This document shows, piece by piece, positions 1-64,000 of a stretch of 64,000 nt of DNA (positions within the stretch are counted from its first letter, which is position 1; each line of letters opens with the position of its first letter). Source of the stretch: Hydrogenophaga sp. PBL-H3 (GTDB lineage: Bacteria > Pseudomonadota > Gammaproteobacteria > Burkholderiales > Burkholderiaceae_C); NCBI RefSeq assembly GCF_010104355.1, contig NZ_CP044972.1, forward strand, positions 2,852,001 through 2,916,000, written 5' to 3'. Below the pieces are notes generated by a model, which did no database searches, was not told the origin of the DNA, and saw nothing but the letters and a program-made list of their open reading frames with translations. Both the position numbers and the translations under genes were made by a program.

Positions 1-124
1 TGATGGCGGGCAGCACCTCGGCGCTGGCTGTGCCCGATTGGGCCAGCAGGCCCAGGGCCAGGGCGGCGGCACTGAGGGCGCGCAGGCGGCTGCGGGTGGG
101 TTGGTTCTTCGTGGCGATGGTCAT
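1..124 (-). CDS. Secreted protein, 5' fragment (probable ABC substrate-binding protein)
   Basis: Only the first 41 codons are inside the window; the gene runs off the left edge. Translation from the ATG at 124 gives a basic N-terminus (TKNQPTRSRLR), a hydrophobic Ala/Leu core and an ASA-type cleavage site just before EVLPAI, which is a Sec signal peptide. The short mature stretch does not identify the family. A periplasmic binding protein is my inference from the signal and from the divergent binding-protein gene at 296. The shared 171-bp gap (125-295) should hold both promoters. Confidence 0.5.
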   Translation of the reverse strand, partial: MTIATKNQPTRSRLRALSAAALALGLLAQSGTASAEVLPAI

Positions 125-295
125 GGGGTTCTCCGGGTTGGGTGTCGCGTTGTGAAGGAAGCGCCGATTCTTGGGGCGGATCACAGCCCGGCCAAGGAAG
201 GAAAACAGGGATGCATATGCCGCGACAAATGGCGCAGATGCTTATGCGCATTTCGCCTCACACAGGCCCGCCGAGCCGCACAGAATGCCCATCCC

Positions 296-1141
296 ATGAA
301 CCCACTCCATTCCCTTCAGGAGCCGCCCTTGCGCAAGCTGGCCTGGCTCACCGCACTGGGCGCCACCGCCCTGTGCGCGGCGGTGTTCGCGGCCACGCAA
401 TCGCGTGCCGCCGCCTCCGCACCGCTGCCTGTCCAGGTGCTGCACATCGGTATCTCACCCACCACCCTGCCCGTGAGCACCGGCGAACGCGACTACACCA
501 ACGGTGGCTTCGAGGCGGTCTACGCGCGCGAACTGGCGCGGCATCTCGGCGTCGAGGTCCAACTGGTCCCGCTGGCGCCAGGCGCCCAGGTGCAGGCCCT
601 GCGGCAAGGCGCGGTGGATCTGGTGCTGACGCGCCCCGACAACGACCAGCAGGCACAGCACGGCATGCGCGTGTTGGGCACCGGCTACCAGTCGGGCCTG
701 AGCGTGGCCATGCGCTCGGACACCCCTGTGCGCACCTGGAACGACCTGGCCGGACGCGTGGTCTGCACCACAGCCGAGAACGGGCGCGCCCGTGAGCAGG
801 CCGCGCAGGTCAAGGGGCGGCTGAAGGTGTTCGCCGCGCCGGCGCAAGCCCTGGTGCAGGTGCGCACCGGCGAGTGCGCGGCGGCCATTCTCGACCGCTC
901 GCAGCTGGATGCGCTGCTGTCGAAAAAGGAATGGCAGAAGTTCTCCGCCACCCTGCCGGCCACGGGCACCAGCCCGCTGCAAGCCTGGCTGGCCGATGGC
1001 CGCGCCGACCTGGCCGCGCCCATCCACGCGGCGGTGAACGCCATCGGCTCCAGCGCCCACTGGGCACAACGGCGCCAGACCTGGGCGGCCAACGTGGCCT
1101 TCGAGGTCTACTTCGACCAGACCGGACCGGACTGCCATTGA
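296..1141 (+). CDS. Periplasmic substrate-binding protein, family 3 type
   Basis: This 281-aa protein starts at the ATG at 296, followed by a signal peptide (core LTALGATALCAAVFA, residues about 17-40). The mature part has the layout of bacterial extracellular solute-binding proteins of family 3: an early LHIGISP strand, the GGFEAVYARELARHLGV helix region and a later dipeptide-domain VVCTTAENG segment. It probably binds a small organic ligand in the periplasm. No permease or ATPase gene adjoins it. Its stop overlaps the TTG start of the dihaem peroxidase-like gene, so the two are probably translationally coupled. Binding proteins paired with a c-type cytochrome are known beside quinoprotein dehydrogenase systems, but no dehydrogenase is visible here, so ligand and role are unknown. 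Confidence 0.7.
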   Translation: MNPLHSLQEPPLRKLAWLTALGATALCAAVFAATQSRAAASAPLPVQVLHIGISPTTLPVSTGERDYTNGGFEAVYARELARHLGVEVQLVPLAPGAQVQALRQGAVDLVLTRPDNDQQAQHGMRVLGTGYQSGLSVAMRSDTPVRTWNDLAGRVVCTTAENGRAREQAAQVKGRLKVFAAPAQALVQVRTGECAAAILDRSQLDALLSKKEWQKFSATLPATGTSPLQAWLADGRADLAAPIHAAVNAIGSSAHWAQRRQTWAANVAFEVYFDQTGPDCH

Positions 1142-2166
1142 GCCGGGCGCTGCTCTGGCTCGCTGCGCTGGGCCTGATCGGCTCGGCGGCGATGGCTGGC
1201 GAGCCGCTGCGCGCCGCCTACGAGAAGCCACCAGCTCAATGGCCCGCACCGTGGGTCGACGAGGGCGTGGCCTTCGTGGAACTCGGCGCCCTCGCGCCAC
1301 CACCCTCGCCCACTTCGGCGCGCGCGGCGCAGCTCACGAGGTTGGGCCGCCAGCTGTTCTTCGATGCCCGCCTCTCGCTGGATGGCCGCGTGTCCTGCGC
1401 CAGCTGCCACCGGCCCGACCAGGCCTGGACGCTGCGCACACCCACCGCGCCCGGCGGACGGCGCAACCCACCGGGCCTGCACGGCGTGGCCTCGCGCGCG
1501 CACTGGGCCTGGGACGGTGCCGCCGCTTCGCTGGCTGCGCAGTCGCTGCGGCCGCTGACCGACCCGCGCGAAATGGGCAACCCCTCGCTGGACGAGGTCT
1601 GGCAGCGTGTGCGGGCTGCGCCCGAGTACCGTGCACTCACCACGCCCGAGCAACTGGGCGCGGCGCTGGCGGCCTTCCAGCGCACGCTGCACGCCAGCAG
1701 CCACTTCGACCGCTTCGTGCGGGGAGAGCACCGCGCGCTCAACGACCAGGAGCTGCGAGGCCTGCACCTGTTCCGCACCCAGGCCCGCTGCGCCAACTGC
1801 CACTTCGGCCCCACGTTCAGCGATGGCCGGTTCCACAACCTCGGCATCGCCTTCTTCGGCGAACCCTCGCAGGACCTCGGCCGTTTTGAAGCGACCGGTC
1901 AATGCGAAGACGCGGGCCGCTTTCGCACCGCCAGCCTGCGCGGTGTGTCGCGCACCGCGCCCTACATGCACCACGGCCTGTTCGACACGCTTGCGGGCGT
2001 GCTGCACCTGTACACGCGCGGTGGTGGCGACCCGCGCAACAGCCGCGCGGGCGTGGCGGCGAACCCGCTCTACGCCTGCGCGGCGCGCGTGTCGCCGCAC
2101 CTGCGGCCGCTGCCACTGGGCGAGGCCGACATCGCGGCGCTGCAGGCGTTTCTGAAGACCTTGTGA
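1138..2166 (+). CDS. Dihaem cytochrome c peroxidase / MauG family protein
   Basis: This 342-aa secreted dihaem protein has two CxxCH haem c attachment motifs: CASCH at about residues 87-91 and CANCH at about 218-222. Spacing and total length fit the bacterial cytochrome c peroxidase / MauG family. The N-terminus is hydrophobic (LLWLAALGLIGSAAMAG), a signal peptide for periplasmic export. I place the start at TTG 1138, whose bases overlap the TGA of the upstream gene; this gives the signal peptide at the very N-terminus, whereas the longer reading frame upstream is out-of-frame shadow sequence. The conserved MHHGLFDTL segment near residue 280 is typical of the family. Whether it detoxifies H2O2 or matures a quinone cofactor, as MauG does, cannot be told from sequence alone. 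Confidence 0.85.
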   Translation: MSRALLWLAALGLIGSAAMAGEPLRAAYEKPPAQWPAPWVDEGVAFVELGALAPPPSPTSARAAQLTRLGRQLFFDARLSLDGRVSCASCHRPDQAWTLRTPTAPGGRRNPPGLHGVASRAHWAWDGAAASLAAQSLRPLTDPREMGNPSLDEVWQRVRAAPEYRALTTPEQLGAALAAFQRTLHASSHFDRFVRGEHRALNDQELRGLHLFRTQARCANCHFGPTFSDGRFHNLGIAFFGEPSQDLGRFEATGQCEDAGRFRTASLRGVSRTAPYMHHGLFDTLAGVLHLYTRGGGDPRNSRAGVAANPLYACAARVSPHLRPLPLGEADIAALQAFLKTL

Positions 2167-2170
2167 CGGC

Positions 2171-3523
2171 TCAGGCCGCGAGCCGCGCGGCGGCCGCGTA
2201 GCGGCTCACCGGCCGCTCCAGCCCGAGGTTCTCGCGCAGCGTGCTGCCTTCGTAGGCGGTGCGGAACAGGCCGCGCTTCTGCAGCTCGGGCACCACCAGG
2301 TCCACGAACTCGTTGAGCGAGGCCGGCAGCACCGGCGGCATCACGTTGAAGCCGTCGGCCGCGCCGTTCTCGAACCACTCCTGCATCTGGTCGGCAATGG
2401 TCTGCGGTGTGCCGATCACCACCCAGTGGCCGCGCGCGCCGGCCAGGTATTCGTAGAGCTGGCGCACGGTGAACTGCTCGCGCCGCGCGAGTTCGATCAC
2501 CACGTGCGCGCGGCTGTTGATGCCCTTGGGCGGCTCCGGGTAGTGCGGTGGCGGTGCGTCCAGATTCCAGCGGCGCAGGTCCTCGCCGGGCCAGTACGGT
2601 GCGAGGGTGCTCAGGCCCACCGAGGGGTGGATCAGCGCCTGCAGCTCGGCCCACTTGGCCTGCGCCTCGGCTTCGGTGCGCCCGATCACCGGCGAGATGC
2701 CGGGCAGCACCAACAGCTGCTCGGGCCGCCGGCAGTGCTTCGCCATGCGGCCTTTCACGTCCTTGTAAAACGCCTGCGCCTCGGCCAGGCTGGTCCAGGC
2801 GGTGAAGATCGCTTCCGCCGTGGCCGCCGCGAGTTCCTTGCCGTCCTCGGACGACCCCGCCTGCACGATCACCGGGTGGCCCTGTGGCGAGCGCTCGATG
2901 TTCAGCGGCCCTTTCACCTTCAGGTGCTTGCCGATGTGGTTGAGCTCGTGCAGCTTCGCGGGGTCGAAGTACACGCCCGATGCGCGGTCGCGCACGAAGG
3001 CGTCGTCGTCGAAGCTGTCCCACAGGCCTTTGACCACGTCCACGAACTCGGTGGCCTTGGCGTAGCGCTCGCCGGGCGTGGGGTGCGCGTCCAGACCGAA
3101 GTTGCCATGCACGCTGTCGTTGCTGGTGGTCACCACGTTCCAGGCCGCGCGGCCCTTGCTGATGTGGTCGAGCGACGCGAATTTGCGCGCCAGCAGGTAG
3201 GGGTCTTCGTAGGTGGTGGACGCGGTGGCGACGAAGCCGATGTGTTTCGTCACCGCCGCGAGCGCGGCCCACAACGTGACCGGCTCGAAGTGCGAGATGC
3301 GTCCCTGGCGGCTGAAGGACTCGTCGTCGCCCGTGCCCCAGATGCCGGGGCTGTCGGCCACGAACACCTGGTCAAACAGGCCGCGCTCGGCGGTCTGCGC
3401 GACCTCGATGTAGTGGTCGATGTTGGTGCCCGAGTCGATCTGCGAACCGGGATGGCGCCAGGCGGCGATGTGGTGGCCCGTGGCCATGATGAAGGCGCCC
3501 AGGCGCAGTTGTCTGTTGCTCAT
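2171..3523 (-). CDS. LLM-class flavin-dependent monooxygenase (NtaA/SnaA/DszA type)
   Basis: This 450-aa protein is a bacterial luciferase-like oxidoreductase. The start RQLRLGAFIMATGHHIAAW, the VFVADSPG strand and the DHISKGRAAWNVVTTSN flavin-binding region match the NtaA/SnaA/DszA branch, which uses FMNH2 from a separate reductase to oxidise sulfonates, sulfones, aminopolycarboxylates and similar compounds. The ATG at 3523 is chosen because a GGAG-like site precedes it and the family N-terminus begins there; codons further upstream do not resemble the family. It is convergent with the MauG-like gene (4 bp between stops) and divergent from the sulfur operon at 3883. That context suggests an organosulfur substrate, but this is inference. 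Confidence 0.85.
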   Translation of the reverse strand: MSNRQLRLGAFIMATGHHIAAWRHPGSQIDSGTNIDHYIEVAQTAERGLFDQVFVADSPGIWGTGDDESFSRQGRISHFEPVTLWAALAAVTKHIGFVATASTTYEDPYLLARKFASLDHISKGRAAWNVVTTSNDSVHGNFGLDAHPTPGERYAKATEFVDVVKGLWDSFDDDAFVRDRASGVYFDPAKLHELNHIGKHLKVKGPLNIERSPQGHPVIVQAGSSEDGKELAAATAEAIFTAWTSLAEAQAFYKDVKGRMAKHCRRPEQLLVLPGISPVIGRTEAEAQAKWAELQALIHPSVGLSTLAPYWPGEDLRRWNLDAPPPHYPEPPKGINSRAHVVIELARREQFTVRQLYEYLAGARGHWVVIGTPQTIADQMQEWFENGAADGFNVMPPVLPASLNEFVDLVVPELQKRGLFRTAYEGSTLRENLGLERPVSRYAAAARLAA

Positions 3524-3675
3524 TGGAGGTTGCTCCCTGTGGATCGAGCCCGCCAATCTAGGCCCGGACTCCTCCGCGCGGAACGAAACAAACCGCATAT
3601 CCATAGCCGTTCTGCTTCGTTGTGGACCCGGTCCCGCCTGCCTAGCATCGGTGCACCGGTTCTGAAAAGTCTGGT

Positions 3676-3746
3676 CCGGCCGATGCGGAGATGAGAGAAC
3701 CCTGGTTGTCTCCTGGGGGGAGGATTGCATCGGCCGGCTTTTTTTT
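3676..3746 (+). terminator. Long hairpin with U-tract in the leader of the encapsulin operon
   Basis: Arms CCGGCCGATGC (3676-3686) and GCATCGGCCGG (3727-3737) are perfectly complementary over 11 bp and are followed by C and eight T (3739-3746). The 40-nt loop has its own small pairing (GGAGA with TCTCC). This is an intrinsic terminator on the + strand, but it sits about 137 bp before the rhodanese start and after no + strand gene. It therefore either ends a short leader or small RNA, or acts as an attenuator. Apart from this and the A-rich site after it, the 359-bp gap 3524-3882 shows nothing else I can name. Confidence 0.65.
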
Positions 3747-3778
3747 GAGCGCGATCCGGCTCAGATGTTTGGGCAATG

Positions 3779-3808
3779 AAGAAACAAAAAAACAATGGTT
3801 TGTGTGTT
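3779..3808. promoter_or_regulatory. A-rich candidate sulfur-regulator site before the encapsulin operon
   Basis: An A-rich tract (GAAACAAAAAAACAATGG) is followed by TTTGTGTG, just downstream of the leader terminator and about 75 bp before the rhodanese start. The same A-rich / GTTTG arrangement recurs before the alpha/beta hydrolase gene and before sbp. It may be a binding site for a CysB-type LysR regulator, but the match is loose. Confidence 0.25.
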
Positions 3809-3882
3809 GAAGCTGCGCTTTTAGAGTGCCTCCATGCCTTGCGCACAGGTCGCGGGCAGTCACACACGAAAGGGTTTCTCAC

Positions 3883-4350
3883 ATGACCGTTGCCTCCGAA
3901 TCTCCCACCTTGCGCGACGCCCTGGAAGCCGCCGAGCAGGCCGCCCGATCCGCGGGCCTGCCCTATGCGGGCGGCGTCTCGCCCGGGCTCGCCTGGTCGC
4001 TGTTTTCCACGGGCCAGGCCATCCTGGTGGACGTGCGCAGCGCCGAAGAGCGCAAGTTTGTCGGCCAGGTGCCCGAGAGCGTTCATGTGCCCTGGGCCAC
4101 CGGCACCAACCTCACGCGCAACCCGCGTTTCGTGCGCGAACTCGAAGCCAAAACCGGCAAGGACGCGCGCATCCTGCTGCTGTGCCGCAGCGGCAAGCGC
4201 TCGGCACTGGCGGCCGAGGCAGCGGCCCAAGCCGGCTTCACCCAGGTGTTCAACGTGCTCGAAGGTTTCGAGGGCGAGATCGACGCCAACCAACACCGCG
4301 GTGGCCAGGACGGCTGGCGCTTCCAGGGGCTGCCGTGGGTTCAAGACTGA
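3883..4350 (+). CDS. Rhodanese-domain sulfurtransferase of the encapsulin operon
   Basis: This 155-aa single rhodanese domain has the active-site loop LLLCRSGKRS; Cys101 would carry the persulfide. Other rhodanese hallmarks are ILVDVRSAEE near residues 46-56 and the C-terminal WRFQGLPW segment. Rhodaneses move sulfane sulfur between thiol donors and acceptors. The ATG at 3883 is used because it follows a plausible purine-rich site and skips an unrelated leader. Its stop TGA overlaps the ATG of the serine acetyltransferase gene by one base, so the genes are co-translated. Rhodanese genes are regular neighbours of family 2A encapsulins, which supports a role in delivering or removing sulfur at the compartment. 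Confidence 0.88.
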   Translation: MTVASESPTLRDALEAAEQAARSAGLPYAGGVSPGLAWSLFSTGQAILVDVRSAEERKFVGQVPESVHVPWATGTNLTRNPRFVRELEAKTGKDARILLLCRSGKRSALAAEAAAQAGFTQVFNVLEGFEGEIDANQHRGGQDGWRFQGLPWVQD

Positions 4351-5291
4351 TGGACGACGCACTCACCCCCGAGGTGCGCACGCACCTGTTTGACCTGCAG
4401 CAGGTCGTGCGCGATCTGGCCGATGTACGCCAGCGCTGGCGCACAGCGCAGAAGCGCTCGCGCGAACCCGGCGGTCGAGAGCTGCCCTCGCGCGACGCGC
4501 TCACCGACATCCTAGACGGGCTGCGCGGCGCGTTGTTTCCGATGCGCCTGGGCCCACCCGACCTGCGCCAGGAGAGCGAGGACTTCTACATCGGCCACAC
4601 GCTGGACACGTCGTTGCAAGCCCTGCTGGGCCAGGTGCGGCTGGAGCTGCGCCACCAGCACCGCCACGAGGGCGGCGGCCATGAGGCGGCGACCGAACAG
4701 CAGGCGCGCGACCTCGTGCGCGATTTCGCGCACTCGCTGCCCGCCATCCGCGAGCTGCTCGACAGCGACGTGGTGGCGGCCTTCGAGGGCGACCCCGCCG
4801 CGCGCAGCGTGGACGAGGTGCTGCTGTGCTACCCCGGCATCCAGGCCATGATCCACCACCGCGTGGCGCACCGCTTCTACCAGCTGGGGGTGCCGCTGCT
4901 GGCGCGCATCGTGGCCGAGCTCGCGCACAGCGCGACCGGCATCGACATCCACCCGGGTGCCTCCATCGGCGCGGGCTTCTTCATCGACCACGGCACGGGC
5001 GTGGTGATCGGCGAGACCGCCGTGATCGGTCAGCGCGTGCGCGTGTACCAGGCGGTCACGCTGGGCGCCAAGCGCTTCCCCACCGACGACAACGGCCACC
5101 TGAGCAAAGGCCTGGCGCGCCACCCCGTGGTGGAGGACGACGTGGTGATCTACGCCGGCGCCACCGTGCTCGGGCGCGTGACCATCGGCCGCGGCGCCAC
5201 CATCGGCGGCAACCTCTGGGTCACGCACGACGTGGCCGCAGGCGCCAACCTGAGCCAGGCGCGATCACGGGAGGTCACCACCAGCCCCTGA
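4350..5291 (+). CDS. Serine O-acetyltransferase (CysE/EpsC-like)
   Basis: This 313-aa enzyme would make O-acetylserine from serine and acetyl-CoA, the first step of cysteine synthesis. The C-terminal third is a left-handed beta-helix of hexapeptide repeats (IDIHPGASIGAG, FFIDHGTGVVIGETAVIG, ATVLGRVTIGRGATIGGN), with the HPG and DHGTG histidines expected for the active site. The helical N-terminal domain (residues 1 to about 150) is longer than in E. coli CysE, as in EpsC-like forms. It starts at ATG 4350 inside the rhodanese stop codon. Serine acetyltransferases of this sort accompany the family 2A shell/cysteine desulfurase pair, which ties cysteine supply to the compartment. A 114-bp gap without features follows. 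Confidence 0.88.
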   Translation: MDDALTPEVRTHLFDLQQVVRDLADVRQRWRTAQKRSREPGGRELPSRDALTDILDGLRGALFPMRLGPPDLRQESEDFYIGHTLDTSLQALLGQVRLELRHQHRHEGGGHEAATEQQARDLVRDFAHSLPAIRELLDSDVVAAFEGDPAARSVDEVLLCYPGIQAMIHHRVAHRFYQLGVPLLARIVAELAHSATGIDIHPGASIGAGFFIDHGTGVVIGETAVIGQRVRVYQAVTLGAKRFPTDDNGHLSKGLARHPVVEDDVVIYAGATVLGRVTIGRGATIGGNLWVTHDVAAGANLSQARSREVTTSP

Positions 5292-5405
5292 TCGACCGCC
5301 GCCACCCAGCCCCTTCACCCGCCCCCCTCGCCGCGTCGCTCAAGCCGCACGCACAGGGTTTCCTGTTGCCTTTTTCTTTTCAACCATCGATGCCACGGAG
5401 CCTTC

Positions 5406-6335
5406 ATGTCTGACCACACCCCTTCCCAGCTGGCGCTGAGCGACAACGCCGCTCGCCAACTGGCCAACGCCACCAAGACCGCACCGGTCCTGTCCACCAT
5501 CAGCCCGCGCTGGCTCACGCACCTGCTGCAGTGGCAGCCGGTGGAGGCCGGCATCTACCGCCTCAACAAGGTGAAGAACCCGCAGGACGTGGAGGTGCTG
5601 TGCGCGCAGCGCGACGAGAGCGAACTGCCCTCGACCTTCGTGGACTACGAAGACCAGCCGCGCGAGTATTTCCTGAACGCCGTGTCCACCGTGCTCGACG
5701 TGCACACCCGCGTGTCCGACCTCTACAGCAGCCCGCACGACCAGATCAAGGAACAGCTGCGCCTGACCATCGAGACCATCAAGGAAAAGCAGGAAAGCGA
5801 GCTGATCAACAACGCCGACTACGGCCTGCTGGCCAGCGTGCACCCCAACCAGATCGTCTACCCCCTCACCGGCGCGCCCACGCCCGATGATCTGGACGAA
5901 CTGCTGACCAAGGTGTGGAAGGAGCCCGCCTTCTTCCTCACGCACCCGCTGGCCATCGCTGCCTTCGGCCGCGAATGCACACGCCGTGGCGTGCCACCGC
6001 CCACGGTGAGTCTGTTCGGCTCGCAGTTCCTCACCTGGCGCGGCATCCCGCTGATTCCCAGCGACAAGGTGCCCGTGGCCGATGGCAAGACCAAGATCCT
6101 GCTGCTGCGCGTGGGCGACAAGCGCCAGGGCGTGGTGGGCCTCTACCAGCCGGGCCTGGCGGGTGAGCAGAGTCCGGGCCTGTCGGTGCGCTTCATGGGC
6201 ATCAACCGCAGTGCCATCGCCTCGTACCTGATCTCGCTGTACTGCTCGCTCGCGGTGCAGACCGAGGACGCACTGGCCGTGCTGGAAGACGTTGAAGTGG
6301 GCAAGTTCCATGACTATCCAGACACCTACAAGTGA
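5406..6335 (+). CDS. Family 2A encapsulin shell protein (SrpI-like)
   Basis: This 309-aa protein has the HK97-type major-capsid-like fold expected of family 2A encapsulins, once annotated as SrpI or 'family 2 encapsulin'. Recognition rests on the overall sequence (early LSTISPRWLTHLLQWQ, the DYEDQPREYFLNAVST stretch, a central INNADYGLLASVHPNQ, the FLTHPLAIAAFGREC helix and the C-terminal ISLYCSLAVQTEDALAVLE), on the length, and on the operon. Shell copies self-assemble into a cytoplasmic compartment that encloses a cysteine desulfurase. The desulfurase gene starts inside the last 26 bp of this gene, and rhodanese and serine acetyltransferase precede it. In studied relatives the compartment stores elemental sulfur; I infer the same here. 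The CDS has no signal peptide. Confidence 0.88.
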   Translation: MSDHTPSQLALSDNAARQLANATKTAPVLSTISPRWLTHLLQWQPVEAGIYRLNKVKNPQDVEVLCAQRDESELPSTFVDYEDQPREYFLNAVSTVLDVHTRVSDLYSSPHDQIKEQLRLTIETIKEKQESELINNADYGLLASVHPNQIVYPLTGAPTPDDLDELLTKVWKEPAFFLTHPLAIAAFGRECTRRGVPPPTVSLFGSQFLTWRGIPLIPSDKVPVADGKTKILLLRVGDKRQGVVGLYQPGLAGEQSPGLSVRFMGINRSAIASYLISLYCSLAVQTEDALAVLEDVEVGKFHDYPDTYK

Positions 6336-7936
6336 GCTGCCGGGCGCCACGCCGCCCGCCGGACTTCCCGACCTCGCCGCGCTGAACCAGCTGGCTGGCG
6401 CGTTCTTCGCTGCCCTGCCCGGCGCGCTGGCACCCGGTGCGAACCTGGCGCCCGCCCCACCTCAGAGCCTGCTCGCGCTGGCCGTACCCACCGCGACCGG
6501 CGCCACCGCACCCGACCCGGCGGCCTCGTTCGGCTTTCCCACGGGCGAGGCCTTGCGCGCGTTGCTCGCCGAGCCGCCGCGCCACGCCGGCACGCCCGGT
6601 GCGGCTGCGCCGACCAGCCCGACCGACACGGCCGGCGCGTTCTACCTCACGGAGGTGCTGCAGACGCCCCAAGGCTTCGCCACCACCGCGCCGCAATCCG
6701 ACACCACGCGCCACCCGCCGTTCGACGTCAACGCCATCCGGCGCGACTTCCCCATCCTGCAGGAGCGCGTGAACGGCCGGCAGCTGGTGTGGTTGGACAA
6801 CGCCGCCACCACGCAGAAGCCGCAGTCGGTGATCGACCGCATCGCGTATTTCTACGAGCACGAGAACTCCAACATCCACCGCGCGGCGCACGCACTGGCC
6901 GCGCGCGCGACCGACGCCTACGAGGGCGCGCGCGAGAAAGTGCGCGCCTTCCTCGGCGCATCCTCGGTGGACGAGATCGTCTTCGTGCGCGGTGCCACCG
7001 AGGCCATCAACCTCGTGGCCAAGACCTGGGGCGCGAAGCACGTGGGCGCGGGCGACGAGATCATCGTCTCGCACCTGGAGCACCACGCCAACATCGTGCC
7101 CTGGCAGCAGCTCGCAGCCGACAAGGGTGCGGTGATCCGGGTGATCCCGGTGGACGACACCGGCCAGGTGCGGCTCGACGAGTTCCAGAAGCTGCTCAAC
7201 GCCCGCACGAAGATCGTGGCCGTCACGCAGGTGTCGAACGCACTGGGTACGGTGGTGCCGGTGAAAGAGATCGTGGAACTGGCGCACCGCGCTGGCGCGA
7301 AGGCGCTGGTGGATGGCGCGCAATCGGTGAGCCACCTGCGCGTGAACGTGCAGGCGATCGACGCCGACTTCTTCGTGTTCTCGGGCCACAAGATCTTCGG
7401 CCCCACCGGCATCGGTGTGGTCTACGGCAAGCGCGCTGCTCGACGACATGCCGCCCTGGCAGGGTGGCGGCAACATGATCGCCGACGTGAGCTTCGAGCG
7501 CACGGTGTTCCAGCCGCCGCCCAACAAGTTCGAGGCCGGCACCGGCAACATCGCCGACGCGGTGGGCCTGGGCGCGGCGATCGACTACGTGCAGCGCATC
7601 GGGCTGGAGAACATCGCGCGCTACGAGCATGACCTGCTGGCCTACGCCACACACCACCTGCAACCGATTCCCGGCGTGCGCCTGATCGGCACCGCGCACG
7701 AGAAGGCCAGCGTGCTGTCTTTCGTGTTGCAGGGCTACACCACCGAAGAGGTGGGCAAGGCGCTCAACGAGGAAGGCATTGCGGTGCGCTCGGGCCACCA
7801 CTGCGCACAGCCCATCCTGCGGCGCTTCGGCGTCGAGACCACGGTGCGGCCGTCGCTGGCCTTCTACAACACCTGCGAGGAGGTGGACCGCTTCATCGCG
7901 GTGGTGCGCCGCCTGAGTTCGGCGCGGCGGCGCTGA
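6310..7936 (+). pseudogene. SufS-type cysteine desulfurase, encapsulin cargo, frameshifted
   Basis: This is a PLP-dependent cysteine desulfurase that would release sulfur from cysteine inside the encapsulin. Residues 1 to about 137 are a Pro/Ala/Gly-rich, probably disordered extension with short hydrophobic motifs (LNQLAGAFFAALPG, GFPTGEALRALLAEPP, GAFYLTEVL), as in family 2A cargo-loading domains. The SufS domain begins at FDVNAIRRDFP. The PLP lysine is in FVFSGHK (about residue 361). At 7432-7436 the frame breaks: after GVVYGKR the sequence continues one frame over as LLDDMPPWQGGG, as if two bases were lost from a GC run. The catalytic cysteine (RSGHHCAQP, codon 7802-7804) lies in the second frame. 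The gene is either broken or affected by a sequencing error. Confidence 0.88.
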
Positions 7937-7943
7937 GTCCGGC

Positions 7944-7973
7944 GCGTGAGGCCCCGGGGCGCCGGGCTCACGC
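7944..7973. terminator. Hairpin between the convergent desulfurase and small membrane protein genes
   Basis: Arms GCGTGAG (7944-7950) and CTCACGC (7967-7973) pair, with further CCC/GGG pairing inside. The hairpin lies between two convergent genes and overlaps the stop of the minus-strand gene. It lacks a T-run in either direction, so it is a weak terminator candidate. Confidence 0.35.
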
Positions 7974-8168
7974 CATGAACACGGCGATGAAGGCCAGCAT
8001 GAAAATCAGCAAGACCGCCATGCCGGGCAAGACCAGCGGCATGTACCAGATGACGGTCTCAAGGATGTCTTGCGCCTGCTCATCGGCGTACACACGCAGT
8101 TCCGGATCGGAATAGTGCAGCGGGTGTTCGGCCATGGCCTGGTCGGGTGGTAGGGCGGTGTGTTGCAT
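7968..8168 (-). CDS. Small single-pass membrane protein, function unknown
   Basis: This 66-aa protein begins at ATG 8168 with an AGGAGGT-like ribosome site directly upstream. The N-terminal half is polar and acidic (HYSDPELRVYADEQAQD); the C-terminal third is one strongly hydrophobic helix (PLVLPGMAVLLIFMLAFIAVFMA region). I do not recognise the family. The topology suggests a small inner-membrane protein with its N-terminus outside the bilayer. It is convergent with the encapsulin operon and lies downstream of the cupin gene on the same strand, separated by 129 bp that show no clear feature. Confidence 0.55.
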   Translation of the reverse strand: MQHTALPPDQAMAEHPLHYSDPELRVYADEQAQDILETVIWYMPLVLPGMAVLLIFMLAFIAVFMA

Positions 8169-8297
8169 GACGACCTCCTGTGGGTGGTGTCGGTCGTGCG
8201 AGGGGCTTGTGGCGTGCAATGTCTGCCTGCCGATCTGCGCGTCGGGCGCGCCGACCACTGCATTTTGCGGCAGTTCTTCCGTTCGTGGCGGTCCGCG

Positions 8298-8864
8298 TCA
8301 GGCCTCGCTGTCTTCAATGTCCTCGCCCAGCGCGTGCAGCAGTTGCTCGACAAACGTGTCCATGACCGGCAGCGCGCACGGCAGGGCCATGCCCGTGTTC
8401 TCCGGAAACCAGCCACGTCCACCCGCGCTCAGGCGCAGGAAGCTTGCATCGGGCGCTTCACCCGCGTCGAACACATGGGGCACACCGGCTGGCAGCAGCA
8501 CCCAGTCGCCGGCTTCACAGAGCAGGCTGGTGAAACCCTCGCGCGTTCGAACGCTCAACAGCGCCGTGCCCTGCAGGAAGACGCAGGCCAAGGCGGCTGT
8601 GCTGGCGAGTTCCTGGGGTCTCGGTCGTGCAGCGCCATAGCCCGCGCCGGCCAGGCACACCCGCTCCGTCACATGCGGGCCCAGCTGGCGCCGCAGATCG
8701 ACCAAGGCTGCCGCATGGCCCGCCTGGGCCTCGGCCGGCTCGGCGCCATCCGCCCAGCGTCCCCAGCGCACGCCCACCGACGTGGCGAGCGGGCACGTGG
8801 CCCCTTCGCACACGGAAGTGGACAACCAGAGACCGTCGGGGGAGAACGTTGCAACAGCAGCCAT
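8298..8864 (-). CDS. Cupin protein, acireductone dioxygenase-like, metal ligands altered
   Basis: This 188-aa protein has a C-terminal cupin barrel. The run LLCEAGDWVLLPAGVPHVFD followed by GWFPENTG resembles acireductone dioxygenase, the Fe/Ni enzyme of methionine salvage. The first metal motif of true acireductone dioxygenases (HxHxxxE) is not present; the matching stretch reads STAALACVFLQG. Only the later histidine (VPHVFD) is visible. It is therefore probably a divergent or catalytically changed homolog and not a standard MtnD. I use the ATG at 8864; a longer start upstream is possible. Its position among sulfur genes would fit sulfur salvage, but no other methionine-salvage gene is in the window. 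Confidence 0.55.
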   Translation of the reverse strand: MAAVATFSPDGLWLSTSVCEGATCPLATSVGVRWGRWADGAEPAEAQAGHAAALVDLRRQLGPHVTERVCLAGAGYGAARPRPQELASTAALACVFLQGTALLSVRTREGFTSLLCEAGDWVLLPAGVPHVFDAGEAPDASFLRLSAGGRGWFPENTGMALPCALPVMDTFVEQLLHALGEDIEDSEA

Positions 8865-8956
8865 GCACGGCAGTGTCCGCGCGGTTGGCCACAAACCCAA
8901 CGAAGCATTCGGACTTTGCTCATGCGCCCAGCGTCTATGCCATATGCCGCATGCCC

Positions 8957-8988
8957 ATAAACAAACTACTTCATAGTCGTTTGTTTAT
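8957..8988. promoter_or_regulatory. Perfect 10-bp inverted repeat in a divergent promoter region
   Basis: ATAAACAAAC (8957-8966) and GTTTGTTTAT (8979-8988) are exact inverted copies separated by 12 nt. It sits in the 226-bp divergent gap between the cupin gene and the alpha/beta hydrolase gene and looks like an operator for a dimeric regulator. The AGTCGTTTG core recurs before sbp (9692-9700), so it may belong to a sulfur regulator such as a CysB/SsuR-type protein. Confidence 0.45.
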
Positions 8989-9090
8989 CTGCGTGTGCTC
9001 CAGAAAATGCAGTTTTGCAATGGGGGAGAAAACAAGCATGAGCACACCACAACCCGGCGATGCCACGCCGGCCAGGCATTGAGTCCCGGC

Positions 9091-9651
9091 ATGGCATTTC
9101 CTACCGTCATCGTCATGCCTGGCTGGCGCAATTCCGGCCCCGGCCACTGGCAGAGCCTGTGGTCCGACATCCTGCCCTCGGTGCTTCGCGTGGAGCAGGA
9201 CGACTGGGTCGCGCCCGTGCGCACGGCCTGGGTGGCCCGCCTGAGCGAAACCATCGAGCGGGCGCCCGGCCCCGTGGTGGTGGTGGCGCACAGCCTGGGC
9301 TGCATCACCACCACGCACCTGCCGGCCTCCATCGCCCAGCGCATCCAGGGTGCGCTGCTGGTGGCGCCGGCCGATCCCGAGCGCCGCGGCGTGCTGGCCG
9401 ATTTCGCGCCCGTGCCCTACCAGCGCCTGCCCTACCGCAGCATCCTCGTGGCCAGCAGCAACGACCCGTACTGTCCGGTGCGAACGGCCGGCGCGTATGC
9501 GCGCGCCTGGGGCAGCGAGTTCGTGCGGCTCAACGACGCCGGCCACATCAATGTGGACTCGGGTCACGGCCCCTGGCCGCTGGGCCTGGCGCTGCTGCAG
9601 TCGCTCGGGGCCGATGTGCCGGCCGCCACCCGCGCGGTGGAGCCCGCCTGA
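9091..9651 (+). CDS. Alpha/beta hydrolase, RBBP9/YdeN family
   Basis: This 186-aa serine hydrolase begins with the family signature VIVMPGWRNSGPGHWQ. The nucleophile elbow is VVVAHSLGC; an acidic residue in ASSNDPYC and the histidine in NDAGHINVDSGHG complete the triad. RBBP9/YdeN proteins are small cytoplasmic hydrolases whose substrates are mostly unknown. I choose ATG 9091 because the family starts there. A short, well-placed ATG at 9039 lies in another frame and ends at 9083. The gene precedes the sulfate transporter operon by 107 bp. Homologs beside sulfate or sulfonate uptake genes are common in this group, but the function is open. Confidence 0.8.
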   Translation: MAFPTVIVMPGWRNSGPGHWQSLWSDILPSVLRVEQDDWVAPVRTAWVARLSETIERAPGPVVVVAHSLGCITTTHLPASIAQRIQGALLVAPADPERRGVLADFAPVPYQRLPYRSILVASSNDPYCPVRTAGAYARAWGSEFVRLNDAGHINVDSGHGPWPLGLALLQSLGADVPAATRAVEPA

Positions 9652-9672
9652 TCCAGGCTTATGCCTGAGCCA

Positions 9673-9704
9673 CATAAGAAAACAAAAACAAAGTCGTTTG
9701 GAAT
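9673..9704 (+). promoter_or_regulatory. Candidate CysB-type site upstream of sbp
   Basis: ATAAGAAAACAAAAACAAAG followed by TCGTTTGGAAT lies 55-86 bp before the sbp start. A-rich DNA of this form with an ATAAG start fits the activator sites of LysR-type sulfur regulators (CysB, Cbl/SsuR), and the AGTCGTTTG core repeats the right half of the 8957-8988 palindrome. The regulator itself is not in the window. Confidence 0.35.
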
Positions 9705-9758
9705 CACTGGGCAGGCGCCCAGAATTCGGCACATCCTGTTTCCGTCTGGAGCTTTCCC

Positions 9759-10760
9759 ATGAAAAACACCTTGCGTGTGGCCCTGGCCGCCGTTGCCCTC
9801 TCCACCTCCGCGCTGGCATCCGCCCAGACCAGCACGCTGCTCAATGTCTCCTACGACGTGGCGCGCGAGTTCTACAAAGACATCAACGTGGCCTTTGCCG
9901 CCAGCTACAAGAAGAGCACGGGCAAGGACATCAAGGTCGACCAGTCGCACGCCGGCTCCAGCGCACAGGCGCGCGCCGTGGCCGATGGCCTGGAGGCCGA
10001 CGTGGTGACCTTCAACACCACCACCGACGTGGACTTCCTGGCCGAGAAGGGTGTGGTCGCCAAGGACTGGCGCCAGAAGTTCGCCAACGGCGCGGCACCC
10101 ACCACCTCGACCATGCTGTTCCTGGTGCGCAACGGCAACCCCAAGGGCATCAAGGACTGGGACGACCTGATCAAGCCTGGCGTGCAGGTGGTGGTGGTCA
10201 ACCCCAAGACCGGCGGCAACGGCCGCATGGCCTACCTGGCCGCCTGGGGCTATGTGCGCAGCAAGGGCGGCAGCGACGCTGAAGCCGCCGAGTTCGTGGG
10301 CAAGCTCTACAAGAACGTGCCGGTGCTGGCGCGCGGCGGCCGTGACGCCACCGGCGTCTTCCTGCAACGCAACATCGGCGACGTGCTCGTGACCTTCGAG
10401 TCCGAGGTGGTCTCGGTGGACACCGAGTTCGGCGCCGGCAAGGTCGATGCCATCCACCCCAGCGCCTCCATCGTGGCGGAAAACCCGGTCGCCATCGTCG
10501 AACGCACGGTGAACAAGAAGGGTTCGGCCGCTGAAGCCAAGGCCTACCTCGATTTCCTCTACAGCGCCGAAGGCCAGGAGATCGCGGCCAAACACAACAT
10601 CCGCCCGCGCAACGAAGCGGTGCTGAAGAAATACGCCAGTGCCTTCAAACCGATCAAGCTGTTCACCGTCGAGCAGTATTTCGGCTCGCTGGGCGAAGCG
10701 CAGAAAGTGCACTTCAACGACGGCGGTCAGTTCGACAAGCTCTACACCGTCGGAAAGTAA
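9759..10760 (+). CDS. sbp: Sulfate-binding periplasmic protein
   Basis: This 333-aa binding protein of the sulfate/thiosulfate ABC importer starts [22 protein letters not shown], a Sec signal peptide. The mature protein opens with [17 protein letters not shown], the hallmark of the Sbp/CysP family, and contains [20 protein letters not shown] and [18 protein letters not shown], which line the sulfate site. The length matches Sbp. It heads the order sbp-cysT-cysW-cysA, so it delivers sulfate to that permease. Whether it prefers sulfate or thiosulfate cannot be settled by eye. Confidence 0.93.
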
Positions 10761-10769
10761 GGAAACACC

Positions 10770-10855
10770 CCCGCCGCGCTTCGCGCGACCCCCTCAAGGA
10801 GGCGGTGCCTGCGGCCCGGCAAAGCCGGTTCCGCGGCACCTCTTGGTTGAGCCCC
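10770..10855. repeat. GC-rich palindromic intergenic element between sbp and cysT
   Basis: The 125-bp gap holds stacked palindromes: CGCGCTTCGCGCG, CCCCTCAAGGAGGC and GCCCGGCAAAGCCGG, ending GCGGCACCTCTTGG. Very similar GC-rich blocks recur at about 36395, 41798, 50240 and 56290. Such elements are frequent in Comamonadaceae intergenic DNA. Here it may form mRNA secondary structure that lowers cysTWA expression relative to sbp. Confidence 0.5.
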
Positions 10856-10885
10856 CCATTCCTCGCAGCGCCCTGGAAATACAAC

Positions 10886-11767
10886 ATGACAACCGCCACG
10901 CTGCCCTCTGCGGCAGCTTCCCCGCCGGGCGCGCGCCGCGCCACGCGCCGCGTGCTGCCGGGCTTCAACATCACGCTGGGCTTCACGGTCTTCTACCTGA
11001 GCCTGATCGTGCTGATCCCGCTTTCGGCGCTGATCTTCAAGACCTTCACCCTCACCTGGCCGCAGTTCTGGGAAGCCGTCACCGCGCCGCGCGTGCTGGC
11101 CTCTTACAAGCTCACCTTCGGCGCCTCGTTCATCGCAGCCTGCGTCAACGCGGTCTTTGGCCTGCTGGTGGCCTGGGTGCTGGTGCGCTACAGCTTCCCC
11201 GGCAAGAAGATCATCGACGCGCTGGTGGACCTGCCCTTTGCGCTGCCCACCGCCGTGGCCGGCATCTCGCTCACCGCGCTGCTGGCGGGCAACGGCTGGA
11301 TCGGTCAGTACACCGAGCCGCTGGGCCTGCAGCTGGCCTTCAACCCCAACGGTGTGGTGATTGCGCTCATCTTCATCGGCCTGCCGTTTGTGGTGCGCAC
11401 GGTGCAGCCGGTGCTCGAAGACACCGAGAAGGAGCTGGAGGAAGCCGCCACCTGCCTGGGTGCCACCCGCTGGCAGACCTTCAGCCGCGTGATCTTCCCC
11501 AGCATCGCGCCCGCCCTGCTCACCGGTTTTGCCATGGCCTTTGCCCGCGCGGTGGGTGAATACGGCTCGGTCATCTTCATCGCCGGCAACATGCCCATGG
11601 TCTCCGAAATCACGCCGCTGATCATCATCAGCAAGCTGGAGCAGTACGACTACGCGGGCGCCACCGCCGTGGCCACCGTGATGCTCGCCATCTCCTTCGT
11701 GCTGCTGCTGCTCATCAACGCCTTGCAGACCTGGCAGCGCAAGCGTTCCGGAGGCAACCTGCAATGA
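10886..11767 (+). CDS. cysT: Sulfate ABC transporter permease CysT (CysU)
   Basis: This 293-aa inner-membrane permease has about six hydrophobic helices, beginning with [20 protein letters not shown]. The cytoplasmic EAA loop, which contacts the ATPase, reads [21 protein letters not shown]. With CysW it forms the channel of the sulfate/thiosulfate importer. ATG 10886 is chosen because the preceding bases belong to the palindromic element. The final ATGA overlaps the cysW start. The N-terminal 25 residues are an Ala/Arg/Pro-rich cytoplasmic tail. Confidence 0.92.
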
Positions 11768-12681
11768 GCACCGTCAACTCCCCGCGCACCACACGCAAGG
11801 GCACCACCGAAACCGCATGGGTGCGCACCACGTTGATCGCCATTGCGCTGGTCTTCATGTTCCTGTTCCTCGTGCTGCCGCTGGCCGCCGTGTTCACCGA
11901 GGCCCTGCGCAAGGGCTGGGACGCCTACTGGGAAGCGCTGAAGGACCCCGATGCCTGGTCGGCCATCCGCCTGACCTTCCTCACCGCGCTGGTCGCCGTG
12001 CCGCTGAACCTGGTGTTCGGTGTGGCAGCGGCCTGGGCCGTGGCCAAGTACGAGTTCCGTGGCAAGTCCTTCCTCACCACGCTGATCGACCTGCCGTTCT
12101 CGGTGTCGCCGGTGGTCGCAGGCCTGATCTATGTGCTGGTGTTCGGCACGCAGGGCTGGTTCGGCCCGTGGCTGGCCGAGCACGACATCAAGATCATCTT
12201 TGCGGTGCCCGGCATCATCCTGGCCACCATCTTCGTCACCTTCCCCTTCATCGCGCGCGAACTCATTCCGCTGATGCAGGCGCAGGGCAACGACGAGGAA
12301 CAGGCCGCGCAAGTGCTGGGTGCCAGCGGCTGGCAGACCTTCTGGTACGTGACACTGCCCAACATCAAGTGGGGCCTGATCTACGGCGTGATCCTCTGCA
12401 ATGCACGCGCCATGGGCGAGTTCGGCGCGGTCTCGGTGGTCTCGGGTCACATCCGCGGCCAGACCAACACCATGCCGCTGCACGTGGAGATCCTCTACAA
12501 CGAGTACCAGTCGGTCGCCGCGTTTGCCGTGGCCTCGCTGCTGGCGCTGCTGGCCCTGGTCACGCTGGTGATCAAGTCGGTCGCCGAGTGGCGCATGGAG
12601 AGCGAGATGAAGGCCCTGGCCGAGTTGCCACCCGAGCGGCCCACGTCGGTTGCCAATCCTTTGCTGGGACAAACATCATGA
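11764..12681 (+). CDS. cysW: Sulfate ABC transporter permease CysW
   Basis: This 305-aa permease is homologous to CysT. It has an N-terminal helix ([21 protein letters not shown]), the [21 protein letters not shown] segment typical of CysW and the EAA loop [19 protein letters not shown]. Together with CysT and CysA it imports sulfate or thiosulfate. Its start overlaps the cysT stop by 4 bp and its stop overlaps the cysA start by 4 bp, so the three genes form one translationally coupled block. Confidence 0.92.
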
Positions 12682-13766
12682 GCATCGAAATCCGCAACAT
12701 CAACAAGCACTTCGGCACCTTCCAGGCGCTGAACAATGTCAACCTCGACATCCACTCGGGTGAGCTGCTCGCGCTGCTGGGTCCCTCGGGCTGCGGCAAG
12801 ACCACGCTGCTGCGCATCATTGCCGGGCTGGAGACGCCGGACACCGGCAACATTTTCTTCAGCGGCGAGGACACCACCGACGTGCACGTGCGCGAGCGCA
12901 ACGTGGGTTTCGTGTTCCAGCACTACGCGCTGTTCCGCCACATGACCGTGCTGGAAAACGTGGCCTTCGGCCTGCGCGTCAAACCGCGCAGCGAGCGCCC
13001 AAGCGACGCGCAGATCAAGGCCAAGGTGCACGACCTGCTCAAGCTGGTGCAGCTCGACTGGCTGGCCGACCGCTACCCCTCGCAGCTCTCGGGCGGCCAG
13101 CGCCAGCGCATTGCCCTGGCCCGTGCACTCGCGGTCGAACCCAAGGTGCTGCTGCTCGACGAGCCCTTCGGTGCGCTCGACGCCAAAGTGCGCAAGGAAC
13201 TGCGCCGCTGGCTGCGCCGCCTGCACGACGAGCTGCACGTGACCAGCGTGTTCGTCACGCACGACCAGGAAGAAGCGCTCGAAGTGGCCGACCGCGTGGT
13301 GCTGATGAACCAGGGCCGTGTGGAACAGGTGGGTGCACCGCAAGACGTGTGGGACCACCCGGCCAGCCCCTTTGTGTACGGCTTCCTGGGCGACGTGAAC
13401 CTGTTTCACGGCCGCGCGCACGAAGGCCAGATGCACCTGGAAGGCGTGTCGATCGCATCGCCCGAACACGCCGGCGCCCAGGATGCCCAGGCCCTGGCCT
13501 ACGTGCGTCCGCACGAGCTCGACGTGCTGCCCTGGGCGCCTGGTCTCAGCGGCATGGTCGTCAGGCTGGACCGCGCCGTCGTGGTGGGGCCGATCGCCCG
13601 CCTCGAACTCGTGCCGCTGGCGTCACCAGCCAATGGCGACAGGCCCACGCTGATCGAAGCCCACCTGCCGGCCGACCGCTTCAAGGAACTCGGCATCAAG
13701 GAAGGCGACACCGTGGTGGTGGCACCGCGCAAGGCGCGCGTGTTCCTGCAGCCCCAGACGGTCTGA
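12678..13766 (+). CDS. cysA: Sulfate ABC transporter ATP-binding protein CysA
   Basis: This 362-aa ATPase energises sulfate/thiosulfate import. It has Walker [10 protein letters not shown] (near residue 35), the Q-loop FVFQHYALF, the signature [15 protein letters not shown], Walker [13 protein letters not shown] and the switch histidine in FVTHDQ. The C-terminal 120 residues form the regulatory TOBE-like domain of sulfate ATPases ([12 protein letters not shown]). ATG 12678 overlaps the cysW stop. It is the last gene of the operon; the next gene, a PRC-barrel protein, is convergent after 28 bp without a clear terminator. Confidence 0.93.
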
Positions 13767-13794
13767 TCCGCGCACGGACCTCGGGGAGCCGGGC

Positions 13795-14238
13795 TCAGGG
13801 GTCCGGCGGGGGTTCACCCTGCGGCTGCGTGCCGTAGAACTGGTGCACGCCCTTTGCCCACTCGGCATCGGCCATGTCGGGCCAATGCTGCTTGTCAAAT
13901 CCCGGCGCGCCCTGAAGGCGCGCCTTGCTCACCCGCAGCATGAAACAGCGGCTGCTTGTGTCCAACTCGAGCGCGGCCCAGGGCACGGCAAACAACTTGT
14001 CGCCCAGCCCCATGAATCCGCCAAACGACAGCACCGCGTAACCCACCCGACCGGTGCGCATGTCCAGCATGATTTCCCGGATCTCGCCCAGGTCTTCATC
14101 GTGGTCGTTGAACACATCGTTGCCCGTCAACGTGCTGGCACCCATGAGCCGGGGGCCTGGACCCCGGTGAGGGGCGTCCCCTTCCCCGCCGGGGTTGGTG
14201 GTGTGCTCGGCGGGTTCAGCAAGCGTTTCGTCGTGCAT
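13795..14238 (-). CDS. PRC-barrel domain protein
   Basis: This 147-aa soluble protein has one PRC-barrel domain: MGASTLTGNDVFNDHDEDLG, then EIREIMLDMRTGRVGYAVLSFGG and FAVPWAALELD. These are the classic PRC-barrel strands also seen in RimM and in the reaction-centre H subunit. Stand-alone PRC-barrel proteins are often stress-linked, and their role is poorly known. The N-terminus (residues 1-30) is a low-complexity tail and the C-terminus carries FDKQHWPDMADAEW, common in this subfamily. A 72-bp gap with no clear feature separates it from the Crp-family gene upstream. Confidence 0.8.
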   Translation of the reverse strand: MHDETLAEPAEHTTNPGGEGDAPHRGPGPRLMGASTLTGNDVFNDHDEDLGEIREIMLDMRTGRVGYAVLSFGGFMGLGDKLFAVPWAALELDTSSRCFMLRVSKARLQGAPGFDKQHWPDMADAEWAKGVHQFYGTQPQGEPPPDP

Positions 14239-14310
14239 GGCGGTTCTCCAGTCGTTGACCAGGAGGAATGCTCGCGCCAGGTTGGCGCGGGGTCTGTGCG
14301 CCGGCGCACC

Positions 14311-15144
14311 TCAGGTAGGGACGGCGCTGCGACTCGGTGAACAGACGCCGAGCGCTGCGCTGGATGTTGCCGGCACAGGCTTGACCTGCAACACCGCATC
14401 GTTGCTGAGACGGGTGTATGCATCGCGGATCACGCCGTGGCATTCGCAACTGTGGGCATTGAGGCCGGCGCGGTCGATCACCGACATCTGGCCGCGGCCA
14501 TAGCGGATCACGCCGGCCTTCTGCAGACGCAGCGCACCTCCGGTGACGCCTTCGCGCCGCACGCCCAGCATGCTGGCAATGCGCTCCTGTGTGATGTGCA
14601 GCTCGTCGTCGGGCTGGCGCTCCAGGTGCACCAGCAGCCAGCGCGCAAGCTGTTGGTCGAGCGAATGGTGGCGGTTGCAGGCGGAGGTCTGCGACATGTG
14701 CTGAAACAGCGTTCGGGTGTAGTTGAGCAGGTGGTGCATCACCCGCTCAGAGCGCTTTGCGTGGTGGGCGATGGACTGTGCACTCATGCGGTAGCCGTGG
14801 CCGCCCCGACACACCAGGGCTGTGTGTTGCGCCATCACGGTTCCGCTGGCGGTGGTGCCGTTGTTGGCGTTGCTGCTGCCCATGAAGGCTTCCACGCCCA
14901 CCATGCCTTCATTGCCCACCGCTGCCACTTCCACCGTGGCGCCATCCAGCATGGTGGAGACCAGCGACACCACGGCCGAGATCGGAAAGTACACATGGCG
15001 CAGGCTGTCGCCGGCTTCAAACAAGGTGCCGTGCGCGGGCATTTCGATCCACTCCAGGTGAGACTCGATGTAGCGCCAGTCGTCAAACGGCATGGCCGCC
15101 AACAGTTGGTTCTGTTCGCGGTAGGACATGGCAGAGAGTGTCAT
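14311..15144 (-). CDS. Crp/Fnr-family transcriptional regulator
   Basis: This 277-aa regulator has an N-terminal cyclic-nucleotide-binding-like barrel (HGTLFEAGDSLRHVYFPISA, VGNEGMVGVEAFMG) and a C-terminal winged helix (HITQERIASMLGVRREGVTG). The recognition helix and the C-terminal IRYGRGQMSVIDRAGL fit the Crp subgroup often found beside stress genes in Burkholderiales. The Cys residues do not form an Fnr-like iron-sulfur set. ATG 15144 is preferred; ATG 15129 is also possible. The last 40 residues after the wing look like a divergent tail. It is followed on the same strand by the PRC-barrel gene. Confidence 0.8.
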   Translation of the reverse strand: MTLSAMSYREQNQLLAAMPFDDWRYIESHLEWIEMPAHGTLFEAGDSLRHVYFPISAVVSLVSTMLDGATVEVAAVGNEGMVGVEAFMGSSNANNGTTASGTVMAQHTALVCRGGHGYRMSAQSIAHHAKRSERVMHHLLNYTRTLFQHMSQTSACNRHHSLDQQLARWLLVHLERQPDDELHITQERIASMLGVRREGVTGGALRLQKAGVIRYGRGQMSVIDRAGLNAHSCECHGVIRDAYTRLSNDAVLQVKPVPATSSAALGVCSPSRSAVPT

Positions 15145-15224
15145 TGCGGTGCGCCTCAGGGTTGTTCTTGTGGGCGCCACGAAAATTCAAGGCGCCCAAG
15201 TCAGCAGCGCAATGTAGGTTGATG

Positions 15225-15261
15225 CATATGGGCTTTCCATGTCGAAAGACACATGCCCATG
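15225..15261. promoter_or_regulatory. Nested dyad upstream of the Crp/Fnr gene
   Basis: ATGGGC (15228-15233) pairs with GCCCAT (15255-15260), and inside it CATGT (15238-15242) pairs with ACATG (15251-15255). The dyad lies 80-117 bp before the start of the downstream Crp-family gene, in the 166-bp gap 15145-15310. It may be an operator; the classical Fnr box TTGAT-N4-ATCAA is not present. Confidence 0.25.
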
Positions 15262-15310
15262 TCGCTTTACCTCTGCCTTACATCTCTGGGAACCACCCCG
15301 GCAAGAGACC

Positions 15311-16105
15311 TCAGACCAGTGGCCGCTGCGGCGGATGCCCGTCACCATAGAGATCGGCCAGGCGCGCAAGCGCCTTCACGTCCCGCAGAAACAGGCGGCC
15401 GTCCTTGATCTGGTGAAGGCCGCGCTTCTCCAGTTTGCGCAGTGTCTTGTTGGTGTGCACCAACGACAGACCCAGCGCGTCGGCAATGTGCTGCTGCGTG
15501 AGCGGCCACACCACGCCACCGACCCCCTTGTCCTCCTGCAGCGCGGCCGCGCGCTTGAACAGAAGGATCAGCGTGCTGGCGATGCGCTCTTCGGCACTGC
15601 GCCGCCCCACCGACAGGAGCGTGTCGTCCACCAGCGACTCCTCGTGCGCGGTGAGCCAGGTCACATTGAAGCCCATGGTGGGTGAACGGCGATGGATCTC
15701 CCAGAGCGCGTCGCGCTGGAACACGCAGAAGCTTGCGGACGTGAGCGTGTCCACGCCGTGGGCCGCCGCGTCGCCCATCTTCTGTTGCACACCGATGAAA
15801 TCACCTGCGAGCAGGAAACTCAGGATCTGGCGCCGTCCGTCGCTCAGGGTTTTGTAACGGAAGGCCCAGCCCTGCAGCAAGGTGTACAGCGGCGCGTCGG
15901 TCTGTCCCTCCTGGATCAGCGATTCGTTGGCTTCAAGGCGTACCGCGCGGCGCTTGAGCGACTGCACCAGCTCCAGCTCTTGCGGCGCGTGTTCGACGAA
16001 CAGCGCCAGGGGGCGCAGCGGGCATTCGGTGCAGGGCATGGTCGCAGCGGGCGCCTGGTCCGGCCATTCGGCGTGGGGGGCGGGGGTGGAAGCGGGTGTG
16101 GGCAT
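15311..16105 (-). CDS. Crp/Fnr-family transcriptional regulator with N-terminal Cys motif
   Basis: This 264-aa regulator has a sensory barrel (NESLIQEGQTDAPLYTLLQG, LLAGDFIGVQQKM) and a winged helix (LTQQHIADALGLSLVHTNKTL). Near residues 23-28 it has the sequence CTECPLRPL. A CxxC pair here recalls Fnr-type proteins, but a full set of four cysteine ligands is not evident, so oxygen sensing by an iron-sulfur cluster is doubtful. ATG 16105 is chosen; upstream codons read as Arg-rich shadow sequence. It is divergent from the hemerythrin gene (146-bp gap) and upstream of the other Crp-family gene. Confidence 0.8.
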   Translation of the reverse strand: MPTPASTPAPHAEWPDQAPAATMPCTECPLRPLALFVEHAPQELELVQSLKRRAVRLEANESLIQEGQTDAPLYTLLQGWAFRYKTLSDGRRQILSFLLAGDFIGVQQKMGDAAAHGVDTLTSASFCVFQRDALWEIHRRSPTMGFNVTWLTAHEESLVDDTLLSVGRRSAEERIASTLILLFKRAAALQEDKGVGGVVWPLTQQHIADALGLSLVHTNKTLRKLEKRGLHQIKDGRLFLRDVKALARLADLYGDGHPPQRPLV

Positions 16106-16251
16106 GAGCTTGCTTCTGTGGTGCGAGCGACGCGTTGCGGGTCGCACTGGGGCCAGCCAGCAAGGGGTTTGCAGGTAACGGGACTGTACCGGGATCGCCC
16201 TGCGTTGGACAGCGCACAGACTCTGCCCTGCACCTGCCTTACGTTGGGGTC

Positions 16252-16740
16252 ATGACAACGCCCACGCCCTCCACCACTCGAGATCGAAAGCCGAACAGGG
16301 TCGTACCGGCGCGGCCGGCGCCCAATGCGATCACGTTACTGAAAGCTGACCATGCCGAATTGCAGCAAATGTTCACCGCGTTCGAGAACACGCGCTCGGT
16401 GAACAACAAGCGCTTTCTGGTGCAGCGCATCTGCGCTTCGGTCGACGTGCACTCCCTCGTGAAGGAGCAGGTCTTCTATCCAGCCGTCCAGTCGGTGCTG
16501 CAGGGTTCGAGTCCGGAGCACGGATCCATGAAAGCGCTGGTCCGTCACATCCGCAGCCTGGAGCCCGTGGCCGAGATGGTGGACGGTCCCATCCAGAGGC
16601 TGTCCGATCATGTGAACCAGCACGTCAGTGAACTGCACGACGGGATGTTCCCCCAGCTGAAGGCGTCCAGCATCGATCTGGTCGAACTCGGTTCGCGCAT
16701 GGCACGGCGCAAGGCTGAACTGATCGCGCTGCACTCCTGA
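16252..16740 (+). CDS. Hemerythrin-domain protein
   Basis: This 162-aa cytoplasmic protein is a hemerythrin HHE-type four-helix bundle. Likely di-iron ligands are in KADHAELQQMF, the HSLVKEQVFYPAV helix (HxxxE) and later histidines in LVRHIRSLE and VNQHVSELHDG. Such proteins bind O2 or NO, or act as iron stores. The ATG at 16252 gives a short Pro/Arg-rich tail before the bundle. Transcription diverges from a Crp/Fnr regulator, a pairing that suggests an oxygen- or nitrosative-stress response. It converges on crtB, with 14 bp between the stops. Confidence 0.82.
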   Translation: MTTPTPSTTRDRKPNRVVPARPAPNAITLLKADHAELQQMFTAFENTRSVNNKRFLVQRICASVDVHSLVKEQVFYPAVQSVLQGSSPEHGSMKALVRHIRSLEPVAEMVDGPIQRLSDHVNQHVSELHDGMFPQLKASSIDLVELGSRMARRKAELIALHS

Positions 16741-16754
16741 GGCGTACCACCGAA

Positions 16755-17894
16755 TCAGTGTGAAAAGCGCTGTCCCTGCATCGCCTCGTCGGCTGTGTGC
16801 CGCAGATCGCGTTCTTCCTGACGGCGCGCTTCGACCCGCTCGAACATCTCCAGCATCCAGGCCATGCGCTGGTTGAACGGGCGGGTGCAAATGCCGCTGG
16901 AAAACGCGGTGTCTTCCAGCGTGTTGCACTGCTCCACCAGGTAGGCAATGGCGGCCAGCGGCGGCACGGCCGCGGCCGAGCGGCCCACCCAGCCCGACTG
17001 CACCGAGGCACACGCCAGCAGCACCAGCTTGCGCGAGGTCGGCACGATGGCGCGGCGGGCGCAGGGGTCCAGGCCCTCGCGGCGCAGTTGTTGACCGATC
17101 TCGGCGTAGATGAGGCGGGCGGCCAGGATCGCCGAGCGGCAGTCGCGCGGCAACTGCGCAATGCCGACGGAGGCCTGCCGGTACAAGTGATCGGCTTCAT
17201 CGAGCAGGCGCGCCACGACACCCTGCAAGGCTGGGCTGCCCACGGGCTGCCGCAGCCAGGCATCGGCATCGATCCCGGCCTGCGCCATCCACTGGCGCGG
17301 CAGGTACAGGCGGCCGTTGCGTGCGTCTTCGCCCACGTCGCGCGCGATGTTGGTGAGCTGCATGGCCACGCCGAGTTCGCACGCCCGCGCCAGCGCCTGC
17401 GGGCTGCGCACGCCCATGATCCAGCACATCATGGCGCCCACGCTGCCGGCCACGCGCGCGCCGTAGTCATGCACCTGCTCCAGCGTGTCGTAGCGCCGGC
17501 CTTGCGCGTCCCAGGCAAAGCCGTCGAGCAAGGCGTCGAGCAAGGGCCGGGGCAGTTGGTGGCGCTGCACCACCACCGACAGGGCGCGGTCTTCGACGAA
17601 GTCCTGTGGATCACCGGCGTAAACGCGGTCCAGGCGCTCGGAGAGCACCCGCATGGCAGCGTCGACAGCCATCTCGCCCGAGTCCACCATGTCGTCGGCC
17701 ACCCGGCAGAAGGCGTAGAGCGCGATCGACGAAGCGCGCACGCGCAGCGGGAGCAGGCGGCTGGCGGCAAAGAAGGTCTTGGAGCCGGTGCGCATGAGCG
17801 CCACGCAGGCGTCAAGATCGACCGCCGCGCGCGGCGCCTGCGTCTCAGCGTGAAACGTGTTTGCGTGCATGGTGTTGCTGCCAGGTTGTTGCAT
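16755..17894 (-). CDS. crtB: Phytoene synthase
   Basis: This 379-aa enzyme condenses two geranylgeranyl diphosphates to phytoene, the first committed step to carotenoids. Both Asp-rich motifs are present: RVADDMVDSGE (near residue 65) and NIARDVGEDARNGRLYLP. It is the last gene of the minus-strand photosynthesis superoperon. Its first 50 bp overlap the end of crtI, or 26 bp if the second ATG at 17870 is used. Squalene-type relatives (HpnD, at 40924) share the fold, but the adjacency to crtI and the LPRQWMAQAGID segment mark this one as CrtB. Confidence 0.93.
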   Translation of the reverse strand: MQQPGSNTMHANTFHAETQAPRAAVDLDACVALMRTGSKTFFAASRLLPLRVRASSIALYAFCRVADDMVDSGEMAVDAAMRVLSERLDRVYAGDPQDFVEDRALSVVVQRHQLPRPLLDALLDGFAWDAQGRRYDTLEQVHDYGARVAGSVGAMMCWIMGVRSPQALARACELGVAMQLTNIARDVGEDARNGRLYLPRQWMAQAGIDADAWLRQPVGSPALQGVVARLLDEADHLYRQASVGIAQLPRDCRSAILAARLIYAEIGQQLRREGLDPCARRAIVPTSRKLVLLACASVQSGWVGRSAAAVPPLAAIAYLVEQCNTLEDTAFSSGICTRPFNQRMAWMLEMFERVEARRQEERDLRHTADEAMQGQRFSH

Positions 17895-19437
17895 CGGGAA
17901 CCACGGAGTCCAGCGCCTTGGCCGACATCAGCACCCCCGGCACACCGGCACCGGGGTGGGTGCTGGCGCCCACCATGAAGAGGCCGTCCACGTCTTCGCT
18001 GCGGTTGTGCGGGCGAAACCACGCGCTTTGCAGCAGCAGCGGCTCCAGGCCGAACGCCGCCCCCTTGAACGAGAGCAGGCGGTCGTGAAAGTCCTGCGGT
18101 GTGGTGAGCAGCGAGGCGCTGAGGTGCTGCTCGAAGCCCGGCAGCACCGTGCGGTCCAGCACCTCGGCGATGGCCTGGCGGTAGGGCTCGGCCTGGGCGA
18201 CCCAGTCGGTGCCGCTGTCCAGGTGCGGCACGGGGGCCAGCGCGTAAAAGGTGTCGTGCCCGGCGGGCGCCATGGAAGCGTCGCTCGCCGTGGGGCGGTG
18301 CAGGTACAGGCTGAAGTCGTCGGCCAGTTTGTGGCGGCGGAAGATGTCCTTGAGCAGTTCCTTGTAGCGCGGGCCCAGCAGCATCATGTGGTGCGGCACG
18401 TCGTTGTACTGGCGGCTGGTGCCGAAATACCAGACGAACAGGCTCATGGAGTAGCGGCCGCTCTCCACCTTGCGATTGGTCCAGTGGCGGCGGTGCTGCG
18501 GCTCCACCAGGTGGCGGTAGGTCCAGGCGGTGTCGGCGTTCGACACCACGATGTCGGCGGCGATGTGCTCACCACTGGCCAGCGTCACGCCGGTGGCCAC
18601 GCCACGGTCCACCTCGATGCGTTTCACCTCGGCGTTGCAACGCAGCACCCCACCCTGCCCTTGCAGCAGGCTCACCAGCCCTTGCACGAGCTTGCCGGTG
18701 CCCCCCACCGCCCAGTGCACGCCGTACTTGCGTTCCAGCGCGTTGATGAGGCTGTAGATGCAGGTCACGGAAAACGGGTTGCCCCCGATCAACAAACTCT
18801 GCAGGCTCATGGCCATGCGCAGCTTGGGGTGCTTCAGGTGAGCCGCCACCATGGCGTGCAGGCTGCGCCAGCCGCGCATCTTGAAGATGGCCGGGCTGGC
18901 CTTGATGAGATCACCCACGGTGTCAAAGGCCTTGTCGCCCAGCGCCTCGAAGCCCAGCCGGTAGCAGTGGTCGGCCTCGGCCATGAAACGCTCGTAGCCC
19001 GCCGCATCGTCCGGGCTGATGCGGCGCACCTCGGCGCGCATCTTGTCGGGGTCACCGCTGTAATTGAACTCGTCGCCGTCGTCAAAGCGGATGCGGTAGA
19101 ACGGGTCGAGCGCGCGCAGCTCGATGTCGTCGGCGAACTTGCGTCCGGCCAGCGCCCACAGCTCTTCAAACAGGAACGGCACGGTGATGATGGTCGGGCC
19201 GGCGTCGAACACATGGCCGTTCAGGCGGTGCACACAGGCTCGACCGCCGGGGGCGTCGAGCTTCTCCAGCACCGTCACGCGCCAGCCCTTGGCGGCCAGA
19301 CGCACGCTTGATGCCAGGCCGCCAAAACCGCTGCCGATGACCACCGCATGGGGCGCGTCGGGTGCGGGTCGGGAGGCCGCAGGACGCGATGCAGGCGGCA
19401 AATCCCACAGGTCTTCGGGGGTGCGAAAAGCGTTCAT
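17845..19437 (-). CDS. crtI: Phytoene desaturase
   Basis: This 530-aa FAD enzyme introduces double bonds into phytoene to give neurosporene or lycopene. The dinucleotide-binding fold is AVVIGSGFGGLASSVRLA near residue 32, and the carotenoid-desaturase C-terminal signature is MVGASTHPGAGVPGV. The first 28 residues are an Ala/Pro-rich tail. It overlaps puhE by 4 bp upstream and crtB downstream. The number of desaturation steps, and so spheroidene versus spirilloxanthin pathway, cannot be judged from sequence by eye; crtC, crtD and crtF are not in the window. Confidence 0.94.
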   Translation of the reverse strand: MNAFRTPEDLWDLPPASRPAASRPAPDAPHAVVIGSGFGGLASSVRLAAKGWRVTVLEKLDAPGGRACVHRLNGHVFDAGPTIITVPFLFEELWALAGRKFADDIELRALDPFYRIRFDDGDEFNYSGDPDKMRAEVRRISPDDAAGYERFMAEADHCYRLGFEALGDKAFDTVGDLIKASPAIFKMRGWRSLHAMVAAHLKHPKLRMAMSLQSLLIGGNPFSVTCIYSLINALERKYGVHWAVGGTGKLVQGLVSLLQGQGGVLRCNAEVKRIEVDRGVATGVTLASGEHIAADIVVSNADTAWTYRHLVEPQHRRHWTNRKVESGRYSMSLFVWYFGTSRQYNDVPHHMMLLGPRYKELLKDIFRRHKLADDFSLYLHRPTASDASMAPAGHDTFYALAPVPHLDSGTDWVAQAEPYRQAIAEVLDRTVLPGFEQHLSASLLTTPQDFHDRLLSFKGAAFGLEPLLLQSAWFRPHNRSEDVDGLFMVGASTHPGAGVPGVLMSAKALDSVVPDATTWQQHHARKHVSR

Positions 19438-20210
19438 GCTTTTTCCGGTTTGATCACCGGGCTGCGCGACATGGCCCAGCCCCAGAGTTTCTGCATGGGC
19501 GTGGGAAACGCCATGATCACGTGTTCAACGATGGCCAGGCCCAGCAGGGCCGCCAGCAAGATCCAGCCGGTGGTGATGGTGGCGGTGCCGCTGGACACCT
19601 GCCACACCATCCAGGCCCAGACGGCGCACGAGAGGCCCACCGCGAGGTAATAGAACGGCGTGAGCGGGCCGCGTTTGAAGTAGCTGGCCAGGTACGCCAG
19701 ATGGCTGGGCAGGTACTGCTCGCCGGTCTCGGGCACACCCAGAAAGAGGTTCATCTTGGCCGAGAAGCGCATGCACCACAGCAAGGCAAAGGTGCAGATT
19801 GCCACGTGCCCTGCCTGATCCTGCTGCAGCCACAGCAACACACCGAAGTTGGCCAGCAGGGCCAGCTCGTGCCAGATGACGGCCTGCACCGACTGCGTGA
19901 AACGTGTCCAGCCGCGTGCCCCGACCTGCAGCGGCGCGCGGCGCACGCCGGTGAGCCAGCCGGTGAGAAAGGCCATCTCGTGCCAGCTCCACATCACGAT
20001 CACGCTGGCAAACGCCAGGTAGGCGCTGCCCACCGTGTGGTCCTGCATGCTGAGCTGGGTGGTCCACAGGCTGCCAAGCAGCAAGACGCTGAGCAGTCCC
20101 ATCGTCCAGGGAAACGTGGTGGGTGCCCTGCGCACCAGCCACAAGATGGCACCCGTACCGAACCACCAGCACAGCAGTGCAAACAGTGCGGGGGCGATCG
20201 TTTCGCTCAT
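19434..20210 (-). CDS. puhE: Photosynthetic complex assembly protein PuhE
   Basis: This 258-aa integral membrane protein has about seven hydrophobic helices (ALFALLCWWFGTGAILWLV, FPWTMGLLSVLLLGSLW, the conserved WSWHEMAFLTGWLTG). It corresponds to PuhE (ORF292-like) of purple bacteria, needed for normal reaction centre levels. The FSAKMNLFLGVPETGEQYLP loop is characteristic. It lies between acsF and crtI on the minus strand, 91 bp after acsF across a palindromic repeat, and overlaps the crtI start by 4 bp. Confidence 0.88.
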   Translation of the reverse strand: MSETIAPALFALLCWWFGTGAILWLVRRAPTTFPWTMGLLSVLLLGSLWTTQLSMQDHTVGSAYLAFASVIVMWSWHEMAFLTGWLTGVRRAPLQVGARGWTRFTQSVQAVIWHELALLANFGVLLWLQQDQAGHVAICTFALLWCMRFSAKMNLFLGVPETGEQYLPSHLAYLASYFKRGPLTPFYYLAVGLSCAVWAWMVWQVSSGTATITTGWILLAALLGLAIVEHVIMAFPTPMQKLWGWAMSRSPVIKPEKA

Positions 20211-20219
20211 CGCCTCACC

Positions 20220-20277
20220 CGTTCGCCCTGAGCTTGGCCTGTCCTGAGCCTGTCGAAGGGCAGGCTCAGCCCGAACG
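20220..20277. repeat. Inverted-repeat element (GTTCGCCCTGAGC family) between acsF and puhE
   Basis: CGTTCGCCCTGAGC on the left pairs with GCTCAGCCCGAACG on the right, with GCCTGTCGAAGGGCAGGC inside. Two more copies of this element lie at 48405 and 51139. It is a dispersed palindromic repeat that can form a strong mRNA hairpin. Here it could act as a partial terminator or processing site inside the photosynthesis superoperon. Confidence 0.7.
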
Positions 20278-20301
20278 GGAACGTGGTGGACATGTCGGGT
20301 G

Positions 20302-21417
20302 TCACCAGACCGGTTCCATGCGAATCGTCTGCGGCAGTTCCTGCTTCTTCACCGGCAACAGGTACAGCCGGCCAAAGGTGAACGCCGCCTGCGCTGCACA
20401 GCCCGCCACCTGCAGCTTGCCGAGCAGGCCACCGCGCTTCTTGGCGCGGTCGGCGGCCAGCGAAATCGCCAACAGGCGCTCCAGACCCTGGCGGAACGCT
20501 GGATGGTCGATGTCCACCTCCACCGGGAACACCTGGCGGCAGATGTCGTTGGTGATGCGGAACACATCAAAGTCATAGGTGCTGGACTCCAGGCCCATGG
20601 CCTCGTGCAACAGCGGGCGCGTGTGGTCGCGCACGTACATGGTGGCGTAGACGGCCAGGATGAAAAAGCGGATCCAGAGCTTGTTCACGCCCTGCAGAAG
20701 CTCGGGTTGCGAACGCATGATGAGCGCGAAGGATTCGCCGTGGCGGAATTCGTCGTTGCACCAGCGCTCGAACCAGCGAAAGATGGGGTGGAAACGCTTG
20801 TCGGGGTGGCGTTCGAGCTGGCGGAAGATAGTGATGTAGCGCGCGTAGCCGATCTTCTCGCTCAGGTAGGTGGCGTAGAAGATGTACTTGGGCTTGAAGT
20901 AGGTGTAGGCCTTGTTGCGTTTGAGGCTGCCCAGGTCGATGCCGAGGTTGAAATCTTTGAGCGACTGGTTGATGAAGCCGGCGTGGCGCGATTCGTCGCG
21001 CGCCATGTAGGTCATGAGCTGCTTGATGTCGGGGTTGCTGACGTTCTTGCGGATCTCGTTGTAGAGGATGCAACCAGAGAACTCCGAGGTCAGCGAGCTG
21101 ATGAGGAAGTCCAGGAACTCCTGGCGCATCTCGGGCGAGAGCTGCGGCATGAGCGTGCGCACTTCCTCGGCAAACGCGGCGTCGCGCTGGAAGTGGTCGT
21201 GGTTGTTGTCGCCCTCGTACTCCTTCATCATCACGTCCCAGTCGGCGCGCACGCGGGAGATGTCGAGTGCGTCCATGGCCTTGAAATCGGTGGTGTAGAA
21301 GCGCGGCGACAGCACCGTGTTCTTCACGGCCCTGGCGTTGGCGTCTTCGGCGCTCTCCACCGTGTCCATGAGCATGGCCACGTGGTCAATGTCGGCGCTG
21401 GCGGTCGTTGTGATCAT
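20302..21417 (-). CDS. acsF: Mg-protoporphyrin IX monomethyl ester (oxidative) cyclase, aerobic
   Basis: This 371-aa di-iron enzyme closes the isocyclic ring E of bacteriochlorophyll using O2. Carboxylate-histidine ligand motifs are visible: [21 protein letters not shown] and CNDEFRHGE. The [20 protein letters not shown] region and the [20 protein letters not shown] stretch are highly typical of AcsF. It follows puhC by 25 bp in the superoperon. The anaerobic alternative BchE is not in the window, so pigment synthesis from these genes alone would need oxygen. Confidence 0.95.
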
Positions 21418-21442
21418 CGTGGGCTCCTGAAGGTGTTCGGAT

Positions 21443-21904
21443 TCATGAGGCGGGCCTGGCCCACTGCAGCTGCGAGAACACGGCCGAGTTGGTCGGGCCG
21501 AAAGACTCCAGGCTCAGGCGCTGGCCGGTGGCGGTGTCGAGCAGTGTGATGCGGCCATCCACATGACCGGTGAGCTGGAACGGCAGGTCCGGGCTCATGC
21601 CGTTGCGCTTGCGCTCGCGGTTGAGCGCGCGAAGGCTGCCACGCAGAAAGCCCTGCTCACCCTGGAAGCGCGCCACTTCCTGCTTCGTGCCCGCGTCAAG
21701 CACCGCGATGTCGCCATTGGACTGGCCCACGAACGACAACTGGCGCTCCCACTGCACCGCTTCGTGGGCCTGAGCCGGGGCCGCGCCAACCACCTTCATC
21801 TGCAGCGTCACACCCGCCAGGACCACCAGCAAGAAGATGCCCAGCGCCCAGATCGGCCAGGGGGTGTCGGTGCCCAGGGGAGACGGATGGTGGTGGGTGC
21901 TCAT
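21443..21904 (-). CDS. puhC: Photosynthetic complex assembly protein PuhC
   Basis: This 153-aa protein has one N-terminal transmembrane helix ([20 protein letters not shown]) and a periplasmic domain of about 110 residues ([56 protein letters not shown]). These fit PuhC, which helps assemble the core light-harvesting complex around the reaction centre. The ERKRNG and DGRITLLD motifs are the family signature. It lies between puhB (18 bp upstream) and acsF in the standard puhABC-acsF-puhE order. Confidence 0.9.
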
Positions 21905-21922
21905 GGTGATCTCCGGGGTGGC

Positions 21923-22582
21923 TCAGGCCGTGGCGGTCGCGAGCTCGCGCGGCTGGCGCACTGGTGCCGGGCTGGGGCCGCCCACGATGGCCATGGCATC
22001 GGCGTTGCGGGCACTCCAGGCCTGCACGATCAGCTCACCAACCTTCTGGGCGTCGTTCACACAGCGCAGACTGGGCTGCGGCTGCCTGAGCAGCCAGGGG
22101 CGTGCATGCGGCCAGAGGTTGAGCCACGCAATGCGGTCTTCCCCGGTCAAGGTCAGCGCGATGTCGCCATGGCCGCCGGCTTGCGGGCGGATGGCGGCAG
22201 CGGCGAGCTTGCGCAGCGGCAGGTTGAAGGTGAGCGTGAGCACGATGCCGATGCGCATGAGGATGCGGCGGTCGGTCAGGGTGTAGAGGGTGGTGCGCGC
22301 GGAGAACCAGGCCGTGAGCGACAGCAGCCCCAGGGCCACCGTGGCCAGCGTCGCGCTGGTGAACAGCGGCATGAGCACCGCACCGCCGGGCTCACCCAGC
22401 AAATACAGCCACTGCAAGCCCAGCATGCCGGCGAAGTAGATGGCGAGCTTGCGCATATGAAAGGCGTGGATGGCCAGGGTGCGCCAGTCGGGGCTGCCCT
22501 GCCAGAGCAGGCGCTCGCCTTGCGGCAGCGGCTCGGGCAGGCCGGGCGCGGCCTCGAATTCGTGTTCGTGGTGCGCGTTCAC
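21923..22582 (-). CDS. puhB: Photosynthetic complex assembly protein PuhB
   Basis: This 219-aa membrane protein carries the PH-like bYdb/PuhB domain: GERLLWQGSPDWRTLA at the start, then helices (LAIYFAGMLGLQWLYLLG, LATVALGLLSLTAWFSA) and the YTLTDRRILMRIGI strand. PuhB dimers assist reaction centre assembly. The start overlaps the puhA stop by 4 bp, so the two are coupled. The C-terminal 25 residues (Pro/Ala/Arg rich) are a flexible tail. Confidence 0.9.
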   Translation of the reverse strand: MNAHHEHEFEAAPGLPEPLPQGERLLWQGSPDWRTLAIHAFHMRKLAIYFAGMLGLQWLYLLGEPGGAVLMPLFTSATLATVALGLLSLTAWFSARTTLYTLTDRRILMRIGIVLTLTFNLPLRKLAAAAIRPQAGGHGDIALTLTGEDRIAWLNLWPHARPWLLRQPQPSLRCVNDAQKVGELIVQAWSARNADAMAIVGGPSPAPVRQPRELATATA

Positions 22583-23337
22583 AGCATGGGCTCCATGCGC
22601 TGGGGCGTGGCGTACAGCAGACCGGCGCCGTAGTAGGCGACGATCTTTTCTTCTTCCAGCAGCGTCACCTGATCGGGGTTGCGCGTCTTGGGCACGCCGG
22701 CGAACTGCTCGGCCAGGATGGCGTGCACGCTCACGCCGTCTTTGCGGATGCGCGAGAAGTTCACCGGCAGCAGCACCGAGCCACCGCTCTTGAGATCAAC
22801 CTCGATGTAGCGAAACATCATTTCCGACTTGTCGACCCACATGTCCTTGACGACGCCGGCGACTTCCTTGTCGGCGCCATAGACCACCAGACCGCGTGGA
22901 TCGGTGTCTTGCCGGGCCACACCGTGGTCGGCGGCCGCACGCAGGGGAACGATCTTGGCCTGGCCCTCGTGCGTCATGTCGGGGATGTCGGCGCGGGCAG
23001 CCCAGGCGCCCGGGCCCACACCGGCGAGCATCGGATCGCCCACCGGGTCCAGCGGCGAGCCAGCCCAGCGGTGCGTCGGCGTGGCCGAGTAGGCGCCGTC
23101 GGCGCGGTTCGGGTCGGGCGCAAAAAACGTGCGGCCGTCTTCGAGCTCGTAGCTCTTGGGCTGGGCGGTGGGCCAGCCCGGCGTCACGGGGCCGTTTTCA
23201 CGGCCGGGGTCCATCGGGTAGCCCTCGCGGTGGCTCTCTCGCTGGAGGTAGTAAATCAATCCAAAGAAGAAAATCCAGAACGCGTAAAGCACGAGTTGTG
23301 CGACGTCGACGTACTGGGTGATTGCGCCTGTATCCAT
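22579..23337 (-). CDS. puhA: Photosynthetic reaction centre subunit H
   Basis: This 252-aa H subunit stabilises the L/M core and guides protons to the secondary quinone. One N-terminal membrane helix (QLVLYAFWIFFFGLIYYLQR, residues about 15-34) is followed by REGYPMD, then the cytoplasmic PRC-barrel domain (PRGLVVYGADKEVAGVVKDM, FRYIEVDLKSGGSVLLPVNF, the C-terminal ILAEQFAGVPKTRNPDQVT). Length and order match PuhA of purple bacteria. It follows lhaA by 63 bp; that gap holds a short direct repeat (AACTCGACTTC) and the ribosome site. Confidence 0.95.
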   Translation of the reverse strand: MDTGAITQYVDVAQLVLYAFWIFFFGLIYYLQRESHREGYPMDPGRENGPVTPGWPTAQPKSYELEDGRTFFAPDPNRADGAYSATPTHRWAGSPLDPVGDPMLAGVGPGAWAARADIPDMTHEGQAKIVPLRAAADHGVARQDTDPRGLVVYGADKEVAGVVKDMWVDKSEMMFRYIEVDLKSGGSVLLPVNFSRIRKDGVSVHAILAEQFAGVPKTRNPDQVTLLEEEKIVAYYGAGLLYATPQRMEPML

Positions 23338-23400
23338 GGTGGTTCTCCTTCAATGAGGGCTGGCTCTGAGACTCGACTTCAACTCGACTTCAACTGGTGC

Positions 23401-24834
23401 TCAACCTGGCAACTCGGCCAGGCCAATGGGGCGGGGATGGGACGCGGCGGCCGGCGTGGAGCGGCGCACCAGGGGGCCCAGCGCGATGAGCACCGCGAAG
23501 AGCAGATAGATTTCCAGGTGGAACACGAAGCTGTAGCCCGTGACCGGCGAATTGAGGACTTCACCGAGCCAGCCGTGGGCGGCCAGGCTGGACACCACGT
23601 CGCGCAGCACGCCACCCAGGGCCATGGACAGGCCACCCGCCGTGGCCTGCACGGCACCCCAGGCACCCAGCACCAGGCCGGTGAGCTCACGCTCGGGCAA
23701 GGCCATGGCGGTTAGCAACATGCTCACCGAGAACAGGCCGCCCGAGAAGCCGATGAGCGCCGCGCCGAACTGGAACAGGTGGGCCGAGTTCAACGGGGCC
23801 GAGAAGATCACGCAGGCAAAGGCCGGCAGGCCGAGCAAGGCGCCGATGGCCGCCAGGCGGATGGTGTCCAGGCCGCGCGACATGAAGCGCGCCGACAGCA
23901 CGAAGGCCAGCAAGGCACCGCCCGCGCTCATGGCAGTGAGCGAACTGGTGAGGCTCACGTTGAGCCCCAGCACCTGGCCGCCGTAAGGCTCCAGCACGAT
24001 GTCCTGCATGTTGAACGCAACGGTGCCCAGGCCCACGGTCCACAGGAAGCGCTTGATCTTCGGGATCGCCATCAACCTTGCCCAGCTGCGCGAGAAGCCT
24101 TGCGCCTCGCGCGCACCGCGGCGGGCCTGGCGGGGTTCCTGTTTCCACAGCGAGGTGATGTTGAGCACGGCCACCAGCACCGCGGCACCCTGCACCACCT
24201 GCACCAGGCGCGTGGGCGTGAAGTCGATCAGCACAAAACCCAGCAGCGCGCTGCCCAGGATCATGCCCACCAGCAGCGTGCTGTAGAGCAAGGCCACCAC
24301 GCGCGGGCGCTTGTCTTCGGGCGAGAGGTCGCTGGCCAGCGCCATGCCGGCGGTCTGGGTGATCTGCATGCCCGCGCCCACCAGCAGGAAGGCCAGGGCC
24401 GCGCCGATGCGCCCGGCCCACACGCTGGCGTCCGTCACGGTCAGCAGCAACAAGGCAAACGGCATGATGGCCAGCCCGCCGAACATGAGCAGCGTGCCGA
24501 TCCACATGTAGGGCATGCGCTTCAAGCCCAGGGCCGAGGGATGCGTGTCGCTTCGGTAGCCGATGAGCGCGCGCAGCGGAGCGAACACCAGCGGCAGCGC
24601 CACCGACAGCGCCACCCACCAGGCCGGCACGTTCAGCTCAACGATCATCACGCGGTTGAGCGTGCCCACCAGCAAAGCGATGGTGATGCCGATGGAGGCC
24701 TGGAACAAAGACAGGCGCAGCAAGCGGCCCAGCGGCAGGTCGCTGGACGCCGCATCCGCAAACGGGGCGTACCGCCGGGTGATGTTCATCGCCCAGGCGG
24801 GGGAGAGCATCCGGCTCAGGTTCACCGCGTCCAC
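23401..24834 (-). CDS. lhaA: Light-harvesting 1 assembly protein LhaA (PucC family)
   Basis: This 477-aa membrane protein of the PucC/LhaA branch of the major facilitator fold has about 12 helices. Family signatures are LVGTLNRVMIVELNVPAWWV near the start and the APLRALIGYRSDTH loop. LhaA aids assembly of the LH1 antenna, probably by handing over bacteriochlorophyll. It overlaps the bchM end by 13 bp and precedes puhA, the usual lhaA-puhA order. A paralog (bch2) is at 37519. Confidence 0.9.
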   Translation of the reverse strand: MDAVNLSRMLSPAWAMNITRRYAPFADAASSDLPLGRLLRLSLFQASIGITIALLVGTLNRVMIVELNVPAWWVALSVALPLVFAPLRALIGYRSDTHPSALGLKRMPYMWIGTLLMFGGLAIMPFALLLLTVTDASVWAGRIGAALAFLLVGAGMQITQTAGMALASDLSPEDKRPRVVALLYSTLLVGMILGSALLGFVLIDFTPTRLVQVVQGAAVLVAVLNITSLWKQEPRQARRGAREAQGFSRSWARLMAIPKIKRFLWTVGLGTVAFNMQDIVLEPYGGQVLGLNVSLTSSLTAMSAGGALLAFVLSARFMSRGLDTIRLAAIGALLGLPAFACVIFSAPLNSAHLFQFGAALIGFSGGLFSVSMLLTAMALPERELTGLVLGAWGAVQATAGGLSMALGGVLRDVVSSLAAHGWLGEVLNSPVTGYSFVFHLEIYLLFAVLIALGPLVRRSTPAAASHPRPIGLAELPG

Positions 24835-25535
24835 TCCCAGGCTTGCGAGGTGTAGAAGCCGCCGGAGACGCGCTGGGTGCGGCCCTCGGTCCAGCCGCGG
24901 CTGCCGAGACCTTGCAGCAGCAAGGCGCGCAGTCGGGCTTGCGACACGGGGGTGAGCGCGGGCGAGCGGTCGCTGCGGGGGAAGAAGCGGCCCAGGCTGT
25001 GCGCCACGCTCAGCAGCGGGCTGCTGGGCGCGATGGTGAAGAGCACGCTGGCGCGCGTGCGTGCGGCCAGGCGCTGGATGGCGTGGGCGATGTCGGGCGT
25101 GTCGTAGTGGATCACCGAGTCCATGGCCACCACGTGGTCGAACTCGCCCAACGCATCGTCCAGCATGTCGCCCGAGAGGTAGGTGATGCTGCCGCCGCGC
25201 CCGTTGGGGGTGAGCGTGGCGTTGCGTTCGCGGCCCAGCTGCACCAGTGTGGGCGAGAGGTCGATGGCCACCACCTCTGCACCGCGCTGCATGGCCTCCA
25301 GGGCCAGCGCGCCAGTGCCGCAGCCGGCATCAAGCACGCGCAGGCCGCGCATGTCTTGTGGCAACCAGCCCAGCAGCGTGCCCCGCATCTCGTCGCGCCC
25401 GGCGCGCACCGAAGCGCGGATGCGCCCCACCGGCGCGGTGGAGGTGAGTCGCTCCCAGGCCTGGGCGGCGGTGCGATCGAAGTAGTTTTCGATCTCCGAG
25501 CGGCGCTCGATGTAGTTGGCGTTGGAGGTTTTCAT
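24822..25535 (-). CDS. bchM: Mg-protoporphyrin O-methyltransferase
   Basis: This 237-aa SAM-dependent enzyme methylates the C13 propionate of Mg-protoporphyrin IX, the step between BchH/I/D and AcsF. The SAM site is LRVLDAGCGTGALALEAM (near residues 65-82), and the N-terminus YIERRSEIENYFDRTA is the BchM hallmark. ATG 25535 is chosen because the family starts there; the longer upstream frame is a shadow inside bchL. It lies 14 bp after bchL and overlaps lhaA. Confidence 0.93.
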   Translation of the reverse strand: MKTSNANYIERRSEIENYFDRTAAQAWERLTSTAPVGRIRASVRAGRDEMRGTLLGWLPQDMRGLRVLDAGCGTGALALEAMQRGAEVVAIDLSPTLVQLGRERNATLTPNGRGGSITYLSGDMLDDALGEFDHVVAMDSVIHYDTPDIAHAIQRLAARTRASVLFTIAPSSPLLSVAHSLGRFFPRSDRSPALTPVSQARLRALLLQGLGSRGWTEGRTQRVSGGFYTSQAWEWTR

Positions 25536-25549
25536 GCAGGTGTCTCCAC

Positions 25550-30229
<4,680 letters not shown>

Positions 30230-30258
<29 letters not shown>

Positions 30259-31798
30259 ACAGCGTCTCCACGGTGATCAGGGACACCCCTCGGTCAATGG
30301 CAAAACGCTCGGTGTTGCGCTTGGCTTTTCCGCGAACGAAGAAGGGGATCTTTCGCAGTTCTTTTTCGGCGTCGAGGCCCCAGGTGGCCTCTTGCGGCGT
30401 GAGGGTCTCGTTGGCGGCAGCCTGCTCCACCGGCGCGACCGGCGCCACCACGGTCTTGGGCGTCACGGAACCGCCCAGGTGCGACGGCGCGGCGTCTTCG
30501 TGGAACTCGGCGTCACCTCGGAACATGCCGATCAGGTGTTCTTCCAGACCCATCATCAGCGGGTGCACCCAGGTGTCGAACAGCACGTTGGCGCCTTCAA
30601 AACCCATCTGCGGCGAGTAGCGCGCGGGGAAGTCCTGCACGTGCACGGGGGCCGAGATCACCGCGCAGGGCACACCCAGGCGCTTGGCGATGTGGCGCTC
30701 CATCTGCGAGCCCAGCACCAGCTCGGGCTGCAGCTCGGCGATGCGGGCTTCCACTTCGAGGTAGTCGTCGCTGATGAGCGCGTCCACGCCATACAGCGCT
30801 GCGGCTTCGCGCACCTCGCGGGCGAACTCGCGGCTGTAGGTGCCCAGGCCGACCACGGTGAAACCCATCTCTTGCGCCGCAATGCGCGCGGCGGCGACCA
30901 CATGGGTCGCGTCACCGAACACAAACACGCGTTTGCTCGTGAGGTAGGTGGAATCGACCGATTTCGCGTACCAGGGCGCGCGCGCGTCGGCGTTGGCCAG
31001 AACATGGATCGGATCCACACCAGCCAGTTCAGCGACTTCGTTGATGAAGTCTCGCGTGGCGCCCGAGCCGATGGGCACGGTGCGGGTGGAGGGTTGGCCA
31101 AACGTGCGCTTGAGCCAGCCGGCCGCCACGTTGGCGATCTCGGGGTAGAGCACGACATTGAAGTCGGCGTCGCCCAGGCGGGCCATGTCGGCGGGTGAGG
31201 CGCCCAGGGGTGCGGTCACGTTGATGTCCACGCCCATCTCGCGCAGCAGGCCGGTGATCTCGCGCAGGTCGTCGCGGTGGCGAAAGCCCAGTGCGGCCGG
31301 GCCGAGGATGTTGCAACGGGCGCGCTGGCCGGCTTCGCGCGGGGCGCGTTTGACGCTGGTGTCGGCCAGGTTGCGCACCATCTGGTAGAAGGTTTCCGAG
31401 GCGCCCCAGTTTTCCTTGCGCTGGTACGACGGCAGCTCCAGCGCCACCACCGGCACCGGCAGATCCAGGGCCTTGCACAGGCCACCCGGGTCGTCCTGGA
31501 TCAGTTCGGCGGTGCACGAAGAGCCGACCATCATGGCCTGCGGCTTGAAGCGTGCGTAGGCCTCGCGCGCCGCGTTCTTGAACAGCTCGGCGGTGTCGCC
31601 ACCCAGGTCGCGCGCCTGGAAGGTGGTGTAGGTCACCGGCGGGCGCTTGGCGTTGCGCTCGATCATGGTGAACAGCAAATCCGCGTAGGTGTCGCCCTGC
31701 GGCGCGTGCAGCACGTAGTGCACGTCCTTCATCGCGGTGGCGATGCGCATCGCACCCACGTGGGGCGGTCCTTCGTAGGTCCAGAGCGTGAGTTGCAT
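30230..31798 (-). CDS. bchB: Light-independent protochlorophyllide reductase subunit B
   Basis: This 522-aa NifK-like subunit pairs with BchN to bind protochlorophyllide. It begins [20 protein letters not shown], the invariant BchB start, and has an aspartate in the expected cluster region ([15 protein letters not shown]) plus [14 protein letters not shown] with a conserved cysteine. The C-terminal lid domain ends [23 protein letters not shown] 31798 lies 20 bp after the bchN stop. The upstream extension of the reading frame is shadow sequence inside bchN. Confidence 0.95.
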
Positions 31799-31818
31799 GT
31801 GAGGGTGCCGTTGAAGGA

Positions 31819-33617
<1,799 letters not shown>

Positions 33618-33657
33618 GGATAGCGCTTGGATCCAATTTAGATGCTCCATCCATTTG

Positions 33658-33691
33658 TGTCAACTTAAATTGACGTATTTATTAATTGACA
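33658..33691 (-). promoter_or_regulatory. Two overlapping candidate PpsR operators upstream of bchF
   Basis: The PpsR/CrtJ consensus is TGT-N12-ACA. Positions 33658-33675 read TGTCAACTTAAATTGACG and 33674-33691 read CGTATTTATTAATTGACA; each has one half-site base off, and they share two bases. Paired sites fit the cooperative binding known for this repressor. The 302-bp gap 33618-33919 separates bchF from ppaA, so the sites could serve both directions. Confidence 0.6.
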
Positions 33692-33919
33692 CCTACAGCT
33701 GGCCCCGGTACAGTTTTTTGGACAGAAAATCGAAATGTTTTGACGCGCAAGGTTGACAGCAGTACAACGCTTTCCAAGCGCCGGGCGGCGGGTCGAAGGG
33801 TCGACTCGCCGGACTCCGACGGGATACCGCCCGACCACTTCTGATCTCGTAAGAAAGCCTCGGCAAGCACCGCGGCACCTGCGTATCGGCACAACGCAAG
33901 CGCACCAGGAGACAGACAC

Positions 33920-34867
33920 ATGGGTTCGTATTCCAGGCAAACGTCGGCCCAAGAGACAGAGCTCTTTGGCACGCCACCCCTTGACGGCTGGGCCGAATCC
34001 GTCTGCGGCCCCGCCGGCACGCCGGGTATCGACGATCTCCTGCGCATGGACCCGCCCGAAGCCTCCAACGACGATGGACTGCGCTCTGTGCTGCTGGCCA
34101 AGGCGGTGGAGTACGAAATCATCCCCCGGCTGATGCTGGCGCATCGGGTGGCCAGGGACGGAGCGGCGCACCCGGTCTCGCTGGGCGAGCACGTGGCACG
34201 GGAAGATGTGATCCCGTTCGCCGAAATGGTGCTTCACGACGACGACGCAGCCTTGCGCGGGTTCATCGCCGCGCTGCGCGATCGGGGCGTGCCCATTGAA
34301 TCCGTGTTCCTGGACCTGCTGGCACCGGTGGCGCGTTATCTGGGGGAACTCTGGGAACGCGACCTGTGCAGCTTCACCGAGGTCACCGTGGGTCTGGGGC
34401 GCCTGCAGCAACTGCTGCGGGAAAACAGCGCTGCCTTCGCCCAGTTCACCAGCGAAGCAACCAGCGACAAGGCCCGGCGGGTGCTGCTGATGCCCTGCCC
34501 GGGCGAGCAGCACACCTTTGGCTTGTCACTGGTTGGCGAGTTCTTTCACCGTGCGGGCTGGGAGGTGGTCACCAGTTTCGTGGCCACCGATGGCGCGCCC
34601 GGCATGGTGCAGAAAGACTGGTTTGATGTGGTCGGTTTTTCGCTCGGATGCGAGACCGGTATCGAGCGGCTGGGCGAAACCATGGAGCAGGTTCGACGCA
34701 AGAGCCTCAACCCCGGCATCTCTATAATTGCAGGCGGTGCAATCTTTGGTTTGCACCCGGAGTTCGGCAACAGGCTCACCGCCGACGCCATCATCACCGA
34801 TGGCCCTGCTGCACCGGCGCTGGCTGCAAAGCTGCTGGCCGACAGCAAAGCGCGAAGTCAGGTTTGA
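33920..34867 (+). CDS. ppaA: PpaA/AerR-type cobalamin-binding photosynthesis regulator
   Basis: This 315-aa regulator has a helical N-terminal part (VEYEIIPRLMLAHRV, residues about 50-65; GVPIESVFLDLLAPVARYLG) and a Rossmann-like B12-binding domain from about residue 180. GEQHTFGLSLVGEFF supplies the histidine (about His198) that would be the cobalt or heme ligand; SIIAGGAIFGLHPEF follows. PpaA/AerR proteins counter PpsR/CrtJ repression according to light and oxygen. ATG 33920 follows AGGAGAC. It is divergent from bchF and ends 49 bp before ppsR, the usual arrangement in purple bacteria. Confidence 0.87.
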   Translation: MGSYSRQTSAQETELFGTPPLDGWAESVCGPAGTPGIDDLLRMDPPEASNDDGLRSVLLAKAVEYEIIPRLMLAHRVARDGAAHPVSLGEHVAREDVIPFAEMVLHDDDAALRGFIAALRDRGVPIESVFLDLLAPVARYLGELWERDLCSFTEVTVGLGRLQQLLRENSAAFAQFTSEATSDKARRVLLMPCPGEQHTFGLSLVGEFFHRAGWEVVTSFVATDGAPGMVQKDWFDVVGFSLGCETGIERLGETMEQVRRKSLNPGISIIAGGAIFGLHPEFGNRLTADAIITDGPAAPALAAKLLADSKARSQV

Positions 34868-34916
34868 AGCGCCGTTCACCACCATAGTGATTTTGCTAGG
34901 ACCACGAAAGCTCAAC

Positions 34917-36386
34917 ATGCCGCAGGCGTCACAAGCCTATGTCCACAAGCCGTTTGAGAAGGCTGGCCAGTTCCTCGACGGCCTGGATGCAGATGCCGCC
35001 GCGGAGCTTGTCACGGCGTCCGCCGACGTGGTTCTCATTCTGGACACTGACGGTGTGATCCGGGACATGGCGCTCATCGGCAAAGACATGATGGGCCTGG
35101 GCTGCCAGGAGTGGATCGGAAAACCCTGGATCCAGACCGTCACGGTCGAGAGCAAACCCAAGATCGAGGACCTGCTCGGCCATCCCGACAAGCAAGGTGC
35201 GGACAACATCCGCTGGCGCCATGTGAACCACCCCATGACCGACCGGGCTGACCTGCCGTTGTCCTACTCGGTGGTGCAGGTTCATCGCAAGGTCAAAGGC
35301 AAGACCGATCAGGTCTCGCACACCGTGGCCTTTGGCCGCGACCTGCGCGGTCAGGTGGCGCTGCAACAGCGCCTGGTCACGGCCCAGCAATCCATGGAAC
35401 GCGACTACTGGCGGCTGCGCCAGGTGGAAACGCGTTACCGCCTGCTGTTCCAGATGGCCTCGGAGCCGGTGCTCATCCTCGAAGGCTCGGTCGACAAGCT
35501 TGAAGAAGCCAATCCCGCCGCTCACGAGCTGTTTGGCGAGCCATCCCGCCTGCCGGGCTGGACCCTGCTCAGCAGTCTGGACGTGCCCAGCCAGGCGGCC
35601 GTGCGCGACATGCTGGACCGCCTGCGCTCCAGTGGCCGGGCCGACCCCTGCACCATCCGCCTGATCGACTCCACCCAGGACATGGTGGTGGCGGCCTCCC
35701 AGTTCCGCCAGGAAAACACCCTGCATTTCCTGCTGCGCTTCACCCGCCCGATGGACTCGGTGGCGCCGAGCCTCTCAGCCAGCAAGCGCCAGTTGCTCCA
35801 GGTAATGGAGAGCGCGCCCGATGCGCTGGTCGTCACCGATCTCGACGGCCGCATCCTGAGTGCCAACCGTGCATTCCTCGACCTCGGCCAGCTGGCCAGC
35901 GAGGACCAGGCCCGCGGCGAAGTGCTCGAGAAATGGCTGGGTCGCACCGGGGTCGATTTCCGGGTGCTGCTCACGAACTTGCGCCAGCACGGCAGCGTGC
36001 GCCTGTTTGCCACCCTGATGCGCGGCGAATACGGCTCCACCTCCGAAGTGGAAATTTCCGCCGTGGCGGTGAACGCGGGCTCGCAGCGCTGCCTGGGTTT
36101 CACCATCCGCGACGTGGGCCGCCGGCTGGGCATCGAGACCCGCGCCAGCAAGGAACTGCCCCGCTCGGCCAGCCAGATGACCGAGCTGGTCGGCCGGCTC
36201 CCGCTCAAGGACATCGTGCGCGAAACCACCGACCTGATCGAGCAGCTGTGCATTGAGGCTGCCCTGGAGCTCACCGGCGACAACCGCGCCTCGGCCGCTG
36301 AAATGCTCGGCCTCTCCCGCCAGAGCCTCTACATCAAGCTGCGCCGCTTCGGCATTCTTGAAGGTGTGAGCGAAGACACTCATTGA
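34917..36386 (+). CDS. ppsR: Photosynthesis gene repressor PpsR (CrtJ)
   Basis: This 489-aa transcription factor represses bch, crt and puc genes under oxygen. It has PAS-type domains at about residues 25-140, 170-275 and 285-400 (TASADVVLILDTDGVIRDM; FQMASEPVLILEGSVDKLEE; MESAPDALVVTDLDGRILSA) and a C-terminal Fis-type helix-turn-helix (LELTGDNRASAAEMLGLSRQ). A cysteine at about residue 445 (EQLCIEAAL) sits where the redox-active cysteine of CrtJ lies, at the entry to the HTH. ATG 34917 is chosen because the long upstream frame is a shadow inside ppaA. Candidate operators are before bchF and bchG. Confidence 0.93.
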   Translation: MPQASQAYVHKPFEKAGQFLDGLDADAAAELVTASADVVLILDTDGVIRDMALIGKDMMGLGCQEWIGKPWIQTVTVESKPKIEDLLGHPDKQGADNIRWRHVNHPMTDRADLPLSYSVVQVHRKVKGKTDQVSHTVAFGRDLRGQVALQQRLVTAQQSMERDYWRLRQVETRYRLLFQMASEPVLILEGSVDKLEEANPAAHELFGEPSRLPGWTLLSSLDVPSQAAVRDMLDRLRSSGRADPCTIRLIDSTQDMVVAASQFRQENTLHFLLRFTRPMDSVAPSLSASKRQLLQVMESAPDALVVTDLDGRILSANRAFLDLGQLASEDQARGEVLEKWLGRTGVDFRVLLTNLRQHGSVRLFATLMRGEYGSTSEVEISAVAVNAGSQRCLGFTIRDVGRRLGIETRASKELPRSASQMTELVGRLPLKDIVRETTDLIEQLCIEAALELTGDNRASAAEMLGLSRQSLYIKLRRFGILEGVSEDTH

Positions 36387-36394
36387 CAGGGGAC

Positions 36395-36492
36395 ACCCCC
36401 CGCGCCGCTTTGCGGCTCCCCCCTCTCTCGCCTGCGGCGGGAGGGGGGCGGCAGCTGGGACCGGCGGAGCCGGATCCGCGCTGCCCCTGGTC
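36395..36492. repeat. GC-rich palindromic element downstream of ppsR
   Basis: This block (ACACCCCCCGCGCCGC..., then GCCTGCGGCGGGAGGGGGGC and GACCGGCGGAGCCGGATCC) is a set of adjoining palindromes similar to those at 10770, 50240 and 56290. It lies between the ppsR stop and the ppsR terminator. I see no coding potential in it. Confidence 0.5.
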
Positions 36493-36495
36493 AAG

Positions 36496-36523
36496 ACCAG
36501 CCTTTCTCCGGCTGGTTTTTTTT
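36496..36523 (+). terminator. Rho-independent terminator after ppsR
   Basis: ACCAGCC (36496-36502) pairs with GGCTGGT (36510-36516) around a 7-nt loop, followed by an eight-T run (36516-36523). It ends the ppaA-ppsR unit and isolates bchG, which must use its own promoter. Confidence 0.88.
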
Positions 36524-36586
36524 CGTCTGGACGGCTGTGGTTCCAACCCATGTTCACCCGGGTTTTCCCTTGATTTACACTTGTAG

Positions 36587-36604
36587 TGTCATTTTTCTTT
36601 GACA
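36587..36604 (+). promoter_or_regulatory. Consensus PpsR operator upstream of bchG
   Basis: TGTCATTTTTCTTTGACA is a perfect TGT-N12-ACA site; the flanking G and C extend the arms to GTGTCA / TGACAC. It ends 31 bp before the bchG ATG, where it would block RNA polymerase. A nearby ACACTTGTAGTGT dyad (36577-36589) overlaps its left edge. Confidence 0.75.
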
Positions 36605-36634
36605 CTTTTTGATGGTGGGGGTACAACCTTTTTC

Positions 36635-37522
36635 ATGCAACTCCCTGCCCTGTCGGCTGTCACCGAGCTGTTCAAACCCATCACCTGGTTTCCGCCGATG
36701 TGGGCTTTTGCCTGCGGTGTGGTGGCCTCGGGTGTCTCCATGGACGGTCGCTGGTTGATGGCGGTGGTGGGGGTGGCGCTGGCGGGGCCGCTGGTGTGCG
36801 CCACCAGCCAGGCCGTGAACGACTGGTACGACCGCCACGTGGACGCCATCAACGAGCCGCAGCGACCGATTCCCTCGGGGCGCATTCCTGGCCACTGGGG
36901 TCTGTACCTGGCGATTGCCTGGACGCTGGTGTCGCTGGCTGTGGCCACAGCGCTCGGCCCCTGGGGTTTTGGTGCGGCAGCGCTCGGCCTGTTGCTCGCC
37001 TGGGCCTACAGCGCGCCCCCGGTGCGGTTGAAGGAAAACGGCTGGTGGGGCAATGCGGCTTGTGGCATCAGCTACGAGGGCATTGCCTGGATCACCGGCG
37101 CGGCCGTGATGGCCGGTGGTGCCATGCCCGGCGGTGAATCGCTGGTGCTGGCCGCGCTCTACAGCGCCGGCACCCACGGCATCATGACGCTCAACGACTT
37201 CAAGGCGGTGGCCGGTGACCGCCAGATGGGCGTGCGCTCGCTGCCGGTGCAGCTGGGTGTGAAGCGAGCCGCGCGCGTCGCTTGCTGGTTCATGGCGGTG
37301 CCGCAGGTGGTCGTGATTGCCTTGCTGGTGGCCTGGGGCCAGCCCTGGCATGCGGCAGGCGTGACCGGCCTGCTGCTGGCGCAGGGCGCGATGATGCGCC
37401 ACTTCCTGGCCGACCCGACCCCCCGTGCACTCTGGTACAGCGGCTTCGGCGTGCCGCTGTTCGTGTCGGGAATGATGGTCAGCGCGTTCGCGCTGCGGGG
37501 CATGGCGGGAGCGGGCGCATGA
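36635..37522 (+). CDS. bchG: Bacteriochlorophyll synthase (geranylgeranyl transferase)
   Basis: This 295-aa UbiA-family prenyltransferase attaches the geranylgeranyl tail to bacteriochlorophyllide a. The prenyl diphosphate motif is VNDWYDRHVDAINEPQRPIP, and the second Asp motif is HGIMTLNDFKAVAGDRQMGV. About eight membrane helices are seen. ATG 36635 is preferred over an upstream TTG at 36599 because the latter falls inside the PpsR operator. The stop overlaps the ATG of bch2 (37519). Confidence 0.93.
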   Translation: MQLPALSAVTELFKPITWFPPMWAFACGVVASGVSMDGRWLMAVVGVALAGPLVCATSQAVNDWYDRHVDAINEPQRPIPSGRIPGHWGLYLAIAWTLVSLAVATALGPWGFGAAALGLLLAWAYSAPPVRLKENGWWGNAACGISYEGIAWITGAAVMAGGAMPGGESLVLAALYSAGTHGIMTLNDFKAVAGDRQMGVRSLPVQLGVKRAARVACWFMAVPQVVVIALLVAWGQPWHAAGVTGLLLAQGAMMRHFLADPTPRALWYSGFGVPLFVSGMMVSAFALRGMAGAGA

Positions 37523-38895
37523 CACCGTTTGGCTGGGGCAGCATCGCACGCCTCGGCCTGGTGCAGATGGCGTTGGGAGCCATCGTGGTGCTGACCACGT
37601 CCACGCTCAACCGCGTGATGGTGGTGGAGCTGGCCCTGCCGGCCTTGCTGCCGGGCATGCTGGTCGCCCTGCACTACCTGGTCCAGATCGCACGTCCACG
37701 CATGGGCCACGGCTCCGACGTGGGCGGGCGCCGCACACCCTGGATCGTGGGGGGCATGGCGGTGCTGGGCATCGGCGGTGTGGTCGCCGCCGCAGCCACA
37801 GTGTGGATGGCCACCGACAGACCTGCCGGCATTGCACTGGCGATGCTGGGCTTTGCCCTTGTGGGACTCGGCGTGAGCGCCAGCGGCACGTCTCTGCTCG
37901 TGATGCTGGCCAAGCGGGTGCCTGAAACCCGTCGCGCTGGCGCCGCCACGCTGGTCTGGATGATGATGATCGCCGGCTTCGCACTCACCGCCGGCCTGGC
38001 GGGTCACCTTCTGGAGCCCTATTCGCCCGAGCGCCTGCTGGCCGTGACGGCCGGCGTGTCGCTGATCGCCTTCGCGCTCACGCTCGTGGCACTGCGCGGG
38101 CTCGAAGGCACCGAAGTCCGCTACGAAACGCAGCACCCGGACGACAAGCCTGGCTTCAGGGAAGCACTCGCCCAGGTGTGGAGCGAGCCTGTGGCGCGGC
38201 GCTTCACCGTCTTCGTGTTCGTCTCGATGCTGGCCTACAGCGCGCAAGACCTGATCCTGGAGCCGTTTGCCGGCACGGTGTTCGGCTACACGCCGGGCGC
38301 CTCCACCCAGCTCTCGGGCGTGCAACACGGCGGCGTGCTGGCGGGCATGCTGCTGGTGGCGTTCTCGGGCGCGCTGGCGGCCCGCTTCCCCTGGCACCCG
38401 GTGCTGGGGCGCATCGGCTCGCTGCGCGGCTGGACCATCGGCGGATGCATTGCCTCCGCCCTAGCGCTGCTGGGTCTCACGCTCGCGGGCCTGCAGGGCG
38501 AGGGCTCGCCGCTGAAGGCCACGGTGTTTGCGCTGGGCGTGGCCAACGGCGCGTTCTCCATCGGTGCCATCGGATCGATGATGCGACTCGCCAGCGAGGG
38601 ACGCCAGTCGCGCGAAGGCGTTCGCATGGGCCTGTGGGGCGCCGCGCAGGCCGTGGCGTTTGGCCTGGGCGGCCTGGTGGGCACCGGTGCGAGCGATCTG
38701 GCGCACTGGCTCATCGCCACCCCCGGCTCGGCCTACGCCACGGTGTTCGCACTTGAAGGCCTGGTCTTCCTGATCTCGGCCGCACTGGCCTGGCGCATCT
38801 CGGCGCCAGCGCCCAGCAGCCCAGCGCGAGCAACGCCTTTCTCCAACGCCGGTGACGCATTCGCCGTCGGCACCAACCACAGGCAACTGTCATGA
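37519..38895 (+). CDS. PucC-family protein (Bch2), bacteriochlorophyll-related
   Basis: This 458-aa membrane protein is homologous to LhaA/PucC (LTTSTLNRVMVVELALPALL near the start; AYSAQDLILEPFAGTVFGYT in the middle), with about 12 helices. The gene between bchG and bchP in purple bacteria is often called bch2 or ORF428. Its proposed role is bacteriochlorophyll handling or antenna assembly. It starts inside the bchG stop (4 bp) and its end overlaps bchP by 4 bp. The last 35 residues are a polar tail. Confidence 0.87.
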   Translation: MTPFGWGSIARLGLVQMALGAIVVLTTSTLNRVMVVELALPALLPGMLVALHYLVQIARPRMGHGSDVGGRRTPWIVGGMAVLGIGGVVAAAATVWMATDRPAGIALAMLGFALVGLGVSASGTSLLVMLAKRVPETRRAGAATLVWMMMIAGFALTAGLAGHLLEPYSPERLLAVTAGVSLIAFALTLVALRGLEGTEVRYETQHPDDKPGFREALAQVWSEPVARRFTVFVFVSMLAYSAQDLILEPFAGTVFGYTPGASTQLSGVQHGGVLAGMLLVAFSGALAARFPWHPVLGRIGSLRGWTIGGCIASALALLGLTLAGLQGEGSPLKATVFALGVANGAFSIGAIGSMMRLASEGRQSREGVRMGLWGAAQAVAFGLGGLVGTGASDLAHWLIATPGSAYATVFALEGLVFLISAALAWRISAPAPSSPARATPFSNAGDAFAVGTNHRQLS

Positions 38896-40106
38896 ACACA
38901 GACGAAATCTTCGACGTGGTGGTGATCGGTGGCGGCCCTGCCGGTGCCACAGCCGCCCACGAGCTGGCCCGCCAGGGCCGATCCGTGTTGTTGCTCGACC
39001 GGGCCGGACGCATCAAACCGTGTGGTGGCGCCATACCACCGCGCCTGATCAAGGACTTCAACATCCCCGATGAATTGCTGGTGGCCAAGGCCCAGTGCGC
39101 GCGCATGATCGCGCCCTCCAACAAACACGTCGACATCCCGATCGACAACGGCTTTGTGGGCATGGTCAACCGAGAGTCGTTTGACGAATGGCTGCGCGCC
39201 CGCGCCCAGACTGCAGGCGCAGTGCGGCGCACCGGCGTCTTTGAAAAACTCAGCCGCGATGCGGACGGCACGAGCATCGTTCACTACTCGGCACGCGAGC
39301 GCCACCAGCGTGGCGATGGCACACCAGCGCAGGTGCGCGCCCGTGTCATCGTGGGGGCCGATGGCGCAAAGTCGCAGGTGGCCCGCCAGGGCGCTGTGCC
39401 TGGCGTGGAGGACACGCAGTACGTGTTCGCGTACCACGAGATCGTGCGCGCACCCACGCAAGAAGCCCGACCCGCGGAATACGACGGCACGCGCTGCGAT
39501 GTGTACTACCAGGGCCGCTTCTCCCCCGACTTTTACGGCTGGGTCTTCCCGCACGGCGACACCATGAGCATCGGCACCGGCAGCGCCGACAAGGGGTTTT
39601 CGCTGCGTGGCTCGGTGCAAAAAATGCGCGAGGCCAGTGGACTGTCCGGCCTTGAAACGCTCCGCCGCGAAGGCGCACCGCTGCCCATGAAGCCGCTGCG
39701 CCGCTGGGACAACGGCCGCGACGTGGTGCTGGCTGGTGACGCCGCCGGTGTGGTGGCGCCGGCCTCGGGCGAAGGCATCTACTACGCCATGCTCGGTGGT
39801 GAACTCGCCGCCCAAGCCGCGCATGAGATGCTGGCCACTGGCGATGTGCGTGCGCTCAAGCTGGCCCGCAAGCGCTTCATGAAACTGCACGGCACTGTGT
39901 TCACGGTGCTCGGCATCATGCAGTGGTTCTGGTATGTCAATGAAAAGCGCCGCGAGCGCTTCGTGAAGATCTGCGAAGACCGCGACGTGCAGCAACTCAC
40001 TTTCGAGTCCTACATGAACAAGCAGCTCACGCGCAAGAAACCCATGGCGCATGTGCGCATCTTCTTGAAAGACGTGAGTCACCTGCTGGGCTTCGCGCGG
40101 GTGTGA
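38892..40106 (+). CDS. bchP: Geranylgeranyl diphosphate / bacteriochlorophyll reductase
   Basis: This 404-aa FAD-dependent reductase saturates three double bonds of the geranylgeranyl tail to phytyl. The nucleotide fold is DVVVIGGGPAGATAAHELA at residue 6 onward, then RIKPCGGAIPPRLI and DVVLAGDAAGVVAPASGEGI, both typical of BchP/ChlP. It overlaps bch2 upstream and the small membrane protein gene downstream by 4 bp each, so the four genes form one operon under the bchG promoter. Confidence 0.94.
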   Translation: MNTDEIFDVVVIGGGPAGATAAHELARQGRSVLLLDRAGRIKPCGGAIPPRLIKDFNIPDELLVAKAQCARMIAPSNKHVDIPIDNGFVGMVNRESFDEWLRARAQTAGAVRRTGVFEKLSRDADGTSIVHYSARERHQRGDGTPAQVRARVIVGADGAKSQVARQGAVPGVEDTQYVFAYHEIVRAPTQEARPAEYDGTRCDVYYQGRFSPDFYGWVFPHGDTMSIGTGSADKGFSLRGSVQKMREASGLSGLETLRREGAPLPMKPLRRWDNGRDVVLAGDAAGVVAPASGEGIYYAMLGGELAAQAAHEMLATGDVRALKLARKRFMKLHGTVFTVLGIMQWFWYVNEKRRERFVKICEDRDVQQLTFESYMNKQLTRKKPMAHVRIFLKDVSHLLGFARV

Positions 40107-40405
40107 CGGACATCTGGCCGATCCGCTGGTTGCTGGACGCGGTGATCGTGTTCACCGTGCTGGAGGGGCTGGGACTGTGGCTGTTCCACCGCCTCACGGG
40201 CCAGGGGCTGGCGCCGGGTGACTACGCCTTGAACATGCTCTCGGGCCTGTGCCTGATGCTGGCCGTGCGTGCGGCCGTGAGCGATGCACCCTGGCCCTGG
40301 ATCGCCGTGTGCCTGAGCGCATCAGGCCTGGCACACGGCTGGGACATGCGCAGGCGCTGGCAGCGCCAGCGCTCTCCCGCCTCGGGAATCAGCCTGCCTT
40401 CTTGA
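40103..40405 (+). CDS. Small membrane protein at the end of the bchG-bch2-bchP operon
   Basis: This 100-aa protein starts at GTG 40103, overlapping the bchP stop by 4 bp. It has two or three hydrophobic segments (WLLDAVIVFTVLEGLGLWLF, YALNMLSGLCLMLAVRAAV, WIAVCLSASGLAHGW) and a basic tail (DMRRRWQRQR). I do not recognise the family. Coupling to bchP suggests a role in pigment or photosystem biogenesis. Its 3' end overlaps the convergent HiPIP gene by 17 bp. Confidence 0.6.
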   Translation: MTDIWPIRWLLDAVIVFTVLEGLGLWLFHRLTGQGLAPGDYALNMLSGLCLMLAVRAAVSDAPWPWIAVCLSASGLAHGWDMRRRWQRQRSPASGISLPS

Positions 40406-40706
40406 CGTAGGCGCTGCACCAGCCTTTGCTGGAGACCAGCTTGCCGGGGAAGATGGCGCAAGGCCCGGCCGGATCGGCGGGCTTGCCGGCATACACCTGA
40501 CAGTTGCCACACATCTGGGCGGCGGCGTGCTTGGGAAACTTCTTGTCATCGACCTTGGTGGTGTCGGCCACATAACCGAGCGACACGGCCTGCGGGTCCT
40601 TCTCGCCGACCATGGCGGCCTGCGACCGGGCAGCGGAAGCCGCCATGAGCGCGGTGCCACCAGCCGCGACCTGAAGCATGAAAACTCGACGATTGGAACC
40701 GTTCAT
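40389..40706 (-). CDS. hip: High-potential iron-sulfur protein (HiPIP)
   Basis: This 105-aa periplasmic electron carrier has a twin-arginine signal (SNRRVFMLQVAAGGTALM) and four cysteines in the HiPIP pattern (MCGNCQVY, GPCAIFPG, KGWCSAY) binding one 4Fe-4S cluster. In several purple betaproteobacteria HiPIP donates electrons to the reaction-centre cytochrome, so its place at the edge of the photosynthesis cluster makes sense. It is transcribed toward bchP, with a tail-to-tail overlap. The 217-bp gap 40707-40923 should contain its promoter; I see no clear operator. Confidence 0.93.
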   Translation of the reverse strand: MNGSNRRVFMLQVAAGGTALMAASAARSQAAMVGEKDPQAVSLGYVADTTKVDDKKFPKHAAAQMCGNCQVYAGKPADPAGPCAIFPGKLVSSKGWCSAYVKKAG

Positions 40707-40923
40707 TTGTCACCTCGTGGGGGATTGCAAAATTGCGATTTCATACTACGCCTGGCGGACTTAACGAGGGCTTACGACCCGAACGCTTGAGCGCGGCAAT
40801 GGCCCATTGCCGCGCGAGGTCTTTCGGCTGGAGATGCCCTCGGGGATGAGCGCCGACAAACCTGTCAGCCCCGGGACCGGCGGGCCGGCCGGGGTACGTA
40901 CACTTGTCGAAAAAACGCGCCCC

Positions 40924-41790
40924 ATGACCCCACAAGACTACGTCCAGCAAAAAGCCGCGGCATCGGGCAGCAGCTTCTACTACGCCTTCCTGTTCCTGCC
41001 GGCCGAACGGCGCGCCGCCATCACGGCCTTCTATGCCTTCTGCCGCGAAGTCGACGACGTGGTGGACGAGGTGAGCGACCCGGCCGTGGCACAAACCAAG
41101 CTGGGCTGGTGGCGGCGCGAAGTGGCCCAATCGTTTGCCGGCACCCCCACCCACCCGGTGATGCGTGCGCTCATGCCCTTGAGCGCCACCTATGGCATCG
41201 AGGCACGGCACCTGAGCGCCGTGATCGACGGCTGCCAGATGGACCTGGAGCAGAACCGCTACCTCGATTTCGCCAACCTGCAGCGCTACTGCCACCTGGT
41301 GGCTGGCGTGGTGGGTGAGGTGGCCGCGCGCATCTTTGGCCAGACGCAACTGCAGACGACCGACTACGCGCACCGGCTGGGACTGGCTTTCCAGCTCACC
41401 AACATCGTGCGCGACGTGGGCGAAGACGCCGCGCGCGGTCGCATCTACCTGCCGGTCAACGAACTCCAGAGCTTCAATGTGAAGGCGCATGAACTGCTGC
41501 AGCGCGGCACCGCACCCGGCACCGATGAGGCCGACTTCAAACGCCGATTCACCGCGCTCATGCAGTTCCAGTGCAACCGCGCGCTGCAGACCTACGACGA
41601 CGCCCTGGCCCTGCTGCCCGCCGCCGACCGCCGTACCCAGAAGCCCGGCCTGATGATGGCCAGCATCTACCGCACGCTGCTGCAGGAGATCGCCGCCGAC
41701 CCACTGCTGGTGCTGACGCAGCGCGTGAGCCTCACGCCGCTGCGCAAGTTCTGGCTAGCCTGGAAAGTCCAGGCGCTGGGAAGACTATGA
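40924..41790 (+). CDS. hpnD: Presqualene diphosphate synthase
   Basis: This 288-aa enzyme belongs to the squalene/phytoene synthase family. The two Asp-rich motifs are FCREVDDVVDEV and NIVRDVGEDAARGRIYLP, and the start YVQQKAAASGSSFYYAFLFL is typical of HpnD. It makes presqualene diphosphate from two farnesyl diphosphates for hopanoid synthesis. ATG 40924 fits the family N-terminus. The gene is followed by hpnE across an 82-bp gap filled by a GC-rich element. HpnC, the third enzyme of the pathway, is not beside it. Confidence 0.88.
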   Translation: MTPQDYVQQKAAASGSSFYYAFLFLPAERRAAITAFYAFCREVDDVVDEVSDPAVAQTKLGWWRREVAQSFAGTPTHPVMRALMPLSATYGIEARHLSAVIDGCQMDLEQNRYLDFANLQRYCHLVAGVVGEVAARIFGQTQLQTTDYAHRLGLAFQLTNIVRDVGEDAARGRIYLPVNELQSFNVKAHELLQRGTAPGTDEADFKRRFTALMQFQCNRALQTYDDALALLPAADRRTQKPGLMMASIYRTLLQEIAADPLLVLTQRVSLTPLRKFWLAWKVQALGRL

Positions 41791-41797
41791 CCCCCAC

Positions 41798-41872
41798 ACT
41801 CCAGCGCTGGCGCGGGTCGCTGCCCCCCGAGGGCGCTGCCCCGCCGCCGGGCCTCCCCAAGGCGGGTCGCCT
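41798..41872. repeat. GC-rich palindromic element between hpnD and hpnE
   Basis: CACTCCAGCGCTGGCGCGGG and CCCCCGAGGGCGCTGCCCCG followed by CGCCGGGCC and CCAAGGCGGG fill the gap between the two genes. It resembles the GC-rich elements at 10770 and 50240 and contains the ribosome site only weakly. Confidence 0.4.
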
Positions 41873-43225
41873 GTGAAGCTCGCCGTCGTCGGCGCAGGCT
41901 GGGCGGGCATGGCCGCAGCGGTCGAAGCGGCATCGTTGGGGCTTGACGTGACGGTGTTCGAGGCCACGCGCACGCTCGGTGGTCGTGCCCGCGCGCTGAT
42001 CACCGAAAAGCCCGACGGCACGCCGATCACGCTGGACAACGGACAGCACATCCTGATCGGCGCCTACAGCGAGACGCTGACCTTGATGCAGCGCGTGGGG
42101 GTGAAGCTGCCGCAGGTGCTGCTGGCGCTGCCGCTTTCGCTGCCCTACCCCGATGGCACGGGTCTGCAGACCCCGGCCTGGGCAGCGCGCTGGCCCGCAC
42201 CGCTCGATGCACTGGCGGTCATTGCCACCGCGCGCGGCTGGACCTGGGGTGAGCGCCTGGCGTTGATCCGTGCCTCGCTGGGCTGGCAGCTCGCGGGTTT
42301 CCGCTGCGCGCCCACGCTCACCGTAGAAAACCTTTGCGAGTCCCTGCCCGACCGCGTGGTGCAGGAGCTGATCGAGCCGCTGTGCGTCTCGGCGCTCAAC
42401 CTGCCTTCGTCGCACGCCAGTGCGGCCATCTTTCTGAACGTCATGCGCGACGCCTTGTTCGGCCGGGGCGCAGCGGGCTTCAGTGCCTCCAGCCTGCTGC
42501 TGCCGCGCACGGATCTCTCCGGCCTGCTGCCGGACGCCGCGGCAGGCTGGCTGCAAGCGCAGCACGGCACGACAACCCGCATTCGACCGGGCACCCGCAT
42601 CACCGGACTGAGGGCCCACGCAGGTCAGTGGCACCTGACGGGCGACGGCGTGAGCGAGACCTTCGATCGTGTGATCTGGGCCACGCCGGCCAGCACGGCC
42701 GCGCAGATCCTGCTCGCCCACGAGGACGAAGACGAGGCGTTGAACGAAGCGCTGGCCAGTTGGGCCTTGTCGGCGCACGCGCTCGACTTCACCGCCATCA
42801 CCACGGTCTACGCGCACGCGGCGGGTGCTCGGCTGCCTTCGCCCATGCTGGCCCTGCGCGCCGAGCCCGACGCCCAGACCTCACCCGCGCAATTCGTGTT
42901 CGACCGCGGACAGCTCAACCCGACGGACGCAGCCGCGCAAGGCGTGCTGGCCTTCGTGGTGAGCGCCAGCAGCGGCGAGCGCGACGACCTGCAGGCGCGC
43001 GTGTTGCAGCAAGGCGCGCGGCAGCTGGGCCTGAGCTTGCAGCCGCTGCTCAGCGTGGTGGAGAAACGCGCCACGTTTGCCTGTACGCCCAACCTGGAGC
43101 GCCCCGACGCGCAGATCGCCCCCGGGCTGTACGCCGCGGGCGACTATGTGCAGGGGCCGTATCCGGCCACGCTCGAAGGGGCCGTGCGCAGCGGCCTGGC
43201 AGCCGCCAGACTGGCGAGCGGCTGA
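41873..43225 (+). CDS. hpnE: Hydroxysqualene dehydroxylase
   Basis: This 450-aa FAD-dependent amine-oxidase-like protein starts at GTG 41873. The nucleotide motif KLAVVGAGWAGMAAAVEAAS is at the N-terminus, followed by FEATRTLGGRARAL, and the C-terminal FAD motif is GLYAAGDYVQGPYPATLEGA. HpnE reduces hydroxysqualene to squalene, completing the HpnC-D-E route. The stop is 3 bp from the stop of the convergent glutathione S-transferase gene. Confidence 0.88.
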   Translation: MKLAVVGAGWAGMAAAVEAASLGLDVTVFEATRTLGGRARALITEKPDGTPITLDNGQHILIGAYSETLTLMQRVGVKLPQVLLALPLSLPYPDGTGLQTPAWAARWPAPLDALAVIATARGWTWGERLALIRASLGWQLAGFRCAPTLTVENLCESLPDRVVQELIEPLCVSALNLPSSHASAAIFLNVMRDALFGRGAAGFSASSLLLPRTDLSGLLPDAAAGWLQAQHGTTTRIRPGTRITGLRAHAGQWHLTGDGVSETFDRVIWATPASTAAQILLAHEDEDEALNEALASWALSAHALDFTAITTVYAHAAGARLPSPMLALRAEPDAQTSPAQFVFDRGQLNPTDAAAQGVLAFVVSASSGERDDLQARVLQQGARQLGLSLQPLLSVVEKRATFACTPNLERPDAQIAPGLYAAGDYVQGPYPATLEGAVRSGLAAARLASG

Positions 43226-43228
43226 GGC

Positions 43229-43879
43229 TCAGTCGAACTCGCGCACCTGAACATAGGCCGGTCGCGCCATGCAGCGCAGGATCCAGTCGTGGGTGAGCGG
43301 GTGCTCAGCCATGAGCGTCCGTGAAGGGCGCGCCCAGTTGAGCACGCTGGCCGCGCAGAGGTCGGTCACGGTGAAGCGGGCGGCCGCCAGAAAAGACTGG
43401 CCCGCGTCTTTCTGGCCTTGCAGGTGCTGTTCGATCACGCGCAACGGCACCGCCAGGCGGCGCTCGGCAGCGGCGGCCAGATCGGGTTTGCGCCGCTCCT
43501 CGGGCATGACCATGCGGTGCATGAGCACGGTGAGCGCGTCGGTTTCGGTTTCCGTCATGGCCCAGAAGCTCCAGCGCAGGGCCTCCGCGTCCTCGCGCGC
43601 TGTGGCTGGTGTGATGCTCACTCCGTCCGCCTCACCATGGTGGCGAGCGATGTACAGCGCGCAGGCCATGCTTTCCCAAACCACCACGTCACCTTCGGGC
43701 CGCGCATCGACCACCGCCGGCACGCGGCCGTTGGGGTTGATCGCCAGAAACGCCGGCGTGCGGTTGCCTCCGCCCTGGTACGACAGCTTCACGTGGTGGA
43801 AATCCAGGCCGAGTTCGGTGGCGGCCCACAGAGGGCGCACCGCGCGGGACGCGGGAATGCCGTAGATCGTCAGGCTCAT
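43229..43879 (-). CDS. Glutathione S-transferase family protein
   Basis: This 216-aa protein has an N-terminal thioredoxin-like domain (LTIYGIPASRAVRPLWAATE, NPNGRVPAVVD, VWESMACALYIARHH) and a C-terminal helical domain (FTVTDLCAASVLNWARP). The SRAVRPLW stretch supplies the likely serine for glutathione activation. The substrate is unknown. It lies 24 bp downstream of the HAD gene on the same strand and converges on hpnE. Confidence 0.87.
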   Translation of the reverse strand: MSLTIYGIPASRAVRPLWAATELGLDFHHVKLSYQGGGNRTPAFLAINPNGRVPAVVDARPEGDVVVWESMACALYIARHHGEADGVSITPATAREDAEALRWSFWAMTETETDALTVLMHRMVMPEERRKPDLAAAAERRLAVPLRVIEQHLQGQKDAGQSFLAAARFTVTDLCAASVLNWARPSRTLMAEHPLTHDWILRCMARPAYVQVREFD

Positions 43880-43903
43880 GGCGACGGGTGCGGAAAAAAG
43901 ACT

Positions 43904-44641
43904 TCAACCGATCTGGCGGCACAGGGCCACCAGGTCGGTCACGGTGGTGTGCGGCTGCAGCGGCGCGTGCTCCCACGCCATGCCGGTGCGGTTGACCCAG
44001 GCCACCTGCATGCCGGCGCCCAGTCCACCCACCACATCCAGATGCGGATCGTCACCAATGTGCAGCACCTCGGCTGCGTCCACACCGGCGGCGTCGGCGG
44101 CGGCGTGGAAGATGCGCGAATCGGGCTTGCCCACGCCGAATTCGCGGGCACTGAAGGCGGCGTGGAAGTGGTGCCCGAGACCCACCCGGTTCACATCGGC
44201 ATTGCCGTTGGACACCGCCACCACAGGGAAGCGGGTGCTCAGCCATTCCAATGCGGGCATGGCGTCTTCAAACAACTGCACGCGCTGACGCTCTTCAAAG
44301 AACACCTCGAACGCGGGCTCGGCCAGGGCGGGGTCGTCGCCCGCGCGGTCGAGCACATGGCGGATCGACTCGCGGCGCAAGGCACTGAGGTCGTAGGCCA
44401 GATCGGGCCGCAGGGTCTGCAGGTGGTTGCGGGCCTCGCGCAGCGCGCCGGGCGTGGCGTAGAGCCGGGCGGTGGCGGGCGCGTGCTCGCTCAGCCACGC
44501 GGCCAGCATGGCTTCGGCGCGTTCGATGGTGGGCCAGATCGGCCAGAGCGTGTCGTCCAGATCGATGCTGATGGCGCGAATGCGGCTCGAATCCAGCGCA
44601 AGCAGCGCGGCCTGAGGGGCTGTACTCATGGGGGTGTTCAT
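43904..44641 (-). CDS. HAD-family hydrolase
   Basis: This 245-aa phosphatase has HAD motif I (ISIDLDDTLWP, near residue 26), motif II (VVAVSNGNAD), a lysine in VGKPDSRIF (motif III) and motif IV (HIGDDPHLDVVGG). The helical cap between motifs I and II fits the haloacid-dehalogenase-like / phosphoglycolate phosphatase group. Exact substrate unknown. ATG 44641 is used. It is divergent from hemH with a 19-bp gap, so the two promoters must overlap coding DNA. Confidence 0.87.
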   Translation of the reverse strand: MNTPMSTAPQAALLALDSSRIRAISIDLDDTLWPIWPTIERAEAMLAAWLSEHAPATARLYATPGALREARNHLQTLRPDLAYDLSALRRESIRHVLDRAGDDPALAEPAFEVFFEERQRVQLFEDAMPALEWLSTRFPVVAVSNGNADVNRVGLGHHFHAAFSAREFGVGKPDSRIFHAAADAAGVDAAEVLHIGDDPHLDVVGGLGAGMQVAWVNRTGMAWEHAPLQPHTTVTDLVALCRQIG

Positions 44642-44660
44642 GCTTGCGAGAGAATAGCGC

Positions 44661-45752
44661 ATGCCCTTCAACTCCGAACCGCCCTACAAACATGGCCAGG
44701 CCGCTCGCACGGCTGTGCTGCTGTGCAATCTGGGCACGCCCGACGAACCCACCGCCCCTGCCCTGCGCCGCTACCTCGCCGAATTCCTGGGCGACCAGCG
44801 CGTGGTGGAAATTCCGCGCTTCGTCTGGATGTTGATCCTGCACGGCATCATCCTGCGCGTGCGACCCAAGAAATCGGCCGCCAAGTACGCCGGCATCTGG
44901 ATGCCCGAAGGCTCACCGCTGAAGGTGTGGACCGAGCGCCAGGCCACGCTGCTGCGCGGCTACCTGGGCGAGCGCGGCCACCAGGTGACGGTGCGCTACG
45001 CCATGCGCTACGGCAACCCCTCCATTGCCTCGGTGATGGACGAGCTCAAGGCCCAGGGCGTGACCCGCGTGCTGGTATTGCCGGCCTATCCGCAGTTCAG
45101 CGCGACCACCACCGCCAGCGTGGTGGACGGTGTGATGAACTGGGCCGCCAAGGTGCGCAACCTGCCCGAGCTGCGCTTCATCAACCGCTACCACGACCAC
45201 CCCGGCTACATCCAGGCGCTGGCCAAGACCATCCGCGCGCACTGGATGGCGCACGGCCAGAGCGAACAGCTGGTGATGAGTTTTCACGGCGTGCCCGAGC
45301 GCACGCTGCAGCTCGGCGACCCCTACCACTGCGAGTGCCACAAGACCGCGCGCCTGCTGGCCGAACAACTCGGTCTGCCCAAGGACCGCTACAAGGTCAC
45401 GTTCCAGTCGCGGTTTGGCAAGGCCAAGTGGCTGGAGCCCTACACCGAACCCACGCTGATCGAACTCGCGGGCAAAGGCCTGAAGAGCGTGGACGTGGTC
45501 TGCCCCGGCTTCACGAGCGACTGCCTGGAAACGCTGGAAGAGATCAACATGGAAGCGCGCGAGGCTTTCCTGCACGCGGGTGGCCAGAGCTTCCAGTACA
45601 TCCCCTGCCTCAACGACCACCCCGAGTGGATCCGCGCGCTCAGCGACGTGGCCGAGCAGCACCTGCAGGGCTGGGCCACCAAAACGGCCGACAACCCGAT
45701 GGAGCTGCAGGCCAGCCGCGAGCGCGCGCTGGCGATCGGCGCAAAGGACTGA
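44661..45752 (+). CDS. hemH: Ferrochelatase
   Basis: This 363-aa enzyme inserts Fe2+ into protoporphyrin IX to give haem. AVLLCNLGTPDEPTAPALRR near residue 18 and MSFHGVPERTLQLGDPYHCE carry family signatures; the metal-binding histidine is in SFHG and the distal glutamate in CPGFTSDCLETLEEI. As Mg-chelatase competes for the same substrate, its nearness to the photosynthesis cluster is notable, though no co-transcription is seen. The stop is followed directly by the LysE-type gene. Confidence 0.94.
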   Translation: MPFNSEPPYKHGQAARTAVLLCNLGTPDEPTAPALRRYLAEFLGDQRVVEIPRFVWMLILHGIILRVRPKKSAAKYAGIWMPEGSPLKVWTERQATLLRGYLGERGHQVTVRYAMRYGNPSIASVMDELKAQGVTRVLVLPAYPQFSATTTASVVDGVMNWAAKVRNLPELRFINRYHDHPGYIQALAKTIRAHWMAHGQSEQLVMSFHGVPERTLQLGDPYHCECHKTARLLAEQLGLPKDRYKVTFQSRFGKAKWLEPYTEPTLIELAGKGLKSVDVVCPGFTSDCLETLEEINMEAREAFLHAGGQSFQYIPCLNDHPEWIRALSDVAEQHLQGWATKTADNPMELQASRERALAIGAKD

Positions 45753-45788
45753 GCCCTGTCAGCTGCCTGGCCCGTCTTCCTTCAGGGC

Positions 45789-46385
45789 TTGGCCCTGAGC
45801 CTGGGTCTCATCGTGGCCATTGGCGCACAAAACGCGTTTGTGTTGCGCCAGGGCCTGCGCCGCGAGCACGTGGGCAGCGTGGTGATCTTCTGCGCAGTGG
45901 CCGACGCCGTGTTGATCGCGGCGGGTGTGCTGGGCATGGCGCAGGCGCTGGCCGACAGCCCCGGCATTGCGCGCGCACTGGCCTTGGCCGGCGCCGCCTT
46001 CCTCACGGTCTATGGCTGGCGCGCCCTGCGCCGCGCGCGGCATCCAGAGCGGTTGACCGCATCCGAGGCGGGTGGATCCATCAGCCGGGCTGCGGCCCTG
46101 GCGCAAGCAGCTGCCTTCACGCTGCTCAACCCGCATGTGTATCTGGACACGGTGCTGCTGGTGGGCAGCATCGGCGCCCAACAACCCGCCGCCTTGCGCG
46201 GCTGGTTCGTGGCGGGTGCCAGCTCGGCCAGTGTGCTGTGGTTCGGGCTGCTGGGTTTTGGCGCACGCTGGCTGGCGCCGTGGTTTGCGCGGCCCAGGGC
46301 CTGGCAGGTGCTCGACGCCCTGGTCGGCGTGACCATGTGGGTGCTGGCCGCGCTGCTGCTGCGGCATGCGCTGCTTGGGGCGTGA
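45789..46385 (+). CDS. LysE/ArgO-family amino acid exporter
   Basis: At least 198 aa. It is a LysE-type exporter with about six helices and the signature LGLIVAIGAQNAFVLRQGLR; the later LTLLNPHVYLDT-like segment (FTLLNPHVYLDTVLLVG) is diagnostic. It exports basic amino acids such as arginine or lysine. The start is uncertain. TTG 45789 cuts into the first helix, while in-frame codons back to the hemH stop read LSAAWPVFLQGLALS, which matches family N-termini. No ATG or GTG is there, so a CTG at 45756 is possible. Confidence 0.85.
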   Translation: MALSLGLIVAIGAQNAFVLRQGLRREHVGSVVIFCAVADAVLIAAGVLGMAQALADSPGIARALALAGAAFLTVYGWRALRRARHPERLTASEAGGSISRAAALAQAAAFTLLNPHVYLDTVLLVGSIGAQQPAALRGWFVAGASSASVLWFGLLGFGARWLAPWFARPRAWQVLDALVGVTMWVLAALLLRHALLGA

Positions 46386-46410
46386 GCCGCATTTCGGCTC
46401 ATGCGGCTCA
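46383..46410. terminator. Perfect 10-bp hairpin shared by two convergent genes
   Basis: TGAGCCGCAT (46383-46392) and ATGCGGCTCA (46401-46410) pair perfectly around an 8-nt loop. The outer bases are the two stop codons themselves (LysE gene and alpha/beta hydrolase gene). No T-run follows, so it is a likely but unproven bidirectional terminator. Confidence 0.55.
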
Positions 46411-47274
46411 GTGCCCCGCCAAGAACCGCTGCACCAGCTCGAATTGCTCAGGCACATTGAGCGCCGGTGCGTGCCCGCAGCCGGCGATGGTGACCACCAG
46501 CGCGCGCGGCCCGCGGTCGCGCATGGCTTCTGCCGTGTCGGCCAGCAGCAGGTCGGAGTCGGCACCGCGCAGACACAGCACCGGCACATCAATGCGGTCG
46601 TAGGTCGGCCACAGTTCGTAGTCGGTGGGATGGTGGGTGAACTGCTGGACCATGGCCGGGTCGTAGTGAGGCGTCACGCGGCCGTCGGGCAGGCGGCGCG
46701 TGGAGCTTTCGGTGAGCAGCGTCCACTGCGCATCGCTCAGAAAACCGTAGGGCTTGTAGATGGTGCGGAAATACTGCTCCAGCTCACCCACCGTGCCGAA
46801 CGCGGCCGGGTTGCCGGCATAGCTGCGGATGCGCGCGATCGCGGCGTCCGCCGTTTTGGGGCCGATGTCGTTGAGCACCAGACGCTCGATGCGCCCGCGC
46901 AGAGGACCGGCCGCGCACACCATGCCGATGGCGCCGCCCATGGAGGTGCCGACCCAGTGGAAGCGCCCGATCCCCAGCTGGTCGACCAGCGCGGTCGCGA
47001 TGCGGCTGTAGAAGTCGAGGCAGTACTCGGTCTCGGGCTTCGGGCTCCACTGGCTGAAGCCACGGCCGATGGTGTCGGGGCAGATCACCCGCCAGCCCTG
47101 CGCGCTCAGGTGCGCGGCCAGCGGGTCCATGTCGCGCCCGGTGCGCGCAAGACCATGCCAGGCCACCACCACCGGCCCATCCGGGGTGTCGGGTTGCCAG
47201 TCCATGAAGTGGATCTCGCGGCCTTCGCACACGAGATAACGCGAGCGGGGCGTCACGGCGGCATGGGGTTTCAT
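46408..47274 (-). CDS. Alpha/beta hydrolase in the branched-chain transporter operon
   Basis: This 288-aa hydrolase has a nucleophile elbow WVGTSMGGAIGM, an oxyanion region VVAWHGLARTGRDMDPLAAH and a late histidine in IAGCGHAPALN. It is cytoplasmic with no signal peptide. Its start overlaps the stop of the upstream permease gene (livM-like) by 4 bp, so it is the last gene of the ABC transporter operon. This suggests that it cleaves the imported compound, for example an ester, amide or lactone. Substrate not predictable. Confidence 0.85.
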   Translation of the reverse strand: MKPHAAVTPRSRYLVCEGREIHFMDWQPDTPDGPVVVAWHGLARTGRDMDPLAAHLSAQGWRVICPDTIGRGFSQWSPKPETEYCLDFYSRIATALVDQLGIGRFHWVGTSMGGAIGMVCAAGPLRGRIERLVLNDIGPKTADAAIARIRSYAGNPAAFGTVGELEQYFRTIYKPYGFLSDAQWTLLTESSTRRLPDGRVTPHYDPAMVQQFTHHPTDYELWPTYDRIDVPVLCLRGADSDLLLADTAEAMRDRGPRALVVTIAGCGHAPALNVPEQFELVQRFLAGH

Positions 47275-48380
47275 TTCAGCCCCTTCAGCCGACCGAGCAC
47301 CGCGCGCTCCCGCAACTTGCCCACCACGCCGGTGGGAAAGTAGTAAACCGAGAGCACGAACAGAACACCCAGCCAGAGCAGCCAGCGGTCGGGGGTGAGC
47401 AAGGCGGGCAGCAGCGGAATGCCTTCGGTGGCCTGCCCGGCGATGCGCAGCAGGTCTTGCAGGTAACTCTGCGCCACGAGAAACAGCACGCTGCCGATCA
47501 GCGCGCCGTACAGCGTGCCCATGCCGCCGATCACGACGATGAGCAGGATGTCCAGCATGATCTCGAACGACAGCGAGGTGTCGGGTCCGTTGTAGCGCAG
47601 CCAGAGCGCGAGCAGGCAGCCCGCCAGCGTGGCGAACGAGGCCGAGAGCACGTTGGACAGCGTGCGGTAGACGACGGTGCGGTAGCCCAGCGCTTCGGCT
47701 CGGAAGTCGTTCTCGCGGATCGCCTGCAGCACGCGGCCGAAGGGTGAGTTCACGATGCGCAGGATGGTCAGGAAGATCGCGGTGACGGCAACGAAGATCA
47801 GGTAATAGCTGACCAGCCGGCCGTTCAGATCCACCTCGCCCAGCGGTGTCACCAGCGGTTCCTCGCGCAGCATGAAGCCGGGCGACAACAATTCGGGTAC
47901 CCGGAAGCTCAGGCCGTCTTCACCGCCGGTGAAGTCGGAGAGTTGCGAGGCCAGTGTGAGGAAAGCCGAGGCCACCGCCAGCGTGATCATGGCGAAGAAG
48001 ATCGCCTTCACGCGCAGTGAAAACAGGCCGATCAGCAGCGAGAGCACGAGCGAGATCAACAACGCGCAGACCACACCCAGGGCCAGCGCGCCCCAGCTTG
48101 CCTGCTCCGCCGAATTGAGCGCGATCGCCACGCCGTAAGCGCCGATGCCGAAGAACATGGTGTGCGCAAAACTCACGATGCCGGTGTAACCCAGCAGCAG
48201 GTCAAAGCTGGCCACCAGCGCCACGAAGATGAGCACCTTGGCCGCCACGTTGAGCGCCTTCACGCCCGGAAACAGGAAGGGTGCGAACGCGAGGCCGAGG
48301 ACCAGCACGATCAGCAGTGCGGTGAGCCAGCGGCTGCGCGGCAGGTCGTTGGAAAGGAGACGGTTCAGCATGGATGACAT
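47271..48380 (-). CDS. Branched-chain amino acid-type ABC permease, LivM family
   Basis: This 369-aa membrane permease has about 9-10 helices; the LivM signatures LLLGYTGIVSFAHTMFFGIG and IRENDFRAEALGYRT are clear. It pairs with the LivH-type permease at 48529. ATG 48380 is used, with an in-frame ATG nine bases further in. A 148-bp gap containing a palindromic repeat separates it from livH, unlike the tight spacing elsewhere in the operon. The transported ligand is unknown. Confidence 0.9.
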   Translation of the reverse strand: MSSMLNRLLSNDLPRSRWLTALLIVLVLGLAFAPFLFPGVKALNVAAKVLIFVALVASFDLLLGYTGIVSFAHTMFFGIGAYGVAIALNSAEQASWGALALGVVCALLISLVLSLLIGLFSLRVKAIFFAMITLAVASAFLTLASQLSDFTGGEDGLSFRVPELLSPGFMLREEPLVTPLGEVDLNGRLVSYYLIFVAVTAIFLTILRIVNSPFGRVLQAIRENDFRAEALGYRTVVYRTLSNVLSASFATLAGCLLALWLRYNGPDTSLSFEIMLDILLIVVIGGMGTLYGALIGSVLFLVAQSYLQDLLRIAGQATEGIPLLPALLTPDRWLLWLGVLFVLSVYYFPTGVVGKLRERAVLGRLKGLK

Positions 48381-48404
48381 CCTTCGCAACGAGCGAAAAG
48401 AACT

Positions 48405-48478
48405 CCGTTCGCCCTGAGCCTGTCGAAGGGCTCTCGCGCTGCACGGCACGAGGGCTTCGACAAGCTCAGCCCGAACGG
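48405..48478. repeat. Inverted-repeat element (GTTCGCCCTGAGC family) between livM and livH
   Basis: CCGTTCGCCCTGAGCCTGTC on the left and GACAAGCTCAGCCCGAACGG on the right form a long near-perfect hairpin with a loop of about 34 nt. It is a copy of the element found at 20220 and 51139. It may stabilise upstream mRNA or reduce readthrough into the LivM-type gene. Confidence 0.75.
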
Positions 48479-48528
48479 ATGGGGGCTCAAGCGCCTGAAA
48501 CGCTTCATGGTTTCCATCGTGGTTTTCC

Positions 48529-49518
48529 TCATCTGTTCGTCACGGGGTACACGCCCTGCGGGCGCCACAACAGGATGGCCACCATCAGCGCGATGTTGGA
48601 AAACAGCGCGACCTTCGGCGCCAGGAAGCCGGTGTAGTTGGCCATCAGGCCCACCAGCAGCGCGCCGATGAGCGCACCCGTGGTGGAGCCCAGGCCGCCG
48701 ATGATGATGACGATGAAGATCAACACGTTGACCTGCGCGCCCATCTGCGGCAACACGGTCTGCTGGTACAGGCCCCACATCACGCCGCCCAGGCCGGCCA
48801 GCGCACTGCCCACCACGAACACGCCGATGAAAAGCTGGCGGATGCGGTAGCCCAGCGACTCGACCATCTCGCGGTCCTGCACGCCGGCACGCACCAGCAG
48901 GCCGACCTTGGTGCGGTTCAAGGTCCACACCATCGCGGCGAACACCGCAGCACCCACCAGCACCGCGAGCAGGCGGTACTTCTCCACCGCCGCGTCGCCA
49001 AAGATGAACGAGCCTCGCAGGCTCTCGGGCAGTGGCAGCGCGATCTGCTCGGGGCCCCAGATGACCTTGATCATTTCTTCGCCAATGATCATGCCGCCCA
49101 TGGTGATCAGGATCTGCTTGAGGTGCATGCCGTACACCGGGCGGATGATCAATCGCTCGAACACCCAGCCCAGCGCGCCGGCCACAGCCATCGCCACCAG
49201 CATCGCAGGCAGCAGGGCCATGAGGTTGAGCCAGAGGCTGTCGGCTTGGGTGTAGCTGCCCATGCTGGCCAGCACCGTGGTGGCCACGAAGGCGCCCAGC
49301 GCGATGAACACACCGTGGCCGAAGTTGAGCACGTCCATCAGACCGAAAACCAGCGTGAGGCCCGAAGCGATGATGAAGATGATCATGCCCATGGCCAGAC
49401 CCGCCACGGTGAGCGTGACCCAGGTGGAGCCACTGCCCACGGCGGGCAGCGCGATCAATGCCAATGCCGGCACGAGGGCGAGCGGCTTCCAGTCAAAGTC
49501 GGCTTTGAGAAGTGTCAT
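48529..49518 (-). CDS. Branched-chain amino acid-type ABC permease, LivH family
   Basis: This 329-aa permease has LivH features: ASGLTLVFGLMDVLNFGHGVF, the RPVYGMHLKQILITMGGM loop and RAGVQDREMVESLGYRI. About eight helices are visible. ATG 49518 overlaps the stop of the ATPase gene livF by 4 bp. The upstream frame extension is a shadow inside livF. It forms the channel with the LivM-type subunit. Confidence 0.9.
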   Translation of the reverse strand: MTLLKADFDWKPLALVPALALIALPAVGSGSTWVTLTVAGLAMGMIIFIIASGLTLVFGLMDVLNFGHGVFIALGAFVATTVLASMGSYTQADSLWLNLMALLPAMLVAMAVAGALGWVFERLIIRPVYGMHLKQILITMGGMIIGEEMIKVIWGPEQIALPLPESLRGSFIFGDAAVEKYRLLAVLVGAAVFAAMVWTLNRTKVGLLVRAGVQDREMVESLGYRIRQLFIGVFVVGSALAGLGGVMWGLYQQTVLPQMGAQVNVLIFIVIIIGGLGSTTGALIGALLVGLMANYTGFLAPKVALFSNIALMVAILLWRPQGVYPVTNR

Positions 49519-50333
49519 TGGTGTGCCCCCAGGGAAAGGCCGAGAAGCCGTGACTGCATTCCTTCGTCTGCGGCCAGTTCGGCCATCGAGCCGCTGTGCA
49601 CCACACGCCCGTCGTCCATCACAGCCACGGAGTCGCCGAGCTGGCGCGCGAAGTTGAAGTTCTGCTCGACCAGCAGGATGGTGGTCTGGGCGGCCTTGAG
49701 TTCGCGGAAGGCCGCGATCATGTTCTGGATGATCGCGGGCGCCAGGCCCTTGCTGGGCTCGTCGATCAGCAGCAGCTTGCGCGGCTCGACGATGGCGCGC
49801 GAGACCGCGAGCATCTGCTTCTGCCCGCCGCTCAGTTTGCCGGCCGGGTGCAGCCAGAACTTCTTGATGGCGGGGAACAGGCCGAAGATCCATTCGAGCC
49901 GCACGGTGTCGATGTCATCGAGCGTGCGCGCACCGCGCGCGGCCAGCAGCATGTTCTCGCGCACCGACAGGTCGGAGAAGATGCCCATGCTCTCGGGCAC
50001 ATAGGCCACGCCGCTTTGTGCGGTGTCGGGCGTGGGCTGCTTCGTGATATCCACGCCATCCAGCACCACCGTGCCCTGGCTCGCGTGCCACAGGCCCATG
50101 ATGGTGCGCAGCGTGGTGGTCTTGCCGGCGCCGTTGCGGCCGAGCAGCATGGTGAGCTGGTTGGCGGGCACCACAAGGTCCACGCCGTGGAGGATGTGGT
50201 ACGCGCCGATGTGGGTGTGGACACCCTTGAGCGTCAACAGGGGCGAGGCGCGATCCGGCGCCGGGCCGCCCCAAGCCGGATCAGCCCCCTGGGGGGGCAG
50301 CGACCCGCGCAGCGGTGGAGCGTGGGGGCTCAT
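49515..50333 (-). CDS. Branched-chain amino acid-type ABC ATPase, LivF family
   Basis: This 272-aa ATPase has Walker A LGRNGAGKTTTLRTI, signature LSGGQKQMLAVSRAI and Walker B LLLIDEPSKGLAP. The first 32 residues (HAPPLRGSLPPQGADPAWGG region) are coded by a GC-rich palindromic repeat and are not part of the family. A TTG at 50237 would give a 240-aa protein, the usual LivF length. The ATG at 50333 overlaps the livG stop, so either start is possible. Confidence 0.88.
   Translation of the reverse strand: MSPHAPPLRGSLPPQGADPAWGGPAPDRASPLLTLKGVHTHIGAYHILHGVDLVVPANQLTMLLGRNGAGKTTTLRTIMGLWHASQGTVVLDGVDITKQPTPDTAQSGVAYVPESMGIFSDLSVRENMLLAARGARTLDDIDTVRLEWIFGLFPAIKKFWLHPAGKLSGGQKQMLAVSRAIVEPRKLLLIDEPSKGLAPAIIQNMIAAFRELKAAQTTILLVEQNFNFARQLGDSVAVMDDGRVVHSGSMAELAADEGMQSRLLGLSLGAHQ
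50240..50330. repeat. GC-rich palindromic element overlapping the 5' end of the LivF gene
   Basis: GATCCGGCGCCGGGCC, GCCGGATC, CCCCCTGGGGGGGCAGC and GACCCGCGCAGCG are the same building blocks as at 10770, 36395 and 56290. Here the element lies between livG and the conserved start of livF and is read through as an N-terminal extension if the ATG at 50333 is used. Confidence 0.5.
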
Positions 50334-51091
50334 ACAGCCTCCTCTTCGGTCGGATTGATGCCGAGGTAAGCCTGCTGCACCACCGGTGAAGCGATCACTT
50401 CTGCCGGGTCGCCATCGGCCACCAGCTCACCGTTGTGCAGCACGATGATGCGGTCCGAGAGCTCGCGCACCACGTCCATCTTGTGTTCGACCAGCAGGAT
50501 GGTCTTGGTCTTGTCGTTCTTGAGCTGGCGGATCAGGTTCAGGATCACCGGCACCTCGTCCACGCTCATGCCGGCGGTGGGTTCGTCGAACATGAAGACC
50601 TGCGGCTCCAGCGCCATGAGGATGCCCACTTCAAGTTTGCGCTGGTCGCCGTGCGGCAGGCTGCTGGCCAGTGCGTCGCGCTTGTCGGCCAGTGCCACGG
50701 TTTCCAGTACCTCGTCGGCGCGCTGCAACAGGTCGCGCCGGTCGCTCCAGATGCGCCAGAGGTTCAGGCCCGCCCTGGCCTTGGCCTGCACGGCCAAACG
50801 AACGTTTTCCTGCACCGTGAGGTTGGGGAACAGGTTGGTCAGCTGAAAGGCCCGACCCAGCCCGGCCTGCGCACGCGCCGGCGCACCAAGCGACGAGATG
50901 TCGTGGCCGCCCAGGCGCACGCTGCCCGCGCTGGCCTTGATCTGCCCTGAGATCAGGTTGAAGTAAGTCGTCTTGCCGGCGCCGTTGGGGCCGACGATGG
51001 CGGTGAGCGTGCCCGGCGCGAACGCGCAGGAGACAGCACTCACCGCCACGTGCCCGCCGAAGCGGACCGTGAGGTTCTGGGTTTCAAGCAT
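50330..51091 (-). CDS. Branched-chain amino acid-type ABC ATPase, LivG family
   Basis: This 253-aa ATPase starts MLETQNLTVRFGGHVAVSAV. Walker A is VGPNGAGKTTYFNLI, the Q-loop region RAFQLTNLFPNLTVQENVRL is typical for LivG, and Walker B is VFMFDEPTAGMS, with VEHKMDVV as the switch region. The signature motif is reduced to LPHGDQRKLEV, as is usual in this family. ATG 51091 is preceded by a 140-bp gap with a palindromic repeat that separates it from the binding-protein gene. Confidence 0.9.
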   Translation of the reverse strand: MLETQNLTVRFGGHVAVSAVSCAFAPGTLTAIVGPNGAGKTTYFNLISGQIKASAGSVRLGGHDISSLGAPARAQAGLGRAFQLTNLFPNLTVQENVRLAVQAKARAGLNLWRIWSDRRDLLQRADEVLETVALADKRDALASSLPHGDQRKLEVGILMALEPQVFMFDEPTAGMSVDEVPVILNLIRQLKNDKTKTILLVEHKMDVVRELSDRIIVLHNGELVADGDPAEVIASPVVQQAYLGINPTEEEAV

Positions 51092-51138
51092 GGGAAGACT
51101 GCGCCGGGGCGCGTATCGGTGAGAAAGCCACCCACCCA

Positions 51139-51206
51139 CCGTTCGGGCTGAGCCTGTCGAAGCCCATCCACACAGGGAGGCCCTTCGACAAGCTCAGGGC
51201 GAACGG
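51139..51206. repeat. Inverted-repeat element between the binding-protein gene and livG
   Basis: CCGTTCGGGCTGAGCCTGTC on the left and GACAAGCTCAGGGCGAACGG on the right form a hairpin; third copy of the family at 20220 and 48405. In ABC operons such hairpins downstream of the binding-protein gene often keep its mRNA more abundant than that of the membrane parts. Confidence 0.75.
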
Positions 51207-51231
51207 GTGTGATGGGCGCCGCGGAAATGAA

Positions 51232-52440
51232 TCAGCGCTTGTTGCGGATCGGGATGTTCAAGTCTTCTGGCTTGATCTCCCGCACCAGCTCAGGCACACC
51301 CCACGCAAACGCCGGGTCCACCTTGATCTTGAAGTGGTACATGCTCTGCATGGCCTGGTGGTCTTCCGCGCGGAAGGTCATCTTGCCCTTGGGTGTGTCG
51401 AAGCTCATGCCCTCCATGGTCTTGATGAGCGTGTCGGTCTTGGTGTCGCCGTTGGTCTTCTTGAGCGCAGTCACCACCGCCATGGCGGCCGAGAAACCGC
51501 CGGCCGTGAAGAAGTCTGGCGGCGTCTTGAACTGCTTGTAGTGCTCGGCCACCATGGCGTCGTTCACCGGGTTCTTCGGGATGCCGAAGTAGTAATACAG
51601 CGCGCCTTCCATGCCGGGGAACTGCTTGTAGGCCACCATGGCCGGCAGGATGTTGCCACCGGTGGCGAGCTTGATGCCGTAGCGTTTTTCCAGGTCCATT
51701 TCAGCGATCTTGCTGAACGGCGTGGGCGCGCCCGACCAGCCCACCGAGATGTACTTGGTGCCCGGCTGGTCCTTGAGCTTGTCGACGATGCGCAGCAGGC
51801 CGGCGGTGAAGTCCGTCGTGCCCACGGGCAGGTATTCCTCGTGAACGATCTTGGCCTTCTTCATGAAGTCCTTGGTGGCCTTCACGCCGTCGCGGCCAAA
51901 GGCGTTGTCGTTGGCGAGCAAGGCCACCACATTGCCCGGCTGGTCCAGGGCCACGGCGTTGGCGGCGGCGTCCTGGCTGCTGTTGCGCCCGGTGCGGAAG
52001 ATGTACTTGTTCCACTTGTCGCCGGTGATCGAATCGGCCACGGCGGGCTCGACCAGCAGGATCTTCTTGTATTCCTCGGCCACCGGCAGCATGGCCAGGG
52101 CCACGGGCGAAGCGGTCGGGCCGATGGCCAGGTCCACCTTGTCGTCGGCGTAGGCGGCGGCCAGCAGGCTCTTGCCCACGTCGGGCTTGCCCTGGTCGTC
52201 CTTCTCGATCACCACGATCTTCTTGCCTGCAACCATCATGGTGCCCTGCGTGGCGTAGCTCAGACCCATCATCAGACCCGCCTGGGTTTGCTTGGCATAG
52301 GCCTCGAGCGGGCCGGTCTTGCTGTGGATGTGGGCGATGCGGATCTCGCCCTTGCTGGCCTGCGCCATGGCCATCGAGGCACCGAACGCGGCGGTGCAGG
52401 CAAAGGCGATGACCGCCAGACGGCGGGTGGGGTTTGTCAT
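51232..52440 (-). CDS. ABC substrate-binding protein, branched-chain amino acid type
   Basis: This 402-aa periplasmic protein has a signal peptide (RRLAVIAFACTAAFGASMAM, cleavage near ASMAMAQA). The mature part opens with EIRIAHIHSKTGPLEAYAKQ and contains VDLAIGPTASPVALAMLPVA and VALLANDNAFGRDGVKATKD, the type I fold of LivK-like proteins. The ligand need not be an amino acid; relatives bind amides, aromatic acids and others. It is the first gene of the transporter operon, with a sigma-54 promoter directly upstream. Confidence 0.9.
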   Translation of the reverse strand: MTNPTRRLAVIAFACTAAFGASMAMAQASKGEIRIAHIHSKTGPLEAYAKQTQAGLMMGLSYATQGTMMVAGKKIVVIEKDDQGKPDVGKSLLAAAYADDKVDLAIGPTASPVALAMLPVAEEYKKILLVEPAVADSITGDKWNKYIFRTGRNSSQDAAANAVALDQPGNVVALLANDNAFGRDGVKATKDFMKKAKIVHEEYLPVGTTDFTAGLLRIVDKLKDQPGTKYISVGWSGAPTPFSKIAEMDLEKRYGIKLATGGNILPAMVAYKQFPGMEGALYYYFGIPKNPVNDAMVAEHYKQFKTPPDFFTAGGFSAAMAVVTALKKTNGDTKTDTLIKTMEGMSFDTPKGKMTFRAEDHQAMQSMYHFKIKVDPAFAWGVPELVREIKPEDLNIPIRNKR

Positions 52441-52492
52441 GTCTTGTCTCCTGGTGTTGGACGATTCACAGCTGTGCGCCGTGGCCTGACAT

Positions 52493-52508
52493 TGCAGGCT
52501 TCGTGCCA
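52493..52508 (-). promoter_or_regulatory. Sigma-54 (-24/-12) promoter of the ABC transporter operon
   Basis: Read on the minus strand the sequence is TGGCACGAAGCCTGCA, against the consensus TGGCAC-N5-TTGCW. The GG at -24 and GC at -12 are in place; only one base of the consensus differs. It ends 53 bp before the start of the binding-protein gene, and the adjacent gene codes for a sigma-54 activator. Confidence 0.8.
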
Positions 52509-52560
52509 GTGCGCAAGACCCTTGATTTCGCTGCGTTTTTCCGACGACCTGTGCGCATGC

Positions 52561-52603
52561 GTCTGAATGTCAGACACATTCGGCGGATCAAAACGTCTGA
52601 ATT

Positions 52604-52628
<25 letters not shown>
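52561..52628. promoter_or_regulatory. Three candidate enhancer palindromes for the sigma-54 activator
   Basis: GTCTGAATGTCAGAC (52561-52575) is a perfect palindrome. GTCTGAATTTCAGTC (52595-52609) and GTCTGGAATTCAGGC (52614-52628) are close copies. All lie upstream of the -24/-12 promoter on its activating side and the last two overlap the 3' end of the activator gene. The number, spacing and position fit upstream activating sequences. Confidence 0.7.
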
Positions 52629-54085
<1,457 letters not shown>

Positions 54086-54197
54086 GCTCGGATGGTACCC
54101 CCGGTGGGTATCTGTTCCGGCTTTGTTCGGTTTGGTTTTCTCCGGCTGGTCCGGTCATCGGCGACCACGCTGCTTCAGGCCCGCGAGGTCTGCCACC

Positions 54198-55691
54198 CTA
54201 AGTCTGAACCCGCCGCGCAAGCAGCCGAGGCACCAGCAGAACCATCACCACCACGGCCAGTAGCGTGGCCGACATTGGTCGCTGCAGGAACACCATCCAG
54301 TTGCCTTCACCGATGGACAAGGCATTGCGCATCTGCGCCTCTGCCATCGGACCCAGGATCAGGCCCACGATGACAGGCGCCGTGGGGAAGTCGTAACGGC
54401 GCATCACCACACCGAGCAGGCCCAGGCCATACATCAGGAACAGATCAAACGCGCTTTGGCGCATGCCATACACACCCACGGTGGCAAAGATCAGGATGCC
54501 GGCGTAGAGCTGCGGGCGCGGGATCTTCAGCAGCTTGACCCACAAGCCCACCAGCGGCAGGTTGAGCACCAGCAGCATCACATTGCCGATGTAGAGCGAG
54601 GCGATCAGCGCCCACACCAGGGCCGACGAGGTCTGGAACAGCTGCGGCCCGGCGTTGATGCCGTAGTTCTGCAAGGCGCTCAGCAGAATCGCCGCCGTCA
54701 CGGAGGTGGGAATGCCCAGCGTGAGCAATGGCACCAGCGTGCCGGTCACGGCCGCGTTGTTCGCCGCCTCGGGCCCGGCCACGCCCTCAATGGCGCCGGT
54801 GGTGCCGAACTCGGCCTTGTGCTCGGGGCTGGCGAGCTTGCGCTCGGTGGCGTAGCTGAGAAACGTGGGGATCTCGGTGCCGCCGGCCGGGATGGTGCCG
54901 AACGGGAAACCGATGGCCGTGCCGCGCAGCCAGGCAGGCCAGGAGCGGCGCCATTCGCTGCTGGTCATGTGGGCGCGGGTCATCTTGTTCATGAAAGCCG
55001 GGCTGCGGCCCTCGTAGAGCGCGTTGTAGAGCGCCTCGGCCACCGCGAACAGGCCCACGGCCACCAGCACCACCTCGATGCCGTCCATGAACTCGAGCAC
55101 ACCCGCCGTGTAACGCACCTGCGCGGTGATCTGGTCGATGCCGATGAGGCCCAGCGCCAGGCCGAAGAACAGCGCGGTGAGGCCACGCAGCGTGCTCTGG
55201 CCCAGCACCGCGCTGACCGTGGTGAAGGCCAGCAGCATCAGGCAGAAATACTCGGGCGGGCCGAGTTGCACCGCGAACTGCGCCAGCATGGGCGCGAACA
55301 GCGTGACCAGGATGGTGGCGATGCTGCCCGCCACGAACGAGCCGATGGCCGCGCTGGCCAGCGCCGCGCCGGCGCGCCCGCTCTTGGCCATCTTGAAGCC
55401 TTCGAGGGCGGTCACCATGGTGCCCGTCTCGCCCGGCGTGTTGAGCAGGATGGACGTGGTCGATCCGCCGTACATGGCGCCGTAGTAGATGCCGGCGAAG
55501 AAGATCATCGAAGCCGTGGGTTCGACCTGGCCGGTGATGGGCAGCAGCATGGCCACGGTCACGGCCGGGCCCAGGCCGGGCAGCACGCCGATGGCGGTGC
55601 CCAGCGCACAGCCGGCGAAGGCCCACAGCAGGTTGATCGGAGTGCCGGCGGTGGCGAAGCCACCGAGCAACTGGTTGAGGGTGTCCATCAT
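54198..55691 (-). CDS. tctA: Tripartite tricarboxylate transporter, large membrane subunit TctA
   Basis: This 497-aa protein has about 12 helices. TctA signatures are [20 protein letters not shown] near the start, [20 protein letters not shown] and [20 protein letters not shown]. With TctB and the periplasmic TctC it drives proton- or sodium-coupled uptake of tri- or dicarboxylates or other organic acids. It lies 19 bp after tctB. A 112-bp gap follows before the sigma-54 activator gene, in which I see nothing definite. Confidence 0.93.
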
Positions 55692-55710
55692 GTTGTTGTC
55701 GCCTTCGCGC

Positions 55711-56235
55711 TCAGATCCAGCCCGAGGCCGTGATGCCCGGCAGGTTCACCGCGAGCAATTTGGTGAAGAGCCAGAAAACCGGCGCCGAGATCGCGATGCC
55801 GATGGCCGCGTCCTTGCAGGTCTGGCGCACGTCACCGATAGGATTGCCCTCGCTGGCGCGCAGGCCGCGCACCGCAAGCGCGAAGCACAGCGCGCAACTC
55901 AGGATGAAACCGATGGTGGTGATCAACGAGGCATTGAGCAACACGCCAGCCGACACCCAGGCCAGCGCGCGCCAGTCGCCACGCGCTGCGCCCGAGGGCT
56001 CTTCCATCTGGCGGTAGCCGCCAGTGAGGACTTCGCGAATCAGCATCACGCCACACAGGCCCAACGCCGCGCTGATGACCCAGGGCAGGAAGTTGGGCCC
56101 CACGCCGGCATAGCCCGCGTCGGACGGAATGGCCAGCGCGCCCCACGCGAGCACGGCGGCCACGATCAGCGCACCAACGCCCATGGCCAACTGGCCTGGG
56201 CGGTGATTGGGTGGGGGTGAGGTGTCGTTGTTCAT
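55711..56235 (-). CDS. tctB: Tripartite tricarboxylate transporter, small membrane subunit TctB
   Basis: This 174-aa protein has four hydrophobic helices ([58 protein letters not shown] and a C-terminal one). The [12 protein letters not shown] motif is the TctB hallmark. ATG 56235 is chosen; the longer frame reads into the repeat-containing gap. It stands between tctC and tctA, in the usual order. Confidence 0.88.
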
Positions 56236-56289
56236 GTCAACTTTCTGCCAAGTCGGCGCGATACGCGCAACGAATGAGACATCGCTCAT

Positions 56290-56396
56290 TCAGGGGCATC
56301 AAGGGTCCGGCTCCGCCGGCCCAAGATGCCGCCCCCTCCCAGCGCCGAAGGCGCGCCAGAGAGCGGGAAGCCGCGAAGCGGCGCAGGGGGTGATTC
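56290..56396. repeat. GC-rich palindromic element between tctC and tctB
   Basis: GGGTCCGGCTCCGCCGGCCC, then GCCGCCCCCTCCC, GCGCCGAAGGCGCGCC and AAGCCGCGAAGCGGCGC form adjoining hairpins. It is the mirror-image arrangement of the blocks at 36395. It likely separates expression of the abundant binding protein (tctC) from the membrane subunits. Confidence 0.5.
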
Positions 56397-56401
56397 CGGT
56401 T

Positions 56402-57361
56402 CTAGACCATGCCGGCGCGAACCATCGTGGCGCGCAAAGAAGAAAAGTCCTTGTCCACGAACTCGTCGAACGCCTTGCCGGTGAGCAGTGCGGGCGTCCA
56501 GTTGTTCTTTTCCATCGCCGCGGTCCAGGCCTTGCTCTGCGTGGCCTTGACCACCATGGCGGTCAGCGCGTCGCGCTGGGCCGGGGTGATACCGGGCGCG
56601 CCGTAAACACCGCGCCAGTTGCCGATCTCCACGTCGATGCCCTGCTCTTTCAGCGTGGGCACGTTGATGCCCTTGACGCGCTGCGCCGAGGTGACCGCGA
56701 TCGCCCGCATCTTGCCGCTGTCGATGTACTGCTGGAACTCGCTGTAGCCGCTGCCACCCACGGTGACGTTGCCACCCAGGATGGCCGCCGTGGCCTCGCC
56801 GCCACCACGGAACGGCACGTAGTTGATCTTGGAGGCCGGCACGCCGACCGACTGCGCGATCTGCGCTGCGGCGATGTGCTCGGTGGCACCGCGCGAACCG
56901 CCGCCCCACTTGATGCTGCCGGGGTCTTTCTTGAGCTGCTCAACCACGTCCTTCATGGTCTTGTAAGGAGAGTCGGCCGGCAGCACGAACACGTTGTATT
57001 CGGTGGTCAGGCGCGCAATGGGCGTGAGCTGGGTGATGGAGACCGGCGGCTTGCCGGTGATGATGCCGCCGAGCATGACGGCGCCCATGACCATCAGCGC
57101 GTTCGGATCGCCCTTGCTGGCGTTGTAGAACTGCGCCAGGCCAATGGCCCCTGCGGCGCCGCCCTTGTTCTCGAACGTGACCGAGGAGGCCACGCCCGCG
57201 TCGCGCAGGGCGTCGCCCAGCGCGCGGCCGGTGCCGTCCCAGCCACCGCCGGGGTTGGCGGGAATCATCATCTTGATGTTGGCGTTGGCCCAGGCGGCGT
57301 TGGGCAGCACGCCGGCGGCGGCCAGCGCGGCCAGGGATTTGAGGAAGGTATCGCGACGCAT
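56402..57361 (-). CDS. tctC: Tripartite tricarboxylate transporter binding protein TctC (Bug family)
   Basis: This 319-aa periplasmic receptor has a signal peptide (RRDTFLKSLAALAAAGVLP, cleavage near AWA-NANI). MMIPANPGGGWDGTGRALGD is the Bug-family ligand loop, followed by GAAGAIGLAQF and MVMGAVMLGGI. The ligand is probably a carboxylate. ATG 57361 is the natural start. It is divergent from the tctDE two-component genes; the 146-bp gap 57362-57507 should carry the TctD-controlled promoter. Confidence 0.92.
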   Translation of the reverse strand: MRRDTFLKSLAALAAAGVLPNAAWANANIKMMIPANPGGGWDGTGRALGDALRDAGVASSVTFENKGGAAGAIGLAQFYNASKGDPNALMVMGAVMLGGIITGKPPVSITQLTPIARLTTEYNVFVLPADSPYKTMKDVVEQLKKDPGSIKWGGGSRGATEHIAAAQIAQSVGVPASKINYVPFRGGGEATAAILGGNVTVGGSGYSEFQQYIDSGKMRAIAVTSAQRVKGINVPTLKEQGIDVEIGNWRGVYGAPGITPAQRDALTAMVVKATQSKAWTAAMEKNNWTPALLTGKAFDEFVDKDFSSLRATMVRAGMV

Positions 57362-57507
57362 GGCTTGTCTCCTTGTGGGTGAACGGACAGGTTGCATCTT
57401 CCGTCCGCACGCTGTCAGTTCGCTGTCCGGCGACTCGGGATAAACCCTAGGATGCATTCCCTGGCCGTCGAGGCAGCCATCACCGCATGCCCATAATCGC
57501 CGCACAA

Positions 57508-58182
57508 ATGAAGCTGCTGCTGATCGAAGACAACCCCACCATGCAGACCACACTGCGGCGCTCCTTCGAGCGGCGCGGCATGCAGGTTCTGGGCTGCGAG
57601 GACGGCAGCCGCGCCCTGGCCCTGTGGCAGGCCAGCCTGCCCGACGCGGTGCTGCTCGACCTGAGCCTGCCGGGCATGGACGGGCTGGAAGTGCTCAGCC
57701 AGGCGCGCGCGGCTGGCCTGGAGACGCCCGTCATCATCCTGACCGCGCGTGGCACGGTGGGTGACCGCATCCTGGGCCTGAACACCGGGGCCGACGACTA
57801 CATGCCCAAGCCGTTCGACCTCGACGAACTCGAGGCCCGCCTGCGGGCCCTGGTGCGCCGATCGGCCAGCACCGAGAGCTCCACGCGTGGCCCGGCCTGG
57901 TGCGGCATGCACGTTGACAAGGACAGTGGCGCGGTCTACTTCGATGGCCGTCCGCTTGAGCTGGCTCCGCGCGAGATGGCGCTGCTGCGCGCCATGCTCG
58001 GCAAACCCGGCCACGCCATCGCCAAGGAGCGCCTGTTCGAGCTGGTGTTCCCGGGCGAGAGCCAGGTGCAGCCCGAGGCCATTGAAGTGGTGGCCTACCG
58101 CTTGCGCAAGAAAATCGCCCACACCGGTGCCCAGCTGGTCACGCTGCGCGGCCTGGGCTATCTGCTCAAGGCGGACAGCTGA
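57508..58182 (+). CDS. tctD: Two-component response regulator TctD
   Basis: This 224-aa OmpR-type regulator starts MKLLLIEDNPTMQTTL. The phosphorylated aspartate is Asp51 (VLLDLSLPGMDG), with ILTARGT and the lysine in YMPKPFDLDEL completing the receiver. The C-terminal winged helix ends YRLRKKIAHTGAQLVTLRGL. An in-frame ATG at 57487 would add seven residues; the family starts at 57508. It is followed after 10 bp by its sensor kinase and is divergent from tctC, so it likely controls tctCBA. Confidence 0.88.
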   Translation: MKLLLIEDNPTMQTTLRRSFERRGMQVLGCEDGSRALALWQASLPDAVLLDLSLPGMDGLEVLSQARAAGLETPVIILTARGTVGDRILGLNTGADDYMPKPFDLDELEARLRALVRRSASTESSTRGPAWCGMHVDKDSGAVYFDGRPLELAPREMALLRAMLGKPGHAIAKERLFELVFPGESQVQPEAIEVVAYRLRKKIAHTGAQLVTLRGLGYLLKADS

Positions 58183-58192
58183 TGGGTAACGG

Positions 58193-59644
58193 ATGACGGC
58201 AGCCCCCGTGCTCCCGCGAAACGCGACCCTCTCTCTGCGCCGCACGCTGCTGGTGGGCATCCTGCTGCCGGTGTTCGCCTTCGTGCTGTTCAACACCGTG
58301 GTCCTGTACCGCCAGGCCCTGACCGCAGCCGACACGGCCTACGACCGCACCCTGCTGGCCACGGCCAAGTCGCTTGGCGAGCAGCTGAAGATCGCCGGCA
58401 GCGGCAGCGAGGTGCGGGTGGAGTCCACCCTGCTCTACTCCGCGCTCGAAGCCTTCGAGGCCGACAACCGCAGCCGCATCTTCTACCGCGTGAGCGGCTT
58501 CCGGGACGAGATGGTCTCGGGCTTCGCAGACCTGCCGCCCTGGCGGGCCGACATCCCCGACCAGAACATCTACGCCGCGCTGGTGAACTTCTACGACGAC
58601 GAGTACCGCGGCGTGCCGGTGCGCATGGCGGTGCTGCTGCAGCCGGTGGCCGGCGTGCAAGGTCAGGGCATGGCCACGATCCAGGTGGCCGAAACGCTGG
58701 AGCTGCGGCAGACGCTGGCGCGCCAGATCCTCATCGACACCCTCTGGCGGCAGGCTGCTCTGGTGATCGTGATCGCGCTGGTGGTGGTGTTCGTGGTTCA
58801 GCGCGCCACGCGCCCGGTGCGTGCGATCAGCCATGCGCTGGGCGCGCGCAGTGAGAACGACCTCTCGCCCCTGCCCACCGAAGGCGCACCACGCGAGCTG
58901 CTGCCGCTGCTGGAAGCGACCAATCAGCACATGCAGCGCCTCTCGCACCTGCTGGAACACCAGAAACGTTTCGTGCGCGACACCTCCCACCAGCTGCGCA
59001 CGCCACTGGCCGTGCTCAAGACGCAGGTGCAATCGGCCCAGCGTGGCGATGTGGAACCCCGCCAGGCGCTCGACGAAATCGGTCACACCGTGCTGCGCGC
59101 CACCGAGCTGGCCAACCAGATGCTTGCGCTGGCCAAGGTCGAGCAGCTTCGTCAGGAGAAAAGCGTGCCGGTGCACGACTGGTCGGCTGTGGTGCGCCTG
59201 GTGGCCCTTGATCTCTCGGCGCTCATCGCCGAGCGCGCACTCGACTTCTCCATCACCACACAGCCCGCACCCGTGCGCGCCCACGAATGGGGGCTGCGCG
59301 AACTCAGCCGCAACCTGCTGCACAACGCCATCAAGAACACGCCCGAAGGTTCCGCACTGACTGTGGCACTGGTGACGGACGCACAGACCGCCGCCCTCAC
59401 CATCAGCGACGAGGGCCCGGGCATCTCGGCCGCGCTGCGCGAGCGCCTGTACCAGCCGTTTGCCACCGAACACCGGCAGGCCAACAGCGTCTCGGGTTCC
59501 GGCCTGGGCCTGGCGATCTGTCGCGAGATCGTGCAGTCCCTTGGCGGCGCCATCGACCTTGACAACCGCACGCAATCTGGCCGGGTGCGCGGGCTGGACG
59601 CCACCGTGCGCCTGCCACTGGCCTCACCCAACCCCTCTGCATGA
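58193..59644 (+). CDS. tctE: Two-component sensor histidine kinase TctE
   Basis: This 483-aa membrane kinase has a first helix at about residues 18-38 (TLLVGILLPVFAFVLFNTVV), a periplasmic sensor domain, a second helix at about 187-205 (AALVIVIALVVVFVV), then the phosphoacceptor histidine (about His266) in RDTSHQLRTPLAVL, N-box LLHNAIKNTPEG, G1 SDEGPGIS and G2 GSGLGLAI. The periplasmic part would sense a carboxylate and signal to TctD. The stop overlaps the ATG of the S4-domain gene by 4 bp. Confidence 0.9.
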   Translation: MTAAPVLPRNATLSLRRTLLVGILLPVFAFVLFNTVVLYRQALTAADTAYDRTLLATAKSLGEQLKIAGSGSEVRVESTLLYSALEAFEADNRSRIFYRVSGFRDEMVSGFADLPPWRADIPDQNIYAALVNFYDDEYRGVPVRMAVLLQPVAGVQGQGMATIQVAETLELRQTLARQILIDTLWRQAALVIVIALVVVFVVQRATRPVRAISHALGARSENDLSPLPTEGAPRELLPLLEATNQHMQRLSHLLEHQKRFVRDTSHQLRTPLAVLKTQVQSAQRGDVEPRQALDEIGHTVLRATELANQMLALAKVEQLRQEKSVPVHDWSAVVRLVALDLSALIAERALDFSITTQPAPVRAHEWGLRELSRNLLHNAIKNTPEGSALTVALVTDAQTAALTISDEGPGISAALRERLYQPFATEHRQANSVSGSGLGLAICREIVQSLGGAIDLDNRTQSGRVRGLDATVRLPLASPNPSA

Positions 59645-60096
59645 AACCTGCCACCAACGAACCGCCATCCTCCCGGGTCCGTCTTGACAAATGGCTCTGG
59701 GCTGCGCGCTTCTACAAGACGCGAGGCCTGAGCAGCGAGGAAATCGACAAAGGCCGCGTCAAGCTCAACGGCCAGTTGGCGAAACCCTCCAAGGAAGTGA
59801 AGCTCGGCGACACACTGGAACTGCGCATCGGCCACGAGGTGCGGACGGTGGTGGTGCAGGGCTTGAGCGGCGTGCGTGCTTCAGCGCCGGTGGCCGCCTT
59901 GCTTTACGAGGAAACCCCGGCATCGCTGGCACAACGCGCCGCCAACGCCGAGATGCGCCGTCTGGCCCCCGAGCCCGCCCACAGCCAGACCATGGGCCGA
60001 CCCACCAAGCGGGACCGGCGCGACATCGAGGGTTTGCGCGACGCACCGCCGCGGGACGACTGGAACGACCGCTGGAGTGCGTCGCTGGACGACTGA
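59641..60096 (+). CDS. S4-domain RNA-binding protein (Hsp15/HslR-like)
   Basis: This 151-aa basic protein has an S4 RNA-binding domain at residues about 14-75 (VRLDKWLWAARFYKTRGLSS, VKLNGQLAKPSKEVKLGD, LELRIGHEVRTVVV). Similar in length and tail (GRPTKRDRRDIEGL) to Hsp15, which binds stalled 50S subunits and helps recycle ribosomes after heat stress. It overlaps the end of tctE by 4 bp, though its role is unrelated to transport. Followed by a 58-bp gap that contains a short GC-rich palindrome. Confidence 0.87.
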   Translation: MKPATNEPPSSRVRLDKWLWAARFYKTRGLSSEEIDKGRVKLNGQLAKPSKEVKLGDTLELRIGHEVRTVVVQGLSGVRASAPVAALLYEETPASLAQRAANAEMRRLAPEPAHSQTMGRPTKRDRRDIEGLRDAPPRDDWNDRWSASLDD

Positions 60097-60154
60097 CAGT
60101 GCCCCCACGCTCCGCCGCTTCGCAGCCGGTCTGGGGCGGTCTGGGGCGGCGGCC

Positions 60155-61069
60155 TCAACCTTTGCGCAGCCCCAGCCACATCACCGTGGCCACCACCAGC
60201 AGGCCGCCGGCCACTTGCACCGCCGCGATCGACTGACCCAGGATCGCCCAGGCCAGCACCAGCGCAAAGATGGGCTCGATGTTCATGATGGCCGAGTTGC
60301 CCACCACGCCGAGCTTGGGCAGCACCGTGAACATGATGGTGAAGGCGGTGCCGTAAAGCACCGTGAGTCCGAACAGACCCCACCAGCCCATCGGCGCCAG
60401 CGGCAAGGCCAGACCGCCCTGCACGCCACACGCGATCAGGGCCATGACGCCCACCATGGCCATGGTGGTCGCCGTGCGCAAGCGACCATCGAGGCCGGCG
60501 GTCTCGTGCTGCGTGATCACCAGCGCCAGACCAAACGTGGCCGCCGCCGCCAGGGCAAACGCCACGCCCACACCGATCTGCGCCCAATGGCCCGAGGCGC
60601 CAATCCCCGAAGCGGCGCCAAACACATCCAATGCCAGCGCCAGACCCAGCAGCATCACCGGCATGGCGCGCAACACCCGAGGCTGAGGCCGCTGACCGTA
60701 GACCACACGCGCCCAGAGCGCCGTCCACAGCGGGTAGGTGTTGAACGCGAGCAAAGCCAGCGCCACCGGCAAGCGAGCCACCGACGCATACAGACACAAG
60801 CTCTGCACCCCCACCAGCACACCGATGGCGGGCAAGGCTTTGCGGTGGCGTGCCTGCAAGCGCACCGGCACGCGGTAGACCAGCAGGATCAGCCCAACGA
60901 CCAACGCCGTGGTTCCACTTCGAAATGCCACCGCCGTGGCCACGCTCACCCCGTTGTCAAAGGCCAGGCGGGCCGCCACGTGGTTGGCCCCCATCATGAG
61001 AGCGACGAGCAACAACGTGGCGAAGGCGGCGCGGCTGAGGGCCGCGGCAGGTGCAGTAGCGCAAGCCAT
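60155..61069 (-). CDS. DMT-superfamily transporter (EamA type)
   Basis: This 304-aa inner-membrane protein has ten hydrophobic helices in two EamA repeats (FATLLLVALMMGANHVAARL near residue 16; a second repeat from about residue 155 starting IGVGVAFALAAAATFGLALV). The ALLAFNTYPLWTALWA segment is typical. Such proteins export amino acids or metabolites; substrate unknown. It ends tail-to-tail with the S4-domain gene. On the same strand, 15 bp upstream, is the TPR/oxygenase gene, so the two may be co-transcribed. Confidence 0.86.
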   Translation of the reverse strand: MACATAPAAALSRAAFATLLLVALMMGANHVAARLAFDNGVSVATAVAFRSGTTALVVGLILLVYRVPVRLQARHRKALPAIGVLVGVQSLCLYASVARLPVALALLAFNTYPLWTALWARVVYGQRPQPRVLRAMPVMLLGLALALDVFGAASGIGASGHWAQIGVGVAFALAAAATFGLALVITQHETAGLDGRLRTATTMAMVGVMALIACGVQGGLALPLAPMGWWGLFGLTVLYGTAFTIMFTVLPKLGVVGNSAIMNIEPIFALVLAWAILGQSIAAVQVAGGLLVVATVMWLGLRKG

Positions 61070-61084
61070 GCGGTCGGTTCGTGT

Positions 61085-62833
61085 TCAGCGCAGCTGGCGG
61101 CCAAAGAGGTAGGTCATGTTGACGCGGCGGCTCTCGTAGCTGTCGACAAACCGGATCGTGTCGGTCTCATGGAACAGCGCCGAGTTGAACAGCACGGCCC
61201 GGTTGCAGCGGTGCGGCACGGTGACGCACTTCGCCTCGTGCTGCTGCAGGAAGCTGTAGATCAGCGTGCTGTCGATGTTGTATTGCTCGAAGGTCCAGTC
61301 TTCGGGCGCGGGCACGTCGTACACCTTCAATCCGCCGCTGTCGGGATCGAGGTTGTGTTCGCTGGGCGCGATCCAGAAGTTCAGGTTGACCTTGGCGAAG
61401 TCGGCATGCACGTTGATGCCGCGCGTGAGCGCCGGCTCGTACTTGAAGCCCCAGAGCTGCGTGAGCAGATAGTCCTGAAACACGAGCGGCATGCGCTGCC
61501 TGAGCTCACGCGCCAGCTGCAGGTGCAGCGGACTGTTGAAGCCTCGGTTGGCGAAGGCTCCCAGGTAGCTGTTGGCGTATTCACCGTGCCACACACGCGA
61601 GGCGTGCGCGAAATCCTGAAAGGCCTTGAGCGCCGGCTCCGAGAGGAAGTTGTCGATGGTCAGGATTTCGGGCGTGCCGGCCAGGTAGGCTTCTTCCAAC
61701 GCGCGCCAGTCGTTGGCCGGGTTGAGCACGTCGGGCATCGACGGCATGGCGTGCAACCAGCTGGCGCTCAGATACACCTTCATGCGCGCGAGCTCGCTGG
61801 GTGAAGCGCGCACGGCCAGGGGCGTTGCGGCATCCGGCACCTGTTTCAACAGGGGTTCTGCTGTCTTGAGAAAAGCAGCGAGGCCCGGTACATCGTGAGC
61901 GTGCCGCTGCAACCAGCGCGCCTGTTGCACGTCGTGTTTGAGCTTGAAGGCGCTGATGGCCACCCCCGTGTGCTGGAGGCGGGGCGACTGCCAGGTGGCC
62001 TGCAAATACGCGGCGAGGCTCTTGCGACCAGCTTCGATCACGCGCGGCGTGTCCACGCTGTCGCTGAGCACCGTGGCAGCCAGGCTGGTGTGGGCCTGCA
62101 CCATGGAAGGCTCCAGCGCGAGCGCCTTGTCGAAACTCACCACCGCTTCGGCCGTGCGGTCCAGCAGCCTGAGCGCGTTGCCCCGCTCGACCCAGGCCTG
62201 GGCGTGCCGGGGGTGCGCACGCGTTGCGCGCTCGGCGCTGTCCAGTGCCTCCTGGTAGCGCGCCAGTTCACTCAGCGCATTGCTCACATTGCACAGCACC
62301 ACCGGGTTGTCGGGCTCCACCCTCAACGCCTGCTCGTAACTGGTCAGCGCCTCAGGCTGCTGCCCCATGAGTTGCAGCACATTGCCCCGGTTGCACAGCA
62401 GCGCCACATGCTGCGGATGCGACTGCAGGGCACGGTCGAAACAGGCCAGGGCCTGCGGCCATTGCTGCAGCTTCTTGTGCAGCAGTCCGAGGTTGATCGC
62501 GATGTCGGCGTCGTCAGGGCGCAGCGCCTGCGCCTGTTCATAGGCGGCCAAGGCCTCGGCTTCACGGCCCAGTTGCTGCAAGGTGAAGGCGAGGTTGTTC
62601 TGCGCGTCGGCGTTGTGCGGGCTGGCCTGCACCGCGCGGTCGAAATGAAGCGCAGCGCGCTCTACATCACCGGCCTGCGACTCCAGCAATCCCAAGTGGT
62701 ACCGCACGCCGAAGTCGTTGGGAAACTGACGCAGCACGCCCTCGTACAGCGTTCGCGCGTTGTCGAGCTGACCTTGCGAATGGAAGTGCACGGCCAGCTG
62801 CATCTGGTCGGCGGGCGCGAGGGAGGCGTTCAT
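61085..62833 (-). CDS. TPR-repeat protein with C-terminal 2-oxoglutarate/Fe(II) oxygenase-like domain
   Basis: This 582-aa cytoplasmic protein has about seven TPR units in residues 10-270 (FGVRYHLGLLESQAGDVERA, AQNNLAFTLQQLGREAEALA, AWVERGNALRLLDRTAEAVV). The C-terminal 200 residues form a putative 2-oxoglutarate oxygenase: iron ligands in INVHADFAKVNLNFW (HxD) and SALFHETD, with RRVNMTYLFG providing the arginine for 2-oxoglutarate. It probably hydroxylates a protein or small molecule; the target is unknown. ATG 62833 is chosen. Confidence 0.82.
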   Translation of the reverse strand: MNASLAPADQMQLAVHFHSQGQLDNARTLYEGVLRQFPNDFGVRYHLGLLESQAGDVERAALHFDRAVQASPHNADAQNNLAFTLQQLGREAEALAAYEQAQALRPDDADIAINLGLLHKKLQQWPQALACFDRALQSHPQHVALLCNRGNVLQLMGQQPEALTSYEQALRVEPDNPVVLCNVSNALSELARYQEALDSAERATRAHPRHAQAWVERGNALRLLDRTAEAVVSFDKALALEPSMVQAHTSLAATVLSDSVDTPRVIEAGRKSLAAYLQATWQSPRLQHTGVAISAFKLKHDVQQARWLQRHAHDVPGLAAFLKTAEPLLKQVPDAATPLAVRASPSELARMKVYLSASWLHAMPSMPDVLNPANDWRALEEAYLAGTPEILTIDNFLSEPALKAFQDFAHASRVWHGEYANSYLGAFANRGFNSPLHLQLARELRQRMPLVFQDYLLTQLWGFKYEPALTRGINVHADFAKVNLNFWIAPSEHNLDPDSGGLKVYDVPAPEDWTFEQYNIDSTLIYSFLQQHEAKCVTVPHRCNRAVLFNSALFHETDTIRFVDSYESRRVNMTYLFGRQLR

Positions 62834-62901
62834 CGCAGAAGTCCTTGCTTGACGGTCAATACAGCGGCTCATCACCGAGGCCTGGTTCGGGGCCGGACGT
62901 G

Positions 62902-62932
62902 AAAAAGCCCCACAGCCAATGGCGGTGGGGCT
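62902..62932 (-). terminator. Rho-independent terminator downstream of tRNA-Ser
   Basis: On the minus strand, AGCCCCAC pairs with GTGGGGCT around an 11-nt loop and is followed by TTTT within GGGGCTTTTTC. It lies directly downstream of the tRNA-Ser gene and ends its transcript. Confidence 0.85.
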
Positions 62933-62942
62933 TGGTGTCTGG

Positions 62943-63032
62943 CGGAGCGAGAGGGATTCGAACCCTCGATGAGGCTCTACACCCCATACTCCCTTAGCAG
63001 GGGAGCACCTTCGGCCACTCGGTCATCGCTCC
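62943..63032 (-). tRNA. tRNA-Ser (GCU)
   Basis: On the minus strand the gene begins GGAGCGATGACCGAGTGG. The 7-bp acceptor stem GGAGCGA / TCGCTCC, the anticodon loop CTGCTAA (anticodon GCT), a long variable arm typical of serine tRNAs and the T-loop GGTTCGAATCC are all seen. The discriminator is G and a CCA end is encoded at 62942-62940. Its position after lysC is common in Burkholderiales. Confidence 0.95.
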
Positions 63033-63085
63033 GGAAGCTGCGTATTATGCCTCAAGTCACCCGGCCTTCTCTCTGGGCAGAGGCT

Positions 63086-64000
63086 TCAGCCGGCGATGGT
63101 GTCGGCGGTCTGATCGAGGTCGAATTCGCGGTGCAGCGAACGCACGGCGAGTTCCATGTATTTCTCGTCGATCACCACCGAGGTCTTGATCTCCGAGGTC
63201 GAGATCATCTGGATGTTGATGCCCTCGGTGCTCAGGCACTTGAACATGCGACTGGCCACGCCCACATGGCTGCGCATGCCGATGCCCACGATGCTGACCT
63301 TGCAGATGCGCGCATCACCCACCACCTCGGCAGCACCCAGCGCGGGCACGACCTTGGCCTTGAGCAGGTCCAGCGTTTTCTGGAACTCGTTGCGGTGCAC
63401 CGTGAAGCTGAAGTCGGTCTTTCCGTCCTTGCTCAGGTTCTGGATGATCACGTCGACTTCGATGTTCGCGTCGGCCACCGCGCCCAGGATCTGGTAAGCG
63501 ATACCGGGGGTGTCGGGCACGCCGAGCACGGAGATTTTGGCTTCGTCGCGGTTGAACGCAATGCCTGAGACGACAGCTTGTTCCATGGTTTCTTCTTCCT
63601 CAAAAGTGATCAGGGTGCCGGAGGCGGCTTCAACATTCAGGTCGATGTCCCATGGCGTGAAGCTGGAGAGCACGCGCAGGGGCACCTTGTACTTGCCGGC
63701 GAATTCCACCGAACGGATCTGCAGCACTTTGCTGCCCATGCTGGCCATCTCCAGCATCTCTTCAAAGCTCACACGCTCCAGGCGGCGGGCTTGCGGCACC
63801 ACGCGCGGGTCGGTGGTGTAGACGCCGTCCACATCGGTGTAGATCAGGCATTCGGCGGCCTTGAGCGCGGCGGCCACGGCCACGGCCGAAGTGTCGCTTC
63901 CACCGCGGCCCAGCGTGGTGATGTGACCTTCGGGGTCCACACCCTGGAAGCCGGTGACGATGACGACCTTGCCTGCCGTCAGGTCGGCGCGGATGCGCAC
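63086..64000 (-). CDS. lysC: Aspartate kinase, 3' part
   Basis: At least 304 aa are visible; the 5' part lies beyond the right edge. The kinase domain end shows TLGRGGSDTSAVAVAAALKA and YTDVDGVYTTDPRVV. Two ACT domains follow (ISVLGVPDTPGIAYQILGAV and VSIVGIGMRSHVGVASRMF), the feedback-control region for lysine and threonine. The enzyme phosphorylates aspartate at the entry to the lysine, methionine and threonine pathways. The 53 bp between its stop and the tRNA-Ser gene show nothing else. Confidence 0.95.
   Translation of the reverse strand: MRIRADLTAGKVVIVTGFQGVDPEGHITTLGRGGSDTSAVAVAAALKAAECLIYTDVDGVYTTDPRVVPQARRLERVSFEEMLEMASMGSKVLQIRSVEFAGKYKVPLRVLSSFTPWDIDLNVEAASGTLITFEEEETMEQAVVSGIAFNRDEAKISVLGVPDTPGIAYQILGAVADANIEVDVIIQNLSKDGKTDFSFTVHRNEFQKTLDLLKAKVVPALGAAEVVGDARICKVSIVGIGMRSHVGVASRMFKCLSTEGINIQMISTSEIKTSVVIDEKYMELAVRSLHREFDLDQTADTIAG

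Follow-up and report, generated by a model that had tools for sequence, protein, structure and literature searches.

A Hydrogenophaga-like genome carrying a family 2A encapsulin operon whose cargo desulfurase gene was probably broken recently by a two-base frame change

The window (the whole 64,000-nucleotide stretch of DNA analysed) contains four adjoining genes on the forward strand which, as judged from their sequences, form an ordinary family 2A encapsulin operon with the genes in the usual order. The first gene (3883..4350) encodes a rhodanese-type sulfurtransferase of 155 residues (PF00581, 51.6 bits), and its counterparts in the congeners G012 and G043 are 82-83% identical to it. The second (4350..5291) encodes a serine O-acetyltransferase of 313 residues, which scores 164.4 bits on the EpsC-type SAT model NF041874 of NCBIfam (cut-off 150) and 173.1 bits on the cysE model TIGR01172, below the cut-off of 210.65. 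The 309-residue shell protein (5406..6335) follows, and then a SufS-type cysteine desulfurase, which begins at the ATG at 6310 and has a long N-terminal extension. The first two genes overlap by 1 base (TGATG at 4348-4352) and the last two by 26 bases (6310-6335), consistent with the overlaps described in the initial annotation. All four genes that it named were identified, but the desulfurase gene is divided between two reading frames. A scan for promoters and terminators gave no promoter-like site; terminator-like sites numbered 3, versus a mean of 2.5 in shuffles. A conserved hairpin lies at 3668-3752.

A rhodanese was found at 76 and a serine acetyltransferase at 71 of the 83 encapsulin loci examined. 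In the published survey, acetyltransferases and rhodaneses are the most enriched accessories of 1281 family 2A cysteine-desulfurase operons (Andreas and Giessen 2021, PMC8346489). The gene content here is like that of this class as described there, whereas the cargo gene of our genome, G000, is split over two frames. The kind of system is already known and adds little, since family 2A shells are common in the family: in 54 of the 299 sampled genomes a shell passes the family cut-off.

The shell reaches 535.5 bits on the NCBIfam model encap_f2a (NF041162, cut-off 380) and 342.1 bits on PF19307, its sole Pfam match at E 0.001. The family 2B model NF041163 also matches (412.8 bits, cut-off 400), but family 2B is marked by a cNMP-binding domain, which is absent from this shell, and the 2A model scores higher. 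The solved chain 8t6r_A, listed in PDB as 'Major membrane protein I' and presumably of Acinetobacter origin, aligns with residues 6-309 with no gap and 249 of 304 aligned residues identical, and no difference of kind between the two was seen. A sulfur-storage study of an Acinetobacter encapsulin has reportedly been published. The alignment of 6x8m_A with residues 1-304 is also gap-free; this Synechococcus elongatus SrpI shell (6x8m/6x8t; Nichols et al. 2021, PMC8049743) matches over 304 residues with 507.7 bits. Shell 6X8T is described as an HK97-type protein in PMC8346489. The HK97 fold is thus predicted for the G000 shell from homology to solved shells; a structure model predicted from 29 close sequences reached a mean pLDDT of 33 and a pTM of 0.21, too low to count for or against it. 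The best matches of 5406-6335 are encapsulins, and the family 2A assignment and layout proposed earlier are borne out by the NF041162 score, the gap-free homology to solved shells and the usual gene order.

The cargo gene lies beside the shell gene in two pieces. The authentic first part (6310..7441, forward strand) comprises the 137-residue loading extension and the PLP-binding part with the lysine codon at 7390, and its frame then runs on out of register to a stop at 7632. The second part (7442..7936, forward strand) is in another frame and holds the catalytic-cysteine loop with its codon at 7802. Frame 6310-7632 covers positions 190-464 of the model NF041166 with 554.5 bits, and frame 7415-7936 covers positions 462-623 with 345.8 bits. 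Both pieces are below the cut-off of 800 bits, and no single protein above it contains both the lysine and the cysteine. Codons 7390 and 7802, which we take from family motifs to be the active-site PLP lysine and the catalytic cysteine, are on opposite sides of the break. The break falls within 7429..7442 (forward strand), an alternating CG stretch with two bases fewer than in G012, and the frame-switch detector placed it at 7436. No second intact cargo gene was found elsewhere in the G000 genome, where the other matches of the desulfurase search are one IscS-like, one desulfurase-like and one kynureninase-like gene (named by eye).

The entire loading extension remains in frame. Both motifs published for the extension of the S. 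elongatus cargo CyD have counterparts in it, LNQLAGAFFA and a weaker AGAFYL (by eye), and loading into the shell is predicted. The extension is 137 residues long in G000 versus 225 in S. elongatus CyD (PMC8049743). A shortened extension was dropped as a sign of decay, because the intact genes P0006, P0009, P0010 and P0011 also have shortened linkers. The S. elongatus system is plasmid-borne with a whole cargo frame, whereas the G000 operon is chromosomal with a broken one.

The split was seen in G000 only. At 82 loci checked, all 74 fully covered desulfurase genes are in one open frame (73 by motif search and L043 by eye), and the other 8 loci run off the end of the stretch. Among the 299 genomes of the family, 55 have a shell match, and in 53 of these the cargo is above the cut-off in one frame with no stops; in G150 a contig end truncates it, and only in G000 is it split. 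The database near-twin P0006 is intact, with 234 of 238 residues identical before the break and 166 of 167 after it (98-99%). A literature search over titles and abstract openings found no paper on this case.

We put the probability that this is a Hydrogenophaga-like genome with a family 2A operon whose cargo gene broke recently, by a two-base frame change, at about 0.73. The main competing explanation is that sequencing or assembly introduced an isolated error into an ordinary working family 2A system. Consistent with an error, a single dinucleotide is affected in a CG-rich stretch, the near-twin has an unbroken gene, and codon conservation past the break equals that in the congeners. Against it, no other such break was found in 264 kb of G000: the scan returned one nonsense tail of at least 20 codons, which is the cargo break itself (64 codons), and the next longest tails were 15 and 14. 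The detector found 40 of 60 simulated two-base losses. Of the 54,338 coding bases in the window, the 22,158 aligned to G012 and the 30,173 aligned to G043 also contain no such break, as read from the gap lists of the alignments. In this tally the cargo gene was split at the break and 45 bases were trimmed at gene ends, so that the break itself is omitted, and several frame-breaking gaps near or upstream of likely true starts (in the monooxygenase, cysT and two genes at about 56.2-57.5 kb) were discounted by eye. General poor sequence quality was rejected for the sampled 264 kb by the congener comparison and the detector with its simulated control. Because the scan gave no second case, a real and recent mutation is more probable than poor assembly; one isolated error is possible, if rather unlikely, as about one in three such changes escapes the scan.

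Codon changes unique to each branch were also counted. Before the break, the synonymous and non-synonymous changes were 13 and 8 in G000, 28 and 10 in G012, and 19 and 5 in G043. After the break, they were 14 and 2, 23 and 3, and 10 and 2, respectively. The non-synonymous share in G000 is slightly higher before the break but not after it, and there is no clear relaxation of selection on the desulfurase. This pattern fits a very recent loss and a sequencing error equally well. For the shell, 23 synonymous changes and 1 non-synonymous change are unique to the G000 branch.

In S. elongatus, the homologous shells are about 25 nm in size, and the desulfurase is loaded via its disordered N-terminus and takes sulfur from cysteine, faster inside the shell than outside; knock-outs had no growth defect (PMC8049743). 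In the literature, the rhodanese has been proposed to accept the sulfur and the acetyltransferase to supply cysteine. In G000 the frames of the shell, rhodanese and acetyltransferase are intact, but translation of the desulfurase would stop about 65 residues past the break, before the catalytic cysteine is reached. Since the cargo gene is out of frame, G000 probably makes the shell without functional cargo. The expected shells would be empty or carry dead cargo, with no encapsulated desulfurase activity, and essential sulfur needs would presumably be met by the IscS-type gene elsewhere in the genome.

It is very unlikely that G000 represents a natural cargo-knockout strain, in which a conserved family 2A shell is kept together with a desulfurase stub that is catalytically dead but can still be loaded. 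Should the species maintain this state, the shell, with the rhodanese and acetyltransferase, would have a role independent of the packaged desulfurase. Purposeful retention of the truncated desulfurase (loading extension and PLP domain) as non-catalytic cargo, in a shell that is useful without desulfurase activity, agrees with the in-frame extension and the single non-synonymous change in the shell on this branch. We regard it as extremely improbable: G000 is the only genome in which it was seen, the change is too young for a retained function to be visible, and the conservation of the shell may predate the break. Programmed ribosomal or transcriptional frameshifting, by which the full enzyme could be made from two pieces that both look under purifying selection, was rejected as barely credible, as no homopolymer run or slip site was recognised at the break by eye, the zero-frame tail runs for 64 codons before its stop, and all 74 complete relatives, two congeners included, have one open frame with no need of frameshifting.

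The sulfur-related neighbours of the operon are present as the initial annotation had stated. An NtaA/DmoA-family FMN-dependent monooxygenase is encoded divergently on the reverse strand (2171..3523, with 3523 as its likely start; TIGR03860, 589 bits, cut-off 279.7). The sulfate importer sbp-cysT-cysW-cysA lies on the forward strand (9759..13766) and all four genes are above cut-off (TIGR00971 379.5, TIGR02139 426.6, TIGR02140 432.7 and TIGR00968 408 bits). Importer genes occur beside a family 2A operon at 16 to 19 of 83 loci, depending on which importer gene is counted, with three congeners included. Next to the importer is a forward-strand gene for an alpha/beta-hydrolase-like protein (9060..9651), which was named by eye and has no NCBIfam or Pfam match. 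It adjoins sbp in G012 and, without the encapsulin operon, in G044, G065, G018, G053, G025 and G036; beside sbp in G043 it was not found beyond an 86-base DNA match, nor was it found in the stretches of G048 and G003 that were read.

The photosynthesis genes said to lie close by are also there, with six of them, acsF, puhA, bchL, bchH, bchG and bchP, above their cut-offs in the window; a phytoene-synthase-like gene reaches only 383.1 bits against a cut-off of 500. A link between the shell and phototrophy was rejected, as the two occur independently: shell and reaction centre are found together in 8 of the 299 genomes of the family versus 8.8 expected (Fisher p 0.84). Within the genus, a shell match is present in 4 and a reaction centre in 23 of 67 genomes (44 of them at least 90% complete), and G000 alone is in both sets. 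G012 and G043, which have intact operons, show no photosynthesis cluster at the operon site and no reaction-centre match anywhere in the genome. The suggestion that the setting deserves attention therefore does not hold, because the sulfate importer next to the operon is also present in congeners that lack it and because shell and reaction centre are independent. The proposed chain from uptake through cysteine synthesis and desulfuration to storage is interrupted in G000, since the desulfurase frame is broken. This correction is useful, and the G000 copy should not be taken to support a phototroph sulfur-storage chain.

Next to one sulfate importer, the genus offers a natural series of states, useful for asking how much these bacteria gain from the nanocompartment. 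The operon is intact in G012 and G043 and has a broken cargo gene in G000. G003 has a shell remnant only (residues 118-309, 52%), with none of the other operon genes in 39.5 kb, and in G025 and G036 the same monooxygenase and importer stand with no operon between them.

The operon belongs to an already known kind of system, the family 2A encapsulins, which the initial annotation recognised correctly while over-reading the setting and mis-reading the cargo gene. All four genes exist, with start codons and overlaps (1 base and 26 bases) as first given. The rhodanese (3883–4350), the serine acetyltransferase (4350–5291) and the shell (5406–6335) are each complete as reading frames and match their families well, and the pieces of the cargo cysteine desulfurase match the NCBIfam cargo model NF041166. 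In a profile search, the curated family 2A model gave the shell 535.5 bits (cut-off 380). The solved shell 8t6r_A is identical to it at 249 of 304 aligned residues with no gap.

The desulfurase had been read as one gene, but its coding is spread over two frames. The first frame (6310–7632) encodes a 137-residue extension and the enzyme up to a Gly-Lys-Arg stretch past the PLP lysine, and then runs about 65 residues out of register to its stop. The second (7415–7936) encodes the remaining enzyme including the catalytic-cysteine loop. The two pieces match adjoining NF041166 positions, 190–464 (554.5 bits) and 462–623 (345.8 bits), both below the cut-off of 800 bits. Sequence comparison placed the difference in an alternating CG stretch, which is two bases shorter in the window than in the congener G012. 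No second cargo gene was found by the cargo model in the PBL-H3 genome; its three other matches there were, as named by eye, IscS-like (405 aa), desulfurase-like and kynureninase-like.

The frame was checked at 82 shell loci (80 named loci plus the congeners G012 and G043). Both active-site motifs were found by motif search in a single frame in 73; L043, with a variant motif, has a frame open by eye and is the 74th, and in the other 8 the desulfurase extends beyond the end of the available stretch. Among 299 evenly drawn family genomes, 55 had a shell match (54 above cut-off), and the cargo was above cut-off in one frame in 53 of these 55. The exceptions were G150, whose cargo is truncated by the end of its contig, and PBL-H3, the sole split cargo. 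The database protein P0006 (557 aa) is an intact desulfurase identical to the window pieces at 234 of 238 and 166 of 167 residues; a genuine break would therefore be recent.

The break may still be one isolated sequence error. Codon changes unique to PBL-H3 were 13 synonymous and 8 non-synonymous before the break (28/10 in G012, 19/5 in the congener G043), 14 and 2 after it (23/3 and 10/2), and 23 and 1 in the shell. Compared with G012 and G043, these changes do not clearly point to relaxed selection on the split desulfurase, a pattern equally compatible with a recent break or an error. General poor assembly is unlikely as the cause, because a scan for codon-usage frame switches in the window and in ten 20-kb stretches elsewhere on its chromosome gave 73 junctions, of which only the one in the desulfurase had a nonsense tail of at least 20 codons (64; next 15 and 14), by a detector that recovered 40 of 60 simulated two-base losses.

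In S. elongatus, the shell is reported to be induced by sulfate starvation and to accelerate its desulfurase, which is loaded through an N-terminal extension with two motifs, LARLANEFFS and AASPYYFLDG; the same report describes knock-outs as free of a growth defect (PMC8049743). By eye, the window extension has counterparts of both, LNQLAGAFFA and a weaker AGAFYL. Its linker is shortened, and the same variation occurs in intact relatives: in-frame losses in alignment columns 39–150 differ among the window, P0006 and the related database proteins P0009, P0010 and P0011, and both extension ends are retained in all five. Given both motif counterparts and the published mechanism, shells would be expected to form in PBL-H3, either empty or holding an inactive desulfurase stub, and encapsulated desulfurase activity would be absent.

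Within the genus, a shell match was found in 4 of 67 genomes (PBL-H3, G012, G043 and G003). The G012 and G043 shells matched at 98–99% identity, and in both genomes the operon is flanked by the same NtaA/DmoA-family monooxygenase and the same sulfate importer (sbp-cysT-cysW-cysA). An alpha/beta-hydrolase-like gene upstream of the importer is present in G012, and in G043 it is represented only by an 86-base match. G003 has a shell remnant only (residues 118–309, 52% identity), with no rhodanese, acetyltransferase or desulfurase found within the 39.5 kb read; the operon has thus been lost at least once in the genus. Monooxygenase, hydrolase and importer stand in the same order in G025 and G036, where the operon is absent, and the hydrolase adjoins the importer without the operon in G044, G065, G018 and G053. 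These sites indicate that the importer is more widespread than the operon, which is present or absent as a block beside it. In 83 loci (80 named plus G012, G043 and G003), neighbours included the rhodanese in at least 76, the acetyltransferase in at least 71, the desulfurase in at least 76 and importer genes in at least 16 to 19, all lower bounds because many stretches are under 10 kb a side. Andreas and Giessen rank acetyltransferases and rhodaneses first among the enriched partners, and propose that the rhodanese accepts the sulfur (PMC8346489). A minus-strand cupin gene (8298–8900) that weakly matches acireductone dioxygenase (PF03079, 32.7 bits, cut-off 27) may be linked to methionine salvage; it lies between the desulfurase and the importer, as it also does in G012 and G043.

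The nearby photosynthesis cluster had been presented as noteworthy. In the window, acsF, puhA, bchL, bchH, bchG and bchP exceed their cut-offs, and a phytoene-synthase-like gene falls short of its own; the genes for the reaction centre (PF00124) are about 95 kb away, left of the window (G000:C1:2755009-2756684, in the PBL-H3 genome). Among the 299 family genomes, 55 have a shell match, 48 a reaction centre and 8 both, against 8.8 expected (Fisher p 0.84), which does not bear out the emphasis; we read the two being neighbours as coincidence. The puh/bch part (13766–40807) is flanked by cysA and by hpnD, a hopanoid gene; G012, G043 and G044 have this site without the puh/bch part (reaction centre on another contig in G044). 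From cysA to the hopanoid-type genes that lie beyond the cluster in PBL-H3 is only about 3 kb in G012 and 7 kb in G043; nothing from 13.8–40.8 kb of the window aligns in either, and no reaction-centre match was obtained in these two genomes.

A conserved hairpin element lies on the plus strand between monooxygenase and rhodanese (3668–3752). It combines an 11-bp stem (arms CCGGCCGATGC and GCATCGGCCGG) and a conserved loop with a plus-strand T8 run. Identity is 91–96% in G012, G043 and G025 and 75% in G036, where a single arm change preserves a G-U pair on the plus strand; the flanks diverge. Single matches occur in 5 of 67 Hydrogenophaga genomes, and in the family set only PBL-H3 matched, plus five short partial matches. 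An Rfam search of 3668–3752 gave no match. Folding was not unusual for the plus strand (z -1.0, -1.4) and was unusual for the minus strand (z -3.1). The hairpin adjoins the monooxygenase in G025 and G036, which lack the operon, so it belongs to the site and not to the operon.

Damage to members of the family 2A system also occurs outside PBL-H3, in G079 and G115. In G079, a family genome in a single contig, the shell match falls into two overlapping pieces (G079:C1:1338662-1339545) with the cargo above cut-off, and G115:C64 has one TAG inside the shell match. In other genomes, SufS-type sequences below cut-off carry internal stops at G223:C110:37705-38439, G287:C2:64718-66046 and G356:C1:1843924-1845255. 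In G227, a cargo-type desulfurase above cut-off (G227:C1:3267101-3268822) stands without a shell match, in an open frame of 1201 aa.
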